From Microbacterium enclense (GTDB lineage Bacteria > Actinomycetota > Actinomycetes > Actinomycetales > Microbacteriaceae): a stretch of 64,000 nucleotides of DNA. The notes under the pieces are model-generated. The model was not told where the DNA came from and ran no database searches. It saw only the letters and a list, made by a program, of their open reading frames with translations. The translations under genes and the position numbers were made by a program. The stretch covers positions 1 through 64,000 of the forward strand of contig NZ_KQ758472.1 of NCBI RefSeq assembly GCF_001456955.1, written 5' to 3'. Below, one piece after another: positions 1 through 64,000 of the stretch. Position 1 is the stretch's first letter, and every line of letters begins with the position of its first letter.

Positions 1-254
1 ACCCCCAAAAGGGCTGGTCTTTGATCCAAAGGAATTTCTCGCAGTCCGAAGACCGACGAGGAATAAATTGGCATTTGACAAGTGCACGCTGTTGAGTTCT
101 CAAGGAACGGACGCACCCACAAGCAACAGTCTTCCGACCAACCCGTGGGGCAGTTCACATCAAAATCGGACCGTTCGAACCTTCAAGCTCTCACCGTGGG
201 ACCCAACAAGATCAACGTCGTGAAAACCGGCCGAACGACCGAGGCAAAACCATA
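1..254 (-). promoter_or_regulatory. rRNA operon leader and promoter, reading left out of the window
   Basis: Read on the minus strand, 108 to 84 carries TTGAGAACTCAACAGCGTGC, a block typical of the transcribed leader upstream of actinobacterial 16S rRNA. The sequence down to base 1 also looks like leader, so the 16S gene should begin just left of the window. A candidate -10 hexamer TATGGT lies at 254-249; its -35 is not convincing. No coding sequence is credible in 1-501. The assignment comes from recalled leader sequence, because the rRNA itself is not visible. Confidence 0.7.
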
Positions 255-437
255 CACCATCCGGCGAGGTCCTGCACGGTCCGCCACTTGAGACGAAGCG
301 GGGCCTTCCGGCCTCTCCGCTCTCCCCTGTGGGGCGAACAAGTAATAACTTACGTGCCAACCACCCACCCGTCGAATCCACACCACACCCCGGGCGTGTC
401 GCACCCGTAAACCCGCGGAAACGGGCGAGTGAACGAC

Positions 438-470
438 GAGACCCGACCGACTGTTCGTCGATCGGGTCTC
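438..470 (-). terminator. Hairpin downstream of mfd
   Basis: A perfect 9-bp inverted repeat (GAGACCCGA at 438-446 with TCGGGTCTC at 462-470) with a 15-nt loop lies 32 nt beyond the mfd stop codon and upstream of the rRNA promoter. It would separate mfd transcription from the rRNA operon. There is no clear U-run, so the terminator role is inferred from position. Confidence 0.55.
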
Positions 471-501
471 ACCAAGCGTCGTCCGGCGGGGGCTGATCTG
501 C

Positions 502-3500
502 TCAGGCCTTCGCCGCCTCCGCTGTCTTCTCGACAAGGAGGGGCCACAGCGCGTCGAGCAGCTGCCGGACCCACGCGATGAGATTCGTGTCATCGACGTC
601 TTGCGGCAGCGGGACCACCATGGCATCCCCTCCCGCCACCAGCTTCGCCTTCGGGTACAGGCGCTGCAGGCGTACCCGCATCGACTCCGCAAGGTGGGCC
701 GGGGCGATGCGCAGGTTCGAACCCATCGCGACCACGTCGGCCAGACCCGCCTGTGCCGCGCGCCGACGCAGGCGCGCAACGGCGATGAGGCCCTCGACCT
801 CGGCGGGCGGCTCGCCGTAACGGTCGCGGAGCTCCTCGACGACCAGGTCGATCGCGTCGTCCTTGGCGGTGGCGGATGCCGCGGCCGACAGCTTCTGATA
901 CGCCTCGAGACGCAGCCGCTCGCTGTCGATGTAGGACTCCGGCAGGCGCGCGTCGACGGGGAGTTCCAGACGCAGCTCGGTGGGGCCGTCGACGTCTTCG
1001 CCGCGGAAGGTCGACACCGCTTCGCCGATCATGCGCAGGTACAGGTCGAACCCGACACCGGCGATGTGCCCGGCCTGCTCTGCGCCGAGCAGGTTTCCGG
1101 CCCCGCGCAGCTCGAGGTCTTTCAGCGCCACCTGCATGCCGGAGCCGAGATCGTTGTTGACGGCGATGGTCTCGAGACGGTCTGCCGCCGTCTCGGACAG
1201 TGGCTTCATCTCGTCGTACAGGAAGTAGGCGTACGCGCGGTCTCGACCGCGGCCCACGCGGCCGCGGAGCTGATGCAGTTGCGACAGGCCGTACTTGTCA
1301 GCGCGATCGATGATGATCGTGTTGGCGTTGGAGATGTCGAGGCCCGTTTCGATGATCGTCGTCGACACCAGTACGTCGGCGCGCCGCTCCCAGAAGTCGT
1401 CGACGACCTGCTCGAGCGCGTGTTCACCCATCTGACCGTGCGCGACGACGATGCGCGCCTCGGGTACGAGTTCGGCGAGGTGCGCGGCGACCCGCTGGAT
1501 CGACGACACGCGGTTGTGCACGTAGAACACTTGTCCCTCGCGCAGCAGTTCGCGTCGGATGGCCGCGGCGATCTGCTTGTCGTTGCGGGCGCCCACGTAG
1601 GACAGGATCGGGTGCCGATCCTCCGGCGGGGTCGCCAGCGTCGACATCTCGCGGATGCCGGTGACCGCCATCTCGAGTGTGCGAGGGATGGGCGTGGCGC
1701 TCATGGCGAGGATGTCGACATTGGTCTTGAGCTTCTTCAGCGCGTCTTTGTGCTCGACACCGAAGCGCTGTTCCTCGTCGATGATCATGAGCCCGAGGTC
1801 TTTGAAGATCACCTTCTCGGTCAGGATGCGGTGCGTGCCGATCACCATGTCGACCGTTCCGTCGGTGATGCCGGCGAGGGTCGCCTTCGCCTCTTTGTCG
1901 GTCTGGAAGCGCGAAAGCGGACGCACCGTCACCGGGAAGCCGGCGAAGCGCTCGGCGAAGGTCTCGAGGTGCTGCTTGACGAGCAGGGTGGTCGGCACGA
2001 GCATCGCGACCTGCTTGCCGTCTTGAATGGCCTTGAACGCCGCGCGGACGGCGACCTCGGTCTTGCCGAAACCGACGTCGCCCGACAGGAGGCGGTCCAT
2101 GGGGATCGGCTTCTCCATGTCGGCCTTGATCTCGTCGATCGTCTGCAGCTGGTCCTGCGTCTCGGCGAACGGGAAGGCTTCTTCGAGCTCGCGCTGCCAG
2201 GGGGTGTCGGGACCGAACGCATGACCCTTGGATGCCATGCGCGCCGAGTACAGCTTCACCAGCTCGACCGCGATGTCGCGGACGGCCTTGCGGGCTCGGC
2301 CCTTCGCCGCGGCCCAGTCGCTGCCGCCCATCTTCGACAGGGTCGGGGCCTCGCCGCCGACGTATTTCGACAGCAGATCCAGCTGGTCGGTCGGCACGAA
2401 GAGCTTGTCGCCCGGGTACCCGCGCTTGGACGGGGCGTACTCGAGGACGAGGTACTCCTTCGTCGTCTTCACCGCATTGCGCCCGCCACTGGAGACCTCG
2501 CGCTGCGTGAGCTCGAGGAACTTGCCGATGCCGTGCGTGGCGTGCACGACGACGTCGCCCGGCTTGAGCTGCAACGGATCGACGACGTTGCGACGCCGGG
2601 AGGCGAGCTTCTTCGCCCCTCGGTTGTCGCCGCCCACCGACCGGCCGTAGAACTCGGTCTCGGTGATGACGGCGAACTTCGCCTCGACGAGGTGAAAGCC
2701 CCGTTCGAGCGGAGCGCACACGACGTGCGCCACACCCGGCTCGGGGACCGCTCGCACGTCGTCGACGCGGCGCGCCGCGATGCCGCGCTCGGCGAGAACG
2801 TCGCGCGCGCGGTCGACCATGCCGGGACCCGAGGCCGTCACCACCACCGACCAGCCCTCGGACAACAGCTGGCCCACGTGCGCGGTGGCGCCGTCGACGT
2901 TGCCCTGGAAGGACGGAACGGCATCGGCCTTGATCCGATGGGCGGAGTCATCGCCGACGACGAGACCCTCGTCTTCGGCATCCGCAGCCCCCGAGTCGAA
3001 CGCGCTCAGCTGCCACCAGACGCCACCCCGGCCGCCGGCGATCTCGTGCAGGTCGTCGAGGGTGACGAAATCGCCGGAATCGAGGTCGACGGGAGTATCG
3101 GCGCCCGCGGTCGCGGCCGACCACGCTGCCTCGAGGAACTCGCGGTTGGTGTCGCCGAGCGTCGTCGCACGGGCCAGGGATCGCTCGGGGTCGACGAGCG
3201 CAACCGCGCTCCCCGCCGGCAGGTAGTCGACGAGCGTGACGAGGTCATCGACGAGCACGGGGATGAGCGACTCCATGCCCTCGGCAGGGATGCCCTCGGC
3301 CATCTTCTCAAGCAGCTGCCGCAAGCCCGGGTACCCGTCGCGTAGCTCGGCGGCGCGCGCACGCACCTCGGCGGTGAGCAGCAGCTCGCGGCTGGGAACC
3401 AGCGTGACCGCGGAGACCTCGCCCGGGAGCGACCGCTGATCGGCGACCGAGAACGCGCGGATCTGATCGACCTCGTCGCCGAAGAACTCCACCCGGTAGG

Positions 3501-4089
3501 GGTGATCGGCCACCGGCGGGAAGACGTCGAGGATGCCACCGCGCACGGCGAACTCACCACGTCGCGACACCATGTCGACACGGTGGTACGCCAACTCGAC
3601 GAGGCGGGTCGTCACTATCTCGAGCTCGTGGCCGCGGCCTCCGACGACGAGCAGCACAGGCTCCACGTCGCCGAGTCCAGGAGCGAGCGGCTGAAGGGCA
3701 CTACGCACGGAGGCGGTCACCACCAGGGGCGCCTCGCCGTCCCACCCGGCGATGCGACGCAACACGTCGAGTCGACGGCCCACCGTCTCGGGACTCGGGC
3801 TGAGGCGCTCGTGCGGGAGCGTCTCCCAGGCGGGGAAGTGCAGCACGTGGGCGCCCGGGAGCACGGCATCCAGCGCCGGACCCAGCGATTCGGCGCGACG
3901 GCCGGTCGGGGCGATGACCAGCACCGCGCCGGGCTCACCCGCGGCGCGACGGCGCTCGACGAGGCCCGCGATGACGGGGGCGTCGAGGCCATCGACGAGG
4001 GAGAGGGACAGGTCGCCGGATGCCGCGGAAGCGGCCTCACGATACGACTCAGCCTGCTCGAGCGCGCGAACGATCCCGGGAACTGTCAC
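502..4089 (-). CDS. mfd: Transcription-repair coupling factor Mfd
   Basis: This 1195-residue protein is the Mfd translocase that removes stalled RNA polymerase at DNA lesions and recruits UvrA. The order is a UvrB-like N-terminal part, a CarD-like polymerase-interacting domain near residues 510-580 (GDVVVHATHGIGKFL), then a RecG-like helicase with Walker A GFGKTE near 671 and a DEEQ box near 770, and the C-terminal TRCF domain. Length is normal. I start at GTG 4089 because a TAGACT hexamer ends 7 nt upstream and no Shine-Dalgarno is present. An in-frame ATG at 4119 is the alternative. It is divergent from the gene at 4165. Confidence 0.96.
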   Translation of the reverse strand: MTVPGIVRALEQAESYREAASAASGDLSLSLVDGLDAPVIAGLVERRRAAGEPGAVLVIAPTGRRAESLGPALDAVLPGAHVLHFPAWETLPHERLSPSPETVGRRLDVLRRIAGWDGEAPLVVTASVRSALQPLAPGLGDVEPVLLVVGGRGHELEIVTTRLVELAYHRVDMVSRRGEFAVRGGILDVFPPVADHPYRVEFFGDEVDQIRAFSVADQRSLPGEVSAVTLVPSRELLLTAEVRARAAELRDGYPGLRQLLEKMAEGIPAEGMESLIPVLVDDLVTLVDYLPAGSAVALVDPERSLARATTLGDTNREFLEAAWSAATAGADTPVDLDSGDFVTLDDLHEIAGGRGGVWWQLSAFDSGAADAEDEGLVVGDDSAHRIKADAVPSFQGNVDGATAHVGQLLSEGWSVVVTASGPGMVDRARDVLAERGIAARRVDDVRAVPEPGVAHVVCAPLERGFHLVEAKFAVITETEFYGRSVGGDNRGAKKLASRRRNVVDPLQLKPGDVVVHATHGIGKFLELTQREVSSGGRNAVKTTKEYLVLEYAPSKRGYPGDKLFVPTDQLDLLSKYVGGEAPTLSKMGGSDWAAAKGRARKAVRDIAVELVKLYSARMASKGHAFGPDTPWQRELEEAFPFAETQDQLQTIDEIKADMEKPIPMDRLLSGDVGFGKTEVAVRAAFKAIQDGKQVAMLVPTTLLVKQHLETFAERFAGFPVTVRPLSRFQTDKEAKATLAGITDGTVDMVIGTHRILTEKVIFKDLGLMIIDEEQRFGVEHKDALKKLKTNVDILAMSATPIPRTLEMAVTGIREMSTLATPPEDRHPILSYVGARNDKQIAAAIRRELLREGQVFYVHNRVSSIQRVAAHLAELVPEARIVVAHGQMGEHALEQVVDDFWERRADVLVSTTIIETGLDISNANTIIIDRADKYGLSQLHQLRGRVGRGRDRAYAYFLYDEMKPLSETAADRLETIAVNNDLGSGMQVALKDLELRGAGNLLGAEQAGHIAGVGFDLYLRMIGEAVSTFRGEDVDGPTELRLELPVDARLPESYIDSERLRLEAYQKLSAAASATAKDDAIDLVVEELRDRYGEPPAEVEGLIAVARLRRRAAQAGLADVVAMGSNLRIAPAHLAESMRVRLQRLYPKAKLVAGGDAMVVPLPQDVDDTNLIAWVRQLLDALWPLLVEKTAEAAKA

Positions 4090-4164
4090 TCTGACGAGTC
4101 TACGCGGGGCCTCCGACATCGGGCCGGCCGCGGCGGCGCCGTCGTCGTCTCGTAGAGTGACCGC
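4090..4164. promoter_or_regulatory. Divergent leaderless promoters of mfd and the 4165 gene
   Basis: On the minus strand TAGACT (4102-4097) ends 7 nt before the mfd GTG. On the plus strand TAGAGT (4153-4158) ends 6 nt before ATG 4165. Neither start has a Shine-Dalgarno. Such spacing places the transcription start at or next to the start codon. No convincing -35 is visible for either. Confidence 0.55.
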
Positions 4165-4650
4165 ATGACCTCCCCCCGCACGCCGGACGGACCGGTCTTC
4201 GCCGCGCCGCACGTCGCGCCCCCCGTCGGGACACTGCTGACGACTCCGCCTGTCGGCCGCCGTCGGCGTCCGCTCGGGACCGCGGCGCTTCTGCTGTCGA
4301 TCGTGGCGACCGTCCTGGCATCCGCCGTCGGGGGCTTCGCCGCCTTCCGCACCGCGCGCGGCGCGGCTCCCGGCCTCGAAACGCTGTCCGCGGGCCCCTT
4401 CGACTGGCGGGTGCTCTCGCCCGTGCGAGACGTCGTCCTTCTGGGCGAGATCGCCTTCTGGGCCGGCAGCGTCATCGGCGTCGCCGCGCTCGTGCTCGGG
4501 ATCGTCGCCGCGGCCGTCGGCTCGGGACGCGGCGCCGGCATCGCCGCGATCGTCGTGTCGGTTCTCGGACCCTTCGTCTTCGGGGGCCTCACCGCCGTCG
4601 GCCTGTTCGCCGGTCTGGCGACGACGACCAGCGGCGTCATCCCGGCCTGA
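4165..4650 (+). CDS. Small membrane protein of unknown function
   Basis: The 161-residue product has a polar N-terminus of about 35 residues and then three to four hydrophobic segments (about 37-60, 90-125 and 130-158) rich in Ala, Gly and Val. The pattern resembles DUF4190-type membrane proteins, but I do not recognise a specific family. The next gene encodes a protein of the same size and plan, suggesting a paralogous pair. Start ATG 4165 follows a TAGAGT hexamer by 6 nt, consistent with a leaderless mRNA. Confidence 0.8.
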   Translation: MTSPRTPDGPVFAAPHVAPPVGTLLTTPPVGRRRRPLGTAALLLSIVATVLASAVGGFAAFRTARGAAPGLETLSAGPFDWRVLSPVRDVVLLGEIAFWAGSVIGVAALVLGIVAAAVGSGRGAGIAAIVVSVLGPFVFGGLTAVGLFAGLATTTSGVIPA

Positions 4651-4789
4651 GCGCGATACCGCGCCGGCAGGGGGCACGTCCAGCCCCGCGAAGCCGCGGC
4701 CGGCGCTTCTCTACACTCGCGGCAAGGGGCGCACCGCACCCACAGCCGATACGGGCAGGTCCTGCCCCCGACGACCACAGGAGCATCAC

Positions 4790-5287
4790 GTGAGCACCAC
4801 ACCGCCGCCGCCTGAGCCGTACGAACCGCCGTCCACGCGCAGCGACGCGCACGCGGCACCCGGCGCCTACGCCGCACCCGCGTACGTACCGGAGCACCGC
4901 GCGCCGGTGTCGAAGAAGCTCGGCGTCATCGCCTTCGTCGCGGCCCTCCTCGGCGTCGTGATCGGCGCGATCCTCGCCTTCGTCGCGGGTCTGCAGACCG
5001 CGGGCATCGCCCAGTACGCCGACACCTCGACCGGCCAGCTCGACCCGAACACCCTGCCTCCGGGTGCCGAGCAGACCGCCATCGCGGTCGGGGTGCTCTC
5101 GGTCGCCGCGTTCGCCGTCTACGGCATCCTGGGGCTCTGGGGCTTCATCCAGGGCATCGTCGCCGCGATCAAGAACCGCGGGCGCGGCTGGGGCATCGCC
5201 GCGATCGTCATCGCCGTGCTCGGCGGCATCGTCGTCATCACCGCCCTGGGCGTCGGCGCGGCGGCCGGAGTCGGTTCCACGATGTGA
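4790..5287 (+). CDS. Small DUF4190-like membrane protein
   Basis: The 165-residue product has a Pro-rich, cytoplasmic-looking N-terminus (about 1-40), a hydrophobic segment near 43-66, then two more near 97-125 and 136-163. Start GTG 4790 has a good ribosome site (GGAG, 6 nt spacing), and a TACACT hexamer at 4712-4717 may be its -10. It resembles the 4165 product in layout. A strong terminator follows at 5302. Function is unknown; similar proteins are annotated as DUF4190 domain membrane proteins. Confidence 0.82.
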   Translation: MSTTPPPPEPYEPPSTRSDAHAAPGAYAAPAYVPEHRAPVSKKLGVIAFVAALLGVVIGAILAFVAGLQTAGIAQYADTSTGQLDPNTLPPGAEQTAIAVGVLSVAAFAVYGILGLWGFIQGIVAAIKNRGRGWGIAAIVIAVLGGIVVITALGVGAAAGVGSTM

Positions 5288-5301
5288 CACTGCTCGCGAC
5301 A

Positions 5302-5335
5302 CGAGACCCCGACCTCTTTCGAGGTCGGGGTCTCG
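5302..5335 (+). terminator. Strong rho-independent-type hairpin
   Basis: CGAGACCCCGACCTC (5302-5316) pairs perfectly with 5321-5335 around a TTTC loop, giving a 15-bp stem 15 nt after the 4790 gene's stop codon. It is followed by TCGTT rather than a full U-run. Confidence 0.8.
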
Positions 5336-5400
5336 TCGTTCGTGCGGCGGCGTCGACGCGGATGCCCCACGTCGGAGGGGACGGAGCCCGGGTTCGCGAC

Positions 5401-5474
5401 CGGTCCCTTCGACGGGCTCGGTGACCTACGGAGCACGCACCTCTTGACCCGGCCCTTCGACAGGGTCAGGGACC
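5401..5474 (+). repeat. Two copies of the dispersed CCCTTCGAC repeat
   Basis: CCCTTCGACGGGCTCGGTGA begins at 5405 and CCCTTCGACAGGGTCAGGGA at 5453, in direct orientation about 48 bp apart, between a terminator and the 3' end of pth. The same word recurs as an inverted pair at 36038-36104 and inside tatD at 44062-44079. Short repeats of this type are familiar from high-GC actinobacteria; their function is not known to me. Confidence 0.7.
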
Positions 5475-5508
5475 TGCGGAGCGGGGACTCCACGAGCGCG
5501 CGGAACGA

Positions 5509-6093
5509 TCAGGCGCGGGGCGCGTGGAACCGCTGCTGCGCGGCGACGATGCCCTCGTCGACGAGGAACTCAACGGCATCCGCGGCATCCGAGATCAGGA
5601 TGGGGAGGGTCTGTCGCTCGACCGAACCGAACGGGTCGAGCACCCAGTCGGCGGGGTCCTGGCGACCGACGGGACGACCGATGCCCACGCGCACGCGCGG
5701 GAAGTCGGGCGTGCCCAGCGCCTTGGCGATGTCGCGCACGCCGTTGTGTCCGCCGTGGCCGCCGCCGATCTTGAGCTTGATCGTGTCGTAGGGGATGTCG
5801 AGCTCATCGTGCACGACGACGACGCGACCGGCATCGACGCCGTAGAAACGCGCCAGAGACGCGACGGGTCCGCCCGAGACGTTCATGAAGCAGTTGAGCT
5901 TGGCGAGCACGAGCTTGGCCGCTCCCGGCCGGAGCCACGTCTCGACGACCCGGGCGTTCGCCTTGTGCGCCCGGAAGGCTTCGCGCCGACGGGCGGCGAG
6001 TTCGTCCATGACCATCTGACCGACGTTGTGGCGGGTCGCCTCGTACCGCGGGCCCGGGTTGCCGAGACCCACGATGAGCCAGGTGTCTGCCAT
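5509..6093 (-). CDS. pth: Peptidyl-tRNA hydrolase
   Basis: The 194-residue enzyme releases tRNA from prematurely dropped peptidyl-tRNA in the cytoplasm. The N-terminal WLIVGLGNPGPRYEATRHNVG block contains the conserved Asn and catalytic His of the family, and KLNCFMNVSGGPV and GGHGGHNGVRDI are further signature blocks. I choose ATG 6093 because GGAAGG precedes it by 9 nt; three ATG triplets cluster here and the upstream ones lie too close to the ribosome site. It lies downstream of rplY, a common pairing, but a strong terminator separates them. Confidence 0.97.
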   Translation of the reverse strand: MADTWLIVGLGNPGPRYEATRHNVGQMVMDELAARRREAFRAHKANARVVETWLRPGAAKLVLAKLNCFMNVSGGPVASLARFYGVDAGRVVVVHDELDIPYDTIKLKIGGGHGGHNGVRDIAKALGTPDFPRVRVGIGRPVGRQDPADWVLDPFGSVERQTLPILISDAADAVEFLVDEGIVAAQQRFHAPRA

Positions 6094-6167
6094 GGCATCC
6101 ATCCTTCCGCAGGGCGCGGGTTCGCTCCGCGCGCTCGAGCCGGGCGTGCACGCCCGAATGAGAAAAC

Positions 6168-6193
6168 GAGGGGGCGCGAGAACGCGCCCCCTC
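6168..6193 (-). terminator. Rho-independent terminator of rplY
   Basis: An 11-bp perfect stem GAGGGGGCGCG/CGCGCCCCCTC with a 4-nt loop, read on the minus strand, is followed by GTTTTCTC. It sits 30 nt after the rplY stop codon. The T-run makes this the most textbook terminator in the window. Confidence 0.88.
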
Positions 6194-6222
6194 GTGATCG
6201 GCGGGCCGCAGCCCGCGCGGGA

Positions 6223-6861
6223 TTACTTGTCGTCGCCCTCTTCGGCCGACTCGGCCTCTTCGGACTGCTCCTCGGCGACCTCGGCGTCGGCCTCGGCGAT
6301 CTCTTCGTCGGCGGCGATCGTGTCGAGCGGGATCGAGACACCGACGATGAGGGTCTCGGGCTCGGTCACGAGGGTGGCGCCCTGCGGCAGCTTCAGGTCG
6401 GCCGCGGTGATCTGCGTGCCGTCCTCGGCGCCCTCGACGTCGACCTCGACGTTCTGCGGGATGTGGGTGGCCTCGACCTCGAGCGACACCGAGGCGGTGT
6501 CGAGCATGGCGACGGTGCCGGAGAAGGGCTCGCCGGTGAGGATGACGGGAACGTCGACCTGGACCTTCTCGCCCTTCTTCACGACGATGAGATCGATGTG
6601 CTCGATGATCTGACGCACGGGGTCCTTCTGCACGTCCTTCACGAGGACGAGCTGGCTCTTGCCCGCGATGTCGAGGTCGAGCAGCGCGTTGGCGCGACGG
6701 ATGAGCAGCGCGACCTGGTGGCCGGGGAGGGCCACGTGCTGAGGCTCGGTGCCGTGACCGTAGATGACGGCCGGGATCTTGCCCGCGGCGCGGAGGCGAC
6801 GGGCGAAGCCCTTGCCGAAGTTCTCGCGGAGCTCCGCGACGACCTTGTTGTCTTCCGACAT
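6223..6861 (-). CDS. rplY: 50S ribosomal protein L25, CTC type
   Basis: The 212-residue protein binds 5S rRNA in the large ribosomal subunit. It has the L25 domain (about 5-95, including GKIPAVIYGHG and ALLDLDIAGKSQLVLVKDVQ), then the TL5/CTC beta domain (about 100-185), and ends in an acidic Glu/Asp-rich tail. ATG 6861 has a GAGGAG ribosome site. A possible -10 (TAGACT at 7051-7046, minus strand) implies a leader of about 180 nt, which is long for a gene here. Confidence 0.96.
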   Translation of the reverse strand: MSEDNKVVAELRENFGKGFARRLRAAGKIPAVIYGHGTEPQHVALPGHQVALLIRRANALLDLDIAGKSQLVLVKDVQKDPVRQIIEHIDLIVVKKGEKVQVDVPVILTGEPFSGTVAMLDTASVSLEVEATHIPQNVEVDVEGAEDGTQITAADLKLPQGATLVTEPETLIVGVSIPLDTIAADEEIAEADAEVAEEQSEEAESAEEGDDK

Positions 6862-7045
6862 GATGTTCTCCTCGCGAGCACGCGGCCCGCAGCTTGTGAG
6901 CGGGACGTGGCCCGCACCTGTGTGGTCTGGATTCGACTCGAACGCGAGCGCGTGAGGAAAGCCGGGGAGCCTGCATCACCGCGTCGATCACGGATGCCAC
7001 GTGCACCGGCCGGTGCGCAGCAATCCCTCGCCGAAGTTCCCCGGA

Positions 7046-7051
7046 AGTCTA
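7046..7051 (-). promoter_or_regulatory. Candidate -10 element for rplY
   Basis: TAGACT on the minus strand lies about 185 nt upstream of the rplY start. I found no tRNA, riboswitch or small gene in 6862-7045; the sequence holds scattered GC-rich inverted repeats only. Confidence 0.35.
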
Positions 7052-7152
7052 CCAGCGACACGCCCGCGTGACGAACGGCTCCCACCGGCCCGGCGGAGGC
7101 GGCCCTCGCACGACGGTAGGATCGAAGGGCCACACCGACCCGGAGGATCATC

Positions 7153-7278
7153 ATGGACAGCGGCTTCTTCTCTCACGTCGTGCTCTGGGTCATCAGTGGC
7201 ATCGCCACGATCGGCCTCGTCGGCACGGTCGGCGCCCTGTTCTCGATGGGTCGCAACGCCGGCTACAAGAAGCACTGA
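7153..7278 (+). CDS. 41-residue membrane peptide
   Basis: An ATG at 7153 preceded by CGGAGGA (5 nt spacing) opens a 41-codon frame ending in TGA. The peptide begins MDSGFFSHVV, has one hydrophobic segment (about 8-31) and ends in a basic tail, RNAGYKKH, the pattern of a single-pass small membrane protein. A TAGGAT hexamer at 7117-7122 is a plausible -10. I do not recognise a family. The good ribosome site, complete hydrophobic-basic design and otherwise empty gap support a real gene. Confidence 0.68.
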   Translation: MDSGFFSHVVLWVISGIATIGLVGTVGALFSMGRNAGYKKH

Positions 7279-7317
7279 CGCCGACCGCCTCCCCGGAGAG
7301 GTCGCGTCGCGCCGGGC

Positions 7318-8352
7318 TCACCTCCCGTCGAACGCGAGCACCACTTTCGACGACGCCGACGAGTCCGCCGCGGTCGCGAAGGCCGTCACGGCATCTCCGG
7401 CCGGAACGACATGCGTGACGATGCCGTCCACGTCGAGCGACCCGTCGGCCAGCGCCTGAACGACGTCGACGAACTCCCCGCCGAAGCGGAACGACCCCGT
7501 CAGCGTGAGTTCGCGCGTGATCGCGGTCGCCAGCGGCGCCGTCACTCCCCCGGCGGCCTGCAGGCCGAGCAGCACGACCGTTCCGCCCCGGCGGGCGGCG
7601 GCGATGGCGGATGCCAGTCCCGGCACCGTCCCGCTCGACTCGATCACCACGTCGGCGTGCAGCTCGGCGATCGCGGCTTCGTCACGCGCGTCGAGCGCAC
7701 GGGCGCCGCGCGCCTCGGCGAGCGAACGGGGCAGCTCGTGCAGATCGGTGGCGATCACCTCGGCGGCGCCGTGGTGGAGCGCGACGGCGACGGCGAGCAG
7801 GCCGATCGGCCCTGAGCCGATGACCGCGACGCGGCGGCCTGCGACGTCGCCCGCCTGCCCGACGGCATGCCACGCGACGGCGGCGGGCTCGGCCAGCACG
7901 GCGGTGCGCAGGTCGAGTCCGGCCGGCAGCGGGAACAGCATGCGCGTCGGAAGGGCGACCCGCTCGGCGAAGCCGCCCTGCGTGTGCGGCAGGTGCATCG
8001 CGGACCCGAGGTAGGTCGATGCCGGAGCGAGGTTCGGTCGCTCCTCGGGCCACGGCGTCACGCCGTCGCCGCGCGGGGTCAGCGGGTGCACGGCCACGGG
8101 CGTGCCGACGGCGGGGCCGCTGCCGTCGGCCGCCGCGCGGACGACCGTGCCCGACAGCTCGTGACCCAGCACGAGCGGCTCGCGCAGGATCGATGCGCCG
8201 GCCGCGCCGTGCCGCCAGTAGTGCAGATCGGAGCCGCACACACCGCCGTAGGCGACCGCGACGACGGCCTCGTCGGCATCCGGGATCGGCTCGCCGATGT
8301 CGTCGATACGGAGGTCGTCGGCCGCGTGGGCCACCACGGCGAGATTGGTCAT
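7318..8352 (-). CDS. idnD: L-idonate 5-dehydrogenase-like medium-chain dehydrogenase
   Basis: This 344-residue NAD(P)-dependent dehydrogenase resembles IdnD, which interconverts L-idonate and 5-keto-gluconate. GGVCGSDLHYW and GHELSG carry the catalytic zinc ligands, LGSAMHLPHTQGGF is an IdnD-type block, and GSGPIGLLAV is the Rossmann loop. The stretch that normally holds four structural-zinc cysteines (VHPLTPRGDGVTPWPEERPN) has none. It is the last gene of a tight operon with MFS, SDR and FAH genes, 9 nt after the FAH stop. Other polyol or sugar-acid substrates are possible. Confidence 0.82.
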   Translation of the reverse strand: MTNLAVVAHAADDLRIDDIGEPIPDADEAVVAVAYGGVCGSDLHYWRHGAAGASILREPLVLGHELSGTVVRAAADGSGPAVGTPVAVHPLTPRGDGVTPWPEERPNLAPASTYLGSAMHLPHTQGGFAERVALPTRMLFPLPAGLDLRTAVLAEPAAVAWHAVGQAGDVAGRRVAVIGSGPIGLLAVAVALHHGAAEVIATDLHELPRSLAEARGARALDARDEAAIAELHADVVIESSGTVPGLASAIAAARRGGTVVLLGLQAAGGVTAPLATAITRELTLTGSFRFGGEFVDVVQALADGSLDVDGIVTHVVPAGDAVTAFATAADSSASSKVVLAFDGR

Positions 8353-8361
8353 CGTCGTTCC

Positions 8362-9099
8362 TTACGAGGTGGGAGTGGTCAGGCGCAGCTCGCCGACGAT
8401 CACGTCGATGGTCTCGCCGGGCTGCACGGCAGCCTGCGAGTACGGGGCGCCCATCATGACGACATCTCCCGGGCCGAGCGTCGTCCACGCCGCGACGTAG
8501 GCGAGACATGCGCGCGGCGTCATCGGCAGCCGTCCGGTGGAGGTCACGGCACGGGCCTCGCCGTCGGCGCGCAGCACCATCGGCAGGTCGTCGTCGAGCG
8601 AGAGCGCCGAGTCGATCCAGGGCCCGAGCGGGGTGTACCCCTCTCCCGACTTCGACTCGAAATTGCGCGGATCGACCACGGCACGGTCGGGGCTCGACAG
8701 ATCGTTGACGGCCGTGACGCCGAGGACGTACTCGTGCGCGTTCTCGGCCGTGAGGCCCGACGTGTCGCGCCCGATGACGACGGCCACCTCCGCCTCGGCC
8801 ACGGTCCGGCCGGCGTCACGGCGCAACGGCACCACTGCCCCGGGGCCGACGACCGTCCGCGGGCTCTTCAGCCACGCCTGCACCGGCGACGCGTGATCGG
8901 GGCCGTTCTGGGCGATGCCGACGACCACCGTCGGCGAGCACGGGGCGGTGAGCTCCCCCTGGATCTCGACGGCGGCATCCTGCGGCTCGGTCCCCGCCGC
9001 GAAGGCGACGTACGGATCGGCGATCGGGACGTAGCGGCCGTCGTCGGCGACACGGACGGTCCGCGCGCCGTCCGGCGTGATCACCCGCGCGATGCGCAT
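8362..9099 (-). CDS. Fumarylacetoacetate hydrolase family protein
   Basis: The 245-residue protein has the FAH fold, which uses a metal to cleave or isomerise acylpyruvates and diketo-acids. Visible blocks are EAEVAVVIGR (acidic metal ligands), GVTAVNDLSS and KSGEGYTPLGPW; the C-terminal GDVVMMGAP stretch is also typical. Its ATG shares one base with the stop codon of the SDR gene (TGATG), so translation is coupled. In sugar-acid pathways FAH proteins split 2,4-diketo-3-deoxy acids to pyruvate and a second product. That role is plausible here but not proven. Confidence 0.85.
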   Translation of the reverse strand: MRIARVITPDGARTVRVADDGRYVPIADPYVAFAAGTEPQDAAVEIQGELTAPCSPTVVVGIAQNGPDHASPVQAWLKSPRTVVGPGAVVPLRRDAGRTVAEAEVAVVIGRDTSGLTAENAHEYVLGVTAVNDLSSPDRAVVDPRNFESKSGEGYTPLGPWIDSALSLDDDLPMVLRADGEARAVTSTGRLPMTPRACLAYVAAWTTLGPGDVVMMGAPYSQAAVQPGETIDVIVGELRLTTPTS

Positions 9100-9866
9100 C
9101 AGACCACCGCCGTCATTCCGCCGTCGACGAAGATCGTCTGACCGTTGACGAAGTCGCTCGCGGAACTGGAGAGGAACACCAGCGTCCCCACCAGATCACT
9201 GGTGTCCCCCCATCGTCCCGCCGGGGTGCGCGTGCGCACCCACGCCGAGAACGTCTCGTCGTCGACGAGAGCCTGCGTCAACTCGGTCGCGAAATAGCCG
9301 GGCGCGATCGCGTTCGCCTGGATGCCATGCGGTGCCAGGTCGGCGCACAAGCCCTTCGTGAGCATCGCGATGGCACCCTTCGTCGCGCCGTAGGCGGCGA
9401 TCGAGGGACGTGCGAGCTGCGACTGCACGCTGCCGATCTGCACGAGCTTGCCCGAGCCACGCTCGATCATCCCCCGCGCCACCCGGCGCGAGACGTAGAA
9501 CGCACTCGAGAGGTTCGTGCGGATCAGGTCGTCCCAGTCGGTGTCGGCGAAGTCGGCGATGGGGGCGCGCCGCTGCACGCCGGCGTTGTTCACGACGATG
9601 TCGGGGGTGCCGTGGGCGTCTTCGATGGCCGCGATCCCCGCATCGACGGCGGCCGAGTCGCCCACGTCGAAGGTCGCGACGTGGACGGTGGCACCGGTCG
9701 CCGCGGCGATCTCGTCGGCGGCGCGGCCCGCGGTGGCGGCATCCCGTCCGTGGACGATCACCGTGGCGCCGGCCTCGGCGAGCCCCTGGGCGAGGGTGCG
9801 GCCGATCCCGCGACTGGAACCGGTGACGAGGGCGAGCCTGCCGGTGAGGTCGAACGCGCGGGTCAT
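9099..9866 (-). CDS. SDR oxidoreductase, gluconate 5-dehydrogenase-like
   Basis: This 255-residue short-chain dehydrogenase has TGSSRGIG (cofactor loop, about 15-22), NNAG (about 91-94), an active-site Ser in the GSVQSQ region and YGATK as the Tyr/Lys pair. APGYFATELT and FVDGGMT are usual for the family. With an IdnD-like gene in the same operon it could be IdnO, reducing 5-keto-gluconate to gluconate. With the FAH gene it could instead oxidise a 2-keto-3-deoxy acid. The start overlaps the MFS stop codon (ATGA). Confidence 0.86.
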   Translation of the reverse strand: MTRAFDLTGRLALVTGSSRGIGRTLAQGLAEAGATVIVHGRDAATAGRAADEIAAATGATVHVATFDVGDSAAVDAGIAAIEDAHGTPDIVVNNAGVQRRAPIADFADTDWDDLIRTNLSSAFYVSRRVARGMIERGSGKLVQIGSVQSQLARPSIAAYGATKGAIAMLTKGLCADLAPHGIQANAIAPGYFATELTQALVDDETFSAWVRTRTPAGRWGDTSDLVGTLVFLSSSASDFVNGQTIFVDGGMTAVV

Positions 9867-11272
9867 CGGATGGTCCGGACGGTGACCGTGGTGGCATCCA
9901 CGCCCTCACCGGCCTCTTCGCGCGACACCTTGATCGCGTCGTCGGTGCGCGTGAGGTCGCGGCGGAGCGTCTCGGGCACGAGGAAGGTGGAGGCGGTGGT
10001 GATCAGCGCGAGCGTCGCCATGTAGATGGCCAGCAGCAGCCAGTTCGCACCGCTGACGGCGATGATGTACGCGCCCAGCACACCCGCGAGGCCACCGGCG
10101 AGAACGGCCGAGATCTCGCGAGCCATGGCAACGCCGAGGTAGCGGTGACGGTTGCCGAAGAGCTCGGGGAGCATGGCGCACTGGGGTCCGAGCATGGAGT
10201 TCACCGCGACGCCGATGCCGATCGCGATGACGGCGATGGTGATCGGGTAGCTGCCGAGCGACATCAGCCACCAAGCCGGGAACGTGAACACGAGCATGAA
10301 CAGCGCGCCCATGCGATAGACGGTGCGCCGACCCATGCGGTCGGACAGCGCCCCCGTCAGCGGCACCGAGAAGATGCCGATGAGCGAGCCCAGCGTGACA
10401 CCCCAGGTCAGCAGGCTGCGGTCGGCCTGACCGCCGACACTGGCGACGAAGAACGTCAGCGCGAGGGTGTTGAACATGTAGGAGCCGCCGTTCTCGGCCA
10501 TGCGCAGGCCGATGCCGACGATGACGCCCGGCAGGCCGCGGGTGAAGATGTCGCGGATGGGGCGCTCGGCGATCTGCTCGGTCTTCTCGAGCTCGATGAA
10601 GGTGGGCGTCTCACGCAGCCGCATGCGGATGAACAGCGCGAGCAGGATCAGCACGAACGACGCCAGGAACGGCACGCGCCAGCCCCAGCTGAGCAGCTGG
10701 TCTTCGGGAAGCAGCGAGATGAGGCTGAAGACGACGGCCGCGAGCAGCGTGCCCGCCTGGATGCCGATGAACGGCAGCGCCGAGAAGAATCCGCGGCGCT
10801 TCACCGGCGCGTACTCGGCCATGAGCACGGTGGCACCCGCCTGTTCGGCGCCGGCACCGAACCCCTGCAGCAAGCGCATGATCACGAGCAGGATCGGAGC
10901 CAGGATGCCGACCGCCTCGTACGTGGGCAGCAGACCGATCGCCGTGGAGGCACCGCCCATCAGCAGGATCGTGATGACCAGCACCCACTTGCGACCGAGC
11001 TTGTCACCGAGGACGCCGAAGAAAAGGCCCCCGAACGGGCGGGCGAGGAAGCCGACGCCGTAGGTCGCGAAGGCGGCGACGGTGGCGAGGGCCGGGTTGT
11101 CCTGCGAGAAGAACAGGACGTTGAAGATCAGTGCCGTCGAGAGTCCGTAGAGCGCGAAGTCGAAGTACTCGAGCGCACTGCCGATGCTCGAGGCGAGGGT
11201 AGCGCGGCGAAGATTCGCGGCGTATTCGGGATCATCCGTCGTCTGCGGCGTCGGTGTGGATGAAGTGGTCAC
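9863..11272 (-). CDS. MFS transporter, metabolite:H+ symporter type
   Basis: The protein of about 469 residues has twelve predicted membrane segments and blocks of the KgtP/ShiA group (EYFDFALYGLSTALIF, GDKLGRKWVL, GFGAGAEQAGATVLMAEY), suggesting proton-driven import of an organic or sugar acid. I prefer GTG 11272 because AAGGAG lies 6 nt upstream; ATG 11278 directly abuts that ribosome site. It is the first gene of the four-gene operon and lies behind two palindromes at 11325-11351, candidate sites for the neighbouring IclR regulator. Confidence 0.88.
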   Translation of the reverse strand: MTTSSTPTPQTTDDPEYAANLRRATLASSIGSALEYFDFALYGLSTALIFNVLFFSQDNPALATVAAFATYGVGFLARPFGGLFFGVLGDKLGRKWVLVITILLMGGASTAIGLLPTYEAVGILAPILLVIMRLLQGFGAGAEQAGATVLMAEYAPVKRRGFFSALPFIGIQAGTLLAAVVFSLISLLPEDQLLSWGWRVPFLASFVLILLALFIRMRLRETPTFIELEKTEQIAERPIRDIFTRGLPGVIVGIGLRMAENGGSYMFNTLALTFFVASVGGQADRSLLTWGVTLGSLIGIFSVPLTGALSDRMGRRTVYRMGALFMLVFTFPAWWLMSLGSYPITIAVIAIGIGVAVNSMLGPQCAMLPELFGNRHRYLGVAMAREISAVLAGGLAGVLGAYIIAVSGANWLLLAIYMATLALITTASTFLVPETLRRDLTRTDDAIKVSREEAGEGVDATTVTVRTIR

Positions 11273-11324
11273 GGCCATCTCCTTCGATCGGCTGGGGTCT
11301 TGCGACGAGCCGACTGTACCAACC

Positions 11325-11351
11325 CTGTGTACACAGTTCAATATGTTGAAC
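11325..11351. promoter_or_regulatory. Two adjoining palindromes, candidate operator of the sugar-acid operon
   Basis: CTGTGTACACAG (11325-11336) is a perfect 12-bp palindrome. It shares its last base with GTTCAATATGTTGAAC (11336-11351), a perfect 6+4+6 inverted repeat. They lie 53-79 bp upstream of the MFS start, where a repressor or activator would act. The IclR gene next to them is the obvious candidate binder. This is inference from position and symmetry. Confidence 0.6.
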
Positions 11352-11384
11352 CGAAGTTCTGCGGCGAGACGTGAATCGCGGCGC

Positions 11385-11449
11385 TTTGGGGCGGTATCGG
11401 CCGTCTGGGGCGGGCGCTTTCCGCCCCAAGGCGCGGAATCCGCCCCGAA
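11385..11449. repeat. 65-nt two-tier palindrome
   Basis: The outer arms TTTGGGGCGG (11385-11394) and CCGCCCCGAA (11440-11449) pair with one wobble. Inside them TGGGGCGG (11406-11413) pairs perfectly with CCGCCCCA (11421-11428). The rest of 11273-11557 holds GC-rich sequence without a gene. The element lies between the iclR stop and the MFS promoter and could also stop transcription. Confidence 0.6.
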
Positions 11450-11557
11450 TCGTGCGGGTGCGGGATCGAGCGCGCCGAGCGGACGCGGGCGGGCGCCGGA
11501 GCGCGTGAGACCGGGCGGGCGGGCGCGGCGCGGCTGCGCCGGCCGGGGACGGCGGCG

Positions 11558-12352
11558 TCAGGCGGAGCGCGACGCGCTGAACGGGTTCGTCAGGGCCCGG
11601 GCAGCCTCGCGCAGCGCGATACCGACGCGCTCGATGCGCTCGGGGGTGGCATCCGCCACCGGGAGACCGACACCCAGCGCCAGCTGAGGGTCGCCCGGCG
11701 CCCAGCCCTCGAGAGGGACGGCGACACCGACGATGCCGCGGAACGACTCCTCGTCATCGACCGACCAGCCCCGCTCGCGCGCGGCGGCGATCTTGACCAG
11801 CACGGCCTCCACGTCGATCGTGCTGTGCGAGGTGAGCTGCGGCAGGGGACGACCGGCCGACAACATCGCGCGGACGTCGTCGTCGCCACGCGTCATCAAC
11901 AGCGCGCGACCCGTGGCCGACAGCGCCGCGGGCAGGCGCGAGCCGAGCGGCGTTCCCAACCGCACCGAACGCGACCCCTCGTACCGGGCGAGGTACAGCG
12001 CGTCGGTGTCGTCGAGGACGGCCACCTGCACGAGCTCGCTCGCCAGCACCGGCGACGTCTCGCAGACCGCGTAGAACTCGCGCACCTGGTTGAACTGCGC
12101 GGCGAAGGCGCCGCCCAACTCGGCCGTGCGGATGCCGAGCCGGTATCCGAGGGGCGAGCGCTCGATCATGCGCTCGGCCTCGAGCGAGAGACAGAGGTTC
12201 GCCGTCGACGACTTCGCCAGACCGAGACCCGCCGCGAGCTCCGTGAGCGTCAGCGCGCGCCCGGCCTCGGCGAGGAGACCCAGCAGGCGGATGCTGCGCC
12301 CCACCGCCGGCGCAGGATCGCGCGTGACAGCGCCCGCTTCGTCATCGCTCAC
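11558..12352 (-). CDS. IclR-family transcription regulator
   Basis: The 264-residue protein has an N-terminal winged helix (about 15-75; LTLTELAAGLGLAKSSTANL is the helix-turn-helix) and a C-terminal IclR effector domain (about 90-255; SATGRALL and GIVGVAVPLEG are typical). Such proteins sense small organic acids. It lies upstream of the MFS-SDR-FAH-IdnD operon on the same strand and downstream of a 2-hydroxyacid dehydrogenase, so it most likely controls sugar-acid use. Confidence 0.92.
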   Translation of the reverse strand: MSDDEAGAVTRDPAPAVGRSIRLLGLLAEAGRALTLTELAAGLGLAKSSTANLCLSLEAERMIERSPLGYRLGIRTAELGGAFAAQFNQVREFYAVCETSPVLASELVQVAVLDDTDALYLARYEGSRSVRLGTPLGSRLPAALSATGRALLMTRGDDDVRAMLSAGRPLPQLTSHSTIDVEAVLVKIAAARERGWSVDDEESFRGIVGVAVPLEGWAPGDPQLALGVGLPVADATPERIERVGIALREAARALTNPFSASRSA

Positions 12353-12394
12353 CGTGACCTCCTCGTCGTGCCGGCGTCGCTCGTCGGCCCTTCG

Positions 12395-13450
12395 TCAATA
12401 GAACTCGACCGTATCGACTACCGCCCGCATCGGCTGGCCGTCGAGCAGGCGCGTGGCGTTCTCGGCGAAGCGGCGCGCGATGCGCTCCTCCTCTTTGCTG
12501 CTGAGCGCGGCGGTGTGCGGACTCACCAGTACCCGCGGATGCCGCCACAGCGGGGAGTCCGCGGGCAGGGGCTCCACCTCGAACACGTCGAGGGCCGCGA
12601 ACGACACCCGTCCGTCGTCGAGCGCGCCGAGCAGCGCCGCCTCGTCGATGACGGTTCCGCGGCCGACACTGGCGAGGATGACGCCGGGCTTGACGGCCGC
12701 AAGGACGCCCTCGTCGATGAGATGGTGCGTCTGGTCGGTGCCGGGAAGAGTGACCACGATGGCATCCACCTCACCGACGGCGCGCTCCAGGCCGTCGAGC
12801 GGGACCAGGCGGTCGACGCCCTCGACCGGGGCACCGGAGCGGGTCGTGCCCCACACCTCGGCACCGAGCGCCCGGAAACGACGCGCGCATTCGGCGCCGA
12901 TTCCCCCGAGTCCCACCACGAGGACGGTCATCTCGTCGACCTGGCGCATCTCCCACCGGTCGGTCCAGCGTCGTTCGGCCTGCTGGCGCGCCAGGCGCGG
13001 CAGGTCTTTCGCCCCGGCCATCACGCCGAACACGGCGAATTCGGCGAGCGGCCCTCCGTGCACGCCGGCGCTCGTGGTGAACACGACGCGCTCGAGCGCT
13101 GCGGGGTCGAGACCGGCGGCCTTGACCTGCCCGCCACCTCCGGCCGCCGTCGTCATGACCCATCGCAGACGCGGGTTCGCCGCCACCGTCCGGGCGAGGG
13201 CCGCGGGGTCGACGTCGGGGATGCCGAAGAGCGCGTCTGCCGAGTCGACCATGGCGTCGAACTCCGCCTGCTCCTGCGCCGTGCGCGAGTGATCGGGGTC
13301 GCCCGACCAGTCGGCGGGTCCGCGCATGGGGTGGGTCAGGCGGGCGTCGCGCACGAGTCGCACACGCGGCTCGAGGCGCTCGATGAGGCGGCAGTGCTCC
13401 TCTTTCAGGGGCACGGCGACCACCGCGCGTAGGCTCTCGTTCGTCGACAT
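12395..13450 (-). CDS. D-2-hydroxyacid dehydrogenase
   Basis: The 351-residue NAD(P)-dependent enzyme has the Rossmann loop VGLGGIGAECARRF and the catalytic trio of the family: Arg in SVGRGTVID, Glu in DVFEVEPLP and His in SPHTAALS. In a sugar-acid locus a 2-keto-aldonate (GhrB-like) reductase is likely, but substrate cannot be read from sequence. ATG 13450 follows GGAGGGAGAG at good spacing; an upstream in-frame ATG at 13516 lacks a ribosome site. It diverges from the 13561 gene over a region with two inverted repeats. Confidence 0.9.
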   Translation of the reverse strand: MSTNESLRAVVAVPLKEEHCRLIERLEPRVRLVRDARLTHPMRGPADWSGDPDHSRTAQEQAEFDAMVDSADALFGIPDVDPAALARTVAANPRLRWVMTTAAGGGGQVKAAGLDPAALERVVFTTSAGVHGGPLAEFAVFGVMAGAKDLPRLARQQAERRWTDRWEMRQVDEMTVLVVGLGGIGAECARRFRALGAEVWGTTRSGAPVEGVDRLVPLDGLERAVGEVDAIVVTLPGTDQTHHLIDEGVLAAVKPGVILASVGRGTVIDEAALLGALDDGRVSFAALDVFEVEPLPADSPLWRHPRVLVSPHTAALSSKEEERIARRFAENATRLLDGQPMRAVVDTVEFY

Positions 13451-13497
13451 CGTCGTCTCTCCCTCCGCCGCACCGGTCAGCGACCGATGCGGCTCGC

Positions 13498-13554
13498 GTG
13501 AATGCTCGTTCACCATACTGAACCCTGTTCAACCCCTTGTCCAGCCGGTACGAT
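13498..13554. promoter_or_regulatory. Divergent control region with two inverted repeats
   Basis: GTGAA-N6-TTCAC (13498-13513) and TGAAC-CCT-GTTCA (13519-13531) lie between the divergent starts at 13450 and 13561. The second overlaps the expected -35 position of the rightward promoter, whose -10 TACGAT (13549-13554) ends 6 nt before ATG 13561. The TGAAC half-site also occurs in the palindrome at 11336, so one regulator may serve both places. Confidence 0.55.
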
Positions 13555-13560
13555 GGCGTG

Positions 13561-14460
13561 ATGAGCCACCTCGAAGATGAGACATCCGCCGCCGTCCGCC
13601 TCGGCGTCTGGGGCCTCGGCGCCATGGGCGAGCCCATGGCGCAGCACCTCCTCGGCGCACGCGGGGCACTGACCGTGCACGCGCGGCGCGAACGCCCGCG
13701 CCTGACCGAGGCGGGCGCCACCTGGGCCCCGACCGCCCGAGAGCTCGGCGCCGCCACCGACGCCGTGCTCGTGATGCTGCCGGATCTGCCTCAGCTCGAG
13801 GAGCACCTCGACGGGCCCGACGGCCTGCTGGCCGGCATCGGCGAGCGGGACTTCCTACTGCTGATCGGCTCGACGTCGTCGCCGGTCGGCGTGCGCGAGC
13901 TCGCGCACCGCCTGCCCTCCGGCATCCGGGTCGTCGACTGCCCCGTCTCGGGAGGAGAAGACGGTGCGAAGGCCGGGCGCCTGTCGATCATGCTCGGCGG
14001 CTCCCCCGACGACACCGAGCTCGCCGCCGCTCTGCTGGCCCCGTGCGGCACACCGGTGCGCCTCGGCCCACTGGGGGCGGGCGAAGTCGCCAAGGCCTGC
14101 AATCAGATGGTCGTGGCGGCGACGATCCTGGCCCTCGGCGAAGCGACCGAGCTCGCCGCCCGTTCCGACGTCGACCCGGCAGCGCTGTGGTCGCTGCTCG
14201 GCGGTGGGTACGCGGGATCGAACCTGCTCGAGAGCCGTCGCGAGAAGCTCGTCACCGGCGACGACTCCCCCAGCGGCGTCGCGGCGTACATGGTGAAAGA
14301 CCTTCGTTTCGCCGCCGACATCGCCGATGCCACCGACACCCGGCCCGCGCTGCTGCCCGCCCTGCGCGCATCCTTCGACGAGATCGTCGAACGCGGGCTG
14401 GGCGAACGCGACATCGCCGTCACCCGTCGCTTCACCGCCGAGCGCAGCGCCTCGGAGTGA
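13561..14460 (+). CDS. NAD(P)-dependent beta-hydroxyacid dehydrogenase, 6PGDH fold
   Basis: The 299-residue protein belongs to the 3-hydroxyisobutyrate/tartronate-semialdehyde reductase family. It shows the nucleotide loop LGVWGLGAMGEPMA (about 13-26), substrate-binding block DCPVSGGEDGAKAG and catalytic Lys in GEVAKACNQM. The C-terminal helical domain contains ESRREK and VKDLRFA. The preferred start is ATG 13561, which follows TACGAT by 6 nt with no ribosome site. Its substrate is probably a short hydroxy-acid produced by neighbouring enzymes; tartronate semialdehyde is one option. Confidence 0.88.
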   Translation: MSHLEDETSAAVRLGVWGLGAMGEPMAQHLLGARGALTVHARRERPRLTEAGATWAPTARELGAATDAVLVMLPDLPQLEEHLDGPDGLLAGIGERDFLLLIGSTSSPVGVRELAHRLPSGIRVVDCPVSGGEDGAKAGRLSIMLGGSPDDTELAAALLAPCGTPVRLGPLGAGEVAKACNQMVVAATILALGEATELAARSDVDPAALWSLLGGGYAGSNLLESRREKLVTGDDSPSGVAAYMVKDLRFAADIADATDTRPALLPALRASFDEIVERGLGERDIAVTRRFTAERSASE

Positions 14461-14478
14461 GGACCGAGCGGCCGAGGG

Positions 14479-15189
14479 TCACTGCGCCGCGGTGACGGAT
14501 GCCATCGCCTCGCCCGCCTCGCGCACGATGAGACCCATCGCGTGGGCGGCCTCGTCGGCGCGGCCCGCCGTGACGGCGAAGGCCACGTCCTGGTGCCACC
14601 GCACGGCATGCGGATTGGCGTCGTGCGGCATGAGGTCGTGCAGGGTCCGCCCGACGAGCACCGACTCCACGACCGAACCCAGGGCCGCGAACATCGCGTT
14701 GCCGGATGCCGCGAGCAGCGTGCGGTGGAAGCGCACGTCGGCGGCGAGGTACTCGGCGCCGTCGGCATCGCGTTCGGTACGAGCCATCTCCATGACGGCG
14801 GCGACGAGCTCCCGTCGCTGGGCGTCGGTGGCGGATGCCGCCGCGGCCCGCGCGGCGAGGGGCTCGATGGCCCCGCGCAGCGCGCTGAGCTCGCGCAGCT
14901 GGGCGTCGCGGCCGGGCCCGGCGAGGCGCCAGGCGATGATCTCGGGCGCGTACACGTTCCACTCCGTCGCGGGCAGCACCTCGACGCCGGTCTTCCGCTT
15001 GACTCGCACGAGACCGAGGGACTGCAGCACGCGGACCGCTTCGCGCCCGGCGCCGCGAGAGGAACCGGTCGACAACTCCGCCGTGATCAACCGCGATCCC
15101 GCGGCCAGATCGCCGCGAACGATGGCCGAGCCGAGGCGCTCGACGAGGGCGTCGTGCAGAGAGGCCGCATCGGCGCGCTCCGTCGTCAT
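14479..15189 (-). CDS. GntR-family regulator, FadR subfamily
   Basis: The 236-residue protein has an N-terminal winged helix (about 10-70, with SRGAGREAVRVLQSLGLV as recognition region) and a C-terminal FCD domain (about 95-220), in which DVRFHRTLLAASGN is the usual metal/ligand block. It is divergent from the gluconate permease gene over a 125-bp region and is therefore the likely gluconate-responsive repressor of gntP-gntK. The residues between the conserved wing and helix (ITAELSTGSS) differ slightly from standard GntR sequence. Confidence 0.9.
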   Translation of the reverse strand: MTTERADAASLHDALVERLGSAIVRGDLAAGSRLITAELSTGSSRGAGREAVRVLQSLGLVRVKRKTGVEVLPATEWNVYAPEIIAWRLAGPGRDAQLRELSALRGAIEPLAARAAAASATDAQRRELVAAVMEMARTERDADGAEYLAADVRFHRTLLAASGNAMFAALGSVVESVLVGRTLHDLMPHDANPHAVRWHQDVAFAVTAGRADEAAHAMGLIVREAGEAMASVTAAQ

Positions 15190-15241
15190 CCTTCGATGAT
15201 GCCAGACGTGTCGAGAGCATTCGCGGCATTCGTCGTGCAGA

Positions 15242-15274
15242 ATTTGTCAATCTGTGTTTTTATGTACGACAAAT
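15242..15274. promoter_or_regulatory. Candidate operator of the gluconate operon
   Basis: ATTTGTC (15242-15248) and GACAAAT (15268-15274) form a perfect 7-bp inverted repeat with 19 nt between. The right arm lies in ATGTACGACAA (15262-15272), one base off the FadR-subfamily consensus TNGTNNNACNA. TTGTCA at 15244-15249 may also be a -35. The stretch is conspicuously AT-rich for this genome. Confidence 0.55.
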
Positions 15275-15314
15275 AGCAATGGCATCGCCGCCACCCGCCG
15301 GAACAAGGACGCTC

Positions 15315-16718
15315 ATGGCCCTCACCCCCCTTCCCGCTCACCTCGTGCTCGCCGCCGCCGAACCGGCGACCGCCGCTCCTGCGGGGCAGCTCATCACCGC
15401 CGCGCTGATCGGCATCGCCCTCATCGTCGTGCTCATCACCTGGGGCAAGCTGCACCCCTTCCTCGCCCTGACCATCGGCGGATTCACCACGGGCGTCATC
15501 GCCGGAATGCCCATCGCCACCGCCGTGACGAGTTTCACCGGCGGCTTCGGCTCGACGATGGGCGGCGTCGGCATCCTCATCGCGCTGGGGGCGATCTACG
15601 GGAAGCTCCTCGCCGACTCGGGCGGAGCCGACCGCATCGTCGACACCCTGGTCGCCCGCGCCACCCCGCGCTCGCTTCCGTGGGTCATGGGCCTCATCGG
15701 AGCGATCATCGGTCTGCCGATGTTCTTCGAGGTCGGCCTCGTGCTGCTGGTTCCCGTGATCATCCTCGTCGCCCGCCGGTCCGGCGTCGCGCTGATGAAG
15801 ATCGCCATCCCCACCCTCGCCGGGCTCTCCGCCATGCACGGCCTCGTGCCGCCGCACCCCGGCCCCCTCGCCGCCATCGACGCGCTCGGCGCGAACCTGG
15901 GTCTCACGCTCTTCTTCGGCGTGATCGTCGCCATCCCGGCCGTCATCATCGCGGGACCCCTGTTCGCGCCCATCACCGCCCGCTGGGCGCCCGTGCCCGT
16001 CCCCGACCTCTTCGTCTCGGCGGAGGAGAAGGGCGAGGAGCCCGCGCGCCGGCCGTCGTTCGCCGCCACGCTCGGCAGCATCCTCCTGCCGGTCTTCCTC
16101 ATGCTGCTGAAGGCCGTCGCCGACATCGCCGCGCCCGGCTCGGACGCCGCGTGGAAGGTCGTCATCGACTTCCTGGGCCTGCCGATCATCGCGCTTCTGC
16201 TGGCCGTTCTCGTCGGCTTCGTCGTGCTCGGTCGCGGCGCCGGCTTCGACCGCGCCAAGCTCACGAACGTCGTCGGCTCCTCGCTCGGACCGATCGCCGG
16301 CATCCTGCTCATCGTGGGCGCGGGCGGCGGCTTCAAGCAGGTGCTCGTCGACACGGGCATCGGCAAGGTGATCGCCGACCTGGTCGCCGGCTCCAGCGTC
16401 TCGGTGCTGCTGCTGGCCTGGCTGGTGGCCGTCGTCATCCGCGTCGCCACGGGCTCGGCGACCGTCGCCACGATCACCGCCGCCGGCATCCTGCAGCCGC
16501 TGACCGAGACGCTCGACGCCCCGATGACGGCGCTCCTGGTCCTTGCGATCGGCGCGGGCTCGGTGTTCCTCAGCCACGTCAACGACGCCGGGTTCTGGCT
16601 CATCAAGGAGTACTTCGGCCTCAACATCCCGCAGACGCTGAAAACATGGACCGTGCTGGAGTGCGTGATCTCGGTCACGGGTCTGGCCGGCGTCCTCGTC
16701 ATCAGCGCCTTCGTCTGA
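15315..16718 (+). CDS. gntP: Gluconate:H+ symporter, GntP family
   Basis: The 467-residue protein has about 12-14 membrane segments and GntP-family blocks: KLHPFLALTIGGFTTG, LGAIYGKLLADSGGADRI, GLPMFFEVGLVLLVP, MHGLVPPHPGP and the C-terminal SHVNDAGFW. It would import gluconate or a related aldonate with protons. ATG 15315 has AAGGA 6 nt upstream; an upstream ATG at 15279 lacks a ribosome site. Gluconokinase follows after 21 nt, so the two genes are almost certainly one transcript. Confidence 0.95.
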   Translation: MALTPLPAHLVLAAAEPATAAPAGQLITAALIGIALIVVLITWGKLHPFLALTIGGFTTGVIAGMPIATAVTSFTGGFGSTMGGVGILIALGAIYGKLLADSGGADRIVDTLVARATPRSLPWVMGLIGAIIGLPMFFEVGLVLLVPVIILVARRSGVALMKIAIPTLAGLSAMHGLVPPHPGPLAAIDALGANLGLTLFFGVIVAIPAVIIAGPLFAPITARWAPVPVPDLFVSAEEKGEEPARRPSFAATLGSILLPVFLMLLKAVADIAAPGSDAAWKVVIDFLGLPIIALLLAVLVGFVVLGRGAGFDRAKLTNVVGSSLGPIAGILLIVGAGGGFKQVLVDTGIGKVIADLVAGSSVSVLLLAWLVAVVIRVATGSATVATITAAGILQPLTETLDAPMTALLVLAIGAGSVFLSHVNDAGFWLIKEYFGLNIPQTLKTWTVLECVISVTGLAGVLVISAFV

Positions 16719-16739
16719 CCGGAACGGAAAGAAAGCACC

Positions 16740-17252
16740 ATGGCATCCACCACCCCCGTCCTGGTCTTCATGGGACCCGCCGGAACCGGTAAGTCCACCG
16801 TCGCCGGCATGCTCGCCGGGCGCCTCGGCTGGGACTTCCAGGAGGGCGACGATCTGCACCCCGAGGCGAACGTCGCCAAGATGGCCTCGGGCCACGCGCT
16901 CAACGACCACGACCGCTGGCCCTGGCTCGACCGCGTCGCGGCCTGGATCGACGGCCAGATCGCCGCCGGCCGCCCCGGCGTCATCACGTGCTCCGCGCTC
17001 AAGCGCAGCTATCGCGACGTGCTCCGCCGCGACGACGTGACGTTCGTGCTGCTCATGGGCGACCCGGCCCTCGTGCTCGAGCGTCTCCTTCGCCGCCAGG
17101 GCCACTACATGCCGCCGTCGCTGCTCACCTCGCAGTTCGACACCCTGGAGATCCCGGATGCCGACGAGCAGGCCATTCGCGTCGACCTCGATCTCACCCC
17201 GCAGCAGCAGGTGGACGACGTCGTGGACCGTCTGCGCCTGACCCCCGCCTGA
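16740..17252 (+). CDS. gntK: Gluconokinase
   Basis: This 170-residue kinase phosphorylates D-gluconate to 6-phosphogluconate. It shows the P-loop GPAGTGKST (12-20), the substrate block FQEGDDLHP, LNDHDRWPWL, CSALKRSYRD and the lid region RRQGHYMPPSLLTSQFDTLE, all typical of GntK. Length is normal. It sits between the permease and 6-phosphogluconate dehydrogenase, which uses its product. Confidence 0.96.
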   Translation: MASTTPVLVFMGPAGTGKSTVAGMLAGRLGWDFQEGDDLHPEANVAKMASGHALNDHDRWPWLDRVAAWIDGQIAAGRPGVITCSALKRSYRDVLRRDDVTFVLLMGDPALVLERLLRRQGHYMPPSLLTSQFDTLEIPDADEQAIRVDLDLTPQQQVDDVVDRLRLTPA

Positions 17253-17341
17253 AACACGCCGGAGCCGAGCCGATAAAGTGGCATCGGCAACCCCACGTGC
17301 GCCCGAAACCCCTTCTCGCAGCCGATTTACGGAGCAAACGA

Positions 17342-18937
17342 ATGACGTCGACCCCCTCCCCGACCGGACCCTCGACCGACCAGGATCAGGCCCCTCACGA
17401 GGCCGCGCAGGTGCACGAGGGTGCGCCCGGCATCGAAGAGGTGGCGCGTCCCACCGCCGAGGCCGACTCCCGCCCCGAGGGCGAGGGCGACGCCCGCGCG
17501 AACATCGGCGTCGTGGGCCTGGCCGTCATGGGCTCGAACCTGGCGCGCAACCTCGCCAGCCGCGAGGGCAACACCGTCGCGGTGTTCAACCGGTCGCGGT
17601 CGAAGACCGACGAGCTGCTCGAGGCGCACCCCGAGGCCGAGTTCGTCGCGTCGTTCTCGTACGAGGACTTCGCCGCCTCCCTGTCGAAGCCCCGTACCGC
17701 GATCATCATGGTCAAGGCCGGCCGCCCCACCGACTTCGTCATCGACGAGCTGGTGAAGGTGTTCGAGCCCGGCGACATCATCGTCGACGGCGGCAACGCG
17801 CTGTTCACCGACACCATCCGCCGCGAGAAGGCCGTGCGCGACACCGGCATCAACTACGTCGGCATGGGCGTCTCGGGCGGTGAAGAGGGCGCCCTGCTCG
17901 GCCCCTCGATCATGCCCGGCGGCTCCGACGAGGCCTGGGCCACGCTGGGCCCGATCCTGAAGTCGATCGCCGCGATCGCCGAGGGCGAGCCGTGCGTCAC
18001 CCACGTCGGACACGACGGCGCCGGCCACTTCGTCAAGATGGTGCACAACGGCATCGAGTACGCCGACATGCAGCTCATCGCCGAGGCCTACGACCTCATC
18101 CGCCACGCCACCGGCAAGACCCCCGCCGAGATCGCCGACGTGTTCGCCGAGTGGAACCGCGGCGAATTGGAGTCCTACCTCATCGAAATCACCGCCGAGG
18201 TGCTCCGCCAGGTCGACGCCGAGACCGGCAAGCCGCTGGTCGACGTCATCCTCGACCAGGCGGGTGCGAAGGGCACCGGCGCGTGGACGGTGCAGACCGC
18301 CCTCGACCTCGGTGTGCCCGTCTCCGGCATCGCCGAGGCCACCTTCGCCCGCTCGCTCTCGAGCCACCCCGAGCAGCGCGAGGTCTCTCGCGAGCTCCCC
18401 GGCCCCTCGGGCACCGACGTGCTCTCGGGCGACGACGCCGACGCGTTCATCGAGCAGGTGCGCCTGGCGCTCTACGCCTCGAAGATCGTGGCCTACAGCC
18501 AGGGCTTCGACGAGATCCGCGCCGGAGCCGCGCAGTACGACTGGAAGATCGACCTCGGCGCCGTGTCGAAGATCTTCCGCGGCGGCTGCATCATCCGCGC
18601 GCAGTTCCTCAACCGCATCGCCGAGGCGTACGACGCGCAGCCCGAGCTGCCCGTGCTGCTGACTGCGCCGTACTTCGTCGAGGCCCTCGGCCGCGCGCAG
18701 GACTCGTGGCGCACCATCGTCTCGCTCGCCGCGGCCGGCGGTATCCCCGCCCCGGCCTTCAGCTCCTCGCTGGCGTACTACGACGGCCTCCGCGCCGAGC
18801 GTCTGCCCGCGGCCCTCATCCAGGGTCAGCGCGACTTCTTCGGCGCTCACACCTACCGTCGCATCGACAAGGAGGGCACCTTCCACACCCTCTGGTCGGG
18901 CGACCGCACCGAGATCGAAGCCGAGGACACCCACTGA
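17342..18937 (+). CDS. gnd: 6-phosphogluconate dehydrogenase, decarboxylating
   Basis: The 531-residue enzyme oxidises 6-phosphogluconate to ribulose 5-phosphate and CO2. IGVVGLAVMGSNLARNLA is the cofactor loop, GAGHFVKMVHNGIEYADM contains the catalytic Lys, and YDWKIDLGAVSKIFRGGCIIRAQFLNRI fits the long GndA type. The cofactor fold begins only near residue 54; the preceding acidic, Pro-rich extension is about 48 residues longer than in enteric Gnd. ATG 17342 has GGAG at 7 nt spacing, supporting it. TAAAGT at 17274-17279 may be a separate -10. Confidence 0.95.
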   Translation: MTSTPSPTGPSTDQDQAPHEAAQVHEGAPGIEEVARPTAEADSRPEGEGDARANIGVVGLAVMGSNLARNLASREGNTVAVFNRSRSKTDELLEAHPEAEFVASFSYEDFAASLSKPRTAIIMVKAGRPTDFVIDELVKVFEPGDIIVDGGNALFTDTIRREKAVRDTGINYVGMGVSGGEEGALLGPSIMPGGSDEAWATLGPILKSIAAIAEGEPCVTHVGHDGAGHFVKMVHNGIEYADMQLIAEAYDLIRHATGKTPAEIADVFAEWNRGELESYLIEITAEVLRQVDAETGKPLVDVILDQAGAKGTGAWTVQTALDLGVPVSGIAEATFARSLSSHPEQREVSRELPGPSGTDVLSGDDADAFIEQVRLALYASKIVAYSQGFDEIRAGAAQYDWKIDLGAVSKIFRGGCIIRAQFLNRIAEAYDAQPELPVLLTAPYFVEALGRAQDSWRTIVSLAAAGGIPAPAFSSSLAYYDGLRAERLPAALIQGQRDFFGAHTYRRIDKEGTFHTLWSGDRTEIEAEDTH

Positions 18938-19362
18938 CGCAGGCGGTCACGAAGCGGCGACGGGCACTGCTCGTCGCCGCTTCGGCGTTGTACGCGTGGG
19001 GAGTGTGGTGGATGACGCTGCGCCCCTCGATCTACGACGCGGACACCGCGAGCGTGCTCGACGCCGTGGTGCGGGCGCTGCGTTCCTGGCCGCCGACCGG
19101 TTGGGTCACCCTCGACCTGGTGGAGTTCGTCGCCAACGTCGCCCTGTTCGTGCCGCTGGGAATGCTCGTCATCGCATGGCGTGGGCGGTGGTGGCACGGC
19201 ATCCTGATCGCCGTGGTGGTGAGCACCGCGATCGAGACCATCCAGCTGCTCTTCCTGCCCACGCGGGTGGCCGACGTGCGCGATCTCGTCGCCAACACCA
19301 CCGGCGCGACGCTGGGCATCGCGCTCGCCCTGCGCGTGCGGGCGTTCACAGCGAGCACATAA
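18934..19362 (+). CDS. VanZ-like membrane protein
   Basis: The protein of about 142 residues has four membrane segments and the VanZ layout: first segment ending in WWMTLRP, then VEFVANVALFVPLGML, STAIETIQLLFLPTRVADVRDLVANTTGATLG. VanZ proteins are linked to glycopeptide tolerance but mostly have unknown roles. The start is uncertain. CTG 18934 overlaps the gnd stop (CTGA), has GAGGA 6 nt upstream and preserves the whole first membrane segment. TTG 18988, GTG 19003 and ATG 19012 would truncate that segment. Confidence 0.78.
   Translation: MTQAVTKRRRALLVAASALYAWGVWWMTLRPSIYDADTASVLDAVVRALRSWPPTGWVTLDLVEFVANVALFVPLGMLVIAWRGRWWHGILIAVVVSTAIETIQLLFLPTRVADVRDLVANTTGATLGIALALRVRAFTAST
18951..18983 (+). 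terminator. 12-bp perfect hairpin after gnd, overlapping the vanZ start region
   Basis: GAAGCGGCGACG (18951-18962) pairs fully with CGTCGCCGCTTC (18972-18983) around a 9-nt loop, 13 nt after the gnd stop. It lies within what looks like the first codons of the VanZ-like gene. There is no U-run, so it may reduce rather than end transcription. Confidence 0.5.
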
Positions 19363-19386
19363 GCGGTGCCATAGAAAGCTCATAGA
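19358..19386 (+). promoter_or_regulatory. Three phased hexamer repeats, candidate autoregulatory operator
   Basis: CATAAG (19358-19363), CATAGA (19370-19375) and CATAGA (19381-19386) are spaced 12 and 11 bp apart just upstream of the OmpR-type regulator gene. Direct repeats at an 11-bp period are how OmpR/PhoB proteins bind as head-to-tail dimers. The last copy may overlap the -10 (TAGATA), which would place the protein on its own promoter. Confidence 0.6.
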
Positions 19387-19398
19387 TACGAGAGCACA

Positions 19399-20142
19399 AT
19401 GAGTCGCATGACCGCGACCGCCGCCGCCCCCGCCTTCACCCGCCCCGACGGGAGCGCCCTGCGCGTTCTCGTCGTCGACGACGAGCAGATGCTCACCGAC
19501 CTGCTGTCGATGGCCCTGCGCATGGAGGGCTGGGACGTCAAGACCGCCGGCTCCGGCTTCGACGCGCTGCAGTCGGCTCGCGACTTCGAACCGGATGCCA
19601 TGGTGCTCGACATCATGATGCCCGACCTCGACGGCATGGCGGTGCTGCAGCGGCTGCGCCACTCGGGCAACGACGTGCCCGTGCTCTTCCTCACGGCGAA
19701 GGACGCGGTGGCCGACCGGGTCGCCGGTCTCACCGCGGGCGGCGACGACTACGTCACCAAGCCGTTCAGCCTCGAAGAGGTCGTCGCGCGTCTGCGCGGC
19801 CTCATGCGCCGCGCCGGCACCGCGCTCACGCGCGACTCCGAGCCGATCCTGCGCGTCGGCGACCTGTCTCTGAACGAGGACAGCCACGAGGTCGTGCGCG
19901 CCGGCAGAGAGATCGAGCTGACCGCGACAGAATTCGAGCTGCTGCGCTTCCTCATGCGCAACCAGCGTCGCGTGGTGTCGAAGGCGCAGATCCTCGACCG
20001 TGTGTGGAACTACGACTTCGGCGGGCGCTCCAGCGTCGTCGAGCTGTACATCTCGTACCTGCGCAAGAAGATCGACGCGGGCCAGGAGCCGCTCATCCAC
20101 ACCGTCCGCGGCGTCGGCTACATGATCAAAGCTCCTCAGTGA
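19399..20142 (+). CDS. OmpR-family response regulator
   Basis: The 247-residue protein has a receiver domain (about 20-135) with acidic pair DDE (27-29), phospho-acceptor Asp71 in MVLDIMMPD, LTAKD and Lys in YVTKPF. A winged-helix effector domain follows (about 150-245; TATEFELLRFLMRNQRRVVSKAQILDRVW, RGVGYMI). Starts at 19399 and 19408 are both possible. The kinase gene overlaps its stop codon by 4 nt (GTGA), so the two are co-translated. The signal sensed is unknown. Confidence 0.95.
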   Translation: MSRMTATAAAPAFTRPDGSALRVLVVDDEQMLTDLLSMALRMEGWDVKTAGSGFDALQSARDFEPDAMVLDIMMPDLDGMAVLQRLRHSGNDVPVLFLTAKDAVADRVAGLTAGGDDYVTKPFSLEEVVARLRGLMRRAGTALTRDSEPILRVGDLSLNEDSHEVVRAGREIELTATEFELLRFLMRNQRRVVSKAQILDRVWNYDFGGRSSVVELYISYLRKKIDAGQEPLIHTVRGVGYMIKAPQ

Positions 20143-21683
20143 GCATCCTGCCCCGACCCGCTCCCCCGCTGCCGGACGCGGGCCCGCGCGAGAGCGTGCG
20201 CGCACGGCTGCGGCGTCCGTGGACGCTGCAGGCGCGTCTGATGACCGCGGTGATCGGCATGGTCGCGTTCATCCTTGTGATGATCGGCATCTCGACCAGC
20301 GCGATCCTCAGTCAGGTGCTGATCTACAACCTCGACGCCTCCGTCACCGACACGGCGTCGTCGATCCAGCCGCGTGCCGCCTTCCAGTCGAGTGCCGAGA
20401 ACGTGCTCGAATCGACGCGCTTCCCCGACGGCACGCTCCTCGTGCTGAACTCCGTCACCTCGGAGCGGATCACCGGCGCCGTCGTCGACTCCGACGGGCC
20501 CCGCGCCCTTACCGACGACGACCTCGGTCAGATCGCCAAGAGCCTGCAGTCGGCGGACGACTCGGCACTGACGGTGAACCTGCCGAACCTGGGCGAGTAC
20601 CTGGTGCGGTCGTACGCCGCGCCCGGCGGCGGCGCGTTCCTCGTGGGCCTGCCCCTGTCGAACGTCACCGGCACCATCGGCGCGATCCTCACCACCGTCG
20701 CCCTCGTGACCGCCGGGGGCCTGCTGCTGCTCGCCGTCATCATCGCCATCGTCATCCGCCTCGGTCTGCGCCCCCTGCGCGCCGTCGCCGAGACCGCGAC
20801 GCGCGTCGCCTCGCTGCGCATGGAAGAGGGCGACGTCTCGATCACCGAACGCGTGCCCGCCGATCAGGTCGACACGACCACCGAGATCGGGCAGGTCGGT
20901 GCGGCGCTGAACACCCTGCTCGACCGCGTCGACGCCTCGCTCACCGCTCGCCAACGCAACGAAGAGCTGATGCGCCGATTCGTGGCGGATGCCAGTCACG
21001 AGCTGCGCACGCCCCTGGCATCCATCCGCGGGTTCAGCGAACTGTCGCTACGCGCCATGCGGCAGGCGCAGGACGATGAGAGCCGCCAGCGCGTCGCCCT
21101 GGCCGTGGAGACCACCGAGCAGTCTCTCGAGCGCATCCAGGCGCAGTCGATCCGCATGACCACGCTGGTCGAAGACCTGCTGCTGCTGGCCCGCCTCGAC
21201 GAGGGGCAGGAGCTCGTCTACGGCTCCGTCGACCTGACACGCCTCGCCGTCGAAGCGGTCGGCGACGCCCGCCCCGCCGGACCTGACCATTCGTGGACGA
21301 TCGACGTGCCCGACCAGCCGGTCGAGCTCGCCGGCGACGCCTCGCGCCTGCACCAGGTCGTGGCCAACCTCCTGGCCAATGCCCGCACCCACACTCCCCC
21401 GGGGAGCGAGGTCGCCGTGTCGGTCGCGCACGAAGGCGCCGAAGCGGTGCTGCGCGTGCACGACGACGGCCCCGGCATCGACCCCTCGGTCGCGGCCCAG
21501 CTGTTCGAGCGCTTCGCGCGCGCCGATCGCTCGCGCGACCGCAAGACCGGCGGCACGGGGCTCGGACTCTCGATCGCCCGCGCGATCGTCGAGGCCCACC
21601 GCGGCACCATCTCAGTGCGCAGCGTCCCCGGAGACACGACCTTCGAGGTGCGGCTGCCGGCGAAGCCGGCCGACCCGGTCTGA
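20139..21683 (+). CDS. Two-component sensor histidine kinase
   Basis: The 514-residue membrane kinase has segment one near 40-60, an extracytoplasmic sensor of about 120 residues, segment two near 185-210, HAMP, a HisKA domain with phospho-His near 287 in FVADASHELRTPLASIRGFSEL, and an ATPase domain with N box NLLANARTHTP, DDGPGID and GGTGLGLSIARAIVEAH. GTG 20139 overlaps the regulator's stop, which fixes the start. It is the partner of the preceding regulator. Confidence 0.95.
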   Translation: MSILPRPAPPLPDAGPRESVRARLRRPWTLQARLMTAVIGMVAFILVMIGISTSAILSQVLIYNLDASVTDTASSIQPRAAFQSSAENVLESTRFPDGTLLVLNSVTSERITGAVVDSDGPRALTDDDLGQIAKSLQSADDSALTVNLPNLGEYLVRSYAAPGGGAFLVGLPLSNVTGTIGAILTTVALVTAGGLLLLAVIIAIVIRLGLRPLRAVAETATRVASLRMEEGDVSITERVPADQVDTTTEIGQVGAALNTLLDRVDASLTARQRNEELMRRFVADASHELRTPLASIRGFSELSLRAMRQAQDDESRQRVALAVETTEQSLERIQAQSIRMTTLVEDLLLLARLDEGQELVYGSVDLTRLAVEAVGDARPAGPDHSWTIDVPDQPVELAGDASRLHQVVANLLANARTHTPPGSEVAVSVAHEGAEAVLRVHDDGPGIDPSVAAQLFERFARADRSRDRKTGGTGLGLSIARAIVEAHRGTISVRSVPGDTTFEVRLPAKPADPV

Positions 21684-21835
21684 GGGGGAACCGGCGCGAT
21701 CGACAATGGGAATGACCGGCAGTCTGCATTCGCCGTCGATTGCTCGTCAGGAATGTCCCTCTCGATATGCTGAGCAACGCCTGGGCGGCCCAGGCCCCTC
21801 TCGTGAAAAACGAGATGGAGCATTCGGAGGTACGT

Positions 21836-22606
21836 GTGTTGATTCGGGCACGCAATTGCGGGGTCTTCACCGTCGCATTCTTCGCATTGGTCATCTCGAC
21901 CGCCGTTCCGGCACACGCTGACGTGGTCCCCTCGCCGGAAGCGACCGAAGAGGTCGTCGACCAGCCAGCGCCCTCGGACCCGCCCCCTTCCCCCGAGCCG
22001 TCGGCGCCAGAAGAGAGCTCCGAACCCGCTCCGACGGAGCCGGTGGAGACGACCGCGCCGTTGGTGCCTCCCGGGGCGCCCGTGGGCACCGCGACCTTCG
22101 ACCCGTCCCGTCCCCCCGGCACCGTCGTCGAAACATTCCGCTCAGGGAACGGGACGACGACGTCGGGCGGGACGGGCGCTGAGGTGCCCCGGAGCAACGC
22201 CCCCGCCCCTCGGGTCGTCGAGCCGGCGGAGAAGCCCACCGAGAGCGCCACCGCATCGCCCACTTCCGCCACCCCCACCGCGTCGCCCACCCCCGTCACC
22301 GCACGGGAAGGATCGGCGGGGTCGGGCGTGACCGTGCGGGCGACGTCTGAGCAGACCGCATCCGCACCGACTCTCCCCAGCCTGATCATCGGGTTGGTGG
22401 TTCTCGTCGGCGGACTGGTGATCGTGAGGTATCGCGGTTCCGTGTGGAAGGCCGCGGGGCGGGCGGTTCCGGGAGGTTCCAGCGAACGCGTCGACGGCCT
22501 CCCGGGCCCGTTCCGGGTCGGAGTCGTGGGTGCGATCGTCGCGCTCATCGGGGTCATCATGAACGGTTACGCGGGGTGGCAGCTCTGGGGCTCCCTCGTG
22601 TCATGA
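21836..22606 (+). CDS. Secreted/surface stalk protein with C-terminal membrane segments
   Basis: The 256-residue product starts with a signal peptide ending around VPAHA-DVV, followed by about 150 residues of Pro, Ser, Thr, Glu and Ala repeats, then a membrane segment (SLIIGLVVLVGGLVIV), a short basic loop and a second segment near the C-terminus. No LPXTG motif or folded domain is visible. GTG 21836 has GGAGG 5 nt upstream; TTG 21839 is possible. TATGCT at 21766-21771 may be the -10. No family recognised; a membrane-anchored spacer in the cell wall is plausible. Confidence 0.78.
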   Translation: MLIRARNCGVFTVAFFALVISTAVPAHADVVPSPEATEEVVDQPAPSDPPPSPEPSAPEESSEPAPTEPVETTAPLVPPGAPVGTATFDPSRPPGTVVETFRSGNGTTTSGGTGAEVPRSNAPAPRVVEPAEKPTESATASPTSATPTASPTPVTAREGSAGSGVTVRATSEQTASAPTLPSLIIGLVVLVGGLVIVRYRGSVWKAAGRAVPGGSSERVDGLPGPFRVGVVGAIVALIGVIMNGYAGWQLWGSLVS

Positions 22607-22637
22607 GGGGCGCATCCGTCCACGGAGAGGACCCCGC

Positions 22638-23015
22638 ATGGACATGAAGCTCGAACTCATCCCCGTCCCGGTCTCGGACGTCGACCGCAGCAAGACCTTC
22701 TACGTCGATGCCGTCGGGTTCCACCTCGACCATGACGTCGAGCCGGGAAACGGCATGCGCATCGTGCAGCTGACACCGCCCGGCTCCGCGTGCTCCATCG
22801 CGTTCGGCATCGGGATGACCCGCCCGGATGCGGCTCCCGTCCACGGCATCCACCTCGTCGTGGACGACATCGCTGCCGTACGCGAACTCCTCCGGGCGCG
22901 CGGAGTAGACGTCGGTCCCGTCCGCGACCTGGGCGGGGTCGCGTACGCGTCATTCAGCGACCCGGACGGCAACACCTGGGAGCTGCAGTCGCTCGCCGGG
23001 TTGCGCGGACTCTGA
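22638..23015 (+). CDS. VOC (glyoxalase/bleomycin-resistance) family protein
   Basis: The 125-residue protein has the single-domain vicinal-oxygen-chelate pattern: LIPVPVSDVDRSKTFYVDAVGF at the N-terminus, then VHGIHLVVDDI and the closing SFSDPDGNTWELQ with the usual metal-ligand Glu. Such proteins bind metals and act on small organic substrates, often as dimers; the substrate is unknown here. ATG 22638 follows GGAGAGG. It ends convergently with the flavin operon. Confidence 0.9.
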   Translation: MDMKLELIPVPVSDVDRSKTFYVDAVGFHLDHDVEPGNGMRIVQLTPPGSACSIAFGIGMTRPDAAPVHGIHLVVDDIAAVRELLRARGVDVGPVRDLGGVAYASFSDPDGNTWELQSLAGLRGL

Positions 23016-23110
23016 CGGGTCTCGAACGAGCGAGCCCCGGCGGTTCGCCGGCGGACGGGGACAACGAGCCGGGTCCACCGGATCGCGCCGGCGCCGACGG
23101 TGGCCCGGGC

Positions 23111-24664
23111 TCAGTACCCCGCGAACGCGTCGGTCGTCAGCGACTTCGCCTTGGCCAACGCGGGTGCGAGCGCCGAGATCAACCGCGGCGGCCCCGAGAC
23201 GTAGGCCGCGCGCCGCGCGATGTCGGGGACCGCGCGCAGCAGCCCCTCGGCATCCACTCGGTCGGGCCCGGCCCACGTCCACGCGGCGGGCAGGTCACGC
23301 GGTTCGTCGCGCGAGTAGACCACGACCGGGATGCCGCTGGCGGCGATGTCGTCGCGGAAGGCGAGTTCCGCGGCCTGCGACACGACGTAGACGAGCACGA
23401 CGTCGCGATCCTGCCCGGTCGCCGCGAGGTGACGCAGCTGCGACACGAACGGCGTCACCCCGATGCCGGCGGCGACCAGCAGGACGGGCGCCGTCGGACG
23501 CGACGGCAGGACGAAGTCGCCCCACACGCCCGTGACGGCGAGGGTCGACCCGGTCTCGACCGCCGCGAGGGCGCGCTTGTACGACGACTGCGACCCGTCC
23601 TTGAAGGCGATCCGCACCTCGGGCAGATCCTCGGGTGCCGAGGCGATCGAGAACTCCCGGCGCGTGCCGCGGGCGTCGGGCCGACGGTGCGGCACGTCGA
23701 GTTCGAGGTACTGGCCGGGCGAGAACGAGAAGGGCCGCGCGGCGTGGAACGTCAGTTCGCGCACGGTGGGCGTGAGGTCGCGACGCCGCTCGACGCGCAG
23801 GCGCACGGCCGCCCGCAGGCACAGCAGGAACGCCAGCAGGTTGCCGATCAGCAGGGCCCGCTCCTGACCGAGGGTGATCTCGCCGACGGGCAATGGCCAG
23901 CCGGCCAGAATGCCGACGACGATCGCGACGAGGTACTGCTGCGTGCGGCGCGGAGGAAGTGTGAGGGGCTCGGACAGCATGAAGGCGCCGAGGAACAGGA
24001 ACGGCGACGAGAACGCCACCTGCAGTAGCACGGCGGGGACGTCGACGGGGAAGCCCGCCGCCTGGAACTGCACCGTGGTGCGGGTGAACGCCACAGCCAT
24101 CGCCACGACCCAGAAGACCGCGACGAGCGGCAGTTTGTCGGTGCGCAGCAGCAGGAGGACGCCGAGCACGATCACGGGGGCGGCGAGCCAGGGCGAACCC
24201 ACCCACCAGGCGGACGAACCCAGGTCGGGCGCCCAGATGCTCACGATCGTCAGCACGCTGGCGCCGGTCGCGGCGGGATTGAAGATGTGTCGCCCGCGCC
24301 AGACGAGCAGGTACTTCGACGCGGATGCCACCACTCCCGCGAGAGCGAGACCCGCAAGACCCAGCGGCTCGATGCCGGGACGCAGCACGAACAGCAGGAT
24401 CAGCGCGGTGATGAGCGAGGACTCCAGACGCCGCGGCATCCGGAGCACGCTCTGCGCGACGAGATCCGTCGCGCCGCACGCGAGCGCCAGCACGATCGCG
24501 CTCGCGACCAGCTCGAGCGGTTCGGGCACGACGAGCCCGGCGAACGACAGCACGAGCGCGATGAGCGCGAGCAGGCCGAGTGACGACAGGACCAGCCGGT
24601 ACATCGACACGCGGCCGATCACACCGAGAACGCGGGTCGAGCCCGCGGTGAGGGTGGCGCTCAT
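23111..24664 (-). CDS. RnfD/NqrB-like membrane protein fused to ferredoxin-NADP reductase domain
   Basis: The 517-residue protein has an N-terminal membrane half with about eight to nine segments (about 15-290), in which RHIFNPAATGASVL resembles the region of RnfD/NqrB that holds covalent FMN. A C-terminal FAD/NAD(P) reductase domain follows (about 300-515; FSPGQYLELDVP, RREFSIAS, LLVAAGIGVTPFVSQLRHLA). It would carry electrons from cytoplasmic NAD(P)H across the membrane to the FMN-binding lipoprotein encoded upstream. Its ATG overlaps the apbE stop (ATGA). Confidence 0.87.
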   Translation of the reverse strand: MSATLTAGSTRVLGVIGRVSMYRLVLSSLGLLALIALVLSFAGLVVPEPLELVASAIVLALACGATDLVAQSVLRMPRRLESSLITALILLFVLRPGIEPLGLAGLALAGVVASASKYLLVWRGRHIFNPAATGASVLTIVSIWAPDLGSSAWWVGSPWLAAPVIVLGVLLLLRTDKLPLVAVFWVVAMAVAFTRTTVQFQAAGFPVDVPAVLLQVAFSSPFLFLGAFMLSEPLTLPPRRTQQYLVAIVVGILAGWPLPVGEITLGQERALLIGNLLAFLLCLRAAVRLRVERRRDLTPTVRELTFHAARPFSFSPGQYLELDVPHRRPDARGTRREFSIASAPEDLPEVRIAFKDGSQSSYKRALAAVETGSTLAVTGVWGDFVLPSRPTAPVLLVAAGIGVTPFVSQLRHLAATGQDRDVVLVYVVSQAAELAFRDDIAASGIPVVVYSRDEPRDLPAAWTWAGPDRVDAEGLLRAVPDIARRAAYVSGPPRLISALAPALAKAKSLTTDAFAGY

Positions 24665-25539
24665 GAGAAGACCTTTCCGGGGAATCCGTGCGACCACTCC
24701 GCGCGGCCGTCGGTGCGCATGCGCACCCAGTGCGCGTTCCAGGATGCCGCGAGCTCGGGCCCGCCGTCGAAGAACAACGCCGTGGCGAGGGCGTCGGCCC
24801 GCATGGCCGTGTCGGCCAGCGCCCACGTGGCGGCGAAGGCGCGAACCGGTACCCCCGTGCGGGCATCGAGCACGTGGTGCAGACCGTCGCCCCAGGCGCG
24901 CCGGTTGATGGCCGATGCGCACAGCGCGGCGTCGGCAACGGTGACCACTCCGATCGCGAGCGTCGGATCGTACGGATGCTCGAGGCCCACGCGCACGGGT
25001 GTCCCCCGGGCCGCGAGATCGCCCGACGCGTCGACGACGACATCGCCGTCGACGTGCGCGCGCACGGTGTCGAGCACGAGGTCGACCAGGCGTCCCTTGC
25101 CGAGGGCTCCGACGTCGATCGTCGACGGCGTCGACACGCTCAGCCGCCCCTCGCGCAGAGACACCGTCTCGCGCCACGCCGGCGACGGCTCGGGCGCGCC
25201 TGACGGCGCGAGCGACAGTCGCGCGTCGTATCCGAGGCGGGCCAGCGCATCGCCGACCAGCGGGTTGACGGCGCCGACCGTCGCCCGATCGAGCTCGTCG
25301 TACAGCGAGAGCATGGCATCCGCATCGGCCGGGGCGGGAACGGATGCCGCGCGGCCCTGCGCCAGGGTGGTGATCATCGAATCGTCGCGGAAGCGCGACC
25401 ATTCGCGGTCGAAGCGCTCGACGAGGGCCGACACGGCGTTGCGGACGACCGACGACAGCGGCTCGGCCGTGTCGATCGCCCACGACGTGCCGATCGCGTC
25501 GAAGGCCCAGGTCGAGCCCGTCGCGGTCGGGGTGGCCAT
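24661..25539 (-). CDS. apbE: FAD:protein FMN transferase ApbE
   Basis: The 292-residue enzyme attaches FMN from FAD to a Thr of target proteins outside the membrane. Family blocks are SWAIDTAEPL, FDREWSRFRDDS, the central STIDVGALGKGRLVD with DGDVVVDASGDLAARG, HHVLDARTGVPV, and MRADALATALFFDG. No signal peptide or lipobox is visible, which is unusual for an enzyme acting outside; the N-terminus may be shortened. It lies 5 nt after the FMN-binding gene and overlaps the next, so substrate, modifier and reductase are co-expressed. Confidence 0.92.
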   Translation of the reverse strand: MATPTATGSTWAFDAIGTSWAIDTAEPLSSVVRNAVSALVERFDREWSRFRDDSMITTLAQGRAASVPAPADADAMLSLYDELDRATVGAVNPLVGDALARLGYDARLSLAPSGAPEPSPAWRETVSLREGRLSVSTPSTIDVGALGKGRLVDLVLDTVRAHVDGDVVVDASGDLAARGTPVRVGLEHPYDPTLAIGVVTVADAALCASAINRRAWGDGLHHVLDARTGVPVRAFAATWALADTAMRADALATALFFDGGPELAASWNAHWVRMRTDGRAEWSHGFPGKVFS

Positions 25540-25544
25540 GCTCG

Positions 25545-26057
25545 TCAGGCCTTGGCCTCGGTCTTGATGGTCTCGATGGCGTTGTTGAAGCCGCCGCTCG
25601 TCAGCGACGAGCCGGCGACCTTGCTCACGGAGATCTCGTCGAGCTTCTTGCCGACGACCTCGCCCTGGATGCCGCCGATGAACTCGCTCTGGTAGCGCTT
25701 GGACTCGGCGGCCTGCGGGTCGCCGGTCACCTCGACCGCCGTGATGGTGTCGTCGGCGATCGTGAGGGTCACGTCGACGGTCTCGACGCTCTCGGGCGTG
25801 GCGTACTGACCGGTCGCCTCGTAGGTGCCGTCGGCGTAGGTGCCCGAAGACGTCGCGCTGCCGGTGGCGGCGCTCGCACTGGCCGAAGCGCTCGCGCTCG
25901 GCGCCGACGTGGCGGCGGGGGCGGATGCCGATTCGGCGGGGGCGGCGGCGTCGGTGTTCGTGCCGCCGGCGCAGCCCGCGAGGGTGACGATGCCGGCGAC
26001 GCCCAGCAGGGCGGTGCCGATGCGGACGGGACGGGGTACGGCTGTGGTGCGGATCAT
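25545..26057 (-). CDS. FMN-binding-domain lipoprotein
   Basis: The 170-residue protein has a lipoprotein signal with TLAGC (Cys29), a Ser/Ala-rich linker (about 35-70) and an FMN-binding domain (about 72-168). DGTYEATGQY opens the domain. SSLTSGGFNNAI near the C-terminus fits the short Ser/Thr-Gly target recognised by ApbE, with Thr as likely flavin acceptor. ATG 26057 has AAGGAGG. It would act as an extracytoplasmic one-domain electron carrier for the downstream membrane reductase. Confidence 0.9.
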   Translation of the reverse strand: MIRTTAVPRPVRIGTALLGVAGIVTLAGCAGGTNTDAAAPAESASAPAATSAPSASASASASAATGSATSSGTYADGTYEATGQYATPESVETVDVTLTIADDTITAVEVTGDPQAAESKRYQSEFIGGIQGEVVGKKLDEISVSKVAGSSLTSGGFNNAIETIKTEAKA

Positions 26058-26186
26058 GAGGGTCCTCCTTCGGTCGTGCCTCGCGGCGCGGTGCTGCTCA
26101 CGGTAGGGACACGACCTTGACGGCAGCCCGGTTCATTCTTTTGTGCCGGCTGTGAGCGGGCGACCCGTGGGGAGGCCTCGGGAACC

Positions 26187-26496
26187 GCACACAACCTCCG
26201 CGATGTGCACAACCTCCGCCGGGACCCGCCGAATCGCGCTGACTTTGCGCGCATCGCCGACGACGCGCACCGCGCCGCGACCCGAGGCGGCCGCACACAA
26301 CCTCCGCGATGTGCACAACCTCAGCCGGGACCCGCCGAATCGCGCTGACTTTGCGCACATCGCCGACCATGCGCACCGCGCCGCGACACGAGGCGGCCGC
26401 ACACAACCTCCGCGATGTGCATATCCTCAGCCGAGACCCACCGAATCGCACTGACTTTGCGCACATCGCCGACCATGCGCACCGCGCCGCGACACG
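26187..26496. repeat. Tandem array of three 106-bp units
   Basis: Units begin at 26187, 26293 and 26399, exactly 106 bp apart, each opening GCACACAACCTCCGCGATGT. Each unit contains a palindrome of about 64 nt: TCCGCGATGTGCAC pairs with GCGCACATCGCCGA, and within the loop TCAGC pairs with GCTGA. Units 2 and 3 differ from each other at a few positions only. The array fills most of the 501-bp gap 26058-26558 between the flavin operon and prs; no gene or promoter is convincing there. Confidence 0.85.
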
Positions 26497-26558
26497 CCGC
26501 CCTCACGTCACTCGGCCACCTCCCGCGCGAGGAGATGGCCGAGGAAAGCGGGCAGCGC

Positions 26559-27593
26559 TTACGCGTCGCCGCCGAACATACTCGTGACCGAGCCGTCTTC
26601 GAAGACCTCGTGGATCGCGCGGGCCAGCAGCGGCGCGATCGGCAGCACCGTGAGGCGGTCGAAATGACGCTCGGGAGCCAGCGGAACGGTGTCGGTGATG
26701 ACGACCTCGTCGATCGCGGCATCCTGAAGGCGCTCGGTGGCCGGGTCGCTGAAGATCGCGTGGGTCGCGGCGACGATCACCTTGCGGGCGCCGTTGGCCT
26801 TGAGCGCCTGCGCCGCCTTCTGGATGGTTCCGCCGGTGTCGATCATGTCGTCGACGAGCAGACAGGTGCGGCCGTTGACGTCACCGACGATCTCGTGCAC
26901 CGAGACCTGGTTGGCGACCTTCGGGTCGCGACGCTTGTGGATGATCGCGAGCGGCGCACCCAGGCTGTCGGACCACGTGTCGGCCACACGCACGCGGCCC
27001 ATGTCGGGCGAGACGACCGTGAGCGTCTCGCGGTCCTCGCCGGTGAGCTTCTGCTCGAAGTGCTCGAGCAGCACGGGCTTGGCGAAGAGGTGGTCGACGG
27101 GGCCGTCGAAGAAGCCCTGGATCTGCGCGGCGTGCAGGTCGACGCTCATGATGCGGTCGGCTCCGGCCGTCTTGAGCAGGTCGGCGACGAGTCGCGCGCT
27201 GATGGGCTCGCGTCCACGGCCCTTCTTGTCTTGCCGCGAGTACGGGAAATAGGGCGCCACGACGGTCACGCGCTTGGCGGACGCACGCTTGAGCGCGTCG
27301 AGCATGATGAGCAGCTCCATCAGCCACTCGTTGACCGGCGGGCCGAACGACTGCACGACGAAGACGTCGCAGCCGCGGATCGACACCTCGAAACGGGTGT
27401 AGATCTCGCCCGAGGCGAAGGTGCGGTGCTCGGTGGGGGCGAGCTCGGTGCCGAGGTGCTGCGCCACCTGCGCGGCCAGCTCGGGGTGCGAGCGACCGGT
27501 CGCGACGACGAGCCGCTTCTTGGTCTTGGCGACGAGCCCGGGGGCGATGCCGTTGTCGCGGTCGAGGTCTACACGGTTCTTCTTACGAGCCAT
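26559..27593 (-). CDS. prs: Ribose-phosphate pyrophosphokinase
   Basis: The 344-residue enzyme makes PRPP from ribose 5-phosphate and ATP for nucleotide, His and Trp synthesis. Visible blocks are ASGEIYTRFEVSIRGCDVFVVQS, YFPYSRQDKKGRGREPISARLVADLL, the metal-binding VDLHAAQIQGFFD and the PRPP loop LLVDDMIDTGGTI. It is about 20-30 residues longer than the typical enzyme at the N-terminus (MARKKNRVDLDRDN). Its start lies inside the 3' end of glmU (11-nt overlap), so it depends on glmU transcription. Confidence 0.95.
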   Translation of the reverse strand: MARKKNRVDLDRDNGIAPGLVAKTKKRLVVATGRSHPELAAQVAQHLGTELAPTEHRTFASGEIYTRFEVSIRGCDVFVVQSFGPPVNEWLMELLIMLDALKRASAKRVTVVAPYFPYSRQDKKGRGREPISARLVADLLKTAGADRIMSVDLHAAQIQGFFDGPVDHLFAKPVLLEHFEQKLTGEDRETLTVVSPDMGRVRVADTWSDSLGAPLAIIHKRRDPKVANQVSVHEIVGDVNGRTCLLVDDMIDTGGTIQKAAQALKANGARKVIVAATHAIFSDPATERLQDAAIDEVVITDTVPLAPERHFDRLTVLPIAPLLARAIHEVFEDGSVTSMFGGDA

Positions 27594-29031
27594 CGGCCGC
27601 TTCCTGTTCAGCCCGAGCCCGCGCGGCCACGTCGGCCGCTGCGGTGCCCGGTCGGTTCTTCTCGACCCACCCCTCGATGTTCCGCTGGGGTGCCACACTG
27701 AGTGCCAGTGCGCCGGCCGGAACGTCCTTGCGGATCACCGCGCCGGCGCCCGTCTTGGCGCCGTCTCCAATCGTAACCGGCGCCACGAAGACGTTGTGCG
27801 ATCCGCTGTGCACCTCGTCGCCGATGACCGTGCGGTGCTTGGTCAGATCGTCGTAGTTCGCGGTGATCGCGCCGGCGCCGAGGTTGACCCCGCGGCCGAT
27901 GTCGGTGTCGCCGATGTAGGAGAGGTGGGGCACCTTGCTGCCCTCGCCGATGGAAGAGTTCTTCACCTCGACGAAGGTGCCGACCTTGCCCTTCACGCCC
28001 ACGCGGGCGTTGGCGCGCAAGTAGGCGAAGGGTCCGACGGTCGCGCCCGCGTCGACGACGGCGAGCGTCGCGTCGGAGCGGGTGATCGTGGCATCCTCTC
28101 CCACCTCGCAGTCGACGAGGCTGGTGTCGGGGCCGATCGTCGCACCCGAGGCGATGACGGTGGCGCCGCGCACGTGGGTGTTCGGGAGGATGGTCACGTC
28201 GGGGGCGAGGGTCGCCGTGACGTCGATCCAGGTCGTGGCGGGGTCGACGACCGTGACGCCCTCGAGCTGCCACCGCCGCACGGTGCGGGCGTTGAGAGTG
28301 CGCCCGGCCTCCGACAGCTGCACCCGATCGTTCACGCCGAGGGCGGCCGAGGCGTCGGGGGTGAGGGATGCCGCGACCCCCAGCTGCGCGTCACGCAGAA
28401 GCCCGATGACATCGGTGAGGTATTTCTCGCCCTGCGCGTTGTCGGTGCCGACGAGCGCGAGCTGCGTGCGCAGGGGAGCGGCCTGGAAGACGTACACGCC
28501 CACGTTGATCTCGGTGACGGCCGCCTCGTCGTCGGTGGCATCCTTCTGCTCGACGATGCGGCGCACGCCGTCGACCTCGTCGCGCAGGATGCGGCCGTAG
28601 CCGAACGGCTGGTCGACGCGGGCACTCAACAAGGTCACGGCGGTGCCGCCCGAGCGGTGCGTCGCGAGCAGCTCGGTGAGGGTGCCGGTCTCGAGAAGCG
28701 GCACGTCGGCGCTCAGCACGAGCACGTCGCCCTCGAAGCCCTCGAGCGCGCCGAGCGCGGCCTCGACCGCGCGACCGGTGCCCGGCACCTCGTCTTGATC
28801 GACGACGATCACGCCGGGGGCGAGCTCGGCGACGGTCTCGGCGACGAGCTCGCGCTCGTGCCGCACGACCACGACGATGCGCGCCGGATCGAGGGATGCC
28901 GCGGTGTCGAGCACGTGACCGACGAGCGGGCGACCGCCGACGGGGTGCAGCACCTTGGGAGTGCGGGAGCGCATGCGCGTTCCCTGACCCGCGGCGAGGA
29001 CGACGACGGCCAACTCGGTCGGTGATGTCAT
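27583..29031 (-). CDS. glmU: Bifunctional UDP-N-acetylglucosamine synthase GlmU
   Basis: The 482-residue enzyme acetylates glucosamine 1-phosphate and uridylylates it, giving UDP-GlcNAc for peptidoglycan. The N-terminal pyrophosphorylase starts AVVVLAAGQGTRMRSRTPKVLHP; the C-terminal half has the left-handed helix hexapeptides (about 255-430), with VGPFAYLRANARVG and GVNLGAGAITANYDD. The start ATG at 29031 is one base after the 3' end of tRNA-Gln, so tRNA processing would leave an essentially leaderless mRNA. prs overlaps the 3' end. Confidence 0.96.
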   Translation of the reverse strand: MTSPTELAVVVLAAGQGTRMRSRTPKVLHPVGGRPLVGHVLDTAASLDPARIVVVVRHERELVAETVAELAPGVIVVDQDEVPGTGRAVEAALGALEGFEGDVLVLSADVPLLETGTLTELLATHRSGGTAVTLLSARVDQPFGYGRILRDEVDGVRRIVEQKDATDDEAAVTEINVGVYVFQAAPLRTQLALVGTDNAQGEKYLTDVIGLLRDAQLGVAASLTPDASAALGVNDRVQLSEAGRTLNARTVRRWQLEGVTVVDPATTWIDVTATLAPDVTILPNTHVRGATVIASGATIGPDTSLVDCEVGEDATITRSDATLAVVDAGATVGPFAYLRANARVGVKGKVGTFVEVKNSSIGEGSKVPHLSYIGDTDIGRGVNLGAGAITANYDDLTKHRTVIGDEVHSGSHNVFVAPVTIGDGAKTGAGAVIRKDVPAGALALSVAPQRNIEGWVEKNRPGTAAADVAARARAEQEAADGS

Positions 29032-29032
29032 G

Positions 29033-29104
29033 CTCCGCCGCCAGGATTCGAACCTAGACCTAACAGCTCCAAAGGCTGTCGTGCTGCCGTTACACCACGG
29101 CGGA
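29033..29104 (-). tRNA. tRNA-Gln (anticodon TTG)
   Basis: The 72-nt gene folds into a cloverleaf: acceptor TCCGCCG/CGGCGGA with discriminator G, anticodon stem ACAGC/GCTGT closing loop CTTTGGA with anticodon TTG, and T arm CTAGG-TTCGAAT-CCTGG. CCA is not encoded. It lies immediately upstream of glmU on the same strand. Confidence 0.97.
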
Positions 29105-29188
29105 CCGTGCCCGCGGGCACCGGTCAAGTCTGCCAGACGGCGCGGCCCCGCACCCGCGCCTTCCCACAGGGACCGCCATAATGAGACC

Positions 29189-29686
29189 GTGAGCCGGGAC
29201 AGCGACGAGGTGGATCGCATCGTCGACGCCTGGGTCCGGCAACGTCCCGACCTGGACTTCTCGCCCCTCGAGGTGCTGTCGCGCGTGGCGCGGCTCTCAC
29301 GCCACCTCGACATCGCCCGCAAAGAGGCGTTCCGCCGCAGCGACATCGAGTCGTGGGAATGGGACGTGCTCTCCGCGCTCCGTCGCGCCGGCGAGCCGTA
29401 CCAGTTGAGCCCGAAGCAACTGCTGCAGCAGACCCTCGTCTCCAGCGGCACCATGACCAACCGGATCGACCGCCTCGTCGCCCGCCGGTTCGTGCGGCGC
29501 GAAGCCGATCCCGGAGACGGACGGAGCATCCTCGTGACCCTGACCGACGACGGCCGCGTGCGCGTGGATGCCGCCATCACCCGCCTCGTCGATGCCGAGG
29601 CCCTCCTGCTCGAGGGCCTCTCGCGCGGCGATCGCGAGCGCCTCGCGACGCTGCTGCGCAAGCTGAGCCTCGGATTCGACGCATGA
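29189..29686 (+). CDS. MarR-family transcription regulator
   Basis: The 165-residue protein has the MarR winged helix. YQLSPKQLLQQTLVSSGTMTNRIDRLVARRFV is the helix-turn-helix with recognition helix, and READPGDGRSILVTLTDDGR forms the wing. GTG 29189 has no ribosome site; CATAAT (29177-29182), close to the ideal -10, ends 6 nt upstream, so a leaderless transcript is likely. The next gene overlaps it (ATGA), so regulator and membrane protein are coupled and the latter may be its target or partner. Confidence 0.92.
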   Translation: MSRDSDEVDRIVDAWVRQRPDLDFSPLEVLSRVARLSRHLDIARKEAFRRSDIESWEWDVLSALRRAGEPYQLSPKQLLQQTLVSSGTMTNRIDRLVARRFVRREADPGDGRSILVTLTDDGRVRVDAAITRLVDAEALLLEGLSRGDRERLATLLRKLSLGFDA

Positions 29687-30195
29687 GCGCCCCCGTCGCC
29701 TCCCCGTCGCGGTGGCGCGGCGTGCGCGCATGGTTCGACGTGCGCTTCCGCTCCCCCGCCGCGATCTACGGCCTGATCGTCTTCGCCGCGTTCGTGACGA
29801 TCGCCGACGACCATGCCGAGACGGTGGGCGAGGTACTGCTCAGCGCATCCAGCTCGCTCGTCGTGTTCTTCATCGCCCACGTCTTCGCCCACACCCTCAC
29901 CCAGCACGCGGAGCACGGTCTCTGGCACGCGACGCTCGACGGCGTCCGTCATGGCGCTGGCATGCTCTACGCCTCGGTGCCGTCGGTGCTCGCGCTCGTG
30001 TTCGCCGACGCGGCGGGCATGTCGGTCGACGACGCGTCGGAGCTGTGCGGCTGGTCGACGTTCGTGGTGCTGGGGATCCTCGGCTACTTCGCCTACGCGC
30101 GGCGCAGGGCGCACCTCGTGATGCGCCTGCTCGGCGCGTTCGCGACCGCGTGCCTGGGCCTGTTCATCGTCGTGCTCGAGTACGCGGTGCACTGA
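29683..30195 (+). CDS. Membrane protein of unknown function
   Basis: The 170-residue product has four predicted membrane segments (about 28-45, 52-72, 92-115, 125-165). A conserved-looking polar stretch, HVFAHTLTQHAEHG, lies after the second segment; several His and one Glu there could bind a metal. No family recognised. Its ATG overlaps the marR stop. Convergent with the ABC-F gene, separated by the repeats at 30221-30408. Confidence 0.85.
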   Translation: MSAPVASPSRWRGVRAWFDVRFRSPAAIYGLIVFAAFVTIADDHAETVGEVLLSASSSLVVFFIAHVFAHTLTQHAEHGLWHATLDGVRHGAGMLYASVPSVLALVFADAAGMSVDDASELCGWSTFVVLGILGYFAYARRRAHLVMRLLGAFATACLGLFIVVLEYAVH

Positions 30196-30220
30196 GCCCG
30201 CGAGCCGCCGCCCCTTCGTG

Positions 30221-30408
30221 CCGGGAGGGCTTCCCGGGAGCGGAGGACGGATGCCGCGGAAACGATCCTCCGTAGCCGCGATCTCCTCCGCTCACCGGCT
30301 GACCGAGCCGCGCGTCGCGCGAGAACCCGACGCCCGCGCCGGGAGGAATTCCCGGGAACGGAGGACGGATGCCGCACAGATGCTCCTCCGCAGCCGCGAT
30401 CTCCTCCG
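30221..30408. repeat. Two copies of a 70-nt palindromic repeat
   Basis: Copies at 30221-30290 and 30339-30408 are each 70 nt and about 85% identical. Each opens with a small hairpin (CCGGGA/TCCCGG) and continues CGGAGGACGGATGCCGC...GCCGCGATCTCCTCCG, where CGGAGGA pairs with TCCTCCG. They lie between convergent genes. No gene is supported in 30196-30441. Confidence 0.75.
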
Positions 30409-30441
30409 GTCGCGGGGCTCACCCTCGCGGCGGACCGGCGC

Positions 30442-32235
<1,794 letters not shown>

Positions 32236-32362
32236 ATCCGTCCCAGGCTACGCGGTGCCCGGCGCGGTGCAGTGCGCTGCGGTCGCGATGCCGACGCGTG
32301 GCATCCGGGAACCACAGCGGGGCCGCCCGGCGAACCGGACGACCCCGCGATGAGAAGACGAC

Positions 32363-33280
32363 TCAGAAGCCGTTGGCGGCGAGCCACTCCTCGGCGATGT
32401 CGGCCGACGACTCCTGGTCGACGGTCGACTTCACGTTCAGCTCGACGAGACCCTCGGGCGTGAGCGCTGCGCTGACCTTGTTGAGCACGTCGGCCACGTC
32501 GGCGGCGACGTTCGAGTTGACCACCGGCACGACGTTCGAGGCCAGGAACAGGCCCTTCGGGTCGGTGAGGGTGACCAGATCGTCGGTCTGGATGCGCGGG
32601 TCGGCCGTGTAGACGTTCGCGACCTGGATCGTGCCGGCGACGAGGTCGTCGACGGTGGTCTCACCGGTGGGCGAGAACTGCACCGTGACGCCGTAGGTCG
32701 ACTGCAGGCCGGTGGGGCCGTACGGACGCTCGGCGAGTTCGGCGTTGCCGCCGAGGGTCACACCCGAGGTCACCTTGGCGAGATCGGCGATCGAGGTGAG
32801 GCCGTTCGCGTCGGCGAACGCCTTGGTCACCGTGTACGAGTCCTGGTCGGTGGCCTCGGACTGGTCGAGCACCTCGAGGCCCTCGGGCAGGGCGGCGGGG
32901 AGCGCCGCGTACACCTCGTCGGCGGTGCGCGCCGTGGTCTCGGCGTCGAAGAACTGCAGCAGGTTGCCGGTGTACTCCGGGAACACCGACACGGTGCCGT
33001 CTTCGAGCAGCGGGATGTAGGCGTCGCGCTGACCGATCTGGAACTGGCGGGTCACGGTCTTGCCCGCGCTCTCCAGAGCCTGGGCGTAGATCTCGGCGAT
33101 GATCTCGTTCGAGTAGTACGCCTGCGAGCCGACGACGATGGTGTCGGACGAGGCCGAGGCGTCTCCGCCGCCGTTGCTGAGGGGGTCGCTCGATCCGCCG
33201 GCGCAACCGGCGAGGGCGATCGAAGCGACAGCGAGGCCGGCGAAGACGCCGAGGCCCTTCCGGGTTCGTGCTGTGAACAT
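32363..33280 (-). CDS. Glycine betaine/osmoprotectant ABC transporter, substrate-binding lipoprotein
   Basis: The 305-residue lipoprotein has a signal ending ALAGC (Cys26) and a type-II periplasmic-binding fold of the OpuAC/ProX kind (about 50-303; VVGSQAYYSNEIIAEIYAQAL, VFPEYTGNLLQFF, ANVYTADPRI). It captures quaternary amine osmoprotectants outside the membrane. It is the last gene of the importer operon, 36 nt after the downstream permease stop. Confidence 0.92.
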   Translation of the reverse strand: MFTARTRKGLGVFAGLAVASIALAGCAGGSSDPLSNGGGDASASSDTIVVGSQAYYSNEIIAEIYAQALESAGKTVTRQFQIGQRDAYIPLLEDGTVSVFPEYTGNLLQFFDAETTARTADEVYAALPAALPEGLEVLDQSEATDQDSYTVTKAFADANGLTSIADLAKVTSGVTLGGNAELAERPYGPTGLQSTYGVTVQFSPTGETTVDDLVAGTIQVANVYTADPRIQTDDLVTLTDPKGLFLASNVVPVVNSNVAADVADVLNKVSAALTPEGLVELNVKSTVDQESSADIAEEWLAANGF

Positions 33281-33316
33281 GGGTGCTCTCTTTCTGGTGA
33301 ACAGGATTCGGGTGGG

Positions 33317-34075
33317 TCAGGGAGTCGCCGGTGGCGCCGTCGGCGCCCCCACGGCGATGGCCTCGGCGCGACGCTGCCGGGCGGAACGGCGCTGCGGCTG
33401 CGACGCGCCGGCGACACGGATGCCGCGGGGCACGACGAGGTGCTGGAGCAGGGCGAACAGCCCGTCGGTGATCAGGGCGAGCAGGGCGACCAGGATCGCG
33501 CCGCCGATGAGGATGTCGAATCGACGGAGCGGGATGGCCGCGATGATGTACTGCCCGAGTCCGCCGAGGCCGATGTAGGCGGCGATCGTCACGGTCGCGA
33601 GCACCTGCAGGGTCGCTGCGCGGATGCCGCCGACGAGAAGAGGGAGCCCGAGGGGCACCTCGATGCGCCAGAAGACCTGCATCTCGGTCATGCCCATCGA
33701 GCGGCCCGCGTCGATGACCCGCCGGTCGATGGCCTCGAACCCGGTGTACGCACCGGCCAGAAGCGACGGGATCGCGAGGATGACGAACGAGATGACCGCC
33801 GCCTCGGGCTTGTGCAGCACGCCCAGCAGCAACGTCAGCAGAATGAGCAGGCCGAAGGAGGGGATGGCACGCGCGGCACCCGAGATCGCGACGGCGGTCT
33901 CGCGGCCCTTGCCGGTGTGGCCGATGTACCAGCCGAGCGGGATGGCGATGGCCCCCGCGATGAGGATCGCCACGAGCGTGTAGAGAAGCTGCACGCCGAC
34001 CGCGACGGGAATCGCGTCGAATTGCCCCGGGTCTCCCGAGAAGATCCAGGCGATGGCCTCGCCGATGAGGTTCAT
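33317..34075 (-). CDS. Osmoprotectant ABC transporter permease (second)
   Basis: The 252-residue protein has about six membrane segments and the ABC coupling loop (IDAGRSMGMTEMQVFWRIEVPLGLPLLVGGIR). Its ATG overlaps the stop of the other permease gene (ATGA), and the pair forms the membrane pore of the importer. The C-terminal tail of about 30 residues is basic and Ala/Pro-rich, beyond the usual end. Confidence 0.93.
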   Translation of the reverse strand: MNLIGEAIAWIFSGDPGQFDAIPVAVGVQLLYTLVAILIAGAIAIPLGWYIGHTGKGRETAVAISGAARAIPSFGLLILLTLLLGVLHKPEAAVISFVILAIPSLLAGAYTGFEAIDRRVIDAGRSMGMTEMQVFWRIEVPLGLPLLVGGIRAATLQVLATVTIAAYIGLGGLGQYIIAAIPLRRFDILIGGAILVALLALITDGLFALLQHLVVPRGIRVAGASQPQRRSARQRRAEAIAVGAPTAPPATP

Positions 34076-34752
34076 GCCTTCACCAACGTTCGGTTGCCCT
34101 GACGCGACACCGTCTTCACGCCGCGCGTCCACGGCATGAGCAGGCGCCCCGCGATCACGAGCAGCAGGTCGATGACGAGCGCCAGCACCACGACCGCCAC
34201 GACGCCCGCGAAGACCTCCGGGATGATGCGGCGTTGCAGACCGTTCGTGAACAGGTAGCCCAGGTTCTGAATGCCGACCAGGATGCCGACCGTGGCCAAG
34301 GCGATCGTGCTCGCCGAGGTGACACGCAGACCCGCCAGCACGACCGGACCGGCGAGCGGGAACTCCACCGCCCAGAAGCGGCGGAACGAGCCGTAGCCGA
34401 TCGCCGTGGATGCCTGGCGCACCCCGGCATCCACCGAATCGAGTCCGTCGGCGACCGCGCGCACGAGGATCGCGACGGCGTAGATGGCGAGGGCCACGAT
34501 GAGGTTCGTCTCGCTGACGATGCTGTACCACCCGGTGACCACCGGTACGAGGATGAGCAGCGCCAGCGACGGGATCGTGTACAGCAGACCGGTGATGGTG
34601 ATGACGCTGCTGCGCACGAGCCGGTAGCGCCACGCCACCCACCCCAGCGGGATGCTCACGATGAACCCCGCGATCAGGGCGATGAGGCTCTGGCGCAGAT
34701 GCACCAGCGTCAGGTCCCCGATGAGCTCGAGGTTGTTTCCGACCCAGTTCAC
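34072..34752 (-). CDS. Osmoprotectant ABC transporter permease (first)
   Basis: The 226-residue permease has six membrane segments and the loop DAGVRQASTAIGYGSFRRFWAVEFPLAGPVVLAGLR that contacts the ATPase. GTG 34752 overlaps the ATPase stop (GTGA). It is homologous to the second permease, giving a heterodimeric channel as in OpuC/OpuB systems. Confidence 0.93.
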   Translation of the reverse strand: MNWVGNNLELIGDLTLVHLRQSLIALIAGFIVSIPLGWVAWRYRLVRSSVITITGLLYTIPSLALLILVPVVTGWYSIVSETNLIVALAIYAVAILVRAVADGLDSVDAGVRQASTAIGYGSFRRFWAVEFPLAGPVVLAGLRVTSASTIALATVGILVGIQNLGYLFTNGLQRRIIPEVFAGVVAVVVLALVIDLLLVIAGRLLMPWTRGVKTVSRQGNRTLVKA

Positions 34753-35573
34753 GGGCGGGTGTCCTCCACCAGGGAGCCCTGCGTGCGTCCCTCGGCATCC
34801 ACCACGACCGTGCCGTTGGCGGTCTGCTTCAGGTGCAGGGCGCGCTTGCCCTTGACGGCCCCGATGAAGCTCGCCACGAAGTCGGATGCCGGGTTCTCGA
34901 CGATCTCGCTCGGGGTGCCGACCTGTGCGATCTTCGCGCCCTTCTCGAGGATGACGACCTGATCGCCGAGCAGAAACGCCTCATCGATGTCGTGCGTGAC
35001 GAAGACGATGGTCTTGCCGATGTCGCTCTGGAGACGGATGAGCTCCTGCTGCAGCTCGTCGCGCACGATGGGGTCGACGGCGCCGAACGGCTCGTCCATC
35101 AGCAGGATGTTCGGGTCGGCGGCGAGGCCGCGGGCGACGCCGACACGCTGCTGCTGACCGCCCGAGAGCTGACTCGGGTAGCGGTCGGCCATGGCGACGT
35201 CGAGACCCACGGTCTTCATCAGTTCGAGGGCGCGGGCGCGGGCGGTCTTGCGGTTCTGGCCCTGCAGCACCGGTACGGTCGCGATGTTGTCGGCGACCGT
35301 GAAGTGCGGAAGCAGCCCGGAATTCTGCATGACGTAGCCGATGCTGCGCCGCAGCTGCACGGCGGGTTTGGCGCCGATGTCGTCGCCGTCGATCGTGATC
35401 GAGCCCGACGAGGGTTCGACCATGCGATTGATCATGCGCAACAGGGTGGTCTTGCCGCAGCCGGATGAACCGACGAACACCGTGGTCTTGCGCGACGGGA
35501 TGACAAGGTGGAAATCGTCCACGGCACGGGTGCCGTCGGGGAAGACCTTGGAGACGGCCGAGAACTCGATCAT
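34749..35573 (-). CDS. Osmoprotectant ABC transporter ATP-binding protein
   Basis: The 274-residue ATPase shows Walker A GSSGCGKTT, Q loop YVMQNSGLLPHFTV, signature LSGGQQQRVGVARGLA, Walker B NILLMDEPFGAVD and switch VTHDIDEAF, with a short C-terminal tail rather than full CBS domains. It powers the importer formed with the two permeases and the lipoprotein; all four are overlapping or close. The ribosome site before ATG 35573 is weak (GAGG at 11 nt). Confidence 0.94.
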   Translation of the reverse strand: MIEFSAVSKVFPDGTRAVDDFHLVIPSRKTTVFVGSSGCGKTTLLRMINRMVEPSSGSITIDGDDIGAKPAVQLRRSIGYVMQNSGLLPHFTVADNIATVPVLQGQNRKTARARALELMKTVGLDVAMADRYPSQLSGGQQQRVGVARGLAADPNILLMDEPFGAVDPIVRDELQQELIRLQSDIGKTIVFVTHDIDEAFLLGDQVVILEKGAKIAQVGTPSEIVENPASDFVASFIGAVKGKRALHLKQTANGTVVVDAEGRTQGSLVEDTRP

Positions 35574-35586
35574 GCGCGAACCGACC

Positions 35587-35889
35587 TCAGTCGGAGACCA
35601 CGACCTTGCGGTCGAAGGCGACGTAGCCGGCGAAGTCCTTACCGACGCGCTCGACCGCGCCCGGGCGCAGGTCGGGGTACGACCACGCTCCGTCGGCCAG
35701 TTCGGCACCGTCGAGCGAGATGTTCCAGTACTGCGCGGCACCCTTCCACGGGCACGTGTAGGGCGTGGGGCTCTGCTGCAGCGCACCCTCGCGAACGGCC
35801 CGCGGCGGGAAGTACCAGTTGCCCTCGATCGAGGCCAGGTCGTCGCGGTCTGCTTCGGCGATCACGACGCCGTCGAGCACTGCCTTCAT
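35587..35889 (-). CDS. DUF427 domain protein
   Basis: The 100-residue protein is a single DUF427 domain: MKAVLDGVVIAEA, GNWYFPP, TPYTCPWKGAAQYWNI and a C-terminal VAFDRKV. The function of this small beta-rich family is not known. ATG 35889 has GGAGGGGG upstream. It lies 13 nt before the importer ATPase gene on the same strand, so it probably heads that transcript, an odd partner for a transporter. Confidence 0.9.
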   Translation of the reverse strand: MKAVLDGVVIAEADRDDLASIEGNWYFPPRAVREGALQQSPTPYTCPWKGAAQYWNISLDGAELADGAWSYPDLRPGAVERVGKDFAGYVAFDRKVVVSD

Positions 35890-36037
35890 GGGATACCCCC
35901 TCCGTGGACCCCGCGGGCACGGCACCCAGCGGCGGCGGACCACCTCGGACGAGGCTAGCGAGGTACCCATCGCGCAATCCGAACATTGCCCCGTATGTCG
36001 ACCTGAGCTATGGTGCCACGGCCTTGCGCGCCGGTGG

Positions 36038-36104
36038 CTTCGACGGGCTCAGCCATCTCCGCCGGGATCCGCAGCCGCAGCCGAAGTCCCTGAGCCCGTC
36101 GAAG
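36038..36104. repeat. Inverted pair of the dispersed CCCTTCGAC repeat
   Basis: CTTCGACGGGCTCAG (36038-36052) and CTGAGCCCGTCGAAG (36090-36104) are perfect 15-bp complements around 37 nt. They are two facing copies of the repeat also found at 5401-5474 and 44062. The hairpin lies 20 nt past the ispE stop codon and could serve as its terminator. Confidence 0.75.
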
Positions 36105-36123
36105 GGACCGGCATCCACCGGGG

Positions 36124-37056
36124 TCAGACGACGCGGGCGCCAGGGACCGGGCCGTGCACGTGCAACGCCACCAGGCCCGCCGCACTCAGTGTCACCTGGA
36201 GGTCGATGGCCGACGCCTCATCGGCCGCGAGGAAGGCCAGGGTCGGACCGGAGCCCGAGACCAGACCGGCGAGCGCGCCGGAGCTCTCGCCGCGTTCGAG
36301 CACGCGCGCCAGGTCGGGGCGCAGGTGCAGAGCCGGCGCCTGCAGGTCGTTGCGCAGCGTCGCGGCCAGCATCTTGGCGTCGCCCTGGCGCAAGGCGTGC
36401 AGCACGTCGGGGTCGACCGCCGGCACGCGCGGCGCCGGGCCGATGTCGACGGCGTGGCGCTCCCGGTGCGCGTCGAGCTCGCCGTAGACGACGGGCGTCG
36501 ACATGCCGACCTCGTTCGGCACGAGCACCCAGTCGAACCGCCCGCGGGCGAGGGCGGGGCTCAACTCGTCGCCACGCCCCGTTCCCACCGCGGTCCCGCC
36601 CATGAGCGCGAAGGGTACGTCGGCCCCGAGGCGGGCAGCCAGACGGGCGAGCTCGCTCGTCGGCATCCCGAGCCCCCACAGCGCGTCGCACGCGACGAGG
36701 GCCGCGGCCGCGTCGGCCGATCCGCCCCCCATACCGCCGGCCACGGGCACCGCCTTGCGGATCGACAGGTGAGCGCCACGGTCGACGCCGGCCGTCTGCG
36801 CGAGCAGTCGGGCGGCGCGGAGCGCGAGGTTGCGGTCGTCGGTGGGGACGCCCTCGACGTCGACGGGACCGCGCGCCGACACCTCGAGCGAGAAGCCGTC
36901 GGCGGGCGTCGCCGTCATCTCTTCGTACAGCGAGACCGCCTGGAACGCCGTGGCGAGTTCGTGGTACCCGTCGTCTTGCACGTCGCCGACCTCGAGGAAG
37001 ACGTTGATCTTCCCCGGTGCGCGGACACGGACGGATGCCGGCGTGTGCGGCGTCAT
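36124..37056 (-). CDS. ispE: 4-diphosphocytidyl-2-C-methyl-D-erythritol kinase
   Basis: The 310-residue GHMP kinase catalyses the ATP-dependent step of the MEP isoprenoid pathway. [12 protein letters not shown] opens the fold, [17 protein letters not shown] is the ATP loop and [11 protein letters not shown] the C-terminal GHMP motif. Length is normal. It usually neighbours rsmA; here two unrelated genes have come between. The 240-bp gap upstream (37057-37296) holds the divergent start region with Stealth, where I see no clear -10 for either gene. Confidence 0.95.
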
Positions 37057-37296
37057 CGTCTCGCCCCTCCCCCCGCGCGCCCGGCGGGACCGGCGTGTGC
37101 GAGACTGATGCTTCGGTCCGCTTCCTCCCGATGCTCGCCTGGCGGTACGGGCAGGTCCGGGCCGGAGCGAGCGATCTGAGTCACTCTTCGACAGTAGCGC
37201 TCCGCTCCCCGACGTTCGCCGCCGTCGCCGAAACGTCTTCGAAACCCCGCAACCGTACGGTGACGGGATCCCGTCCCCTACCCCCGAGGAGGCAGC

Positions 37297-38877
37297 ATGC
37301 GCCCGATGGTCCCCCTGTCGATCGACGCCGACCCCTGGCGCGCCCTGCTTTCACGATCCGACATCCGGATGCACGACGGCATCCTGCACATCGTCGACGA
37401 CACCGCCACCCCGGCCCTCGCCGAGCGCGACGATCTGCTGACCGCCGCCGCCGCGATCGAGGCCGCGGGGGTGCGCGTGCTGCTGGTGCGCGACGCCAAC
37501 CGCCGCCCCAAGCTCGTCGTCGACACCGTCGACGCCGAGGCCGCGATCACCGCGCTGCACGATCCCGACCTGGGGCCGGTCTACCTCAAGGCCCGCGGCG
37601 AAGACCCTGTGCCGGCGCACAGCGTCCACCCCTCCGCCGGTTCTGTGCAGGCCTACGCCGTCTTCCGCCCGCGTACCTCCACCGAGGGGTCCTACCGGTA
37701 CGGCGCGTCGCTCGCTCCGCGCCTCGAACTCTGGCGCTTCGGCGACAAGACGGTCGAAGCCCCGCGCCCCAGCGCCCTCAGCCGCCGCCGGTTCGCCGCG
37801 GCCGACCTCGACCTCGTCGAGGTGGAACGCTACGGGCGCCGCTGGACGACCATCTCGGGCATGTTCGATCCGCACCCGAACGAGTTCACCGCCGATGTCG
37901 ACATGGTGTTCTCGTGGGTCGACGGCTCGTCGAGCGAGTTCCAGCGTCAGCGTGCTGCGCGCATGAAGGGGTACGTCGTCGGCGACGGCGACGACAACGC
38001 CGCCCGGTACCGCCAGGTCGACGAGCTGCGCTACGCGCTGCGGAGCGTCCACATGTACGCCCCGTGGGTGCGCCGCATCTTCATCGCGACCGACTCCCCC
38101 ACCCCCGAGTGGCTCGCCGATCACCCCAAGGTCACGATCGTGCGCAGCGAGGAGTTCTTCGCCGATCCCTCGGTGCTGCCCACGCACAACTCGCACGCCG
38201 TCGAGGCGCAGCTGCACCGCATCCCCGGTCTCGCCGAGCACTTCCTCTACAGCAACGACGACATGTTCTTCGGCCGGCCCGTGACCCCCGAGCTGTTCTT
38301 CAGCGGCGGTGGCGTGAGCCGTTTCGTCGAGAGCGGCGTGCGCATCGGCAGCGGCCCTGCGCACGTCGAGCGCTCCGGCCATGACAACGGTCTGCGCGTC
38401 AACCGCGCGCTGCTGAAGGAGCGCTTCGGGCGGGTCATCACGCTCGATCTCGAACACTGCGCGACGCCGCTGCGCCGTTCGGTGGCCTTCGAGCTCGAGC
38501 GGGAGTTCGCCGACGATTACGCCCGGACCGCCGCGAGCCGGTTCCGCTCGGCGACCGACATCTCGGTCACCAACAGCCTCTACCACTACTACGCGCTGGC
38601 GACCGGACGCGCGATCGTGACGACCGAGCCGCGCACCCGCTACGTGCAGACCACGCAGCTCGACTCGCTGCGCACCATGGAGCGCCTCGTCTCGCGTCGT
38701 GACACCGACATGTTCTGCCTCAACGACGGCAGCGTTCCCGAGATCCCCGAAGAGGTCCGGGTTCCAGCCCTCCGCGCGTGCCTCGAGCGGTACTTCCCCG
38801 TCGCGGCGCCATGGGAGAAGCCGGCGCTCAGCGCAGGATCGGCAGCGGCGTCGTCGGCGGCGACACCCGTCCGCTGA
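37297..38877 (+). CDS. Stealth-family sugar-phosphate transferase
   Basis: The 526-residue protein matches the Stealth family, which transfers sugar-1-phosphate units during capsule or surface-polymer synthesis. The conserved regions are in order: [17 protein letters not shown] (about 202-218), [29 protein letters not shown] (about 238-266), [30 protein letters not shown] (about 290-320) and a C-terminal HYY/CLNDG part. ATG 37297 follows AGGAGG. It is alone, without other polymer genes. Its last 50 bp overlap the convergent gene at 38828. Confidence 0.92.
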
Positions 38878-39763
38878 GTTCGCGGGCGGTCGGCACGACC
38901 AGCCCGGCCTCACGCAGACGTCGCTGCGACTCGGCGGCATCCACGTACTGCAGGGCCTCGGCGGCACCGAGGGGCACGACCGAGTGCACGACCGTCTCGT
39001 CGTACACGTGCACGATGTTGAATCCCTGGGCCGCGTCCTGCGGGCGCGTGCCGCCCACCGGCACCATGAGGTCTTGCGTGTAGCAGGTGGCGGATGCCAC
39101 GGAGACCGGGATGCCGGCGAAGGTGGCGAACGTCGAGTAGTGCAGGTGACCGGCGAGGATCGCGCGCACGTCGGTGCCGCGCAGCACTGCGGCGAGGCTG
39201 CGTTGGTCGCGCAGCTCGACCGACGCCGCCAGATCGAGCACGCTCGGCACGGGCGGGTGGTGCATCGCGAGGATCGTGCCGAGAGGGGCGGGAGTGGCGA
39301 GCACGTCGGCGAGCCACGCCAACTGCTCGGCGGTGACCTCGCCGTGGTGCGCGCCCGGCACCGAGGTGTCGAGGGTGACGATGCGCAGGCCGTCGAACTC
39401 ATCGACCCGGTCGACCGGTGCCGTGGGATCGGCGTCGTCGCCGGGCAGCAGGCTCGCGCGGAAGGCGGTGCGGTCGTCGTGATTGCCCATCACCCACACG
39501 ACGCGCGTGGCGAGGCGTTCGGCGAGTGGCTCGACCAGGGCGCGCACACGCTCGTAGGCGTCGGTCTCACCGAAGTCGGCCAGGTCGCCGGTGAAGACCA
39601 GCGCGTTCGGCCGGATGCCGGACCCCTCGATCGCCGCGACCGCGCGGGCGAGGTAGGCCTCGGAGTCGACGTCGTCGTAGAGCGGGGTGCCGCCGGCACG
39701 CAGGTGGGTGTCGCTCAGGTGCAGCAGCACGCGTTCGGCGCGGGGGTATTCGGAGTAGCGCAT
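38828..39763 (-). CDS. Metallophosphoesterase, Icc/CpdA-like
   Basis: The 311-residue enzyme has the calcineurin-like metal-binding motifs in order: SDTHL (about 17-21), [18 protein letters not shown] and GHLHYS. The nearest well-known group is class III cyclic-nucleotide phosphodiesterases, so cAMP hydrolysis is plausible but not certain. ATG 39763 has AGAGGA at 7 nt. Its 3' end overlaps the Stealth gene by 50 bp on the opposite strand. Confidence 0.88.
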
Positions 39764-40090
39764 CTCGAGTTCCTCTCGGGCCGTCGGGTGCGGCCTCGTC
39801 ACCGGCGTGATGCTCCCGGTGCCTCGAAATGTTACAGACGTGTTTCGCGAACGCGTGATGAACACGTCGAGAATTCACCCAGACGCGTCATCCTCGGTAA
39901 CGCGGGCTCCCTCCGGCCTCGACCTCGGCAACGGCGCGGCGCGGCGACGGACTCCCCGGCGAGCACAACGGCGGGAATCCTGCCCGACACGCCGCCGCCG
40001 CGGCTCCCCGGACGGCGCGCCGCCCGAAATCTCCGCAGTTGCGCACCGGCACGCGGCCCTGCAGCGCCGGCGGCGGTGCCGAGCGGCGCG
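39764..40090. other. 327-bp gap with one inverted repeat
   Basis: GACGTGTT (39837-39844) and AACACGTC (39861-39868) form a perfect 8-bp inverted repeat with 16 nt between. It lies just upstream of a candidate -10 TAACAT (minus strand, 39834-39829) for the phosphoesterase. It may be a regulator site. The remaining 39870-40090 is GC-rich with no gene, promoter or clear hairpin. Confidence 0.5.
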
Positions 40091-40930
40091 TCAGAGGGCG
40101 GCGATACGGGCGTAGTCGTCGACGGTCAGCTGCTCCCCGCGCAGCGTCGGGTCGACACCGGCCTTCTCGAGCACCGCCGACGCGTCGGCAGCGGTGCCGC
40201 CGAGAACGCCGGACAACGCCTGCCGCAGCATCTTGCGGCGCTGCTGGAATGCGGCATCCACGATCTGGAAGGTGCGGAGACGGTGCTCCTCGGTCCCGCG
40301 AGGCTCGGCATCCCGATCGAAGCCGACGAGCACACTGTCGACGTTCGGGACCGGCCAGAACACCTGCCGCGAGACCGTGCCCGCCAGACGCCACGACCCG
40401 TACCACGCAGCCTTCACGCTCGGGGCGCCGTAGATCTTCGAACCGGAAGGCGCGGCGAGGCGCTCCCCCACCTCGGCCTGCACCATCACGACGCCGCGCT
40501 GCAGGTATGAGAAGGTCTCGAGGAAGTGCAGCAGCACCGGCACCGAGACGTTGTACGGCAGGTTCGCCACCAGCACGCTCGGTTCGCCCGGCAGCGTGTC
40601 GACGCGCAACGCGTCGGCGCCGATCACCGTCAGGCGACCATCGGGCACGTCGTGGGCGGCGGCAGTGGCGGGCAGTCGCTCGGCGAGACGGTGATCGATC
40701 TCGACCGCGACGACCGACGCCCCCGTCTCGAGGATCGCGAGCGTGAGGGATCCGAGGCCCGGACCGATCTCGACGACCCGGTCGGATGCCGTGACACGCG
40801 CGGCCTGCACGATCTTGCGGACCGTGTTGGCGTCGACGACGAAGTTCTGCCCCAGCTTCTTGGTGGGGGTGACGTCGAGGTCGGCGGCGAGCCGACGGAT
40901 CTCGGCGGCACCGAGCAGGGAAACGGGCAT
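40091..40930 (-). CDS. rsmA: 16S rRNA (adenine1518/1519-N6)-dimethyltransferase RsmA
   Basis: The 279-residue SAM-dependent enzyme dimethylates two adenines in helix 45 of 16S rRNA. KKLGQNFVVDANTV, the SAM motif VVEIGPGLGSLTLAIL and catalytic NLPYNVSVPVLL are visible, and VFWPVPNVDSVLV is typical. TACAGT (40942-40937, minus strand) ends 6 nt before ATG 40930 with no ribosome site, consistent with a leaderless mRNA. Confidence 0.96.
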   Translation of the reverse strand: MPVSLLGAAEIRRLAADLDVTPTKKLGQNFVVDANTVRKIVQAARVTASDRVVEIGPGLGSLTLAILETGASVVAVEIDHRLAERLPATAAAHDVPDGRLTVIGADALRVDTLPGEPSVLVANLPYNVSVPVLLHFLETFSYLQRGVVMVQAEVGERLAAPSGSKIYGAPSVKAAWYGSWRLAGTVSRQVFWPVPNVDSVLVGFDRDAEPRGTEEHRLRTFQIVDAAFQQRRKMLRQALSGVLGGTAADASAVLEKAGVDPTLRGEQLTVDDYARIAAL

Positions 40931-40996
40931 TGTTCCACTGTAGTCAGGGCGCCGCCAGAACCCTTCCCGCGCGTGAGCCGGGAGTAGCGTAGGTGG
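40931..40996. promoter_or_regulatory. Divergent leaderless promoters of rsmA and the sugar MFS gene
   Basis: TACAGT on the minus strand (40942-40937) is 6 nt from the rsmA ATG, and TAGCGT on the plus strand (40985-40990) is 6 nt from GTG 40997. Both hexamers fit TANNNT, and neither start has a Shine-Dalgarno. Confidence 0.55.
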
Positions 40997-42457
40997 GTGA
41001 GTCAGACGCAGTCCATTCCCTCAAACGCCTTCACGCTCCGAAGCCCCTACGGGCGACGAGCGATCGGGCTCTCCGTCGCCGCCGCCGTGGGCGGGTTCCT
41101 GTTCGGGTTCGACTCCTCCGTGATCAACGGCGCCGTCGACGCCGTCGAGAGCAACTTCGAGCTGACGCAGGTGCTCACCGGTTTCGTCGTCGCCGTGGCG
41201 CTGCTCGGCTGCGCGGTCGGCGCGGTCGTCGCCGGCGCGTTGTCGGACCGCTGGGGCCGCCTCAAGGTCATGCTGCTGGGCGCCGTGCTGTTCTTCGTCT
41301 CGTCGATCGGCGCCGCGCTGACCTTCAGCGTGCCCGACCTCATCCTGTGGCGCGTGATGAGCGGCCTCGGTATCGGCATCGCCTCGGTCGTCGCCCCCGC
41401 CTACATCGCCGAGGTCGCCCCGCGTCAGATCCGCGGCTCGCTCGCCTCGCTGCAGCAGCTCGCGATCACGCTCGGCATCTTCGGCGCGCTGCTCTCCGAC
41501 GCGGTGCTGGCCAACAGCGCCGGCGGCGCTGCGAACGAGCTGTGGCTCGGCATGGAGGCCTGGCGCTGGATGTTCCTCGTCGGCGTCGTGCCGGCGGCGG
41601 TGTACGGCATCCTGTCGTTCACCGTTCCGGAATCACCGCGCTTCCTGCTGGCGAAGGGCAAGGTCGACGAGGCCCGCGCGATCTTCGCCCGGCTGGTGCC
41701 CCCGGCCGACCTCGAGAAGACGATGAAAGACCTGCGGCAGGCGATCGAGACCGACCGCAAGAACGCGAACGTCTCGCTGCGCGGACCGGTGCTCGGCCTT
41801 CAGCGCATCGTCTGGATCGGCATCATCCTGTCGGCGTTCCAGCAGTTCGTCGGCATCAACGTGATCTTCTACTACTCGACGACCCTCTGGAAGGCCGTCG
41901 GTTTCCAGGAGAGCGATTCGCTGCTCATCTCGGTGATCACCTCGGTGACCAACGTCCTGGTGACGCTCGTGGCGATCTTCCTGGTCGACCGGGTGGGCCG
42001 CAAGCCCATCCTGCTGACCGGTTCGGTGCTGATGACCGTGTCGCTGGCGGCGATGGCTCTGTCGTTCACGTTCGCGCAGGGTAGCGGCGACGACGTCTCG
42101 CTTCCGGCCCCGTGGGGCACGATCGCGCTGATCGCCGCCAACCTGTTCGTGGTCGGCTTCGGCGCGTCGTGGGGCCCGCTGGTCTGGGTGCTGCTTGGCG
42201 AGATCTTCCCCAGCCGCATCCGTGGAAAGGCACTCGGAGTCGCCGCGGGCGCGCAGTGGATCGCCAACTTCGCCATCACGGTGTCGTTCCCGGCGATGTC
42301 GAGCTGGTCGCTGCCGCTCACCTACGGCATGTACGCCCTGTTCGCGGCCCTGTCGTTCTTCTACGTCGCGTTCCGCATCCCCGAGACCAAGGGCATGGAG
42401 CTCGAGCAGACCGAGACCCTGTTCGTCGACAAGCCGAAGGCCAGGGCGAAGGCCTAA
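40997..42457 (+). CDS. Sugar:H+ symporter, MFS sugar-porter family
   Basis: The 486-residue transporter has twelve membrane segments and sugar-porter signatures: FGFDSSVINGA, DRWGRLKVM, PESPRFLLAKGK, QQFVGINVIFYYST, DRVGRKPILL and FRIPETKGMELE. These resemble XylE/GalP/AraE-type importers of pentoses or hexoses. GTG 40997 follows TAGCGT by 6 nt. No metabolic genes for a specific sugar are adjacent, so the substrate is open. Confidence 0.93.
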   Translation: MSQTQSIPSNAFTLRSPYGRRAIGLSVAAAVGGFLFGFDSSVINGAVDAVESNFELTQVLTGFVVAVALLGCAVGAVVAGALSDRWGRLKVMLLGAVLFFVSSIGAALTFSVPDLILWRVMSGLGIGIASVVAPAYIAEVAPRQIRGSLASLQQLAITLGIFGALLSDAVLANSAGGAANELWLGMEAWRWMFLVGVVPAAVYGILSFTVPESPRFLLAKGKVDEARAIFARLVPPADLEKTMKDLRQAIETDRKNANVSLRGPVLGLQRIVWIGIILSAFQQFVGINVIFYYSTTLWKAVGFQESDSLLISVITSVTNVLVTLVAIFLVDRVGRKPILLTGSVLMTVSLAAMALSFTFAQGSGDDVSLPAPWGTIALIAANLFVVGFGASWGPLVWVLLGEIFPSRIRGKALGVAAGAQWIANFAITVSFPAMSSWSLPLTYGMYALFAALSFFYVAFRIPETKGMELEQTETLFVDKPKARAKA

Positions 42458-42520
42458 CGGATGCCACGAGGCCGGCGCCCCGCGGGGTGCCGGCCTCTCG
42501 CGTGTCGGCGTGGACCCGGC

Positions 42521-43058
42521 GCGCGCGCAAACTCCGCTACGTGCACAACCTCAGCGGCATCCGAGGCCACGCGACGGAGGATGCGCACATCACGGAGGCT
42601 ATGCACGCGGCACCCCAGCCCTCCCGGCGCGCGCGCGAACTCCGCTACGTGCACAACCTCAGCGGCATCCGAGGCCACGCGACGGAGAATGCGCACATCG
42701 CGGAGGCTATGCACGCGACACCCCAGCCCGCCCGCCGCGCGCGCAAACTCCGCTATGTGCACAATGTCAGCGGCATCCGGGGCCGCGCGACGGAGGATGC
42801 GCACATCACGGAGGCTATGCACGCGGCACCCCAGCCCTCCCGGCGCGCGCGCGAACTCCGCTACGTGCACAACCTCAGCGGCATCCGGGCCGCGCGACGG
42901 AGAATGCGCACATCACGGAGGCTATGCACGCCGCACCCCAGCCCGCCCGGCGCGCGCGCAAACTCCGCTACGCGCACAACCTCAGCGGCATCCGAGGCCA
43001 CGCGACGGAGAATGCGCACATCGCGGAGGCTATGCACGCGACACCCCAGCCCGCCCGC
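42521..43058. repeat. Tandem array of five 107-108-bp units
   Basis: Equivalent points at 42531, 42639, 42747, 42855 and 42962 give periods of 108, 108, 108 and 107. Each unit reads ACTCCGCTACGTGCACAACC ... TGCGCACATCACGGAGGCTA, with CTCCG and GTGC in the left arm pairing with GCAC and CGGAG in the right arm over a span of 66 nt. Units alternate in small differences (GAGGATG/GAGAATG, CAAACT/CGAACT), so it grew partly by duplicating a pair. It fills most of 42458-43113 between convergent genes; no gene there is credible. Confidence 0.85.
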
Positions 43059-43113
43059 GACCTCAGCGATAGGCGCGGCGGCATCCGCCCGGTCGGAGCT
43101 GCGGGCGCGCAGG

Positions 43114-44181
43114 TCAGTCGTCGAAGGTGCCGTAGACCCGCAACGTGTTCTCGGCGACCTGGGCGCCGAGCTCGTCGGCGTCCATCCCGCGTTCGGCCGC
43201 GAGGAAGCGCAGCGTCACGGGGATCAGGTAGGGCGCGTTCGGGCGGCCGCGGTAGGGCGCCGGGGTGAGGAACGGCGCGTCGGTCTCGACGAGGATGCGC
43301 TCGAGCGGCGTCACCGCGAGGGCGTCGCGCAGGTTCTGCGCGTTCTTGAACGTGACGTTGCCCGCGAACGAGAGGTAGTACCCGCGGTCGGCGGCGATGC
43401 GTGCCATGTCGGCATCGCCCGAGAAGCAGTGGAACACCGTCTTCTCGGGCGCACCGACGCGCTCGAGCGTCTCGAGCACCGCGTCGTGGGCGTCGCGATC
43501 GTGGATCTGCATAGCGATGCCGTGCTTCTTGGCCAGCGCGATGTGCGCCTCGAACGAGCGCATCTGCGCCGGGATGCCATCGGCCTCGGTGCGGAAGAAG
43601 TCGAGGCCCGTCTCGCCGATCGCCCGCACGCGCGGCTCGGCGGCGAGGTCGTCGATCACCGCGATCGCGGCATCCAACTCCCCTGCACGCTCGTACACCG
43701 GCGCCTCGTTGGGGTGGATGGCCACCGCCGCGAGCACGCGCGGGTGCGAACGCGCCGCCCATGCCGACCACCGTGAGGAATCGATGTCGCCACCGGCCTG
43801 CACGACCCCGTGCACACCGACCGCCAAAGCCCGCTCGAGCTGCTCGTCGAGCGACAGACCGGTCTCGCCGTCCTCGATCTCGAGGTGCGTGTGATTGTCG
43901 TAGACCGGGATGCCGAGGGGCTCCGGCGCCGGCGGATAGCTCACGTCGCGGCGGCCATCGACGGAGCGCTCGCGCACGTACTGGCTCGGGTCGGTGCCGT
44001 CGATCGTGCCGCGGGGGCGCTCGACCGGGGTGGAGCCGGCGGCCGCGGCGCGGGGGGCGGACCCTTCGACAGGCTCAGGGGCCGCCGTGGGCTCGGGGGC
44101 CGCCGCGGGCTCAGGAGCCGCCGCGGGCTCAGGGGCCGCCGCGGGCTCGGGGGCAGCCGAGGCGCCGGGCACGGCCGTCAC
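43114..44181 (-). CDS. tatD: TatD-family metal-dependent DNase with low-complexity extension
   Basis: The 355-residue protein ends in a TatD domain (about 90-353): DNHTHLE, AIHPNE, GETGLDFFR, HDRDAHDAVLE, HCFSG, ETDAPFLTP. Such proteins are metal-dependent 3'-5' exonucleases. GTG 44181 overlaps the metG stop (GTGA). Residues 8-50 are AAPEP repeats ending in PEPVEGS, produced by a dispersed DNA repeat and an 18-bp minisatellite. The sequence that looks conserved resumes near DPSQYVRER (about 64-72). Confidence 0.92.
   Translation of the reverse strand: MTAVPGASAAPEPAAAPEPAAAPEPAAAPEPTAAPEPVEGSAPRAAAAGSTPVERPRGTIDGTDPSQYVRERSVDGRRDVSYPPAPEPLGIPVYDNHTHLEIEDGETGLSLDEQLERALAVGVHGVVQAGGDIDSSRWSAWAARSHPRVLAAVAIHPNEAPVYERAGELDAAIAVIDDLAAEPRVRAIGETGLDFFRTEADGIPAQMRSFEAHIALAKKHGIAMQIHDRDAHDAVLETLERVGAPEKTVFHCFSGDADMARIAADRGYYLSFAGNVTFKNAQNLRDALAVTPLERILVETDAPFLTPAPYRGRPNAPYLIPVTLRFLAAERGMDADELGAQVAENTLRVYGTFDD
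44062..44151. repeat. Dispersed repeat plus 18-bp minisatellite inside tatD
   Basis: CCCTTCGACAGGCTCAGG (44062-44079) is a copy of the dispersed repeat; read on the coding strand it gives PEPVEG. It is followed by four 18-bp units (44080-44151) of the form GGCCGCCGCGGGCTCAGG, encoding AAPEP-type peptide. The unit's last eight bases GGCTCAGG equal the end of the dispersed repeat, so the minisatellite may have grown from it. Confidence 0.8.
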
Positions 44182-45752
44182 GCCTGCTCGACGCGGGGGA
44201 AGAGCGGGCTGAGGGCCTGCACCGTCGAGCCGGGGCGCAGGACGCCCCATGCTCCGGCCTCGCGCAGCGGCTGGTCCTGCAGACGGCCCAGGCTCTCGGC
44301 CGCGCCGAGCGCGTGCCACAGCTTCTCGGTCGAGGCTGGCATGACCGGCGACAGCAGCACCGCGAGGGCACGCAGCCCCTCGGCCGCGGTGTACAGCACC
44401 GTGCCGAGACGCTCGCGCGTCGCCTCGTCTTTCGCCAGCGCCCACGGCTCGTTCTCGGTGATGTAGCCGTTCAGGGCGTCGACGATCGTCCAGATCGCGG
44501 CGATCGCCTCGTCGATGCGGAAGCGCTCGACGGCCGCGTCGGCATTCGCCGCGGCATCCGCCACGATCCTCTGGATCGACAGGTCGCCCTCGGTGTACGC
44601 GCCGGGCTCCGGCACGACGCCCTCGAAGTACTTCGCGATCATCGCGACGGAACGGGATGCCAGGTTGCCGAAGCCGTTGGCGAGCTCGGCCTGGTAGCGG
44701 GCCGAGAGGTCTTCCCACGAGAAGGAGCCGTCTTGACCGAAGGCGATCGCCGACAGGAAGTAGAAGCGGTACGCGTCGGAGCCGAAGACGTCGGTGATCT
44801 CGGTCGGCGCGATGCCGGTGAGCTTCGACTTCGACATCTTCTCGCCGCCCACGAGCAGCCAGCCGTGCGCGAAGACGCCGCGCGGCACGTCGAGGCCCGC
44901 GGCCATGAGCATGGCCGGCCAGATGACGGCGTGGAACCGCAGGATGTCCTTGCCGACCACGTGGAACGCGGGCCACCGGCGCGCGAACTGCTCGGGGTCG
45001 GTGCCGTAGCCGACGGCGGTGGCGTAGTTCAGCAGCGCGTCGACCCACACGTAGATGACATGCGAGGAGTCCCAGGGCACCGTGATGCCCCAGTCGAACG
45101 CCGACCGCGAGATCGACAGGTCTTTCAGGCCGCTGCGCACGAACGAGACGACCTCGTTGCGCGCCGACTCGGGCCGCACGAAATCGGGCTCGGTCTTGTA
45201 GAGCTCGAGCAGCCTGTCTTGGAACTCGCTGAGCTTGAAGAAGTAGTTCTTCTCCTGCAGCAGCTCGAGGGGCTTGGAGTGGATCGCGCACACCTTGAGG
45301 CCCTCGAAGGGACCCGTGCCGTCGACGATCTCGGCCTCGGGCTTGAACTCCTCGCAGCCGACGCAGTACAGCGCCTCGTACTCGCCCGCGTAGATGTAGC
45401 CGCGGTCCAACAGCGCCTGCACGAACTGCTGCACGCGCTCCTCGTGGCGCGGCTGGGTCGTGCGGATGAAGTCGTCGTTGGCGACGTCGAGCGTCTCGAG
45501 CAGGGGGAACCACGACTCGGTGACGAGCTTGTCGACCCACTCCTGCGGCGTCACGCCGTTGGCGGCGGCCGCGCGCAGCATCTTCTGCCCGTGCTCGTCG
45601 GTGCCGGTCAGCATCCAGGTGTCGTCACCCGACTGGCGGTGCCAGCGCGCGAGCGTGTCGACGGCGACGGTCGTGTACCCGTGCCCGATGTGGGGCAGAT
45701 CGCTGGGGTAGTAGATCGGCGTCGTGATGTAGAAGGATCGGCCGGAAGTCAC
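44178..45752 (-). CDS. metG: Methionyl-tRNA synthetase
   Basis: The 524-residue class I synthetase charges tRNA-Met. It has the HIGH box at 21-24, the CVGCEEF zinc-knuckle remnant in the connective domain, KMSKS in GEKMSKSKLTG and a helical anticodon-binding domain. Length fits the short single-zinc form without the C-terminal dimerisation domain. GTG 45752 has no ribosome site; TAGAAT ends 6 nt upstream (45764-45759, minus strand). tatD overlaps its stop codon. Confidence 0.97.
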   Translation of the reverse strand: MTSGRSFYITTPIYYPSDLPHIGHGYTTVAVDTLARWHRQSGDDTWMLTGTDEHGQKMLRAAAANGVTPQEWVDKLVTESWFPLLETLDVANDDFIRTTQPRHEERVQQFVQALLDRGYIYAGEYEALYCVGCEEFKPEAEIVDGTGPFEGLKVCAIHSKPLELLQEKNYFFKLSEFQDRLLELYKTEPDFVRPESARNEVVSFVRSGLKDLSISRSAFDWGITVPWDSSHVIYVWVDALLNYATAVGYGTDPEQFARRWPAFHVVGKDILRFHAVIWPAMLMAAGLDVPRGVFAHGWLLVGGEKMSKSKLTGIAPTEITDVFGSDAYRFYFLSAIAFGQDGSFSWEDLSARYQAELANGFGNLASRSVAMIAKYFEGVVPEPGAYTEGDLSIQRIVADAAANADAAVERFRIDEAIAAIWTIVDALNGYITENEPWALAKDEATRERLGTVLYTAAEGLRALAVLLSPVMPASTEKLWHALGAAESLGRLQDQPLREAGAWGVLRPGSTVQALSPLFPRVEQA

Positions 45753-45758
45753 TGAAGG

Positions 45759-45764
45759 ATTCTA
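45759..45764 (-). promoter_or_regulatory. -10 element of a leaderless metG promoter
   Basis: TAGAAT on the minus strand is separated by 6 nt (CCTTCA) from the metG GTG. It is one of the closest matches to the consensus TATAAT in the window. Confidence 0.6.
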
Positions 45765-45813
45765 CGGGGCCGCGCCCACGCGCCCGGCGCGTGTGACGGT
45801 GCCCGGCCGCGCC

Positions 45814-45876
45814 GCGTGAGGGGTCGGTTCGTGTCGCCTGGGCCGCTGCGGGGCGACGAAAAGTGACCCCTCGCGC
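45814..45876. repeat. Two-tier palindrome, GTCGC-core family (copy 1)
   Basis: GCGTGAGGGGTC (45814 on) pairs with GACCCCTCGCGC (45865-45876) with one wobble; inside, GTCGCC (45833-45838) pairs with GGCGAC (45852-45857). Length is 63 nt. It lies between the metG promoter and the rsmI stop codon. Other copies are at 59913, 60038 and 63116. Confidence 0.75.
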
Positions 45877-45891
45877 GAACGAGAGACCGGG

Positions 45892-46710
45892 TCAGCGCTT
45901 GACGGCGAGGGCCGCCTGGTACAGCTCGCGCGATGAGTGGCCCGTTTGCGACGCCACCTCGGCGGCCGCCTCCTTCAGTCGGGTGCCGCCGCGCACGAGT
46001 TCGAGCACCTGGGTCACGGCATCCGGGAACGCCACCTCGCGCGCCTGGGCCCCGCCCACGACGATCGCGATCTCGCCCCGCACGCCCTCGGCCGCCCAGG
46101 CGGCGAGCTCGGCGAGCGTGCCGCGCTTGACCTCTTCGTACAGCTTGGTGAGCTCGCGGCAGACCGCCGCGGGACGGTCGGCGCCGAAGGCGGCCGCCAG
46201 ATCGTCGAGGGTGGATGCCAACCGCGACGGCGACTCGAAGAAGACCAGGGTGCGCTCCTCCGACGCCAGCTGCGCGAAGGCCTTGCGGCGCTCGCCGGGC
46301 TTGCGGCGCGGGAACCCCTCGAAGGCGAAGCGATCGGTGGGAAGGCCCGCGACGGCGAGCGCCGTGACAACGGCGCTGGGCCCGGGGAGCGCCGTGACGG
46401 TGACCCCGGCCGCGGCCGCCGCGGCGACCAGGCCGAATCCGGGGTCGCTGACGGTGGGCATGCCGGCGTCGCTGAGTACGAGCAGGTCGTCTTCGCGGGC
46501 CAGGTCGACGAGTTCGGCGGCACGGTCCTTCTCGTTGTGATCGTGCAGGGCGATGAGGCGCGGGCGGTTCTCGACGCCCAGACCGGCGAGCAGACGCTGG
46601 GTCGTGCGGGTGTCTTCGGCAGCGACGACACGGGCGTTCTCGAGCGCTTCGACGAGGCGCTTCGAGGCGTCTCCGAGGTTGCCGATCGGAGTCGCCGCGA
46701 GGATGATCAC
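45892..46710 (-). CDS. rsmI: 16S rRNA (cytidine1402-2'-O)-methyltransferase RsmI
   Basis: The 272-residue SAM-dependent enzyme of the tetrapyrrole-methylase fold modifies C1402 in 16S rRNA. ATPIGNLGDAS, AAEDTRTTQRLL, LVLSDAGMPTVSDPG and LPGPSAVVTAL are characteristic, as is FEGFPRRKPGERR. GTG 46710 is preceded by TAGGGT at 6 nt and no ribosome site. The promoter overlaps that of the divergent pmt gene. Confidence 0.96.
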   Translation of the reverse strand: MIILAATPIGNLGDASKRLVEALENARVVAAEDTRTTQRLLAGLGVENRPRLIALHDHNEKDRAAELVDLAREDDLLVLSDAGMPTVSDPGFGLVAAAAAAGVTVTALPGPSAVVTALAVAGLPTDRFAFEGFPRRKPGERRKAFAQLASEERTLVFFESPSRLASTLDDLAAAFGADRPAAVCRELTKLYEEVKRGTLAELAAWAAEGVRGEIAIVVGGAQAREVAFPDAVTQVLELVRGGTRLKEAAAEVASQTGHSSRELYQAALAVKR

Positions 46711-46732
46711 GGCCCCACCCTATGCTGGGCGC
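46711..46732. promoter_or_regulatory. Overlapping back-to-back leaderless promoters of rsmI and pmt
   Basis: Only 22 bp separate the two GTG starts. On the minus strand TAGGGT (46722-46717) is 6 nt from the rsmI GTG. On the plus strand TATGCT (46721-46726) is 6 nt from the pmt GTG 46733. The hexamers share bases 46721-46722, so RNA polymerase can hardly occupy both at once. Confidence 0.65.
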
Positions 46733-48304
46733 GTGAGCACCGCTGTCCCTTCACTGCGCCCCGATGTCGAGCCGACGCGCCTCGACCGCTGGCGCGACGT
46801 CCTGCTCGCCGACCCGCGGGGGATGCGTCTGTGGCGGTGGCTCGCCCCGGCGCTCGTCACGATCGTCGCGGCGGTGCTGCGCCTGTTCGACCTCGGCAAC
46901 CCGCACGCGCTCGTCTTCGACGAGACCTACTACGTCAAGGATTCGTGGAGCCAGTGGGTGCTCGGCTATCCGTCGGCGTGGCCCGAGAACGCCGACGCGA
47001 GCTTCGTCGCGGGCGACACCGACATCTTCACCGGCGTGGGCAGCTACGTCGTGCACCCCCCGCTCGGTCGCATCCTGATCGGCGCTGGCATGGCCTTGCT
47101 CGGCCCCGACTCGGCCACCGGGTGGCGCCTGTCGGCCGCGCTGTTCGGCACGGCGACCGTGCTGCTGGTTTACCTGATCGCACACAACCTGACCCGGTCG
47201 ATCCCCTTCGCCACCGTGGCCTCCGGTCTCATCGCCGTCGAGGGCGTGAGCATCGTGCTGAGCCGCATCTCGCTGCTCGACGTGTTCCTGACCTTCTTCG
47301 TCGTGCTGACGTTCTGGTTCGTGGTGCTCGATCATCGGCGCACGGGCGACATCCTCGACGCCGCCATGGATCGTCTGCCCGGCTCCACCCATAACTGGGG
47401 TCCGCTGCTGTGGGACCGCCCGTGGCTGCTGGCGGCGGGTGCGGCCGCGGGAGCGGCGACGGCGGTGAAGTGGTCGGGGCTGTACGTGCTCGCGGCGGTC
47501 GGCATCTACGTCGTCGTCACCGACGCCATCGCCCGCCGCCGCGTCGGCATCGTGCAGTGGCCGATGGATGCCGTGCGTCAGGGCCTCATCTCTTTCGTGC
47601 TGATCGTGCCGGTGTCGCTCGTCGTCTATGTGACGAGCTGGTCGGGGTGGCTGTTCACGACCGGCGGATACGACCGCAGCAGCGATCCGGCCGGAACGGG
47701 GCTGATGGCGCTGCTGCCCGGACCGTTGCAGAACCTGTGGGCCTACCACCAGTCGATGTACGGCTTCCACGTCGGGCTCGTCACCCCGCACAGCTACGCC
47801 AGCCCGGCGTGGCAGTGGCCGTTCCTCATCCGACCCACCTCGATGTACTGGCACCAGGACGATTTCGGGGTGAACGGCTGCGGGCTGCCGAACGGCTGCA
47901 CCGAGGCGATCGCGAGCAACTCGAACCCGCTCATCTGGTGGGCCGGCATCGCGGCATCCGTGTATCTGCTCGTGCGCTTCGTGCTGGTGCGCGACTGGCG
48001 CCACGCCCTCGTGCTGACGGGCCTGGCCGCCACCTATCTGCCGTGGCTGCTGTACCCCGAGCGCACGATCTTCCAGTTCTACACGGTGGCCATGGTGCCC
48101 TTCCTCGTACTCGCTCTGACCTTCGCGCTGCAAGACGTCGCGCGGGGCATGCGCGGCCTGTCGCGCGCTCACGGTCAGGTGATCGTGGCGGTGTTCCTCA
48201 TCGCGTGCGTGGGCATCTCGGCGTTCTGGTACCCGGTGTGGGCGGGCCTCCCCGTCTCGTACGAGTTCTGGCGGCTGCACAACTGGCTGCCCAGCTGGAT
48301 CTGA
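46733..48304 (+). CDS. Protein O-mannosyltransferase, GT39 family
   Basis: The 523-residue membrane enzyme has about eleven segments and transfers mannose from polyprenyl-phosphate-mannose to Ser/Thr of exported proteins. ALVFDETYYVKDSW holds the catalytic Asp-Glu pair in the first outer loop; HPPLGRILI, SIVLSRISLLDVFLTFF, AAGAATAVKWSGLY and YPERTIFQFYTV are family blocks. GTG 46733 follows TATGCT by 6 nt. Pro/Thr-rich exported proteins such as those at 21836 and 54036 are possible substrates. Confidence 0.94.
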   Translation: MSTAVPSLRPDVEPTRLDRWRDVLLADPRGMRLWRWLAPALVTIVAAVLRLFDLGNPHALVFDETYYVKDSWSQWVLGYPSAWPENADASFVAGDTDIFTGVGSYVVHPPLGRILIGAGMALLGPDSATGWRLSAALFGTATVLLVYLIAHNLTRSIPFATVASGLIAVEGVSIVLSRISLLDVFLTFFVVLTFWFVVLDHRRTGDILDAAMDRLPGSTHNWGPLLWDRPWLLAAGAAAGAATAVKWSGLYVLAAVGIYVVVTDAIARRRVGIVQWPMDAVRQGLISFVLIVPVSLVVYVTSWSGWLFTTGGYDRSSDPAGTGLMALLPGPLQNLWAYHQSMYGFHVGLVTPHSYASPAWQWPFLIRPTSMYWHQDDFGVNGCGLPNGCTEAIASNSNPLIWWAGIAASVYLLVRFVLVRDWRHALVLTGLAATYLPWLLYPERTIFQFYTVAMVPFLVLALTFALQDVARGMRGLSRAHGQVIVAVFLIACVGISAFWYPVWAGLPVSYEFWRLHNWLPSWI

Positions 48305-48305
48305 C

Positions 48306-49079
48306 GTGGGCCGCGGCGACGACTGGCTGCACGATCCGCGGCCGATCCAGCGCATCAAGATCTTCAGCGACGCGGCGATCGATCCCGGGGCATGGCCGGC
48401 CGACATCCCCGCCGTCAGGCAGTTTCTCGACGTCGCGGGCGGCGACGGGTGGGAGGTCGGCGCGGGCGTGACCTTCCTCGTCGGCGAGAACGGTTCGGGC
48501 AAGTCGACCCTGATCGAGGGGATCGCGGAGGCGTACGGCCTGCCCGCCGAGGGCGGGTCGAGCAACGGCGGCGGCGAGACCCGGCGCACCGAGAGCCCGC
48601 TGAGCGAGTGGCTGCGCATCGAGCGGAGCCCGCGCGCCCCGCGGTGGGGCTTCTTCCTGCGAGCTGAAACGATGCACAGCTACTACTCGTGGCGCGACGA
48701 CCTGCCGCCCGACGGCCGATCGTCGGTGCCGAGCCTGCACCCGATGAGCCACGGCGAATCGTTCAACGCCCTGCTCGACGAAGCCCTCGACCACCCGCAG
48801 TACGTCGCCGGACTCGCGTGCCTCGACGAGCCGGAGGCGGCGCTGTCGTTCTCGTCGACGCTGCGCTGGCTGGCATCGCTCGATCGCATGCGCTCGCGCG
48901 GCACGCAGGTGATCTGCGCGACCCACTCCCCCGTGCTGGCGGCGTTGCCCGGCGCGACGATCCTCGAACTCGGCGACTGGGGCATCCGCGAGAGTGCGTG
49001 GGAGGACCTGGAGGTGGTGCGGCTGCACCGGAGCTTCCTCGACGCGCCGGAGCGGTTCCTGCGGCACCTGCTCGATTAG
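48306..49079 (+). CDS. RecF/ABC-type AAA ATPase, stand-alone
   Basis: The 257-residue protein is an ABC/SMC-type ATPase without membrane part: Walker A GENGSGKST (60-68), Q-loop region FFLRAETMHSYYS, signature-like MSHGESFNALL, Walker B GLACLDEPEAALS and switch CATHSPVLAALPG. Such short ATPases are common and mostly of unknown role. It begins at GTG 48306, immediately after the pmt stop codon, so it is probably co-transcribed with pmt. Confidence 0.88.
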   Translation: MGRGDDWLHDPRPIQRIKIFSDAAIDPGAWPADIPAVRQFLDVAGGDGWEVGAGVTFLVGENGSGKSTLIEGIAEAYGLPAEGGSSNGGGETRRTESPLSEWLRIERSPRAPRWGFFLRAETMHSYYSWRDDLPPDGRSSVPSLHPMSHGESFNALLDEALDHPQYVAGLACLDEPEAALSFSSTLRWLASLDRMRSRGTQVICATHSPVLAALPGATILELGDWGIRESAWEDLEVVRLHRSFLDAPERFLRHLLD

Positions 49080-49090
49080 GCGGGCTCGCC

Positions 49091-50908
49091 TCAGACCAGC
49101 GCGGCCGGATCCGTCGTCGGCAGCGCGCAGGTGAACGCCCGGCAGTCGTACGCGGTGGCCTCGCCCCCGATCGCGGCCTTGCCCGCGAACAGCTCGAAGC
49201 CCGCCTCGGCGAACGCCTGAGCCTGCGCGGGCGACAGCACCGCGACCACGTCGGCGGCGACCCTGCGGGCGGCGTCGGCGATCTCGGCATCCGTCTCGCC
49301 CACCACGACCACCTGACGGGGAGCGGATGCCAGCCCCAGGGCGACGTCGAGGATCGCGCCGTGCGCCAGAGGTGTGGCCAGCGCCGTGTCGGAGGCCGCC
49401 CGCACGAGCGTGTCGGCAGCGGTGCGGTAGCGCTCCCCCGCGCCGAGACGCCACAGGTCGAGCGCCGCCGCGGCGAACACCGACGGCCCCGAGGGCGACG
49501 CCCCGTCGCTCGGCACGCCGTGCGGCTGCATCCCCTGCGCGACGAGCACCGGGTCGCCGCCGCCCGGAACATGGATGCCGCCGTCGCCGAGGCACAGGTC
49601 GACGAGCGCCCGTGCGCGCGATGCGTACACGACCTCGCCGGTCGCCCGGGCGAGGGCGAGCAGGCCCCGCGCGAGTCCGCCGTAGTCCTCGAGCGTCGCG
49701 GGAGCGGTGGAGCGGATCTCGTCGAACGAGGCACGGCGGAGGGTGCCGTCGTCGGCGACGTTGCTCTCGAGCACGGCGTCGGCGGCCCAGCGCGCCGCCT
49801 CGAGGAAACGCGGGTCGGTGCGGGTGCCGACGGCGGCGAGCGCGGCGATCGCGTGGCCGTTCCAGCCGGTGACGACCTTGGCATCCAGAGCCGGGGGCTG
49901 CAGACCTGACCGATCTGCGACCCGGTAGTATCCGCCTTCGTTGCGGACGCCGTCGATGATCGACTCGGAGTCCTGCGCCGCGGCGATGCCGCCGGTGGGC
50001 AGTTGCAGCACGTCGACGAGAAAACGTGCCGCGTCGGTCGCCGCGACATCGTCGCCCGCGGCGAGGGCGACTTCGACGAGCCCGGCGTTGTCGGTGAGCA
50101 TGCGTTCGTAGTGCGGCACGCTCCAGTCGCGGCGGGTGGCGTAGCGGAAGAAGCCGCCCTCGACCGTGTCGTGCAGGTCGGAGCCGGCCATGGCGGCGAG
50201 GGCTCGGGATGCCACGCCCGCGGCATCCGGAGCATCCGATGCCAGCGCGGGGTGCTGCATGAACCGCAGCACCGGCGTGTTCGGGAACTTCGGCGTCTCG
50301 AACGCGGGTCCGGCCGCGAAGCCGGCGTATTCGCGGTCTTCACGCGCGACAACGGCACGCGCGGCGGCGGCGAGATGCTCGAGGGTGGGAGGCGCGTCGG
50401 CGGGGGCGGTCGCGGCGGCGGCGAGGGCGTCACGAAGGGAGGAGCCCGTGGCATCCACGTCACCGCGTCGCTCGGTCCAGGCCTCGCGCACCGCGGCGAG
50501 CACCTGACGGAACGAGGGCTGCGGCGGGCGGGGCACGGGCGGGAAGTACGTGCCGGCGTAGAACACCCGACCCTCGGGGCTCGCGAAGACGGTCAGCGGC
50601 CACCCGAGGTGCGGGGTGAACGCGCTGGCGGCGTCGAGGTAGGCGGCATCCACGTCGGGATGCTCCTCGCGGTCGACCTTGATCGACACGAACCCGTCGT
50701 TCAGCACGGCGGCGGCCTCGGCATCCTGGAACGACTCCCGGGCCATGACGTGGCACCAGTGACAGGTGCTGTACCCGATCGAGACCATGACGGGCACGTC
50801 TCGTTCGGCGGCGAGCGCGAACGCCTCGGCCCCCCAGGGGAACCACGCGACGGGATTGTCGGCGTGGGCCCGCAGGTAGGGACTCGAGGCGTTCGCGAGG
50901 CGGTTCAT
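49091..50908 (-). CDS. DUF255 thioredoxin-like/glycoside-hydrolase-fold protein (YyaL type)
   Basis: The 605-residue protein begins with a thioredoxin-fold DUF255 domain (about 1-160): NPVAWFPWG, the active-site motif CHWCHVM (Cys49 and Cys52) and [10 protein letters not shown]. The remainder (about 170-600) is an alpha/alpha-barrel like that of N-acylglucosamine epimerases (ALLxx, [17 protein letters not shown]). The function is not established for this widespread family. It ends convergently, 11 nt from the ATPase stop. Confidence 0.92.
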
Positions 50909-50923
50909 GCGCGCCCGATCAGC

Positions 50924-51769
<846 letters not shown>

Positions 51770-51914
51770 CTAGGAGAATCGATTCGGAGGGGGTTCGGGG
51801 TTGACGTGGGACCCCGCGGCGCAGAAATGCGGACGGGCGCGTCGATGAGCCATTGCCGCCGCGCCGCGCGTCGCGCGCCGGGGCCCGCGCGGACGTCCGT
51901 GGTTGACTACCCCC

Positions 51915-53177
51915 ATGCCCGCCGATCCCCCCGCGAACCACGCGCAACGTCGCCCCGACTCGGGTGTGCGGCGCGGACTGAAACTCGCCGCGATCGCGGT
52001 GACCGTGGTCGTCGTCGCCGCGGTCGCCGTCGGCGGCTTCTACGCGTGGTCGCTGACCCAGCGATTGCAGGACGCGGCGGTGCCGCTCGCCGACGCCCCT
52101 GCGGAGCCGCCCGCGCTGAGCGCCTACACCGAGCCGTTCTCGGTGCTGGTGGTCGGCACCGACGAGTGCGACGACGTGGTCACGGCGGCCTTCGGACCCC
52201 GCTGCTCGGACCCCGAGAACGATGGCGCGCGCAACGACGTGAACATGCTCGTGCACGTCTCGGCGAACCCGCGCCGCGTCACGGTGGTGTCATTCCCCCG
52301 CGACCTGCAGGTCGAGATCCCGGAGTGCACGACCGCAGACGGCGGCACCTTCGCAGGTGCCTTCAAGGCGTCGATCAACACGGCCTACGAAGCGGGCGGG
52401 CTCACCTGCGTCGCCGAGACCGTGTCGGAGCTCAGCGGGCAGAGCATCCCGTTCGCGGGCAAGGTCAGCTTCGGCAACGTCGTCAACATCACCGATGCCA
52501 TCGGTGGCGTCGAGGTGTGCATCGCCGGCGACGGCATCGACGACCCCGACGCCGGAATCGACTGGCCGGCGGGCCCGCGGGTCGTGAAGGGATTCGACGC
52601 ACTCGCGTTCCTGCGCACCCGGTACGGTGTCGGCGACGGCAGCGACCTCGCCCGCATCGGCAACCAGCAGCAGTACCTCTCGCGGCTGATCAACAAGCTG
52701 CGCAGCGATGAGGTGCTGTCGAACCCGGGCACGCTCCTGGGCCTGGCGAACACGGCCGTGAACAACATCACGCCGAGCGAGAGCCTGGCCGACCCGGTGC
52801 GCATCGCGCAGCTCGCCTACACGCTCAAGGACGTGCCCTTCGAGGACATCACCTTCGTGCAGTACCCCGTGGCCGACGACCCCGACGACAGCAACCGCGT
52901 CGTGCCCGACCAGGAGGCCGCCGAGACGCTGTGGCAGGCGCTGGCCGACAACGCGCCGTTGGCTCTGACGGGTGGTCTGAACGGCAACGAGGGCGTGATC
53001 GCCGATCCGTCCGTCCCGACCGCCGAGCCCACCGAAGGCGCACCGGATGCCGCGACACCGGCGCCCGACGCCAGCGCCACGCCCGGAGCGAGCTCGGCAC
53101 CCGAGGTCGTGCAGCTGCCGAGCAACATCAACGGCTCGAAAGCGAACCAGCCGACCTGCTCCGACGGCAACGGCTGA
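51915..53177 (+). CDS. LytR-CpsA-Psr (LCP) family ligase
   Basis: The 420-residue protein has a short cytoplasmic start, a membrane segment (about 25-48) and an extracellular LCP domain (about 75-290; FSVLVVGTDE, ARNDVNMLVHVSANPRRVTVVSFPRDLQVEIP, INTAYEAGG, FLRTRYGVGDGSDLARIGNQQQYL). LCP enzymes join polyprenyl-linked polymers to peptidoglycan. The C-terminus is Ala/Pro/Thr-rich. ATG 51915 is preferred; TTG 51903 is four codons upstream. The base pattern before the start (TTGACT, 6 nt) resembles a weak leaderless promoter. Confidence 0.92.
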   Translation: MPADPPANHAQRRPDSGVRRGLKLAAIAVTVVVVAAVAVGGFYAWSLTQRLQDAAVPLADAPAEPPALSAYTEPFSVLVVGTDECDDVVTAAFGPRCSDPENDGARNDVNMLVHVSANPRRVTVVSFPRDLQVEIPECTTADGGTFAGAFKASINTAYEAGGLTCVAETVSELSGQSIPFAGKVSFGNVVNITDAIGGVEVCIAGDGIDDPDAGIDWPAGPRVVKGFDALAFLRTRYGVGDGSDLARIGNQQQYLSRLINKLRSDEVLSNPGTLLGLANTAVNNITPSESLADPVRIAQLAYTLKDVPFEDITFVQYPVADDPDDSNRVVPDQEAAETLWQALADNAPLALTGGLNGNEGVIADPSVPTAEPTEGAPDAATPAPDASATPGASSAPEVVQLPSNINGSKANQPTCSDGNG

Positions 53178-53229
53178 CCGGATCGCTGCGCGGTGGCACC
53201 GGCTCGGCGTCGGACGCGGCGCCGCCGCC

Positions 53230-53976
53230 TCAGCGCAGGTGAGCCTCGGCGTACGCCACCATGGCATCCCGGATCGTCCCCGCGTTCTGCTCCCCTCCGT
53301 AGACCGCGGCGAACCGCGCGTCCGCCACGTACAGCTCGCCCAGGCCGGTGTACGACGCGGCGTCCGGAACCCGTCCCCACTGGTCGCCGACCCAGGCGTG
53401 GTGCGCGGCGACGAGGTGCTGCAGCTCGGGGTCGTCCGGCCGCAGGCCCTTCTCGGCGGCGTCTCGCAGCGACGCGTTGAGGTCGCGACCGTGCTCGTCG
53501 GCGGCGCGGCGCTGGTCGGGGGTGAGCGCGCGGCGGCGGGCGGCGCTGCGCTTCCACGCCTCGTCGCCCCACCTCTCGCGCACCTCGCTCTCGTAGCGTG
53601 AGTCGTCCACTCCCGCGAGGGCGTCGTCGATGCTCATGTGTCGTCCTTCCTCCAGGGCTGTCAGGGTGTCGCGCACCGCGATGATGCGTTCATCGAGCGC
53701 GGTGCGCGCGCGTTCGAGGGTCGCGAGGTGCTCCCGCACCGTCTCGGCGAAGGTCCTCTCGTCTCGCAGCGCCCGCGCGATGTCGGGCAGCGACACCTCG
53801 AGCGCGCGCAGCGACAGGATCCGGTACAGGCGCGCGACCTCCGCGTCGCCGTAGAAGCGATAGCCGTTGTCCGCGACCCGCGCCGGACGCAGCAGTCCCA
53901 CGCTCTCGTAGTGGCGGAGCGTGCGGCTGGTCACTCCCGCCGCGCGGGCGACCTCGGCGATGGGCCATTCGTTCAT
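53230..53976 (-). CDS. MerR-family regulator with TipAS-type ligand domain
   Basis: The 248-residue protein has an N-terminal MerR winged helix (WPIAEVARAAGVTSRTLRHYESVGLLRPARVADNGYRFYG), a coiled coil (about 75-115), and a C-terminal TipAS-like domain (about 120-248; RRAADEHGRDLNASLRDAAEKG, HHAWVGDQWGR) that in relatives traps thiopeptides and other drugs. Start ATG 53976 fits a MerR-type promoter with 19-bp spacer directly upstream. It should regulate itself and perhaps the divergent NagZ-like gene. Confidence 0.92.
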   Translation of the reverse strand: MNEWPIAEVARAAGVTSRTLRHYESVGLLRPARVADNGYRFYGDAEVARLYRILSLRALEVSLPDIARALRDERTFAETVREHLATLERARTALDERIIAVRDTLTALEEGRHMSIDDALAGVDDSRYESEVRERWGDEAWKRSAARRRALTPDQRRAADEHGRDLNASLRDAAEKGLRPDDPELQHLVAAHHAWVGDQWGRVPDAASYTGLGELYVADARFAAVYGGEQNAGTIRDAMVAYAEAHLR

Positions 53977-53983
53977 GGCATCC

Positions 53984-54014
53984 ACCCTGCCGGTTGACGC
54001 TGCGGCAGAGTCAA
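53984..54014. promoter_or_regulatory. MerR-type promoter-operator with 19-bp spacer
   Basis: On the minus strand, -35 TTGACT (54014-54009) and -10 CAGGGT (53989-53984) are 19 bp apart, longer than the normal 17. The dyad TTGAC-N11-GTCAA (53994-54014) is centred in the spacer. This arrangement is the hallmark of MerR-activated promoters. The -10 ends 7 nt before ATG 53976. Confidence 0.68.
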
Positions 54015-54035
54015 GGCGGGAGGTCGTTCAGGCTC

Positions 54036-55220
54036 ATGAGCGACGATCGAGGGGTGAAGATCTCCGCGCGCCCGACCGCCCTGCTGATGCTCGCAGCACT
54101 GGCCCTCACCGCGTGCGCGCCCGCTCCCGCACCGTCGTCGTCGTCCGCGACGAGTTCGCCGACGCCGACGCCGACGCCGACACCCAGCCCCACCCCGACG
54201 CCGGATCCGTTGGCCGGCATGAGTCTCGACGACAAGGTCGGGCAGATGTTCATGGTCGGCACCTCGGTCGACGGCGCCGACCCGACCACGCTCGCCGCCG
54301 TGACCGACGATCGCATCGGCGGCATCTTCTTGCACGGGCGATCGAATGCCGGCGCACAGGCGATCGCGGGGCTCGTCGGCCAATTCACCGCCGCCGTCGA
54401 CGCGGACTCCCCCGAGCTGTGGGTCGCCACCGACCAGGAGGGCGGCACGGTGCAGGTGCTGTCGGGTCCCGGATTCGACGACATCCCTTCGGCGCTCGAA
54501 CAGTCGGCCGAGGACGACGGCGCTCTGCGCGCGAGCGCGGCGTCGTGGGCCGGTCAGCTCGCGCAGGCCGGGGTGACGATGAACCTCGCGCCGGTCGCCG
54601 ACATCGTCACGAGCCCCGAGTTCGCGGCATCCAATCCCCCGATCGGAGCGCTCGGGCGGGAGTACGGCTACGACGCCGCGACGGTCGCCGCGAAGTCCGG
54701 GGCGTTCGCCGCCGGGATGCGCGACGGCGGGGTGCTGCCGACGTTCAAGCACTTCCCGGGTCTGGGGCACGTCGACGACAACACCGACTACTCCACCGGG
54801 GTGACCGACGACGTGGTCACCGGCGACGGACCCGACGTGGGCGTGTACTCCATGGTGCTGCCGCAGGGCGCGGCGGTGGTGATGCTCTCGACGGCCGACT
54901 ACGCGCTGATCGACCCCGGTGTTCCCGCGGCGTTCTCGCCCGCGGTGGTCGGCGTGTTGCGCGACACGGTCGGCTTCGACGGGGTCGTGACGTGCGACGA
55001 CCTCTCGGCCGCCGACCAGGTCGAGGAGTACTCCCCCGCCGACCGCGCGACGCGGGCCGTCGACGCGGGGGTCGATCTGCTGCTGGTGTCGGCGGATCCG
55101 TCGGTCTACCCCGAGATGCGGGATGCCGTGCGCTCGCGCGCCCAGGCCGACCCGGCGTTCGCCGAGAAGGTGGATGCCGCGGTGACGCGCATCCTGGCCC
55201 AGAAGGCGTCGATGCCCTGA
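54036..55220 (+). CDS. NagZ-like glycoside hydrolase family 3 lipoprotein
   Basis: The 394-residue protein has a lipoprotein signal ending LTAC (Cys27), a Pro/Thr repeat linker (about 35-60) and a GH3 domain (about 62-392). ATDQEGG, the NagZ loop KHFPGLGHVDDNTDYST and the nucleophile Asp in VVTCDDLSA identify it as beta-N-acetylhexosaminidase-like, acting on peptidoglycan fragments outside the cell. Start ATG 54036 or GTG 54054; both give the same signal peptide core. The linker is a candidate substrate for O-mannosylation. Confidence 0.9.
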   Translation: MSDDRGVKISARPTALLMLAALALTACAPAPAPSSSSATSSPTPTPTPTPSPTPTPDPLAGMSLDDKVGQMFMVGTSVDGADPTTLAAVTDDRIGGIFLHGRSNAGAQAIAGLVGQFTAAVDADSPELWVATDQEGGTVQVLSGPGFDDIPSALEQSAEDDGALRASAASWAGQLAQAGVTMNLAPVADIVTSPEFAASNPPIGALGREYGYDAATVAAKSGAFAAGMRDGGVLPTFKHFPGLGHVDDNTDYSTGVTDDVVTGDGPDVGVYSMVLPQGAAVVMLSTADYALIDPGVPAAFSPAVVGVLRDTVGFDGVVTCDDLSAADQVEEYSPADRATRAVDAGVDLLLVSADPSVYPEMRDAVRSRAQADPAFAEKVDAAVTRILAQKASMP

Positions 55221-55259
55221 CGCGGGGGCGCGGCGGCGCTGGGGCTGGTGCTTGAGCTG

Positions 55260-55324
55260 GACCGGCCGCGCTGGCGCCGGCGCTTGCGCGGGACCGGCCG
55301 CGCTGGCGCCGGCGCGCTTGCGCG
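55260..55324. repeat. Direct repeat, 31-33 bp, two copies
   Basis: GACCGGCCGCGCTGGCGCCG begins at 55260 and again at 55292; both continue GCG...CTTGCGCG, the second with two extra bases. The second copy runs into the first 67-nt palindrome. Confidence 0.75.
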
Positions 55325-55389
55325 AGAAACGCCGTTCGTCACGAGACACGGTGTCGCGTGGCGTGTCTCGATCGGAACGGCGTTTCTCG
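55323..55389. repeat. 67-nt two-tier palindrome, CGAGAAACG family (copy 1)
   Basis: CGAGAAACGCCGTTC (55323-55337) pairs perfectly with GAACGGCGTTTCTCG (55375-55389). After symmetric 4-nt internal loops, CGAGACACG (55342-55350) pairs with CGTGTCTCG (55362-55370), leaving an 11-nt loop that contains GTCGC. Confidence 0.85.
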
Positions 55390-55483
55390 GGCTCGAGCGG
55401 AGGGGCTGCGCGGGCGATTGGGGCCGCGCCGCCACGCGCATCCAGGCAGAAGACGCTGAGACGCCGACGCGCTGCTGCTCGCG

Positions 55484-55550
55484 CGAGAAACGCCGTTCGT
55501 CACGAAACACGGTGTGGCGTGGCGTGTCTCGGTCGGAACGGCGTTTCTCG
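55484..55550. repeat. 67-nt two-tier palindrome, CGAGAAACG family (copy 2)
   Basis: This copy has the same 15-bp outer arms (55484-55498 with 55536-55550) and the same total length of 67 nt. Changes fall in the loop and one inner-stem base. It lies in direct orientation 161 bp after copy 1. Confidence 0.85.
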
Positions 55551-55608
55551 AGGCGGGGGCGCGGGGCGGAGCGTTTCTCGCCGCCACTCACCGCGACCGC
55601 ACACACCG

Positions 55609-55664
55609 GGCGACTCCCGGCCGGGCGGCCCACAGCGGGCGACTCCCGGCCGGGCGGCCCACAC
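55609..55664. repeat. 27-bp direct repeat, two copies
   Basis: GGGCGACTCCCGGCCGGGCG followed by GCCCACA occurs at 55609-55635 and 55638-55664, separated by 2 bp. It lies 70 bp upstream of hrpA; no role is apparent. Confidence 0.75.
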
Positions 55665-55733
55665 CGCGGCCCCGACCGGGCGCCCCGTCGCGCCGCGCCG
55701 ACCGGGCCCGGCGGCGGGATAAGCTGAAAGGCT

Positions 55734-58700
55734 GTGTCTGTCGAACCCGTCATCGTCTACCCGCCCGAGCTGCCCGTCAGCGCCGCGCGGGACGAGATCG
55801 CGCGCGCCATCCGCGACCACCAGGTCGTGATCGTCGCGGGCGCGACCGGGTCGGGCAAGACCACGCAGCTGCCGAAGATCTGCCTCGAGCTCGGCCGCAC
55901 CTCCATCGCCCACACGCAGCCCCGCCGCATCGCCGCGCGCACGATCGCCGAGCGCATCGCCGACGAGATGCAGGTGCCCCTCGGCTCGACCGTCGGCTAC
56001 AAGGTGCGCTTCACCGACAAGGTCTCGGCCGACACGCGCGTGGCGCTGGTGACCGACGGCATCCTGCTCAACGAGATCCACCGCGACCGGCTCCTGCGCC
56101 GCTACGACACGATCATCGTCGACGAGGCGCACGAGCGCTCGCTCAACATCGACTTCTTGCTCGGCTACCTCCGTCGCATCCTGCTGAAGCGGCCCGACCT
56201 GAAGGTCGTCGTCACCTCGGCGACGATCGACCCCGAGAGCTTCGCGCGGCACTTCGCCGCCGCACCCGCCCAGCCGGGCGGCGAGCCGGTGCCCGCGCCG
56301 GTCATCGAGGTGTCGGGGCGGACGTATCCGGTCGAGATCCGCTATCGGCCGCTCGACGGCGCGGACCAGGCTCCGGAGAACGCCGACGACGAAGGTTCGG
56401 ATGCCGCCACCCCGCCGCCGCAGCCGAAGAAACTCCGGAGCGCGGTACCGGGCAGACGCGACAGCGACGACGTCGACGAGGTCGGGGCCGTCGTGGCGGC
56501 CCTGCGCGAGCTCGACCGGGAGCCCCCGGGCGACGTGCTGGTGTTCTTCCCCGGCGAGGCCGAGATCCGAGACGCCGCGGATGCCATCCGCGGGGCCTAC
56601 CAGAAGGACGCCGCCCCCACCGAGGTGCTTCCCCTCTACGGCCGCCTGTCGGCCGCCGAGCAGCACCGCGTCTTCGAGCGCTCCACCGTCGCCGGCGTGC
56701 GCCGCCGCGTCATCCTCGCAACCAACGTCGCCGAGACGAGCCTCACCGTCCCCGGCATCCGGTACGTCGTCGACACCGGCACCGCCCGCGTCTCGCGCTA
56801 CAGCAACCGCTCGAAGATCCAGCGCCTGCCGATCGAGGCCGTGTCGCAGGCGTCGGCGCAGCAGCGGTCGGGTCGTGCTGGCCGCACCTCGCCCGGCGTG
56901 GCGATCCGGCTCTACTCCGAAGACGACTTCGCGCGTCGCCCCGAGTACACCGAACCCGAGATCCTGCGCACGTCGCTGGCATCCGTGATCCTGCAGATGC
57001 TGTCGCTCGGTTTCGGCGACATCCAGGCGTTCCCGTTCCTCACACCGCCCGACTCGCGCGGTGTGAAGGCGGCGTTCGACCTGCTCGTCGAGCTCGGTGC
57101 GGTGAAGCTGCCGGCGCCGGGGGCACGCGCGCGCGACGACCGGCCCGACCGAGACCCCTCGCGCGGACGCGGCGGACGCAACGACGACAGCGGCCCCCGC
57201 CTCACCGAGATCGGCCGCGAGATCGCCCGGCTGCCGATCGACCCGCGCTTCGCCCGCATGCTCATCGAGGCCCGGCGCAACGACGTGTCGGCCGAAGTGC
57301 TGGCCATCGTGTCGGGCATGTCGATCCAGGACGTGCGCGAACGACCCGAGGAGCGGCGCGAGGAAGCCGATCGGTTCCACGCACGGTTCACCGACCCGAC
57401 CAGCGACTTCCTCTCGCTGCTCAACCTGTGGGAGTACCTGCAGCAGAAGCAGGCCGAACTCGGCTCGAGCGCCTTCCGGCGCCTGTGCCGCAGCGAGCAC
57501 TTGAACTACGTGCGCGTGCGCGAATGGGTCGACGTGCACCGGCAACTGCGGTCGCTCGGCGGCGAGGGTGGTGGGCGCGACGGCGGCGGCGGGCGCAACC
57601 GTGTCCCCCTCCGTGCGGAGTCCGACCCCTCCCGACCGCACCGTTCGGATCACGCCTCAGCGGGCCCCGGACAGAGCACCGGCGCCCCCGAGGGCCACGC
57701 CGCCGGCGATGCCATCCACCGCGCGATCCTGTCGGGGTTGCTGTCGCATCTCGGCATCCTGGATCCCCGCACGATGGCGCAGGCCAAGGACCGCAAGGCC
57801 CCGGGCGACGCCCGCCCGGTCAAGGGCGAGTACATCGGTGCTCGCGGCGCCCGCTTCGCGATCTTCCCCGGCTCGGGGCTGAAGAAGAGGCGCCCGTCGG
57901 CGGTCATGGCGGCCGAGCTCGTCGAAACTTCGCGCCTGTTCGCCCGCACGGTCGCCGCCGTCGATCCGGCGTGGGCCGAAGATCTCGCACCCGACCTGGT
58001 GAAACGCTCGCTGAGCGAGCCGCATTGGTCGAAGGATGCCGGCTCCGCCGCCGCCTACGAGAAGGTCACCCTCTTCGGTGTCGAACTCGTCGGCCGGCGC
58101 CGGGTGCAGCTCGCGCGCTTCGACCGGCCCCTGGCGCGCGAGATGTTCGTGCGGCACGCGCTGGTGGAGGGCGAGTGGGACCCGTCGGTGCTCGACAAGC
58201 GCCTGACCGCGTTCCTCCGTCGCAACGTCGAGCAGCGCCGACTGCTCGAGAAGATCGAGGAGCGCGAGCGCCGCCGCGACATCCTCATCGGCGACGAGGC
58301 GGTGTTCGCGTTCTACAACGCGCGCATCCCCGCCGACGTCACCGACGTGCGCTCGTTCGAGGCGTGGTGGAAGGATGCCATCCACCGCACGCCGAATCTG
58401 CTCGACCTGCGCGAGTCCGACCTCACCGGCGACCGCGCCCAGGGCGATGACCGCGCCTTCCCGGCGCGTTGGCGCCAGGGCGATCAGACCCTCAACCTCG
58501 CGTACCGCTTCGAGCCGGGCGCACCCGACGACGGTGTCACGGTCGTGGTGCCGCTGCCGCTGCTCGCGCAGCTGCGCCCCGATGGGTTCGACTGGCAGGT
58601 GCCCGGCATGCGCGACGAGCTCGTGACGGCGCTGCTGCGGGCGCTGCCGAAGACCATCCGCCGCAACGTCGTACCCGCCGCCGACTGGGCCGAGAAATTC

Positions 58701-59888
58701 TCCGCCGAACTCGCCGAGAAGGGCCCGGAGCACGCGAACGGCCTGCCCAAGACGACGCTCGTCGACGCCCTCGCGGCCCTTGTGCAGCGCGTGGCGAACC
58801 AGCGCGTGAGCGCCGCCGACTTCGAGCTCGAGCGCGTTCCCGCGCATCTCCTCCCCTCGTTCCGGGCGGTGGACGCCCGGGGCCGGGCGGTCGGCAGCGA
58901 TCGCGACCTCGGCGCGCTGCAGCGACGACTGGCCGACCGGGCCCGCTCCAGCGTCGAGTCGACGATCTCTCGGCCCCCGCAGAGAGCCGCGAAGGTCGCG
59001 GAAGCCTCCCCCGCCTTTGCCTCGCGCACGAAGCTGACCACCTGGGACCTCGACGAACTCACCGAGGTCGTCGACACGCCCGTCGCCGGTGGTGTCGTGC
59101 GCGGCTACCCGGCGCTCGTCGACGAGGGCGACAGCGTGGCCCTGCGCGTCGAGGCGACACCCGAGGATGCTGCACGACACACGCGCGCCGGCATCCTGCG
59201 CCTGATGCTGCTCGCCGTGCCGTCGCCCGCCACCTACGTGCTCGACCACCTCACCGCGAACGAGAAGCTCGCGCTCGCGGCATCCCCCTACCAGAACGCG
59301 AAGGCGCTGATCGAGGATGCGCGCGTGGCCCTGGCCGACGACATCCTCGGGCGCGAGAGCCCGACCGGCGTCGTCCGCACGAGAGCCGAATTCGAGCGGG
59401 TGCGCGATGCGTTCTCTGCGGCCTCCGTCGAGCGCACGTTCCAGACGGTGTCGCTCGCGGCGAAGATCCTGCTCGCGCAGCGCGAGGTCGAGCGGGCGAT
59501 GAAAGATGCCGCATCCATCACCCTTCTGGGCGCGCTCAACGACGTGCGGGGGCAGGTGAAGGGCCTGCTGTTCCCGGGCTTCCTCTCGCGCACCGGCCTG
59601 ACGCGCCTGCAGCACTACCCCCGCTACCTCGCCGGGGCGCTGGAGCGGGTGAAGACCCTGTCGGACAATCCCGGGCGCGACCGCCAGCGCATGACCGAGT
59701 ACGAGCGTGCGGCCGCGGGCTTCGTCGAGGCCGGCGGCACGGTGCCGCTTCCGGCGGGTGCCCCCGCGAACCTGGTGCAGACGCGCTGGCTGTTGGAGGA
59801 GCTGCGCGTGAGCCTCTTCGCCCAGCGCCTCGGCACGGCCGAGCCGGTGTCTCCGCAGCGCATCGCGAAGGCCCTGAAGAGCGCCTGA
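55734..59888 (+). CDS. hrpA: ATP-dependent RNA helicase HrpA
   Basis: The 1384-residue DEAH-box helicase has Walker A GATGSGKTT (36-44), TQPRRIAARTIAERIA, DEAH box IIVDEAHERSLNIDFLL, SAT motif VVVTSATIDPESFARHF and motif VI QRSGRAGRTSPGVAIRLYSEDDF. A helicase-associated/OB region follows, then the long C-terminal DUF3418 domain typical of HrpA (about 730-1380). Two low-complexity insertions, one before the second RecA lobe (about 200-250) and one near 600-660, lengthen it. GTG 55734 follows TAAGCT by 8 nt with GAAAGG between. Confidence 0.95.
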   Translation: MSVEPVIVYPPELPVSAARDEIARAIRDHQVVIVAGATGSGKTTQLPKICLELGRTSIAHTQPRRIAARTIAERIADEMQVPLGSTVGYKVRFTDKVSADTRVALVTDGILLNEIHRDRLLRRYDTIIVDEAHERSLNIDFLLGYLRRILLKRPDLKVVVTSATIDPESFARHFAAAPAQPGGEPVPAPVIEVSGRTYPVEIRYRPLDGADQAPENADDEGSDAATPPPQPKKLRSAVPGRRDSDDVDEVGAVVAALRELDREPPGDVLVFFPGEAEIRDAADAIRGAYQKDAAPTEVLPLYGRLSAAEQHRVFERSTVAGVRRRVILATNVAETSLTVPGIRYVVDTGTARVSRYSNRSKIQRLPIEAVSQASAQQRSGRAGRTSPGVAIRLYSEDDFARRPEYTEPEILRTSLASVILQMLSLGFGDIQAFPFLTPPDSRGVKAAFDLLVELGAVKLPAPGARARDDRPDRDPSRGRGGRNDDSGPRLTEIGREIARLPIDPRFARMLIEARRNDVSAEVLAIVSGMSIQDVRERPEERREEADRFHARFTDPTSDFLSLLNLWEYLQQKQAELGSSAFRRLCRSEHLNYVRVREWVDVHRQLRSLGGEGGGRDGGGGRNRVPLRAESDPSRPHRSDHASAGPGQSTGAPEGHAAGDAIHRAILSGLLSHLGILDPRTMAQAKDRKAPGDARPVKGEYIGARGARFAIFPGSGLKKRRPSAVMAAELVETSRLFARTVAAVDPAWAEDLAPDLVKRSLSEPHWSKDAGSAAAYEKVTLFGVELVGRRRVQLARFDRPLAREMFVRHALVEGEWDPSVLDKRLTAFLRRNVEQRRLLEKIEERERRRDILIGDEAVFAFYNARIPADVTDVRSFEAWWKDAIHRTPNLLDLRESDLTGDRAQGDDRAFPARWRQGDQTLNLAYRFEPGAPDDGVTVVVPLPLLAQLRPDGFDWQVPGMRDELVTALLRALPKTIRRNVVPAADWAEKFSAELAEKGPEHANGLPKTTLVDALAALVQRVANQRVSAADFELERVPAHLLPSFRAVDARGRAVGSDRDLGALQRRLADRARSSVESTISRPPQRAAKVAEASPAFASRTKLTTWDLDELTEVVDTPVAGGVVRGYPALVDEGDSVALRVEATPEDAARHTRAGILRLMLLAVPSPATYVLDHLTANEKLALAASPYQNAKALIEDARVALADDILGRESPTGVVRTRAEFERVRDAFSAASVERTFQTVSLAAKILLAQREVERAMKDAASITLLGALNDVRGQVKGLLFPGFLSRTGLTRLQHYPRYLAGALERVKTLSDNPGRDRQRMTEYERAAAGFVEAGGTVPLPAGAPANLVQTRWLLEELRVSLFAQRLGTAEPVSPQRIAKALKSA

Positions 59889-59912
59889 GTCGCGCGGCGC
59901 TGCACGATCCGC

Positions 59913-59978
59913 CGCGTGACTTGCCAGGATTTGTCGCTTGAGGGGTCCGCGAAGCGACAAAACCTGGCGACTCACGCG
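59913..59978. repeat. Two-tier palindrome, GTCGC-core family (copy 2, variant arms)
   Basis: CGCGTGACTTGCCAGG (59913-59928) pairs with CCTGGCGACTCACGCG (59963-59978) at 14 of 16 positions; inside, TTGTCGCTT (59931-59939) pairs perfectly with AAGCGACAA (59952-59960). The loop carries GAGGGGTC, the word that forms the outer arm in the other three copies. Length is 66 nt. Confidence 0.8.
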
Positions 59979-60037
59979 AAGCGCCGTGACTCGGCGGCCG
60001 CTGGTTCCGCCGGCTTCGTCGCCTGGCGCTTCCCGCA

Positions 60038-60102
60038 CGCGTGAGGGGTCAAATACTGTCGCTTCGGACGCGCCTCGGCGACAAAAATTGACCCCTCACG
60101 CG
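60038..60102. repeat. Two-tier palindrome, GTCGC-core family (copy 3)
   Basis: CGCGTGAGGGGTCAA (60038-60052) pairs perfectly with TTGACCCCTCACGCG (60088-60102); inside, TGTCGC (60057-60062) pairs with GCGACA (60078-60083). Length is 65 nt. It lies 60 bp after copy 2 in the gap between convergent genes 59889-60134, where nothing else is visible. Confidence 0.85.
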
Positions 60103-60134
60103 CCGGGCGCGGCAGCGCGGGGCGCGGCGGCGCG

Positions 60135-60977
60135 TCAGTGCAGGCGCACCGAACCCATCGTCGCGGTGACGTCGACCTCGGCCACCGCCGAGGAGCTCGT
60201 GCGCAGGTCGTTGTCGACCGAGCCGAGACCGTCGTCGACGCGCACGTTGTACTCGTCGTCGGGCAGGGTGATGTCGGCGGAGCCGGCGGTCACCTCGACA
60301 TCGGTGCGGGTCGGGGCGACGCCGCTCAGCGTCGCCGTCAGCTCGCCGCCGGCGACCTCGAACGCCGCGGTCTCGGCATCCTGGATCCGGGCGGTGGCGG
60401 AACCCCCCGAGAGGGTGAGGTCGATGTCGCGCGCGACGCCGTCGACCGAGGCCGTGCCGCCCGCGACCTCCACCGACATGTCGCCGAAGTCGCCGGTCAC
60501 ATCGAGCGCGCCGCCCGTGACCTGGATGTCGGCGCGGATCCCGGACCCGTCGAGCTCGCGCGGCAGAGTGAGCGTGGCGCGCGAGCCGCTCCCCCAGTCG
60601 ACGAAGGTGCCCGACGGCGACGCGACCCGCAGGGAGTCGCCGTCGCGCTCGAACGTCCAGCCCTTCCGGCCGTGACTGTCGGCGTCGAGCTGGGCGAAGG
60701 CGACGTCGCCGAACTCGACCGTCAACGCGCCGCCCGCGAGATCGATGTCGAGGTCGGCCAGCTGAGGCATCGAGTCGTCGACGGAGCTGTCGTAGGTGGC
60801 GGTCTGCCCCCGCCAGTCGGCCATGCTCGCCACCGCCGACACCCCGGTGCCGGCGAGGGTGCCGACGGCCACGCAGGCGCCGACCACGATGGTGACCACC
60901 GACACGGCGAACGCGGCACCGCGGCGACGAGGCGGCTCGGAAGCGGAGGGCGCAGGGGTGGGGGCGGAAGTGGTCAT
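60135..60977 (-). CDS. DUF4097-type membrane-anchored beta-repeat protein
   Basis: The 280-residue protein has a short cytoplasmic start, one membrane segment (about 21-48) and an outer domain of regular short beta repeats (about 75-280; LDIDLAGGALTVEFG, DIQVTGGALDVTGDFGDMSVEVAGGTASVDG), the DUF4097/adhesin-like pattern also seen in LiaF/LiaG-type proteins. Its ATG overlaps the response-regulator stop (ATGA), so it belongs to that operon, probably as accessory or output of an envelope-stress system. Confidence 0.88.
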   Translation of the reverse strand: MTTSAPTPAPSASEPPRRRGAAFAVSVVTIVVGACVAVGTLAGTGVSAVASMADWRGQTATYDSSVDDSMPQLADLDIDLAGGALTVEFGDVAFAQLDADSHGRKGWTFERDGDSLRVASPSGTFVDWGSGSRATLTLPRELDGSGIRADIQVTGGALDVTGDFGDMSVEVAGGTASVDGVARDIDLTLSGGSATARIQDAETAAFEVAGGELTATLSGVAPTRTDVEVTAGSADITLPDDEYNVRVDDGLGSVDNDLRTSSSAVAEVDVTATMGSVRLH

Positions 60978-61639
60978 GAGGTCGCTCCGGTGGTGTCGTG
61001 GCCCAGGTGCACGAGGGCGGCGATGACGCGGCGGTTGCCGGTCTCGTCCTGCTCCAGGCCGAGCTTGGTGAAGATGGCGGTGATGTACTTCTCGACGCTG
61101 GCCTCCGACACGAACAGCGCGTTCGCGATCGCCTGGTTCGAGCGCCCCTCGGCGATCAGGGCCAGCACCGAGCGCTCTCTCTCGGTGAGGCTCTGCAGGC
61201 GTTCGTCGCGGCGGCGCCGGGTCAGCAGCTGCGCGACGACCTCGGGATCGAGCACGGTGGCCCCGCCCGCGATCGAAGCGACGGCGGCGAGGAAGTCGGC
61301 GACGTCGGCCACCCGGTCTTTGAGCAGGTAGCCGAGCGCCCCCTGCCCGTCGGCGATCAGATCGCTCGCGTAGCGCTCCTCGACGTACTGCGACAGCACG
61401 AGCACCGCGAGTCCCGGATGCCGCTGCCGCAGCGCGATCGCGGCGCGGATGCCCTCGTCGGTCCAGGTCGGCGGAAGGCGCACGTCGAGGATGCAGAGCT
61501 CCGGCGTCGTCTCGGCGACCGCGGCGGCGAGCCCGGTGGCATCCGGAAGCGCGGCGACGACCTCGTGACCGTCGTCGGCGAGCAGGCGCACGAGCCCCTC
61601 GCGCAGCAGCACGGAGTCTTCGCAGATCAGGACGCGCAC
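60974..61639 (-). CDS. NarL/LuxR-family response regulator
   Basis: The 221-residue regulator has a receiver domain with ED at 7-8 and phospho-acceptor Asp52 in LCILDVRLPP, GYLLKD with its conserved Lys, and a C-terminal LuxR helix-turn-helix (LTERERSVLALIAEGRSNQAIANALFVSEASVEKYITAIFTKLGL). GTG 61639 lies within the last codons of the kinase gene (13-nt overlap), ensuring coupling. It is the partner of the upstream kinase. Confidence 0.95.
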   Translation of the reverse strand: MRVLICEDSVLLREGLVRLLADDGHEVVAALPDATGLAAAVAETTPELCILDVRLPPTWTDEGIRAAIALRQRHPGLAVLVLSQYVEERYASDLIADGQGALGYLLKDRVADVADFLAAVASIAGGATVLDPEVVAQLLTRRRRDERLQSLTERERSVLALIAEGRSNQAIANALFVSEASVEKYITAIFTKLGLEQDETGNRRVIAALVHLGHDTTGATS

Positions 61640-63039
61640 GGGACGTTCACCTCCACCGTCGTCGGACCGCCCTGCGGGCTGTCGATGCGTGCGGTGCCGC
61701 CTGCGGCGGTGACGCGGTTGACGATGCCGTCGAGACCGCCGCCGGGCACGATGCGCGCCCCGCCGAGCCCGTCGTCTTCGACGCGGGCCCACAGCGACCC
61801 GTCTTCGCGGACCCGCACGTCGACACGGCAGGCGGCGGCGCGGGAGTGCTTGGCGGCGTTGGTGAGGGTCTCGGCGATCGCGAAGTACACGGCCTCCTCG
61901 GCGGCGCGTCCGCAGCGACGGGGCAGCCGCACGTCGAGGGTCACCGGGATGTGGGAGCGGGATGCCAGGGCGGACAGCGCGGCATCCAGCCCCCGGTCCT
62001 CGAGCACCGAGGCGTGGATGCCGCGGGCGAGCTGCCGGAGCTCGGTGATGGCCGATTTGGTCGAGGCGTGCGCCTCGGCGACGAGAGCTTTCGCCGTCTC
62101 GGGGTCGTCGTCGATCTTCGTCTGCGCCAGGCCCAGCGTCATGCCGATCGAGACCAGGCGCGGCTGGACGCCGTCGTGCAGGTCGCGTTCGATGCGCGTG
62201 CGCTCGACTTCGGCGGCACGGACCGCGCCGGCGCGACGCGTGTCGGAGGTGCGGGCCTGCTCGACGAGCTGCGCCTCGCGCGAGGGGACGAAGATCGCCC
62301 GCACGATCACACCGTGCAGGATCGCGAGTCCCACGATCGCGCCGAGCGCGACGATGACGGCGGCCGCTCCGGTGAGCGGCGCGGCGATGCCCGGCAGCGG
62401 AACGATGCCCAGCAGGCGCGTGTCGGACCAGCCGAAGATCGGGCTGACGACGAGGCCGATGCCCCACGAGACGATCCCGATCGCCGTGACGGTGATCAGG
62501 CCCAGCACGGTGGCGACGGCGAAGGATGCCACGGCCCGCCACTGCAGCGGATCGATGGCCTGCAGCCAGATCGTGTGCAGCACGCCGACGAAGCCGGGCT
62601 TGGCGCTGCGACGCGGACGGAAGGGCGCCAGACCCAGGCGGTAGAGGCCGTCGACGCGGGCCCGCTCGAACCAGGCCACCGCGAACAGCGCGTACACGAA
62701 CGCGACGAGGACGACGACGCCGATGAGCAGAGCCGGAAGCAGTCCGAAGCCCGAGCCGAACAGGCTGAACAGGGCGGTGAAGACCGCGGGGCCGACCACG
62801 CCGAGCGCGGCGAGGTGAGCGGCGGCGCCGGCCACACGGCCGGGCGACGAGATGCGCACCTTCGGCGGCACGGCGACCGTGGTCGCGGCCGGCGGCGTCG
62901 TCGATGTCGCGGCGTCATGCGCGGCCGCGGCGCCGGGCGCGGCGGAGGTGCCGGTTGCAGCCGCGGCGCCGGGCGCGGCGGAGTCGGAGGATGCGCCGGG
63001 CAGCGGCGGCGGGGGCGGGAGAACGGATGCCGAGGTCAT
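61627..63039 (-). CDS. NarL-type sensor histidine kinase
   Basis: The 470-residue kinase has an Ala/Pro-rich cytoplasmic start (about 1-70), two membrane pairs (about 75-125 and 155-255), a HisKA_3 dimerisation domain with phospho-His in RTRIERDLHDGVQPRLVSIGM and an ATPase domain (AETLTNAAKHSRA, DDGLGGARIVPGGGLDGI). No large outer sensor exists, as in LiaS/VraS-type intramembrane sensors. TAGCGT (63052-63047, minus strand) ends 7 nt before ATG 63039, suggesting a leaderless operon start. Confidence 0.93.
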   Translation of the reverse strand: MTSASVLPPPPPLPGASSDSAAPGAAAATGTSAAPGAAAAHDAATSTTPPAATTVAVPPKVRISSPGRVAGAAAHLAALGVVGPAVFTALFSLFGSGFGLLPALLIGVVVLVAFVYALFAVAWFERARVDGLYRLGLAPFRPRRSAKPGFVGVLHTIWLQAIDPLQWRAVASFAVATVLGLITVTAIGIVSWGIGLVVSPIFGWSDTRLLGIVPLPGIAAPLTGAAAVIVALGAIVGLAILHGVIVRAIFVPSREAQLVEQARTSDTRRAGAVRAAEVERTRIERDLHDGVQPRLVSIGMTLGLAQTKIDDDPETAKALVAEAHASTKSAITELRQLARGIHASVLEDRGLDAALSALASRSHIPVTLDVRLPRRCGRAAEEAVYFAIAETLTNAAKHSRAAACRVDVRVREDGSLWARVEDDGLGGARIVPGGGLDGIVNRVTAAGGTARIDSPQGGPTTVEVNVPCAS

Positions 63040-63115
63040 GGCATCCACGCTATGACTCCGCCCCGCGCGGCACCGCCCGGTCAGCCCCCGGCGCCGTTCG
63101 GGTTATCCCGAAGAT

Positions 63116-63178
63116 GCGTGAGGGGTCGATCATCGTCGCCCCGCACCATCGGCGGCGACGAAGACTGACCCCTCACGC
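63116..63178. repeat. Two-tier palindrome, GTCGC-core family (copy 4)
   Basis: GCGTGAGGGGTC (63116-63127) pairs perfectly with GACCCCTCACGC (63167-63178); inside, CGTCGCC (63134-63140) pairs with GGCGACG (63154-63160). Length is 63 nt. It lies between the kinase promoter and the permease terminator. Confidence 0.85.
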
Positions 63179-63200
63179 GGGGGGATGTCGGCGGCAGCAC

Positions 63201-63233
63201 GAACGCCCCGCCGCACAGAGCGACGGGGCGTTC
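63201..63233 (-). terminator. Hairpin after the sugar ABC permease gene
   Basis: GAACGCCCCG (63201-63210) pairs with CGGGGCGTTC (63224-63233) around 13 nt, 14 nt beyond the permease stop codon. No U-run follows on the minus strand. Confidence 0.6.
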
Positions 63234-63247
63234 GGGGAGAGCGTGGA

Positions 63248-64000
63248 TCAACCGCGGGTGCGGTTCTTGTTCCACACGTCGAAGGCGACGGCCAGCAGCA
63301 GCACGAGACCCTTGATGAACTGCTGCACGTCGGTCGAGATGCCCATCAGCGACATGCCGTTGTTGAGCACACCCATGACCAGACCACCGGCGATCGCGCC
63401 GACCACCCGGCCGACACCACCCTGCACGGCGGCTCCACCGATGAAGGATGCCGCGATGGCATCCAGCTCGAAGAGGTTTCCGGCGCCGGGACCGGCGGAG
63501 TTCAGGCGGCCCGTGAACACGATGCCGGCCAGGGCCGCGAGCACGCCCATGTTGACGAAGAGCAGGAAGTCGACGCGACGGGTGTTGATGCCCGACAGCT
63601 TCGCGGCGGTGCGGTTGCCACCGATGGCGTAGATGTGGCGGCCGAAGACGCTGCGGCTCATGACCGTGGAGTAGCCGATGATCAGCACGGCGAGCACCAC
63701 GAGCACGATGGGCGTGCCGCGCGAGCCGGGGGCGACGCCCAGCAGGTAGGTCAGGTAGGCGATGAGCGCACCGCCGCCGATGACCTTGACGAGGAACGCC
63801 ACTTGGGGCTCGTTCTGCAGCTCCAGCGCCGCACGCTTGGTGCGCTGACGCACCTGCGACGTCACGAAGAGCACGAGCGTCAGCACGCCGAGGGCGACGG
63901 TGATCCACTCCGCCGGCGACGAGGACGCCGGGAACAGGTCGGGGAAGAGGTACCCGCCGCCGAGCTGGCGGTACTCGGTCGGGAACGGCGTGATCTGCGT
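63248..64000 (-). CDS. Sugar ABC transporter permease, 3' part only
   Basis: The reading frame is open to the right edge, so the N-terminus lies outside; 250 codons are visible. The product has at least six membrane segments with blocks of the XylH/MmsB/RbsC permease family: SRSVFGRHIYAIGGNRTAAKLSGIN, FTGRLNSAGPGAGNLFELDAIAASFIGGAAVQGGVGRV and GVLNNGMSLMGISTDVQQFIKGLVLLLAVAFD. It would form the channel of a monosaccharide importer; ATPase and binding protein are probably encoded further right. Confidence 0.93.
   Translation of the reverse strand, partial: TQITPFPTEYRQLGGGYLFPDLFPASSSPAEWITVALGVLTLVLFVTSQVRQRTKRAALELQNEPQVAFLVKVIGGGALIAYLTYLLGVAPGSRGTPIVLVVLAVLIIGYSTVMSRSVFGRHIYAIGGNRTAAKLSGINTRRVDFLLFVNMGVLAALAGIVFTGRLNSAGPGAGNLFELDAIAASFIGGAAVQGGVGRVVGAIAGGLVMGVLNNGMSLMGISTDVQQFIKGLVLLLAVAFDVWNKNRTRG

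Follow-up and report, generated by a model that had tools for sequence, protein, structure and literature searches.

Palindromic copies in the window

The window, the whole stretch of 64,000 nt of Microbacterium enclense DNA that was analyzed, contains four copies of a palindrome, each of which is preceded by a gene 3′ end (Table 1). All four had been reported in an earlier note, with ends right to within 1 nt. The 45813 copy follows the 3′ end of a minus-strand gene (45892-46710; TP_methylase and RsmI_C domains) at a distance of 14 nt, and the 63115 copy, which has minus-strand genes on both sides, is 68 nt past the 3′ end (63248) of a permease gene with a BPD_transp_2 domain. These two copies are flanked by co-directional genes, and the 59913 and 60038 copies lie between convergent genes, the 60038 copy being the second half of a B+A doublet and starting 59 nt beyond the first half. 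The gene at 55734 to 59888 is one that we take to be HrpA-like.

Table 1. Features of the palindromic repeat and the HrpA-like gene end in the window
Feature	Position	Strand	Remarks
Type A copy	45813..45877	.	65 nt, spacer 15
HrpA-like helicase gene	55734..59888	+	domains DEAD, Helicase_C, HA2_C, OB_NTP_bind, DUF3418
TGAGTCGC at stop of HrpA-like gene	59886..59893	+	
Type B copy	59913..59978	.	66 nt, spacer 16, left arm partly decayed
Doublet spacer	59979..60037	.	59 nt
Type A copy	60038..60102	.	65 nt, spacer 15
Type A copy	63115..63179	.	65 nt, spacer 15

The predicted folding energies of all four copies were far below those of shuffled sequences (z of -4.8 to -8.6 over both strands), and none of 200 dinucleotide shuffles matched the real fold of any copy on either strand. 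The doublet spacer is itself foldable (-29.2 kcal/mol, a value without shuffle control). Against a family model built in part from these same four copies, they scored 65 to 80 bits on the plus strand and 58 to 69 bits on the minus strand, and the next-best match in the window scored 18 bits. At the gathering score of Rfam 15, the window gave one tRNA only and ten loci gave two tRNAs only. The internal loop described earlier was replaced by a continuous register of 26 columns against 26, the supposed loop being an AT-rich middle with partial pairing. The 59913 copy had also been singled out for a different arm pair; its arms do differ from type A, but it is not a lone variant and belongs to subtype B, with the left arm decayed to GTGACTTGCCAGG from the B arm. 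The GAGGGGTC in its loop is probably due to chance, as that 8-mer occurred in 1 of 139 loops; GGGGTC or its complement was present in 7 of the 139.

Anatomy and arm types

Each copy of 65 to 66 bp begins with CGCGTGAG, followed by a short type-specific stretch, the AT-rich middle, GTCGC, and a spacer of 15 or 16 nt, after which the same order returns as a mirror image; two inverted half-sites of ~25 bp thus flank the spacer. In the alignment of the 37 copies found in the M. enclense genome (G000; 66 columns), the GTCGC/GCGAC core was intact in all 37 model-found copies. The family has three arm types, A, B, and C, of which this genome holds A and B. Fourteen of its 37 copies are A/A (GTGAGGGGTCA), and 23 have at least one B arm (GTGAGTCGCCA/TGGCGACTCAC). 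Type C (GTGAGGTGCCA) is common in genome G027. Types A and B differ at three paired columns (9/58, 10/57, and 12/55), with both sides changed in 14 copies each.

A set of 139 distinct copies, forming part of the matches to covariance model R1 (see below) in six genomes, was collected with a finder that demanded an exact match to GTCGC and to GCGAC as well as 10 or more matches among 14 outer positions. Decayed copies are therefore missed, and the invariance of the core among the 139 is by construction. Although the finder allowed spacers of 9 to 23 nt, only two lengths occurred, 15 nt in 56 copies and 16 nt in 83. Spacer length tracked arm type, 48 of 54 A/A copies having 15 nt and 43 of 44 B/B copies having 16 nt. 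Six of the 139 were half converted, with B letters in the type columns of one arm and C letters in those of the other. The loops of copies in one genome were mostly unlike each other (69 to 93% identity for the best pairs) and so gave no sign of a recent burst, the tandem copies of G256 excepted.

Distribution in the genome and the genus

The earlier note would have given up its reading had a genome-wide search turned up just these four copies, or had the arms covaried no more than random GC-rich inverted repeats; neither was the case. The exact arm pattern was found at 8 places (16 matches over both strands, with none for the backwards control), and model R1 gave 74 both-strand matches, corresponding to at least 37 places, which is a lower bound because 150 of 11569 first-look candidates were scored. 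R1 was built from 10 copies, nine of type A and one of type B, so its top matches favor type A. Matches at an E value of ≤0.01 were obtained in 20 of 35 genomes of the genus, M. enclense included, and in none of 23 from other genera. In a wider sample, 56 of 247 Microbacterium genomes matched at an E value of ≤1e-4; copy counts in this sample saturate because 21 candidates were scored per genome. A blastn search of a type A copy against phages and plasmids gave no match, nor did two strict patterns in viral contigs. Among the titles listed in literature searches, none describes this repeat in Microbacterium, and the string "Microbacteri" does not appear in the main text of PMC3733652 or PMC12306157.

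Copies also occur in groups. The M. enclense genome has three doublets, and G256 has a tandem array of four copies with a period of ~104 nt (L268, G256:C1 2835422-2835798), in which the loops of copies 2 to 4 are near-identical; this array is a local amplification. On L073 (G000:C13), the 3′ end of one gene is present at both contig ends (1-528 and 17844-18368) in inverted orientation and nearly identical form; an A-B doublet follows it at one end and a B-A doublet at the other. In some draft assemblies a contig breaks off at a copy of the element (G009:C36 3341-3405 in a contig of 3406 nt, G027:C13 9-74, and G027:C11 63-128), perhaps due to the hairpin or the repeat upsetting assembly.

Arm type tracked the genome (mutual information of 0.54 bits, whereas 2000 shuffles never exceeded 0.19) and followed genome more than site. 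Type A predominated in G009 (29 A and 3 B of 32 copies) and G016 (9 A and 4 B of 14, the rest ambiguous), and all 11 copies of G006 were B. Mixtures were found in G024 (12 B, 7 A, and 5 C of 24), in G027 (10 B and 8 C of 21, the rest ambiguous), and in M. enclense itself (20 B and 14 A of 37, the rest ambiguous). No A was present among 17 copies read in G115, and all 27 copies read in G256 were A, these coming from 20 regions chosen as the best matches of the A-weighted R1.

Co-change of the two arms

The paired arm change claimed in the earlier note was confirmed both by covariation among the 37 M. enclense copies and by comparison of orthologous copies. Among the 37 copies, doubly changed cells numbered 101, where shuffles gave 47.7 and slid registers no more than 46; 89.5% of cells were pairing (82.4% in shuffles), and the covariation score was 0.283 (0.165 in shuffles). 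One of the five covariation measures, the number of further pair types in these copies, showed no excess (32 versus 30.0, reached in 85 of 500 shuffles). The middle paired better within than across copies in G009 (0.80 versus 0.57; 0 of 2000 permutations), G027 (0.86 versus 0.72; 0 of 2000), M. enclense (0.52 versus 0.44; 8 of 2000), and G115 (0.65 versus 0.54; 20 of 2000). G024 (72 of 2000) and G256 (116 of 2000) showed a weak effect, and G006 (613 of 2000) and G016 (689 of 2000) showed none. Of six genomes, only G027 and G016 had better pairing of the apex within copies.

Flank comparison yielded 116 reciprocal pairs in 37 site clusters and placed 25 of the 37 M. enclense copies at orthologous sites in the other genomes, which were partly sampled. 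At the outer positions of orthologous copies, right arms differed in 72% of the cells where left arms differed and in 7% otherwise, a figure inflated by the finder, which favors paired outer arms. In the middle, on which the finder does not select, the corresponding values were 62% and 37%. Near flanks of orthologous copies were close to random (0.57, with an unrelated baseline of 0.49), and loops had mostly lost site memory, 16 of the 116 pairs lying above the 99% null (14 with a second null). A loop plainly in common while both arms differ in type was seen at L051/L192/L155/L215/L225 and at L078/L178. Orthologous pairs were of the same type in 45 of 104 cases, against 33.8 expected without site memory (P of 0.008), and 38 of the 44 pairs that changed between A and B also switched the spacer between 15 and 16 nt.

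Copies inside genes and at the HrpA-like gene end

At L061 the element lies in-frame within a DEAD-box/DUF3516 helicase gene. Thirteen loci were tried for this site and eight genomes could be read, of which five are filled, with type B in M. enclense, G024, G027, and G006 and type A in G016, and three are empty (G007, G020, and G009). The type A copy of G016 has a spacer of 16 nt, which preserves the reading frame, and although the encoded linker of the helicase differs in this copy, its DNA arms still match. In M. enclense and G006 an element also forms the C-terminal tail of an ABC exporter. An example of the translated peptide is RESPESVASSGPEATNVGDSR.

The 3′ end of the HrpA-like gene served for a comparison of orthologues, for which named records supplied 48 loci. 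Six of these (L090, L096, L101, L103, L105, and L111) have no recognizable element and end in KALKG*, and those with an intact element end in KALKGA* or KALKSA*, apart from L108, which ends in ALTSA*; the TGA stop at filled loci is mostly supplied by the element arm. The copy at this spot is of type A at L106, L107, and L115 and of type B at L089, L091, L099, L104, L109, L110, and L123, and at L108 and in the window a B copy lies ~20 nt further on. Copies judged by eye to be decayed were found at L092 to L095, L097, L098, L100, L102, L118, L129, and L133. On a tree of 29 rows, 11 of whose 26 inner branches are well supported, type A needs three changes at this site, two of them forced by well-supported branches. 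In the window, TGA-GTCGC is kept after the HrpA-like stop and is followed by the B copy and then the A copy. The TGAGTCGC at the stop is a probable remnant of an older copy and lies where relatives hold an intact element. Because CGCGTGAG is common to both doublet halves, deletion between their starts could swap B for A.

At L100, L118, and L129, the decayed copy after the HrpA-like stop has turned into a new hairpin (CCGGGGATCG/CGATCCCCGG), short and perfect, which may be a scar of template switching. L096 and L103 have in common a stretch around TTGCGGACATGGCCACAA that fills the site where relatives hold the element.

Gene context and the RNA-level reading

Gene calls were made with a simple codon-score caller. 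By these calls, the 139 copies comprised 70 co-directional, 55 convergent, and 5 divergent placements, 6 inside genes, and 3 at contig edges, so that 130 of the 136 placed copies lie between called genes; the background gene pairs were 371 co-directional, 116 convergent, and 99 divergent. Co-directional copies began a median of 14 nt after the upstream stop, which was closer than the next start in 61 of 70. This position, the enrichment of convergent and depletion of divergent pairs, and the strong predicted folds are what would be expected if the copies were 3′ hairpins of the upstream gene acting in RNA as terminators, stabilizers, or processing sites under selection for RNA structure. We nevertheless consider this improbable. 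The lack of a U-run reported earlier was borne out, T accounting for 5 to 24% per position after 183 sense ends, and on the transcribed strand of the 70 co-directional copies there was no preference for G-U (82 G-U against 100 A-C mismatches, P of 0.21), leaving the proposed selection on structure in RNA unsupported. Furthermore, the next start lies within 30 nt in 27 of the 70 co-directional cases, a helicase coding sequence holds a copy in five genomes, and the spacer length is rigid. Intrinsic (Rho-independent) terminators resemble the repeat in being hairpins just downstream of stop codons, but the repeat differs from them by the missing T-run, the rigid spacer, the type-specific conserved sequence, and the intragenic copy. 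The earlier conclusion that the copies are not simply terminators is thus probably right, but its argument from convergent and co-directional contexts fails because both contexts follow gene ends; the missing U-run and the copy inside a coding sequence are better arguments.

Relation to known repeats

The literature behind the interpretation included PMC3116915, PMC8049555, PMC3733652, and PMC12306157. REPINs, as described in PMC3116915, are inverted doublets of REPs in Pseudomonas fluorescens. Like them, the Microbacterium repeat has two conserved inverted ends and a less conserved spacer, can form a hairpin, is mainly extragenic, and occurs in many copies per genome that persist as a population. 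As with REPs in general, its many dispersed palindromic copies lie mainly outside genes. Signs of excision or duplication as a unit comprised filled and empty sites and tandem arrays, with no clean recent event. The repeat differs from REPINs in that its ends lack GTAG, its spacer is rigid at 15 or 16 nt, no Y1/RAYT transposase was detected in 33 genomes, and its copies occupy shared sites in several species even though both arms have changed. The GTAG- or CGTC-tagged REPs of PMC3733652 are 20 to 40 bp with the tag at one end; they too are palindromic, dispersed, and found also inside genes, but the Microbacterium repeat is 65 to 66 bp, symmetric, and without a conserved tag. Within 8 nt of 278 ends, CGTC occurred 19 times, GACG 12, GTAG 2, and CTAC 3, and neither tag was conserved.

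An IS200/REP-type transposase had been suggested, but none of the 33 genomes searched, that of M. enclense among them, had a match to PF01797 (Y1/RAYT) (G000 to G019 and G035 to G047, including the element-rich G000, G006, G009, and G016), in a search whose control matched in 5 of 14 cases and which left the element-rich G020, G024, and G027 outside. The family resembles REPs, yet the REP transposase was not found in the 33 genomes searched.

Rickettsia palindromic elements (RPE) are inserted in-frame within genes. The likeness to them lies in this insertion, a palindrome in a coding sequence being translated as a tolerated peptide; unlike RPE, the Microbacterium repeat is mainly intergenic.

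Interpretation

Taken together, we suggest, with a probability of roughly one half, that the copies belong to an old palindromic repeat family of Microbacterium, persistent and non-autonomous, which is REP/REPIN- or RPE-like and kept symmetric at the DNA level. The patchy spread, position bias, doublets, tandem array, and in-frame insertion fit such a family, and the copies look like a partly selfish repeat rather than ordinary gene-end signals. The family would have spread long ago by insertion, and a putative trans-acting DNA factor recognizing both half-sites would most likely keep the arms matched, perhaps helped in keeping symmetry by template switching from arm to arm; the same DNA-level process could pull the copies of one genome toward one type. 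Recognition of DNA half-sites is suggested by the rigid spacers and by arm types that run genome-wide, and the copy-by-copy matching of arms may be due to template switching, to selection for a DNA hairpin, or to both. Since paired change could also be produced by duplex half-site recognition or template-switch homogenization, it does not on its own demonstrate structural selection. Strong covariation in a bacterial hairpin, moreover, need not mean a structured RNA. Counting against such a family, no target-site duplication was seen, the 33 genomes searched gave no Y1/RAYT transposase, the mostly dissimilar loops give no hint of a recent burst, and the GTAG and CGTC tags of known REPs are not conserved.

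That several species keep copies in shared positions although the flanks are near-random could instead reflect a host function, with a putative dimeric protein, for nucleoid organization, insulation, or the like, binding inverted half-sites at a fixed spacing in duplex DNA. Both half-sites would then follow the preference of the binder, giving matching arms and genome "dialects" without a hairpin. That would suit the two spacer lengths seen in 139 of 139 copies and tied to type, the core intact in 37 of 37 model-found copies, the agreement of type with genome, the lack of strand asymmetry, and the 25 of 37 copies kept at orthologous sites. We are doubtful of it, as a fixed half-site leaves the within-copy pairing of the middle in G009 and G027 unexplained, decay or absence at the HrpA-like site and insertion into a helicase gene are odd for an important site, and inspection of G024 by eye gave no positional pattern with respect to dnaA. 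A somewhat better case can be made for passive symmetry, in which replication template switching from arm to arm, along with gene conversion and deletion between doublets, would make the arms alike and exchange their type, with no selection involved. It would account for middle pairing reaching its maximum in G009 and G027, which also have the most perfect copies, for the half-converted B/C copies (6 of 139), and for the duplicated C13 gene end carrying A-B and B-A; the putative replacement of B by A through deletion in a doublet would be of this kind, and template switching is documented in other systems (PMC8794818 and PMC8604942). Loop inversion, which PMC8604942 names as an outcome of template switching, was not clearly in excess: of 116 pairs, 8 exceeded the 95% null (~6 expected) and 1 exceeded the 99% null. 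Passive symmetry, although tentatively plausible, creates neither the conserved core nor the spacer nor a genome-wide type; it concerns the matching of the arms and can be compatible with the repeat family that we favor.

A bolder extension of the repeat-family reading, which we regard as rather unlikely, is that a few tens of palindromic sites per genome co-evolve with a putative sequence-specific DNA factor, genomes shifting dialect (A with 15 nt; B or C with 16 nt) and sites rewriting both arms and the spacer in place. If true, such co-evolving sites would amount to a RAYT-independent replicator or a chromosome-wide recognition system in Actinobacteria. Orthologous copies changed on both arms make selection, a recognition factor, and template switching testable as keepers of symmetry.

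Other palindromes

Hairpins of the form TGTCCCACTTT...AAAGTGGGACA were observed at L119:4217-4289, with forward matches in G008 (8), G009 (3), G027 (2), G011 (1), and G016 (1). At L119 they resembled a further arm type, but most matches have another core and they are therefore treated as a separate short palindrome family of the genus. Another palindrome, GAGAAACGCCGTTC.../...GAACGGCGTTTCTCG, occurs twice in the window (55306-55406 and 55484-55550), and a similar one is present in Microbacterium enclense at L107:44-100.
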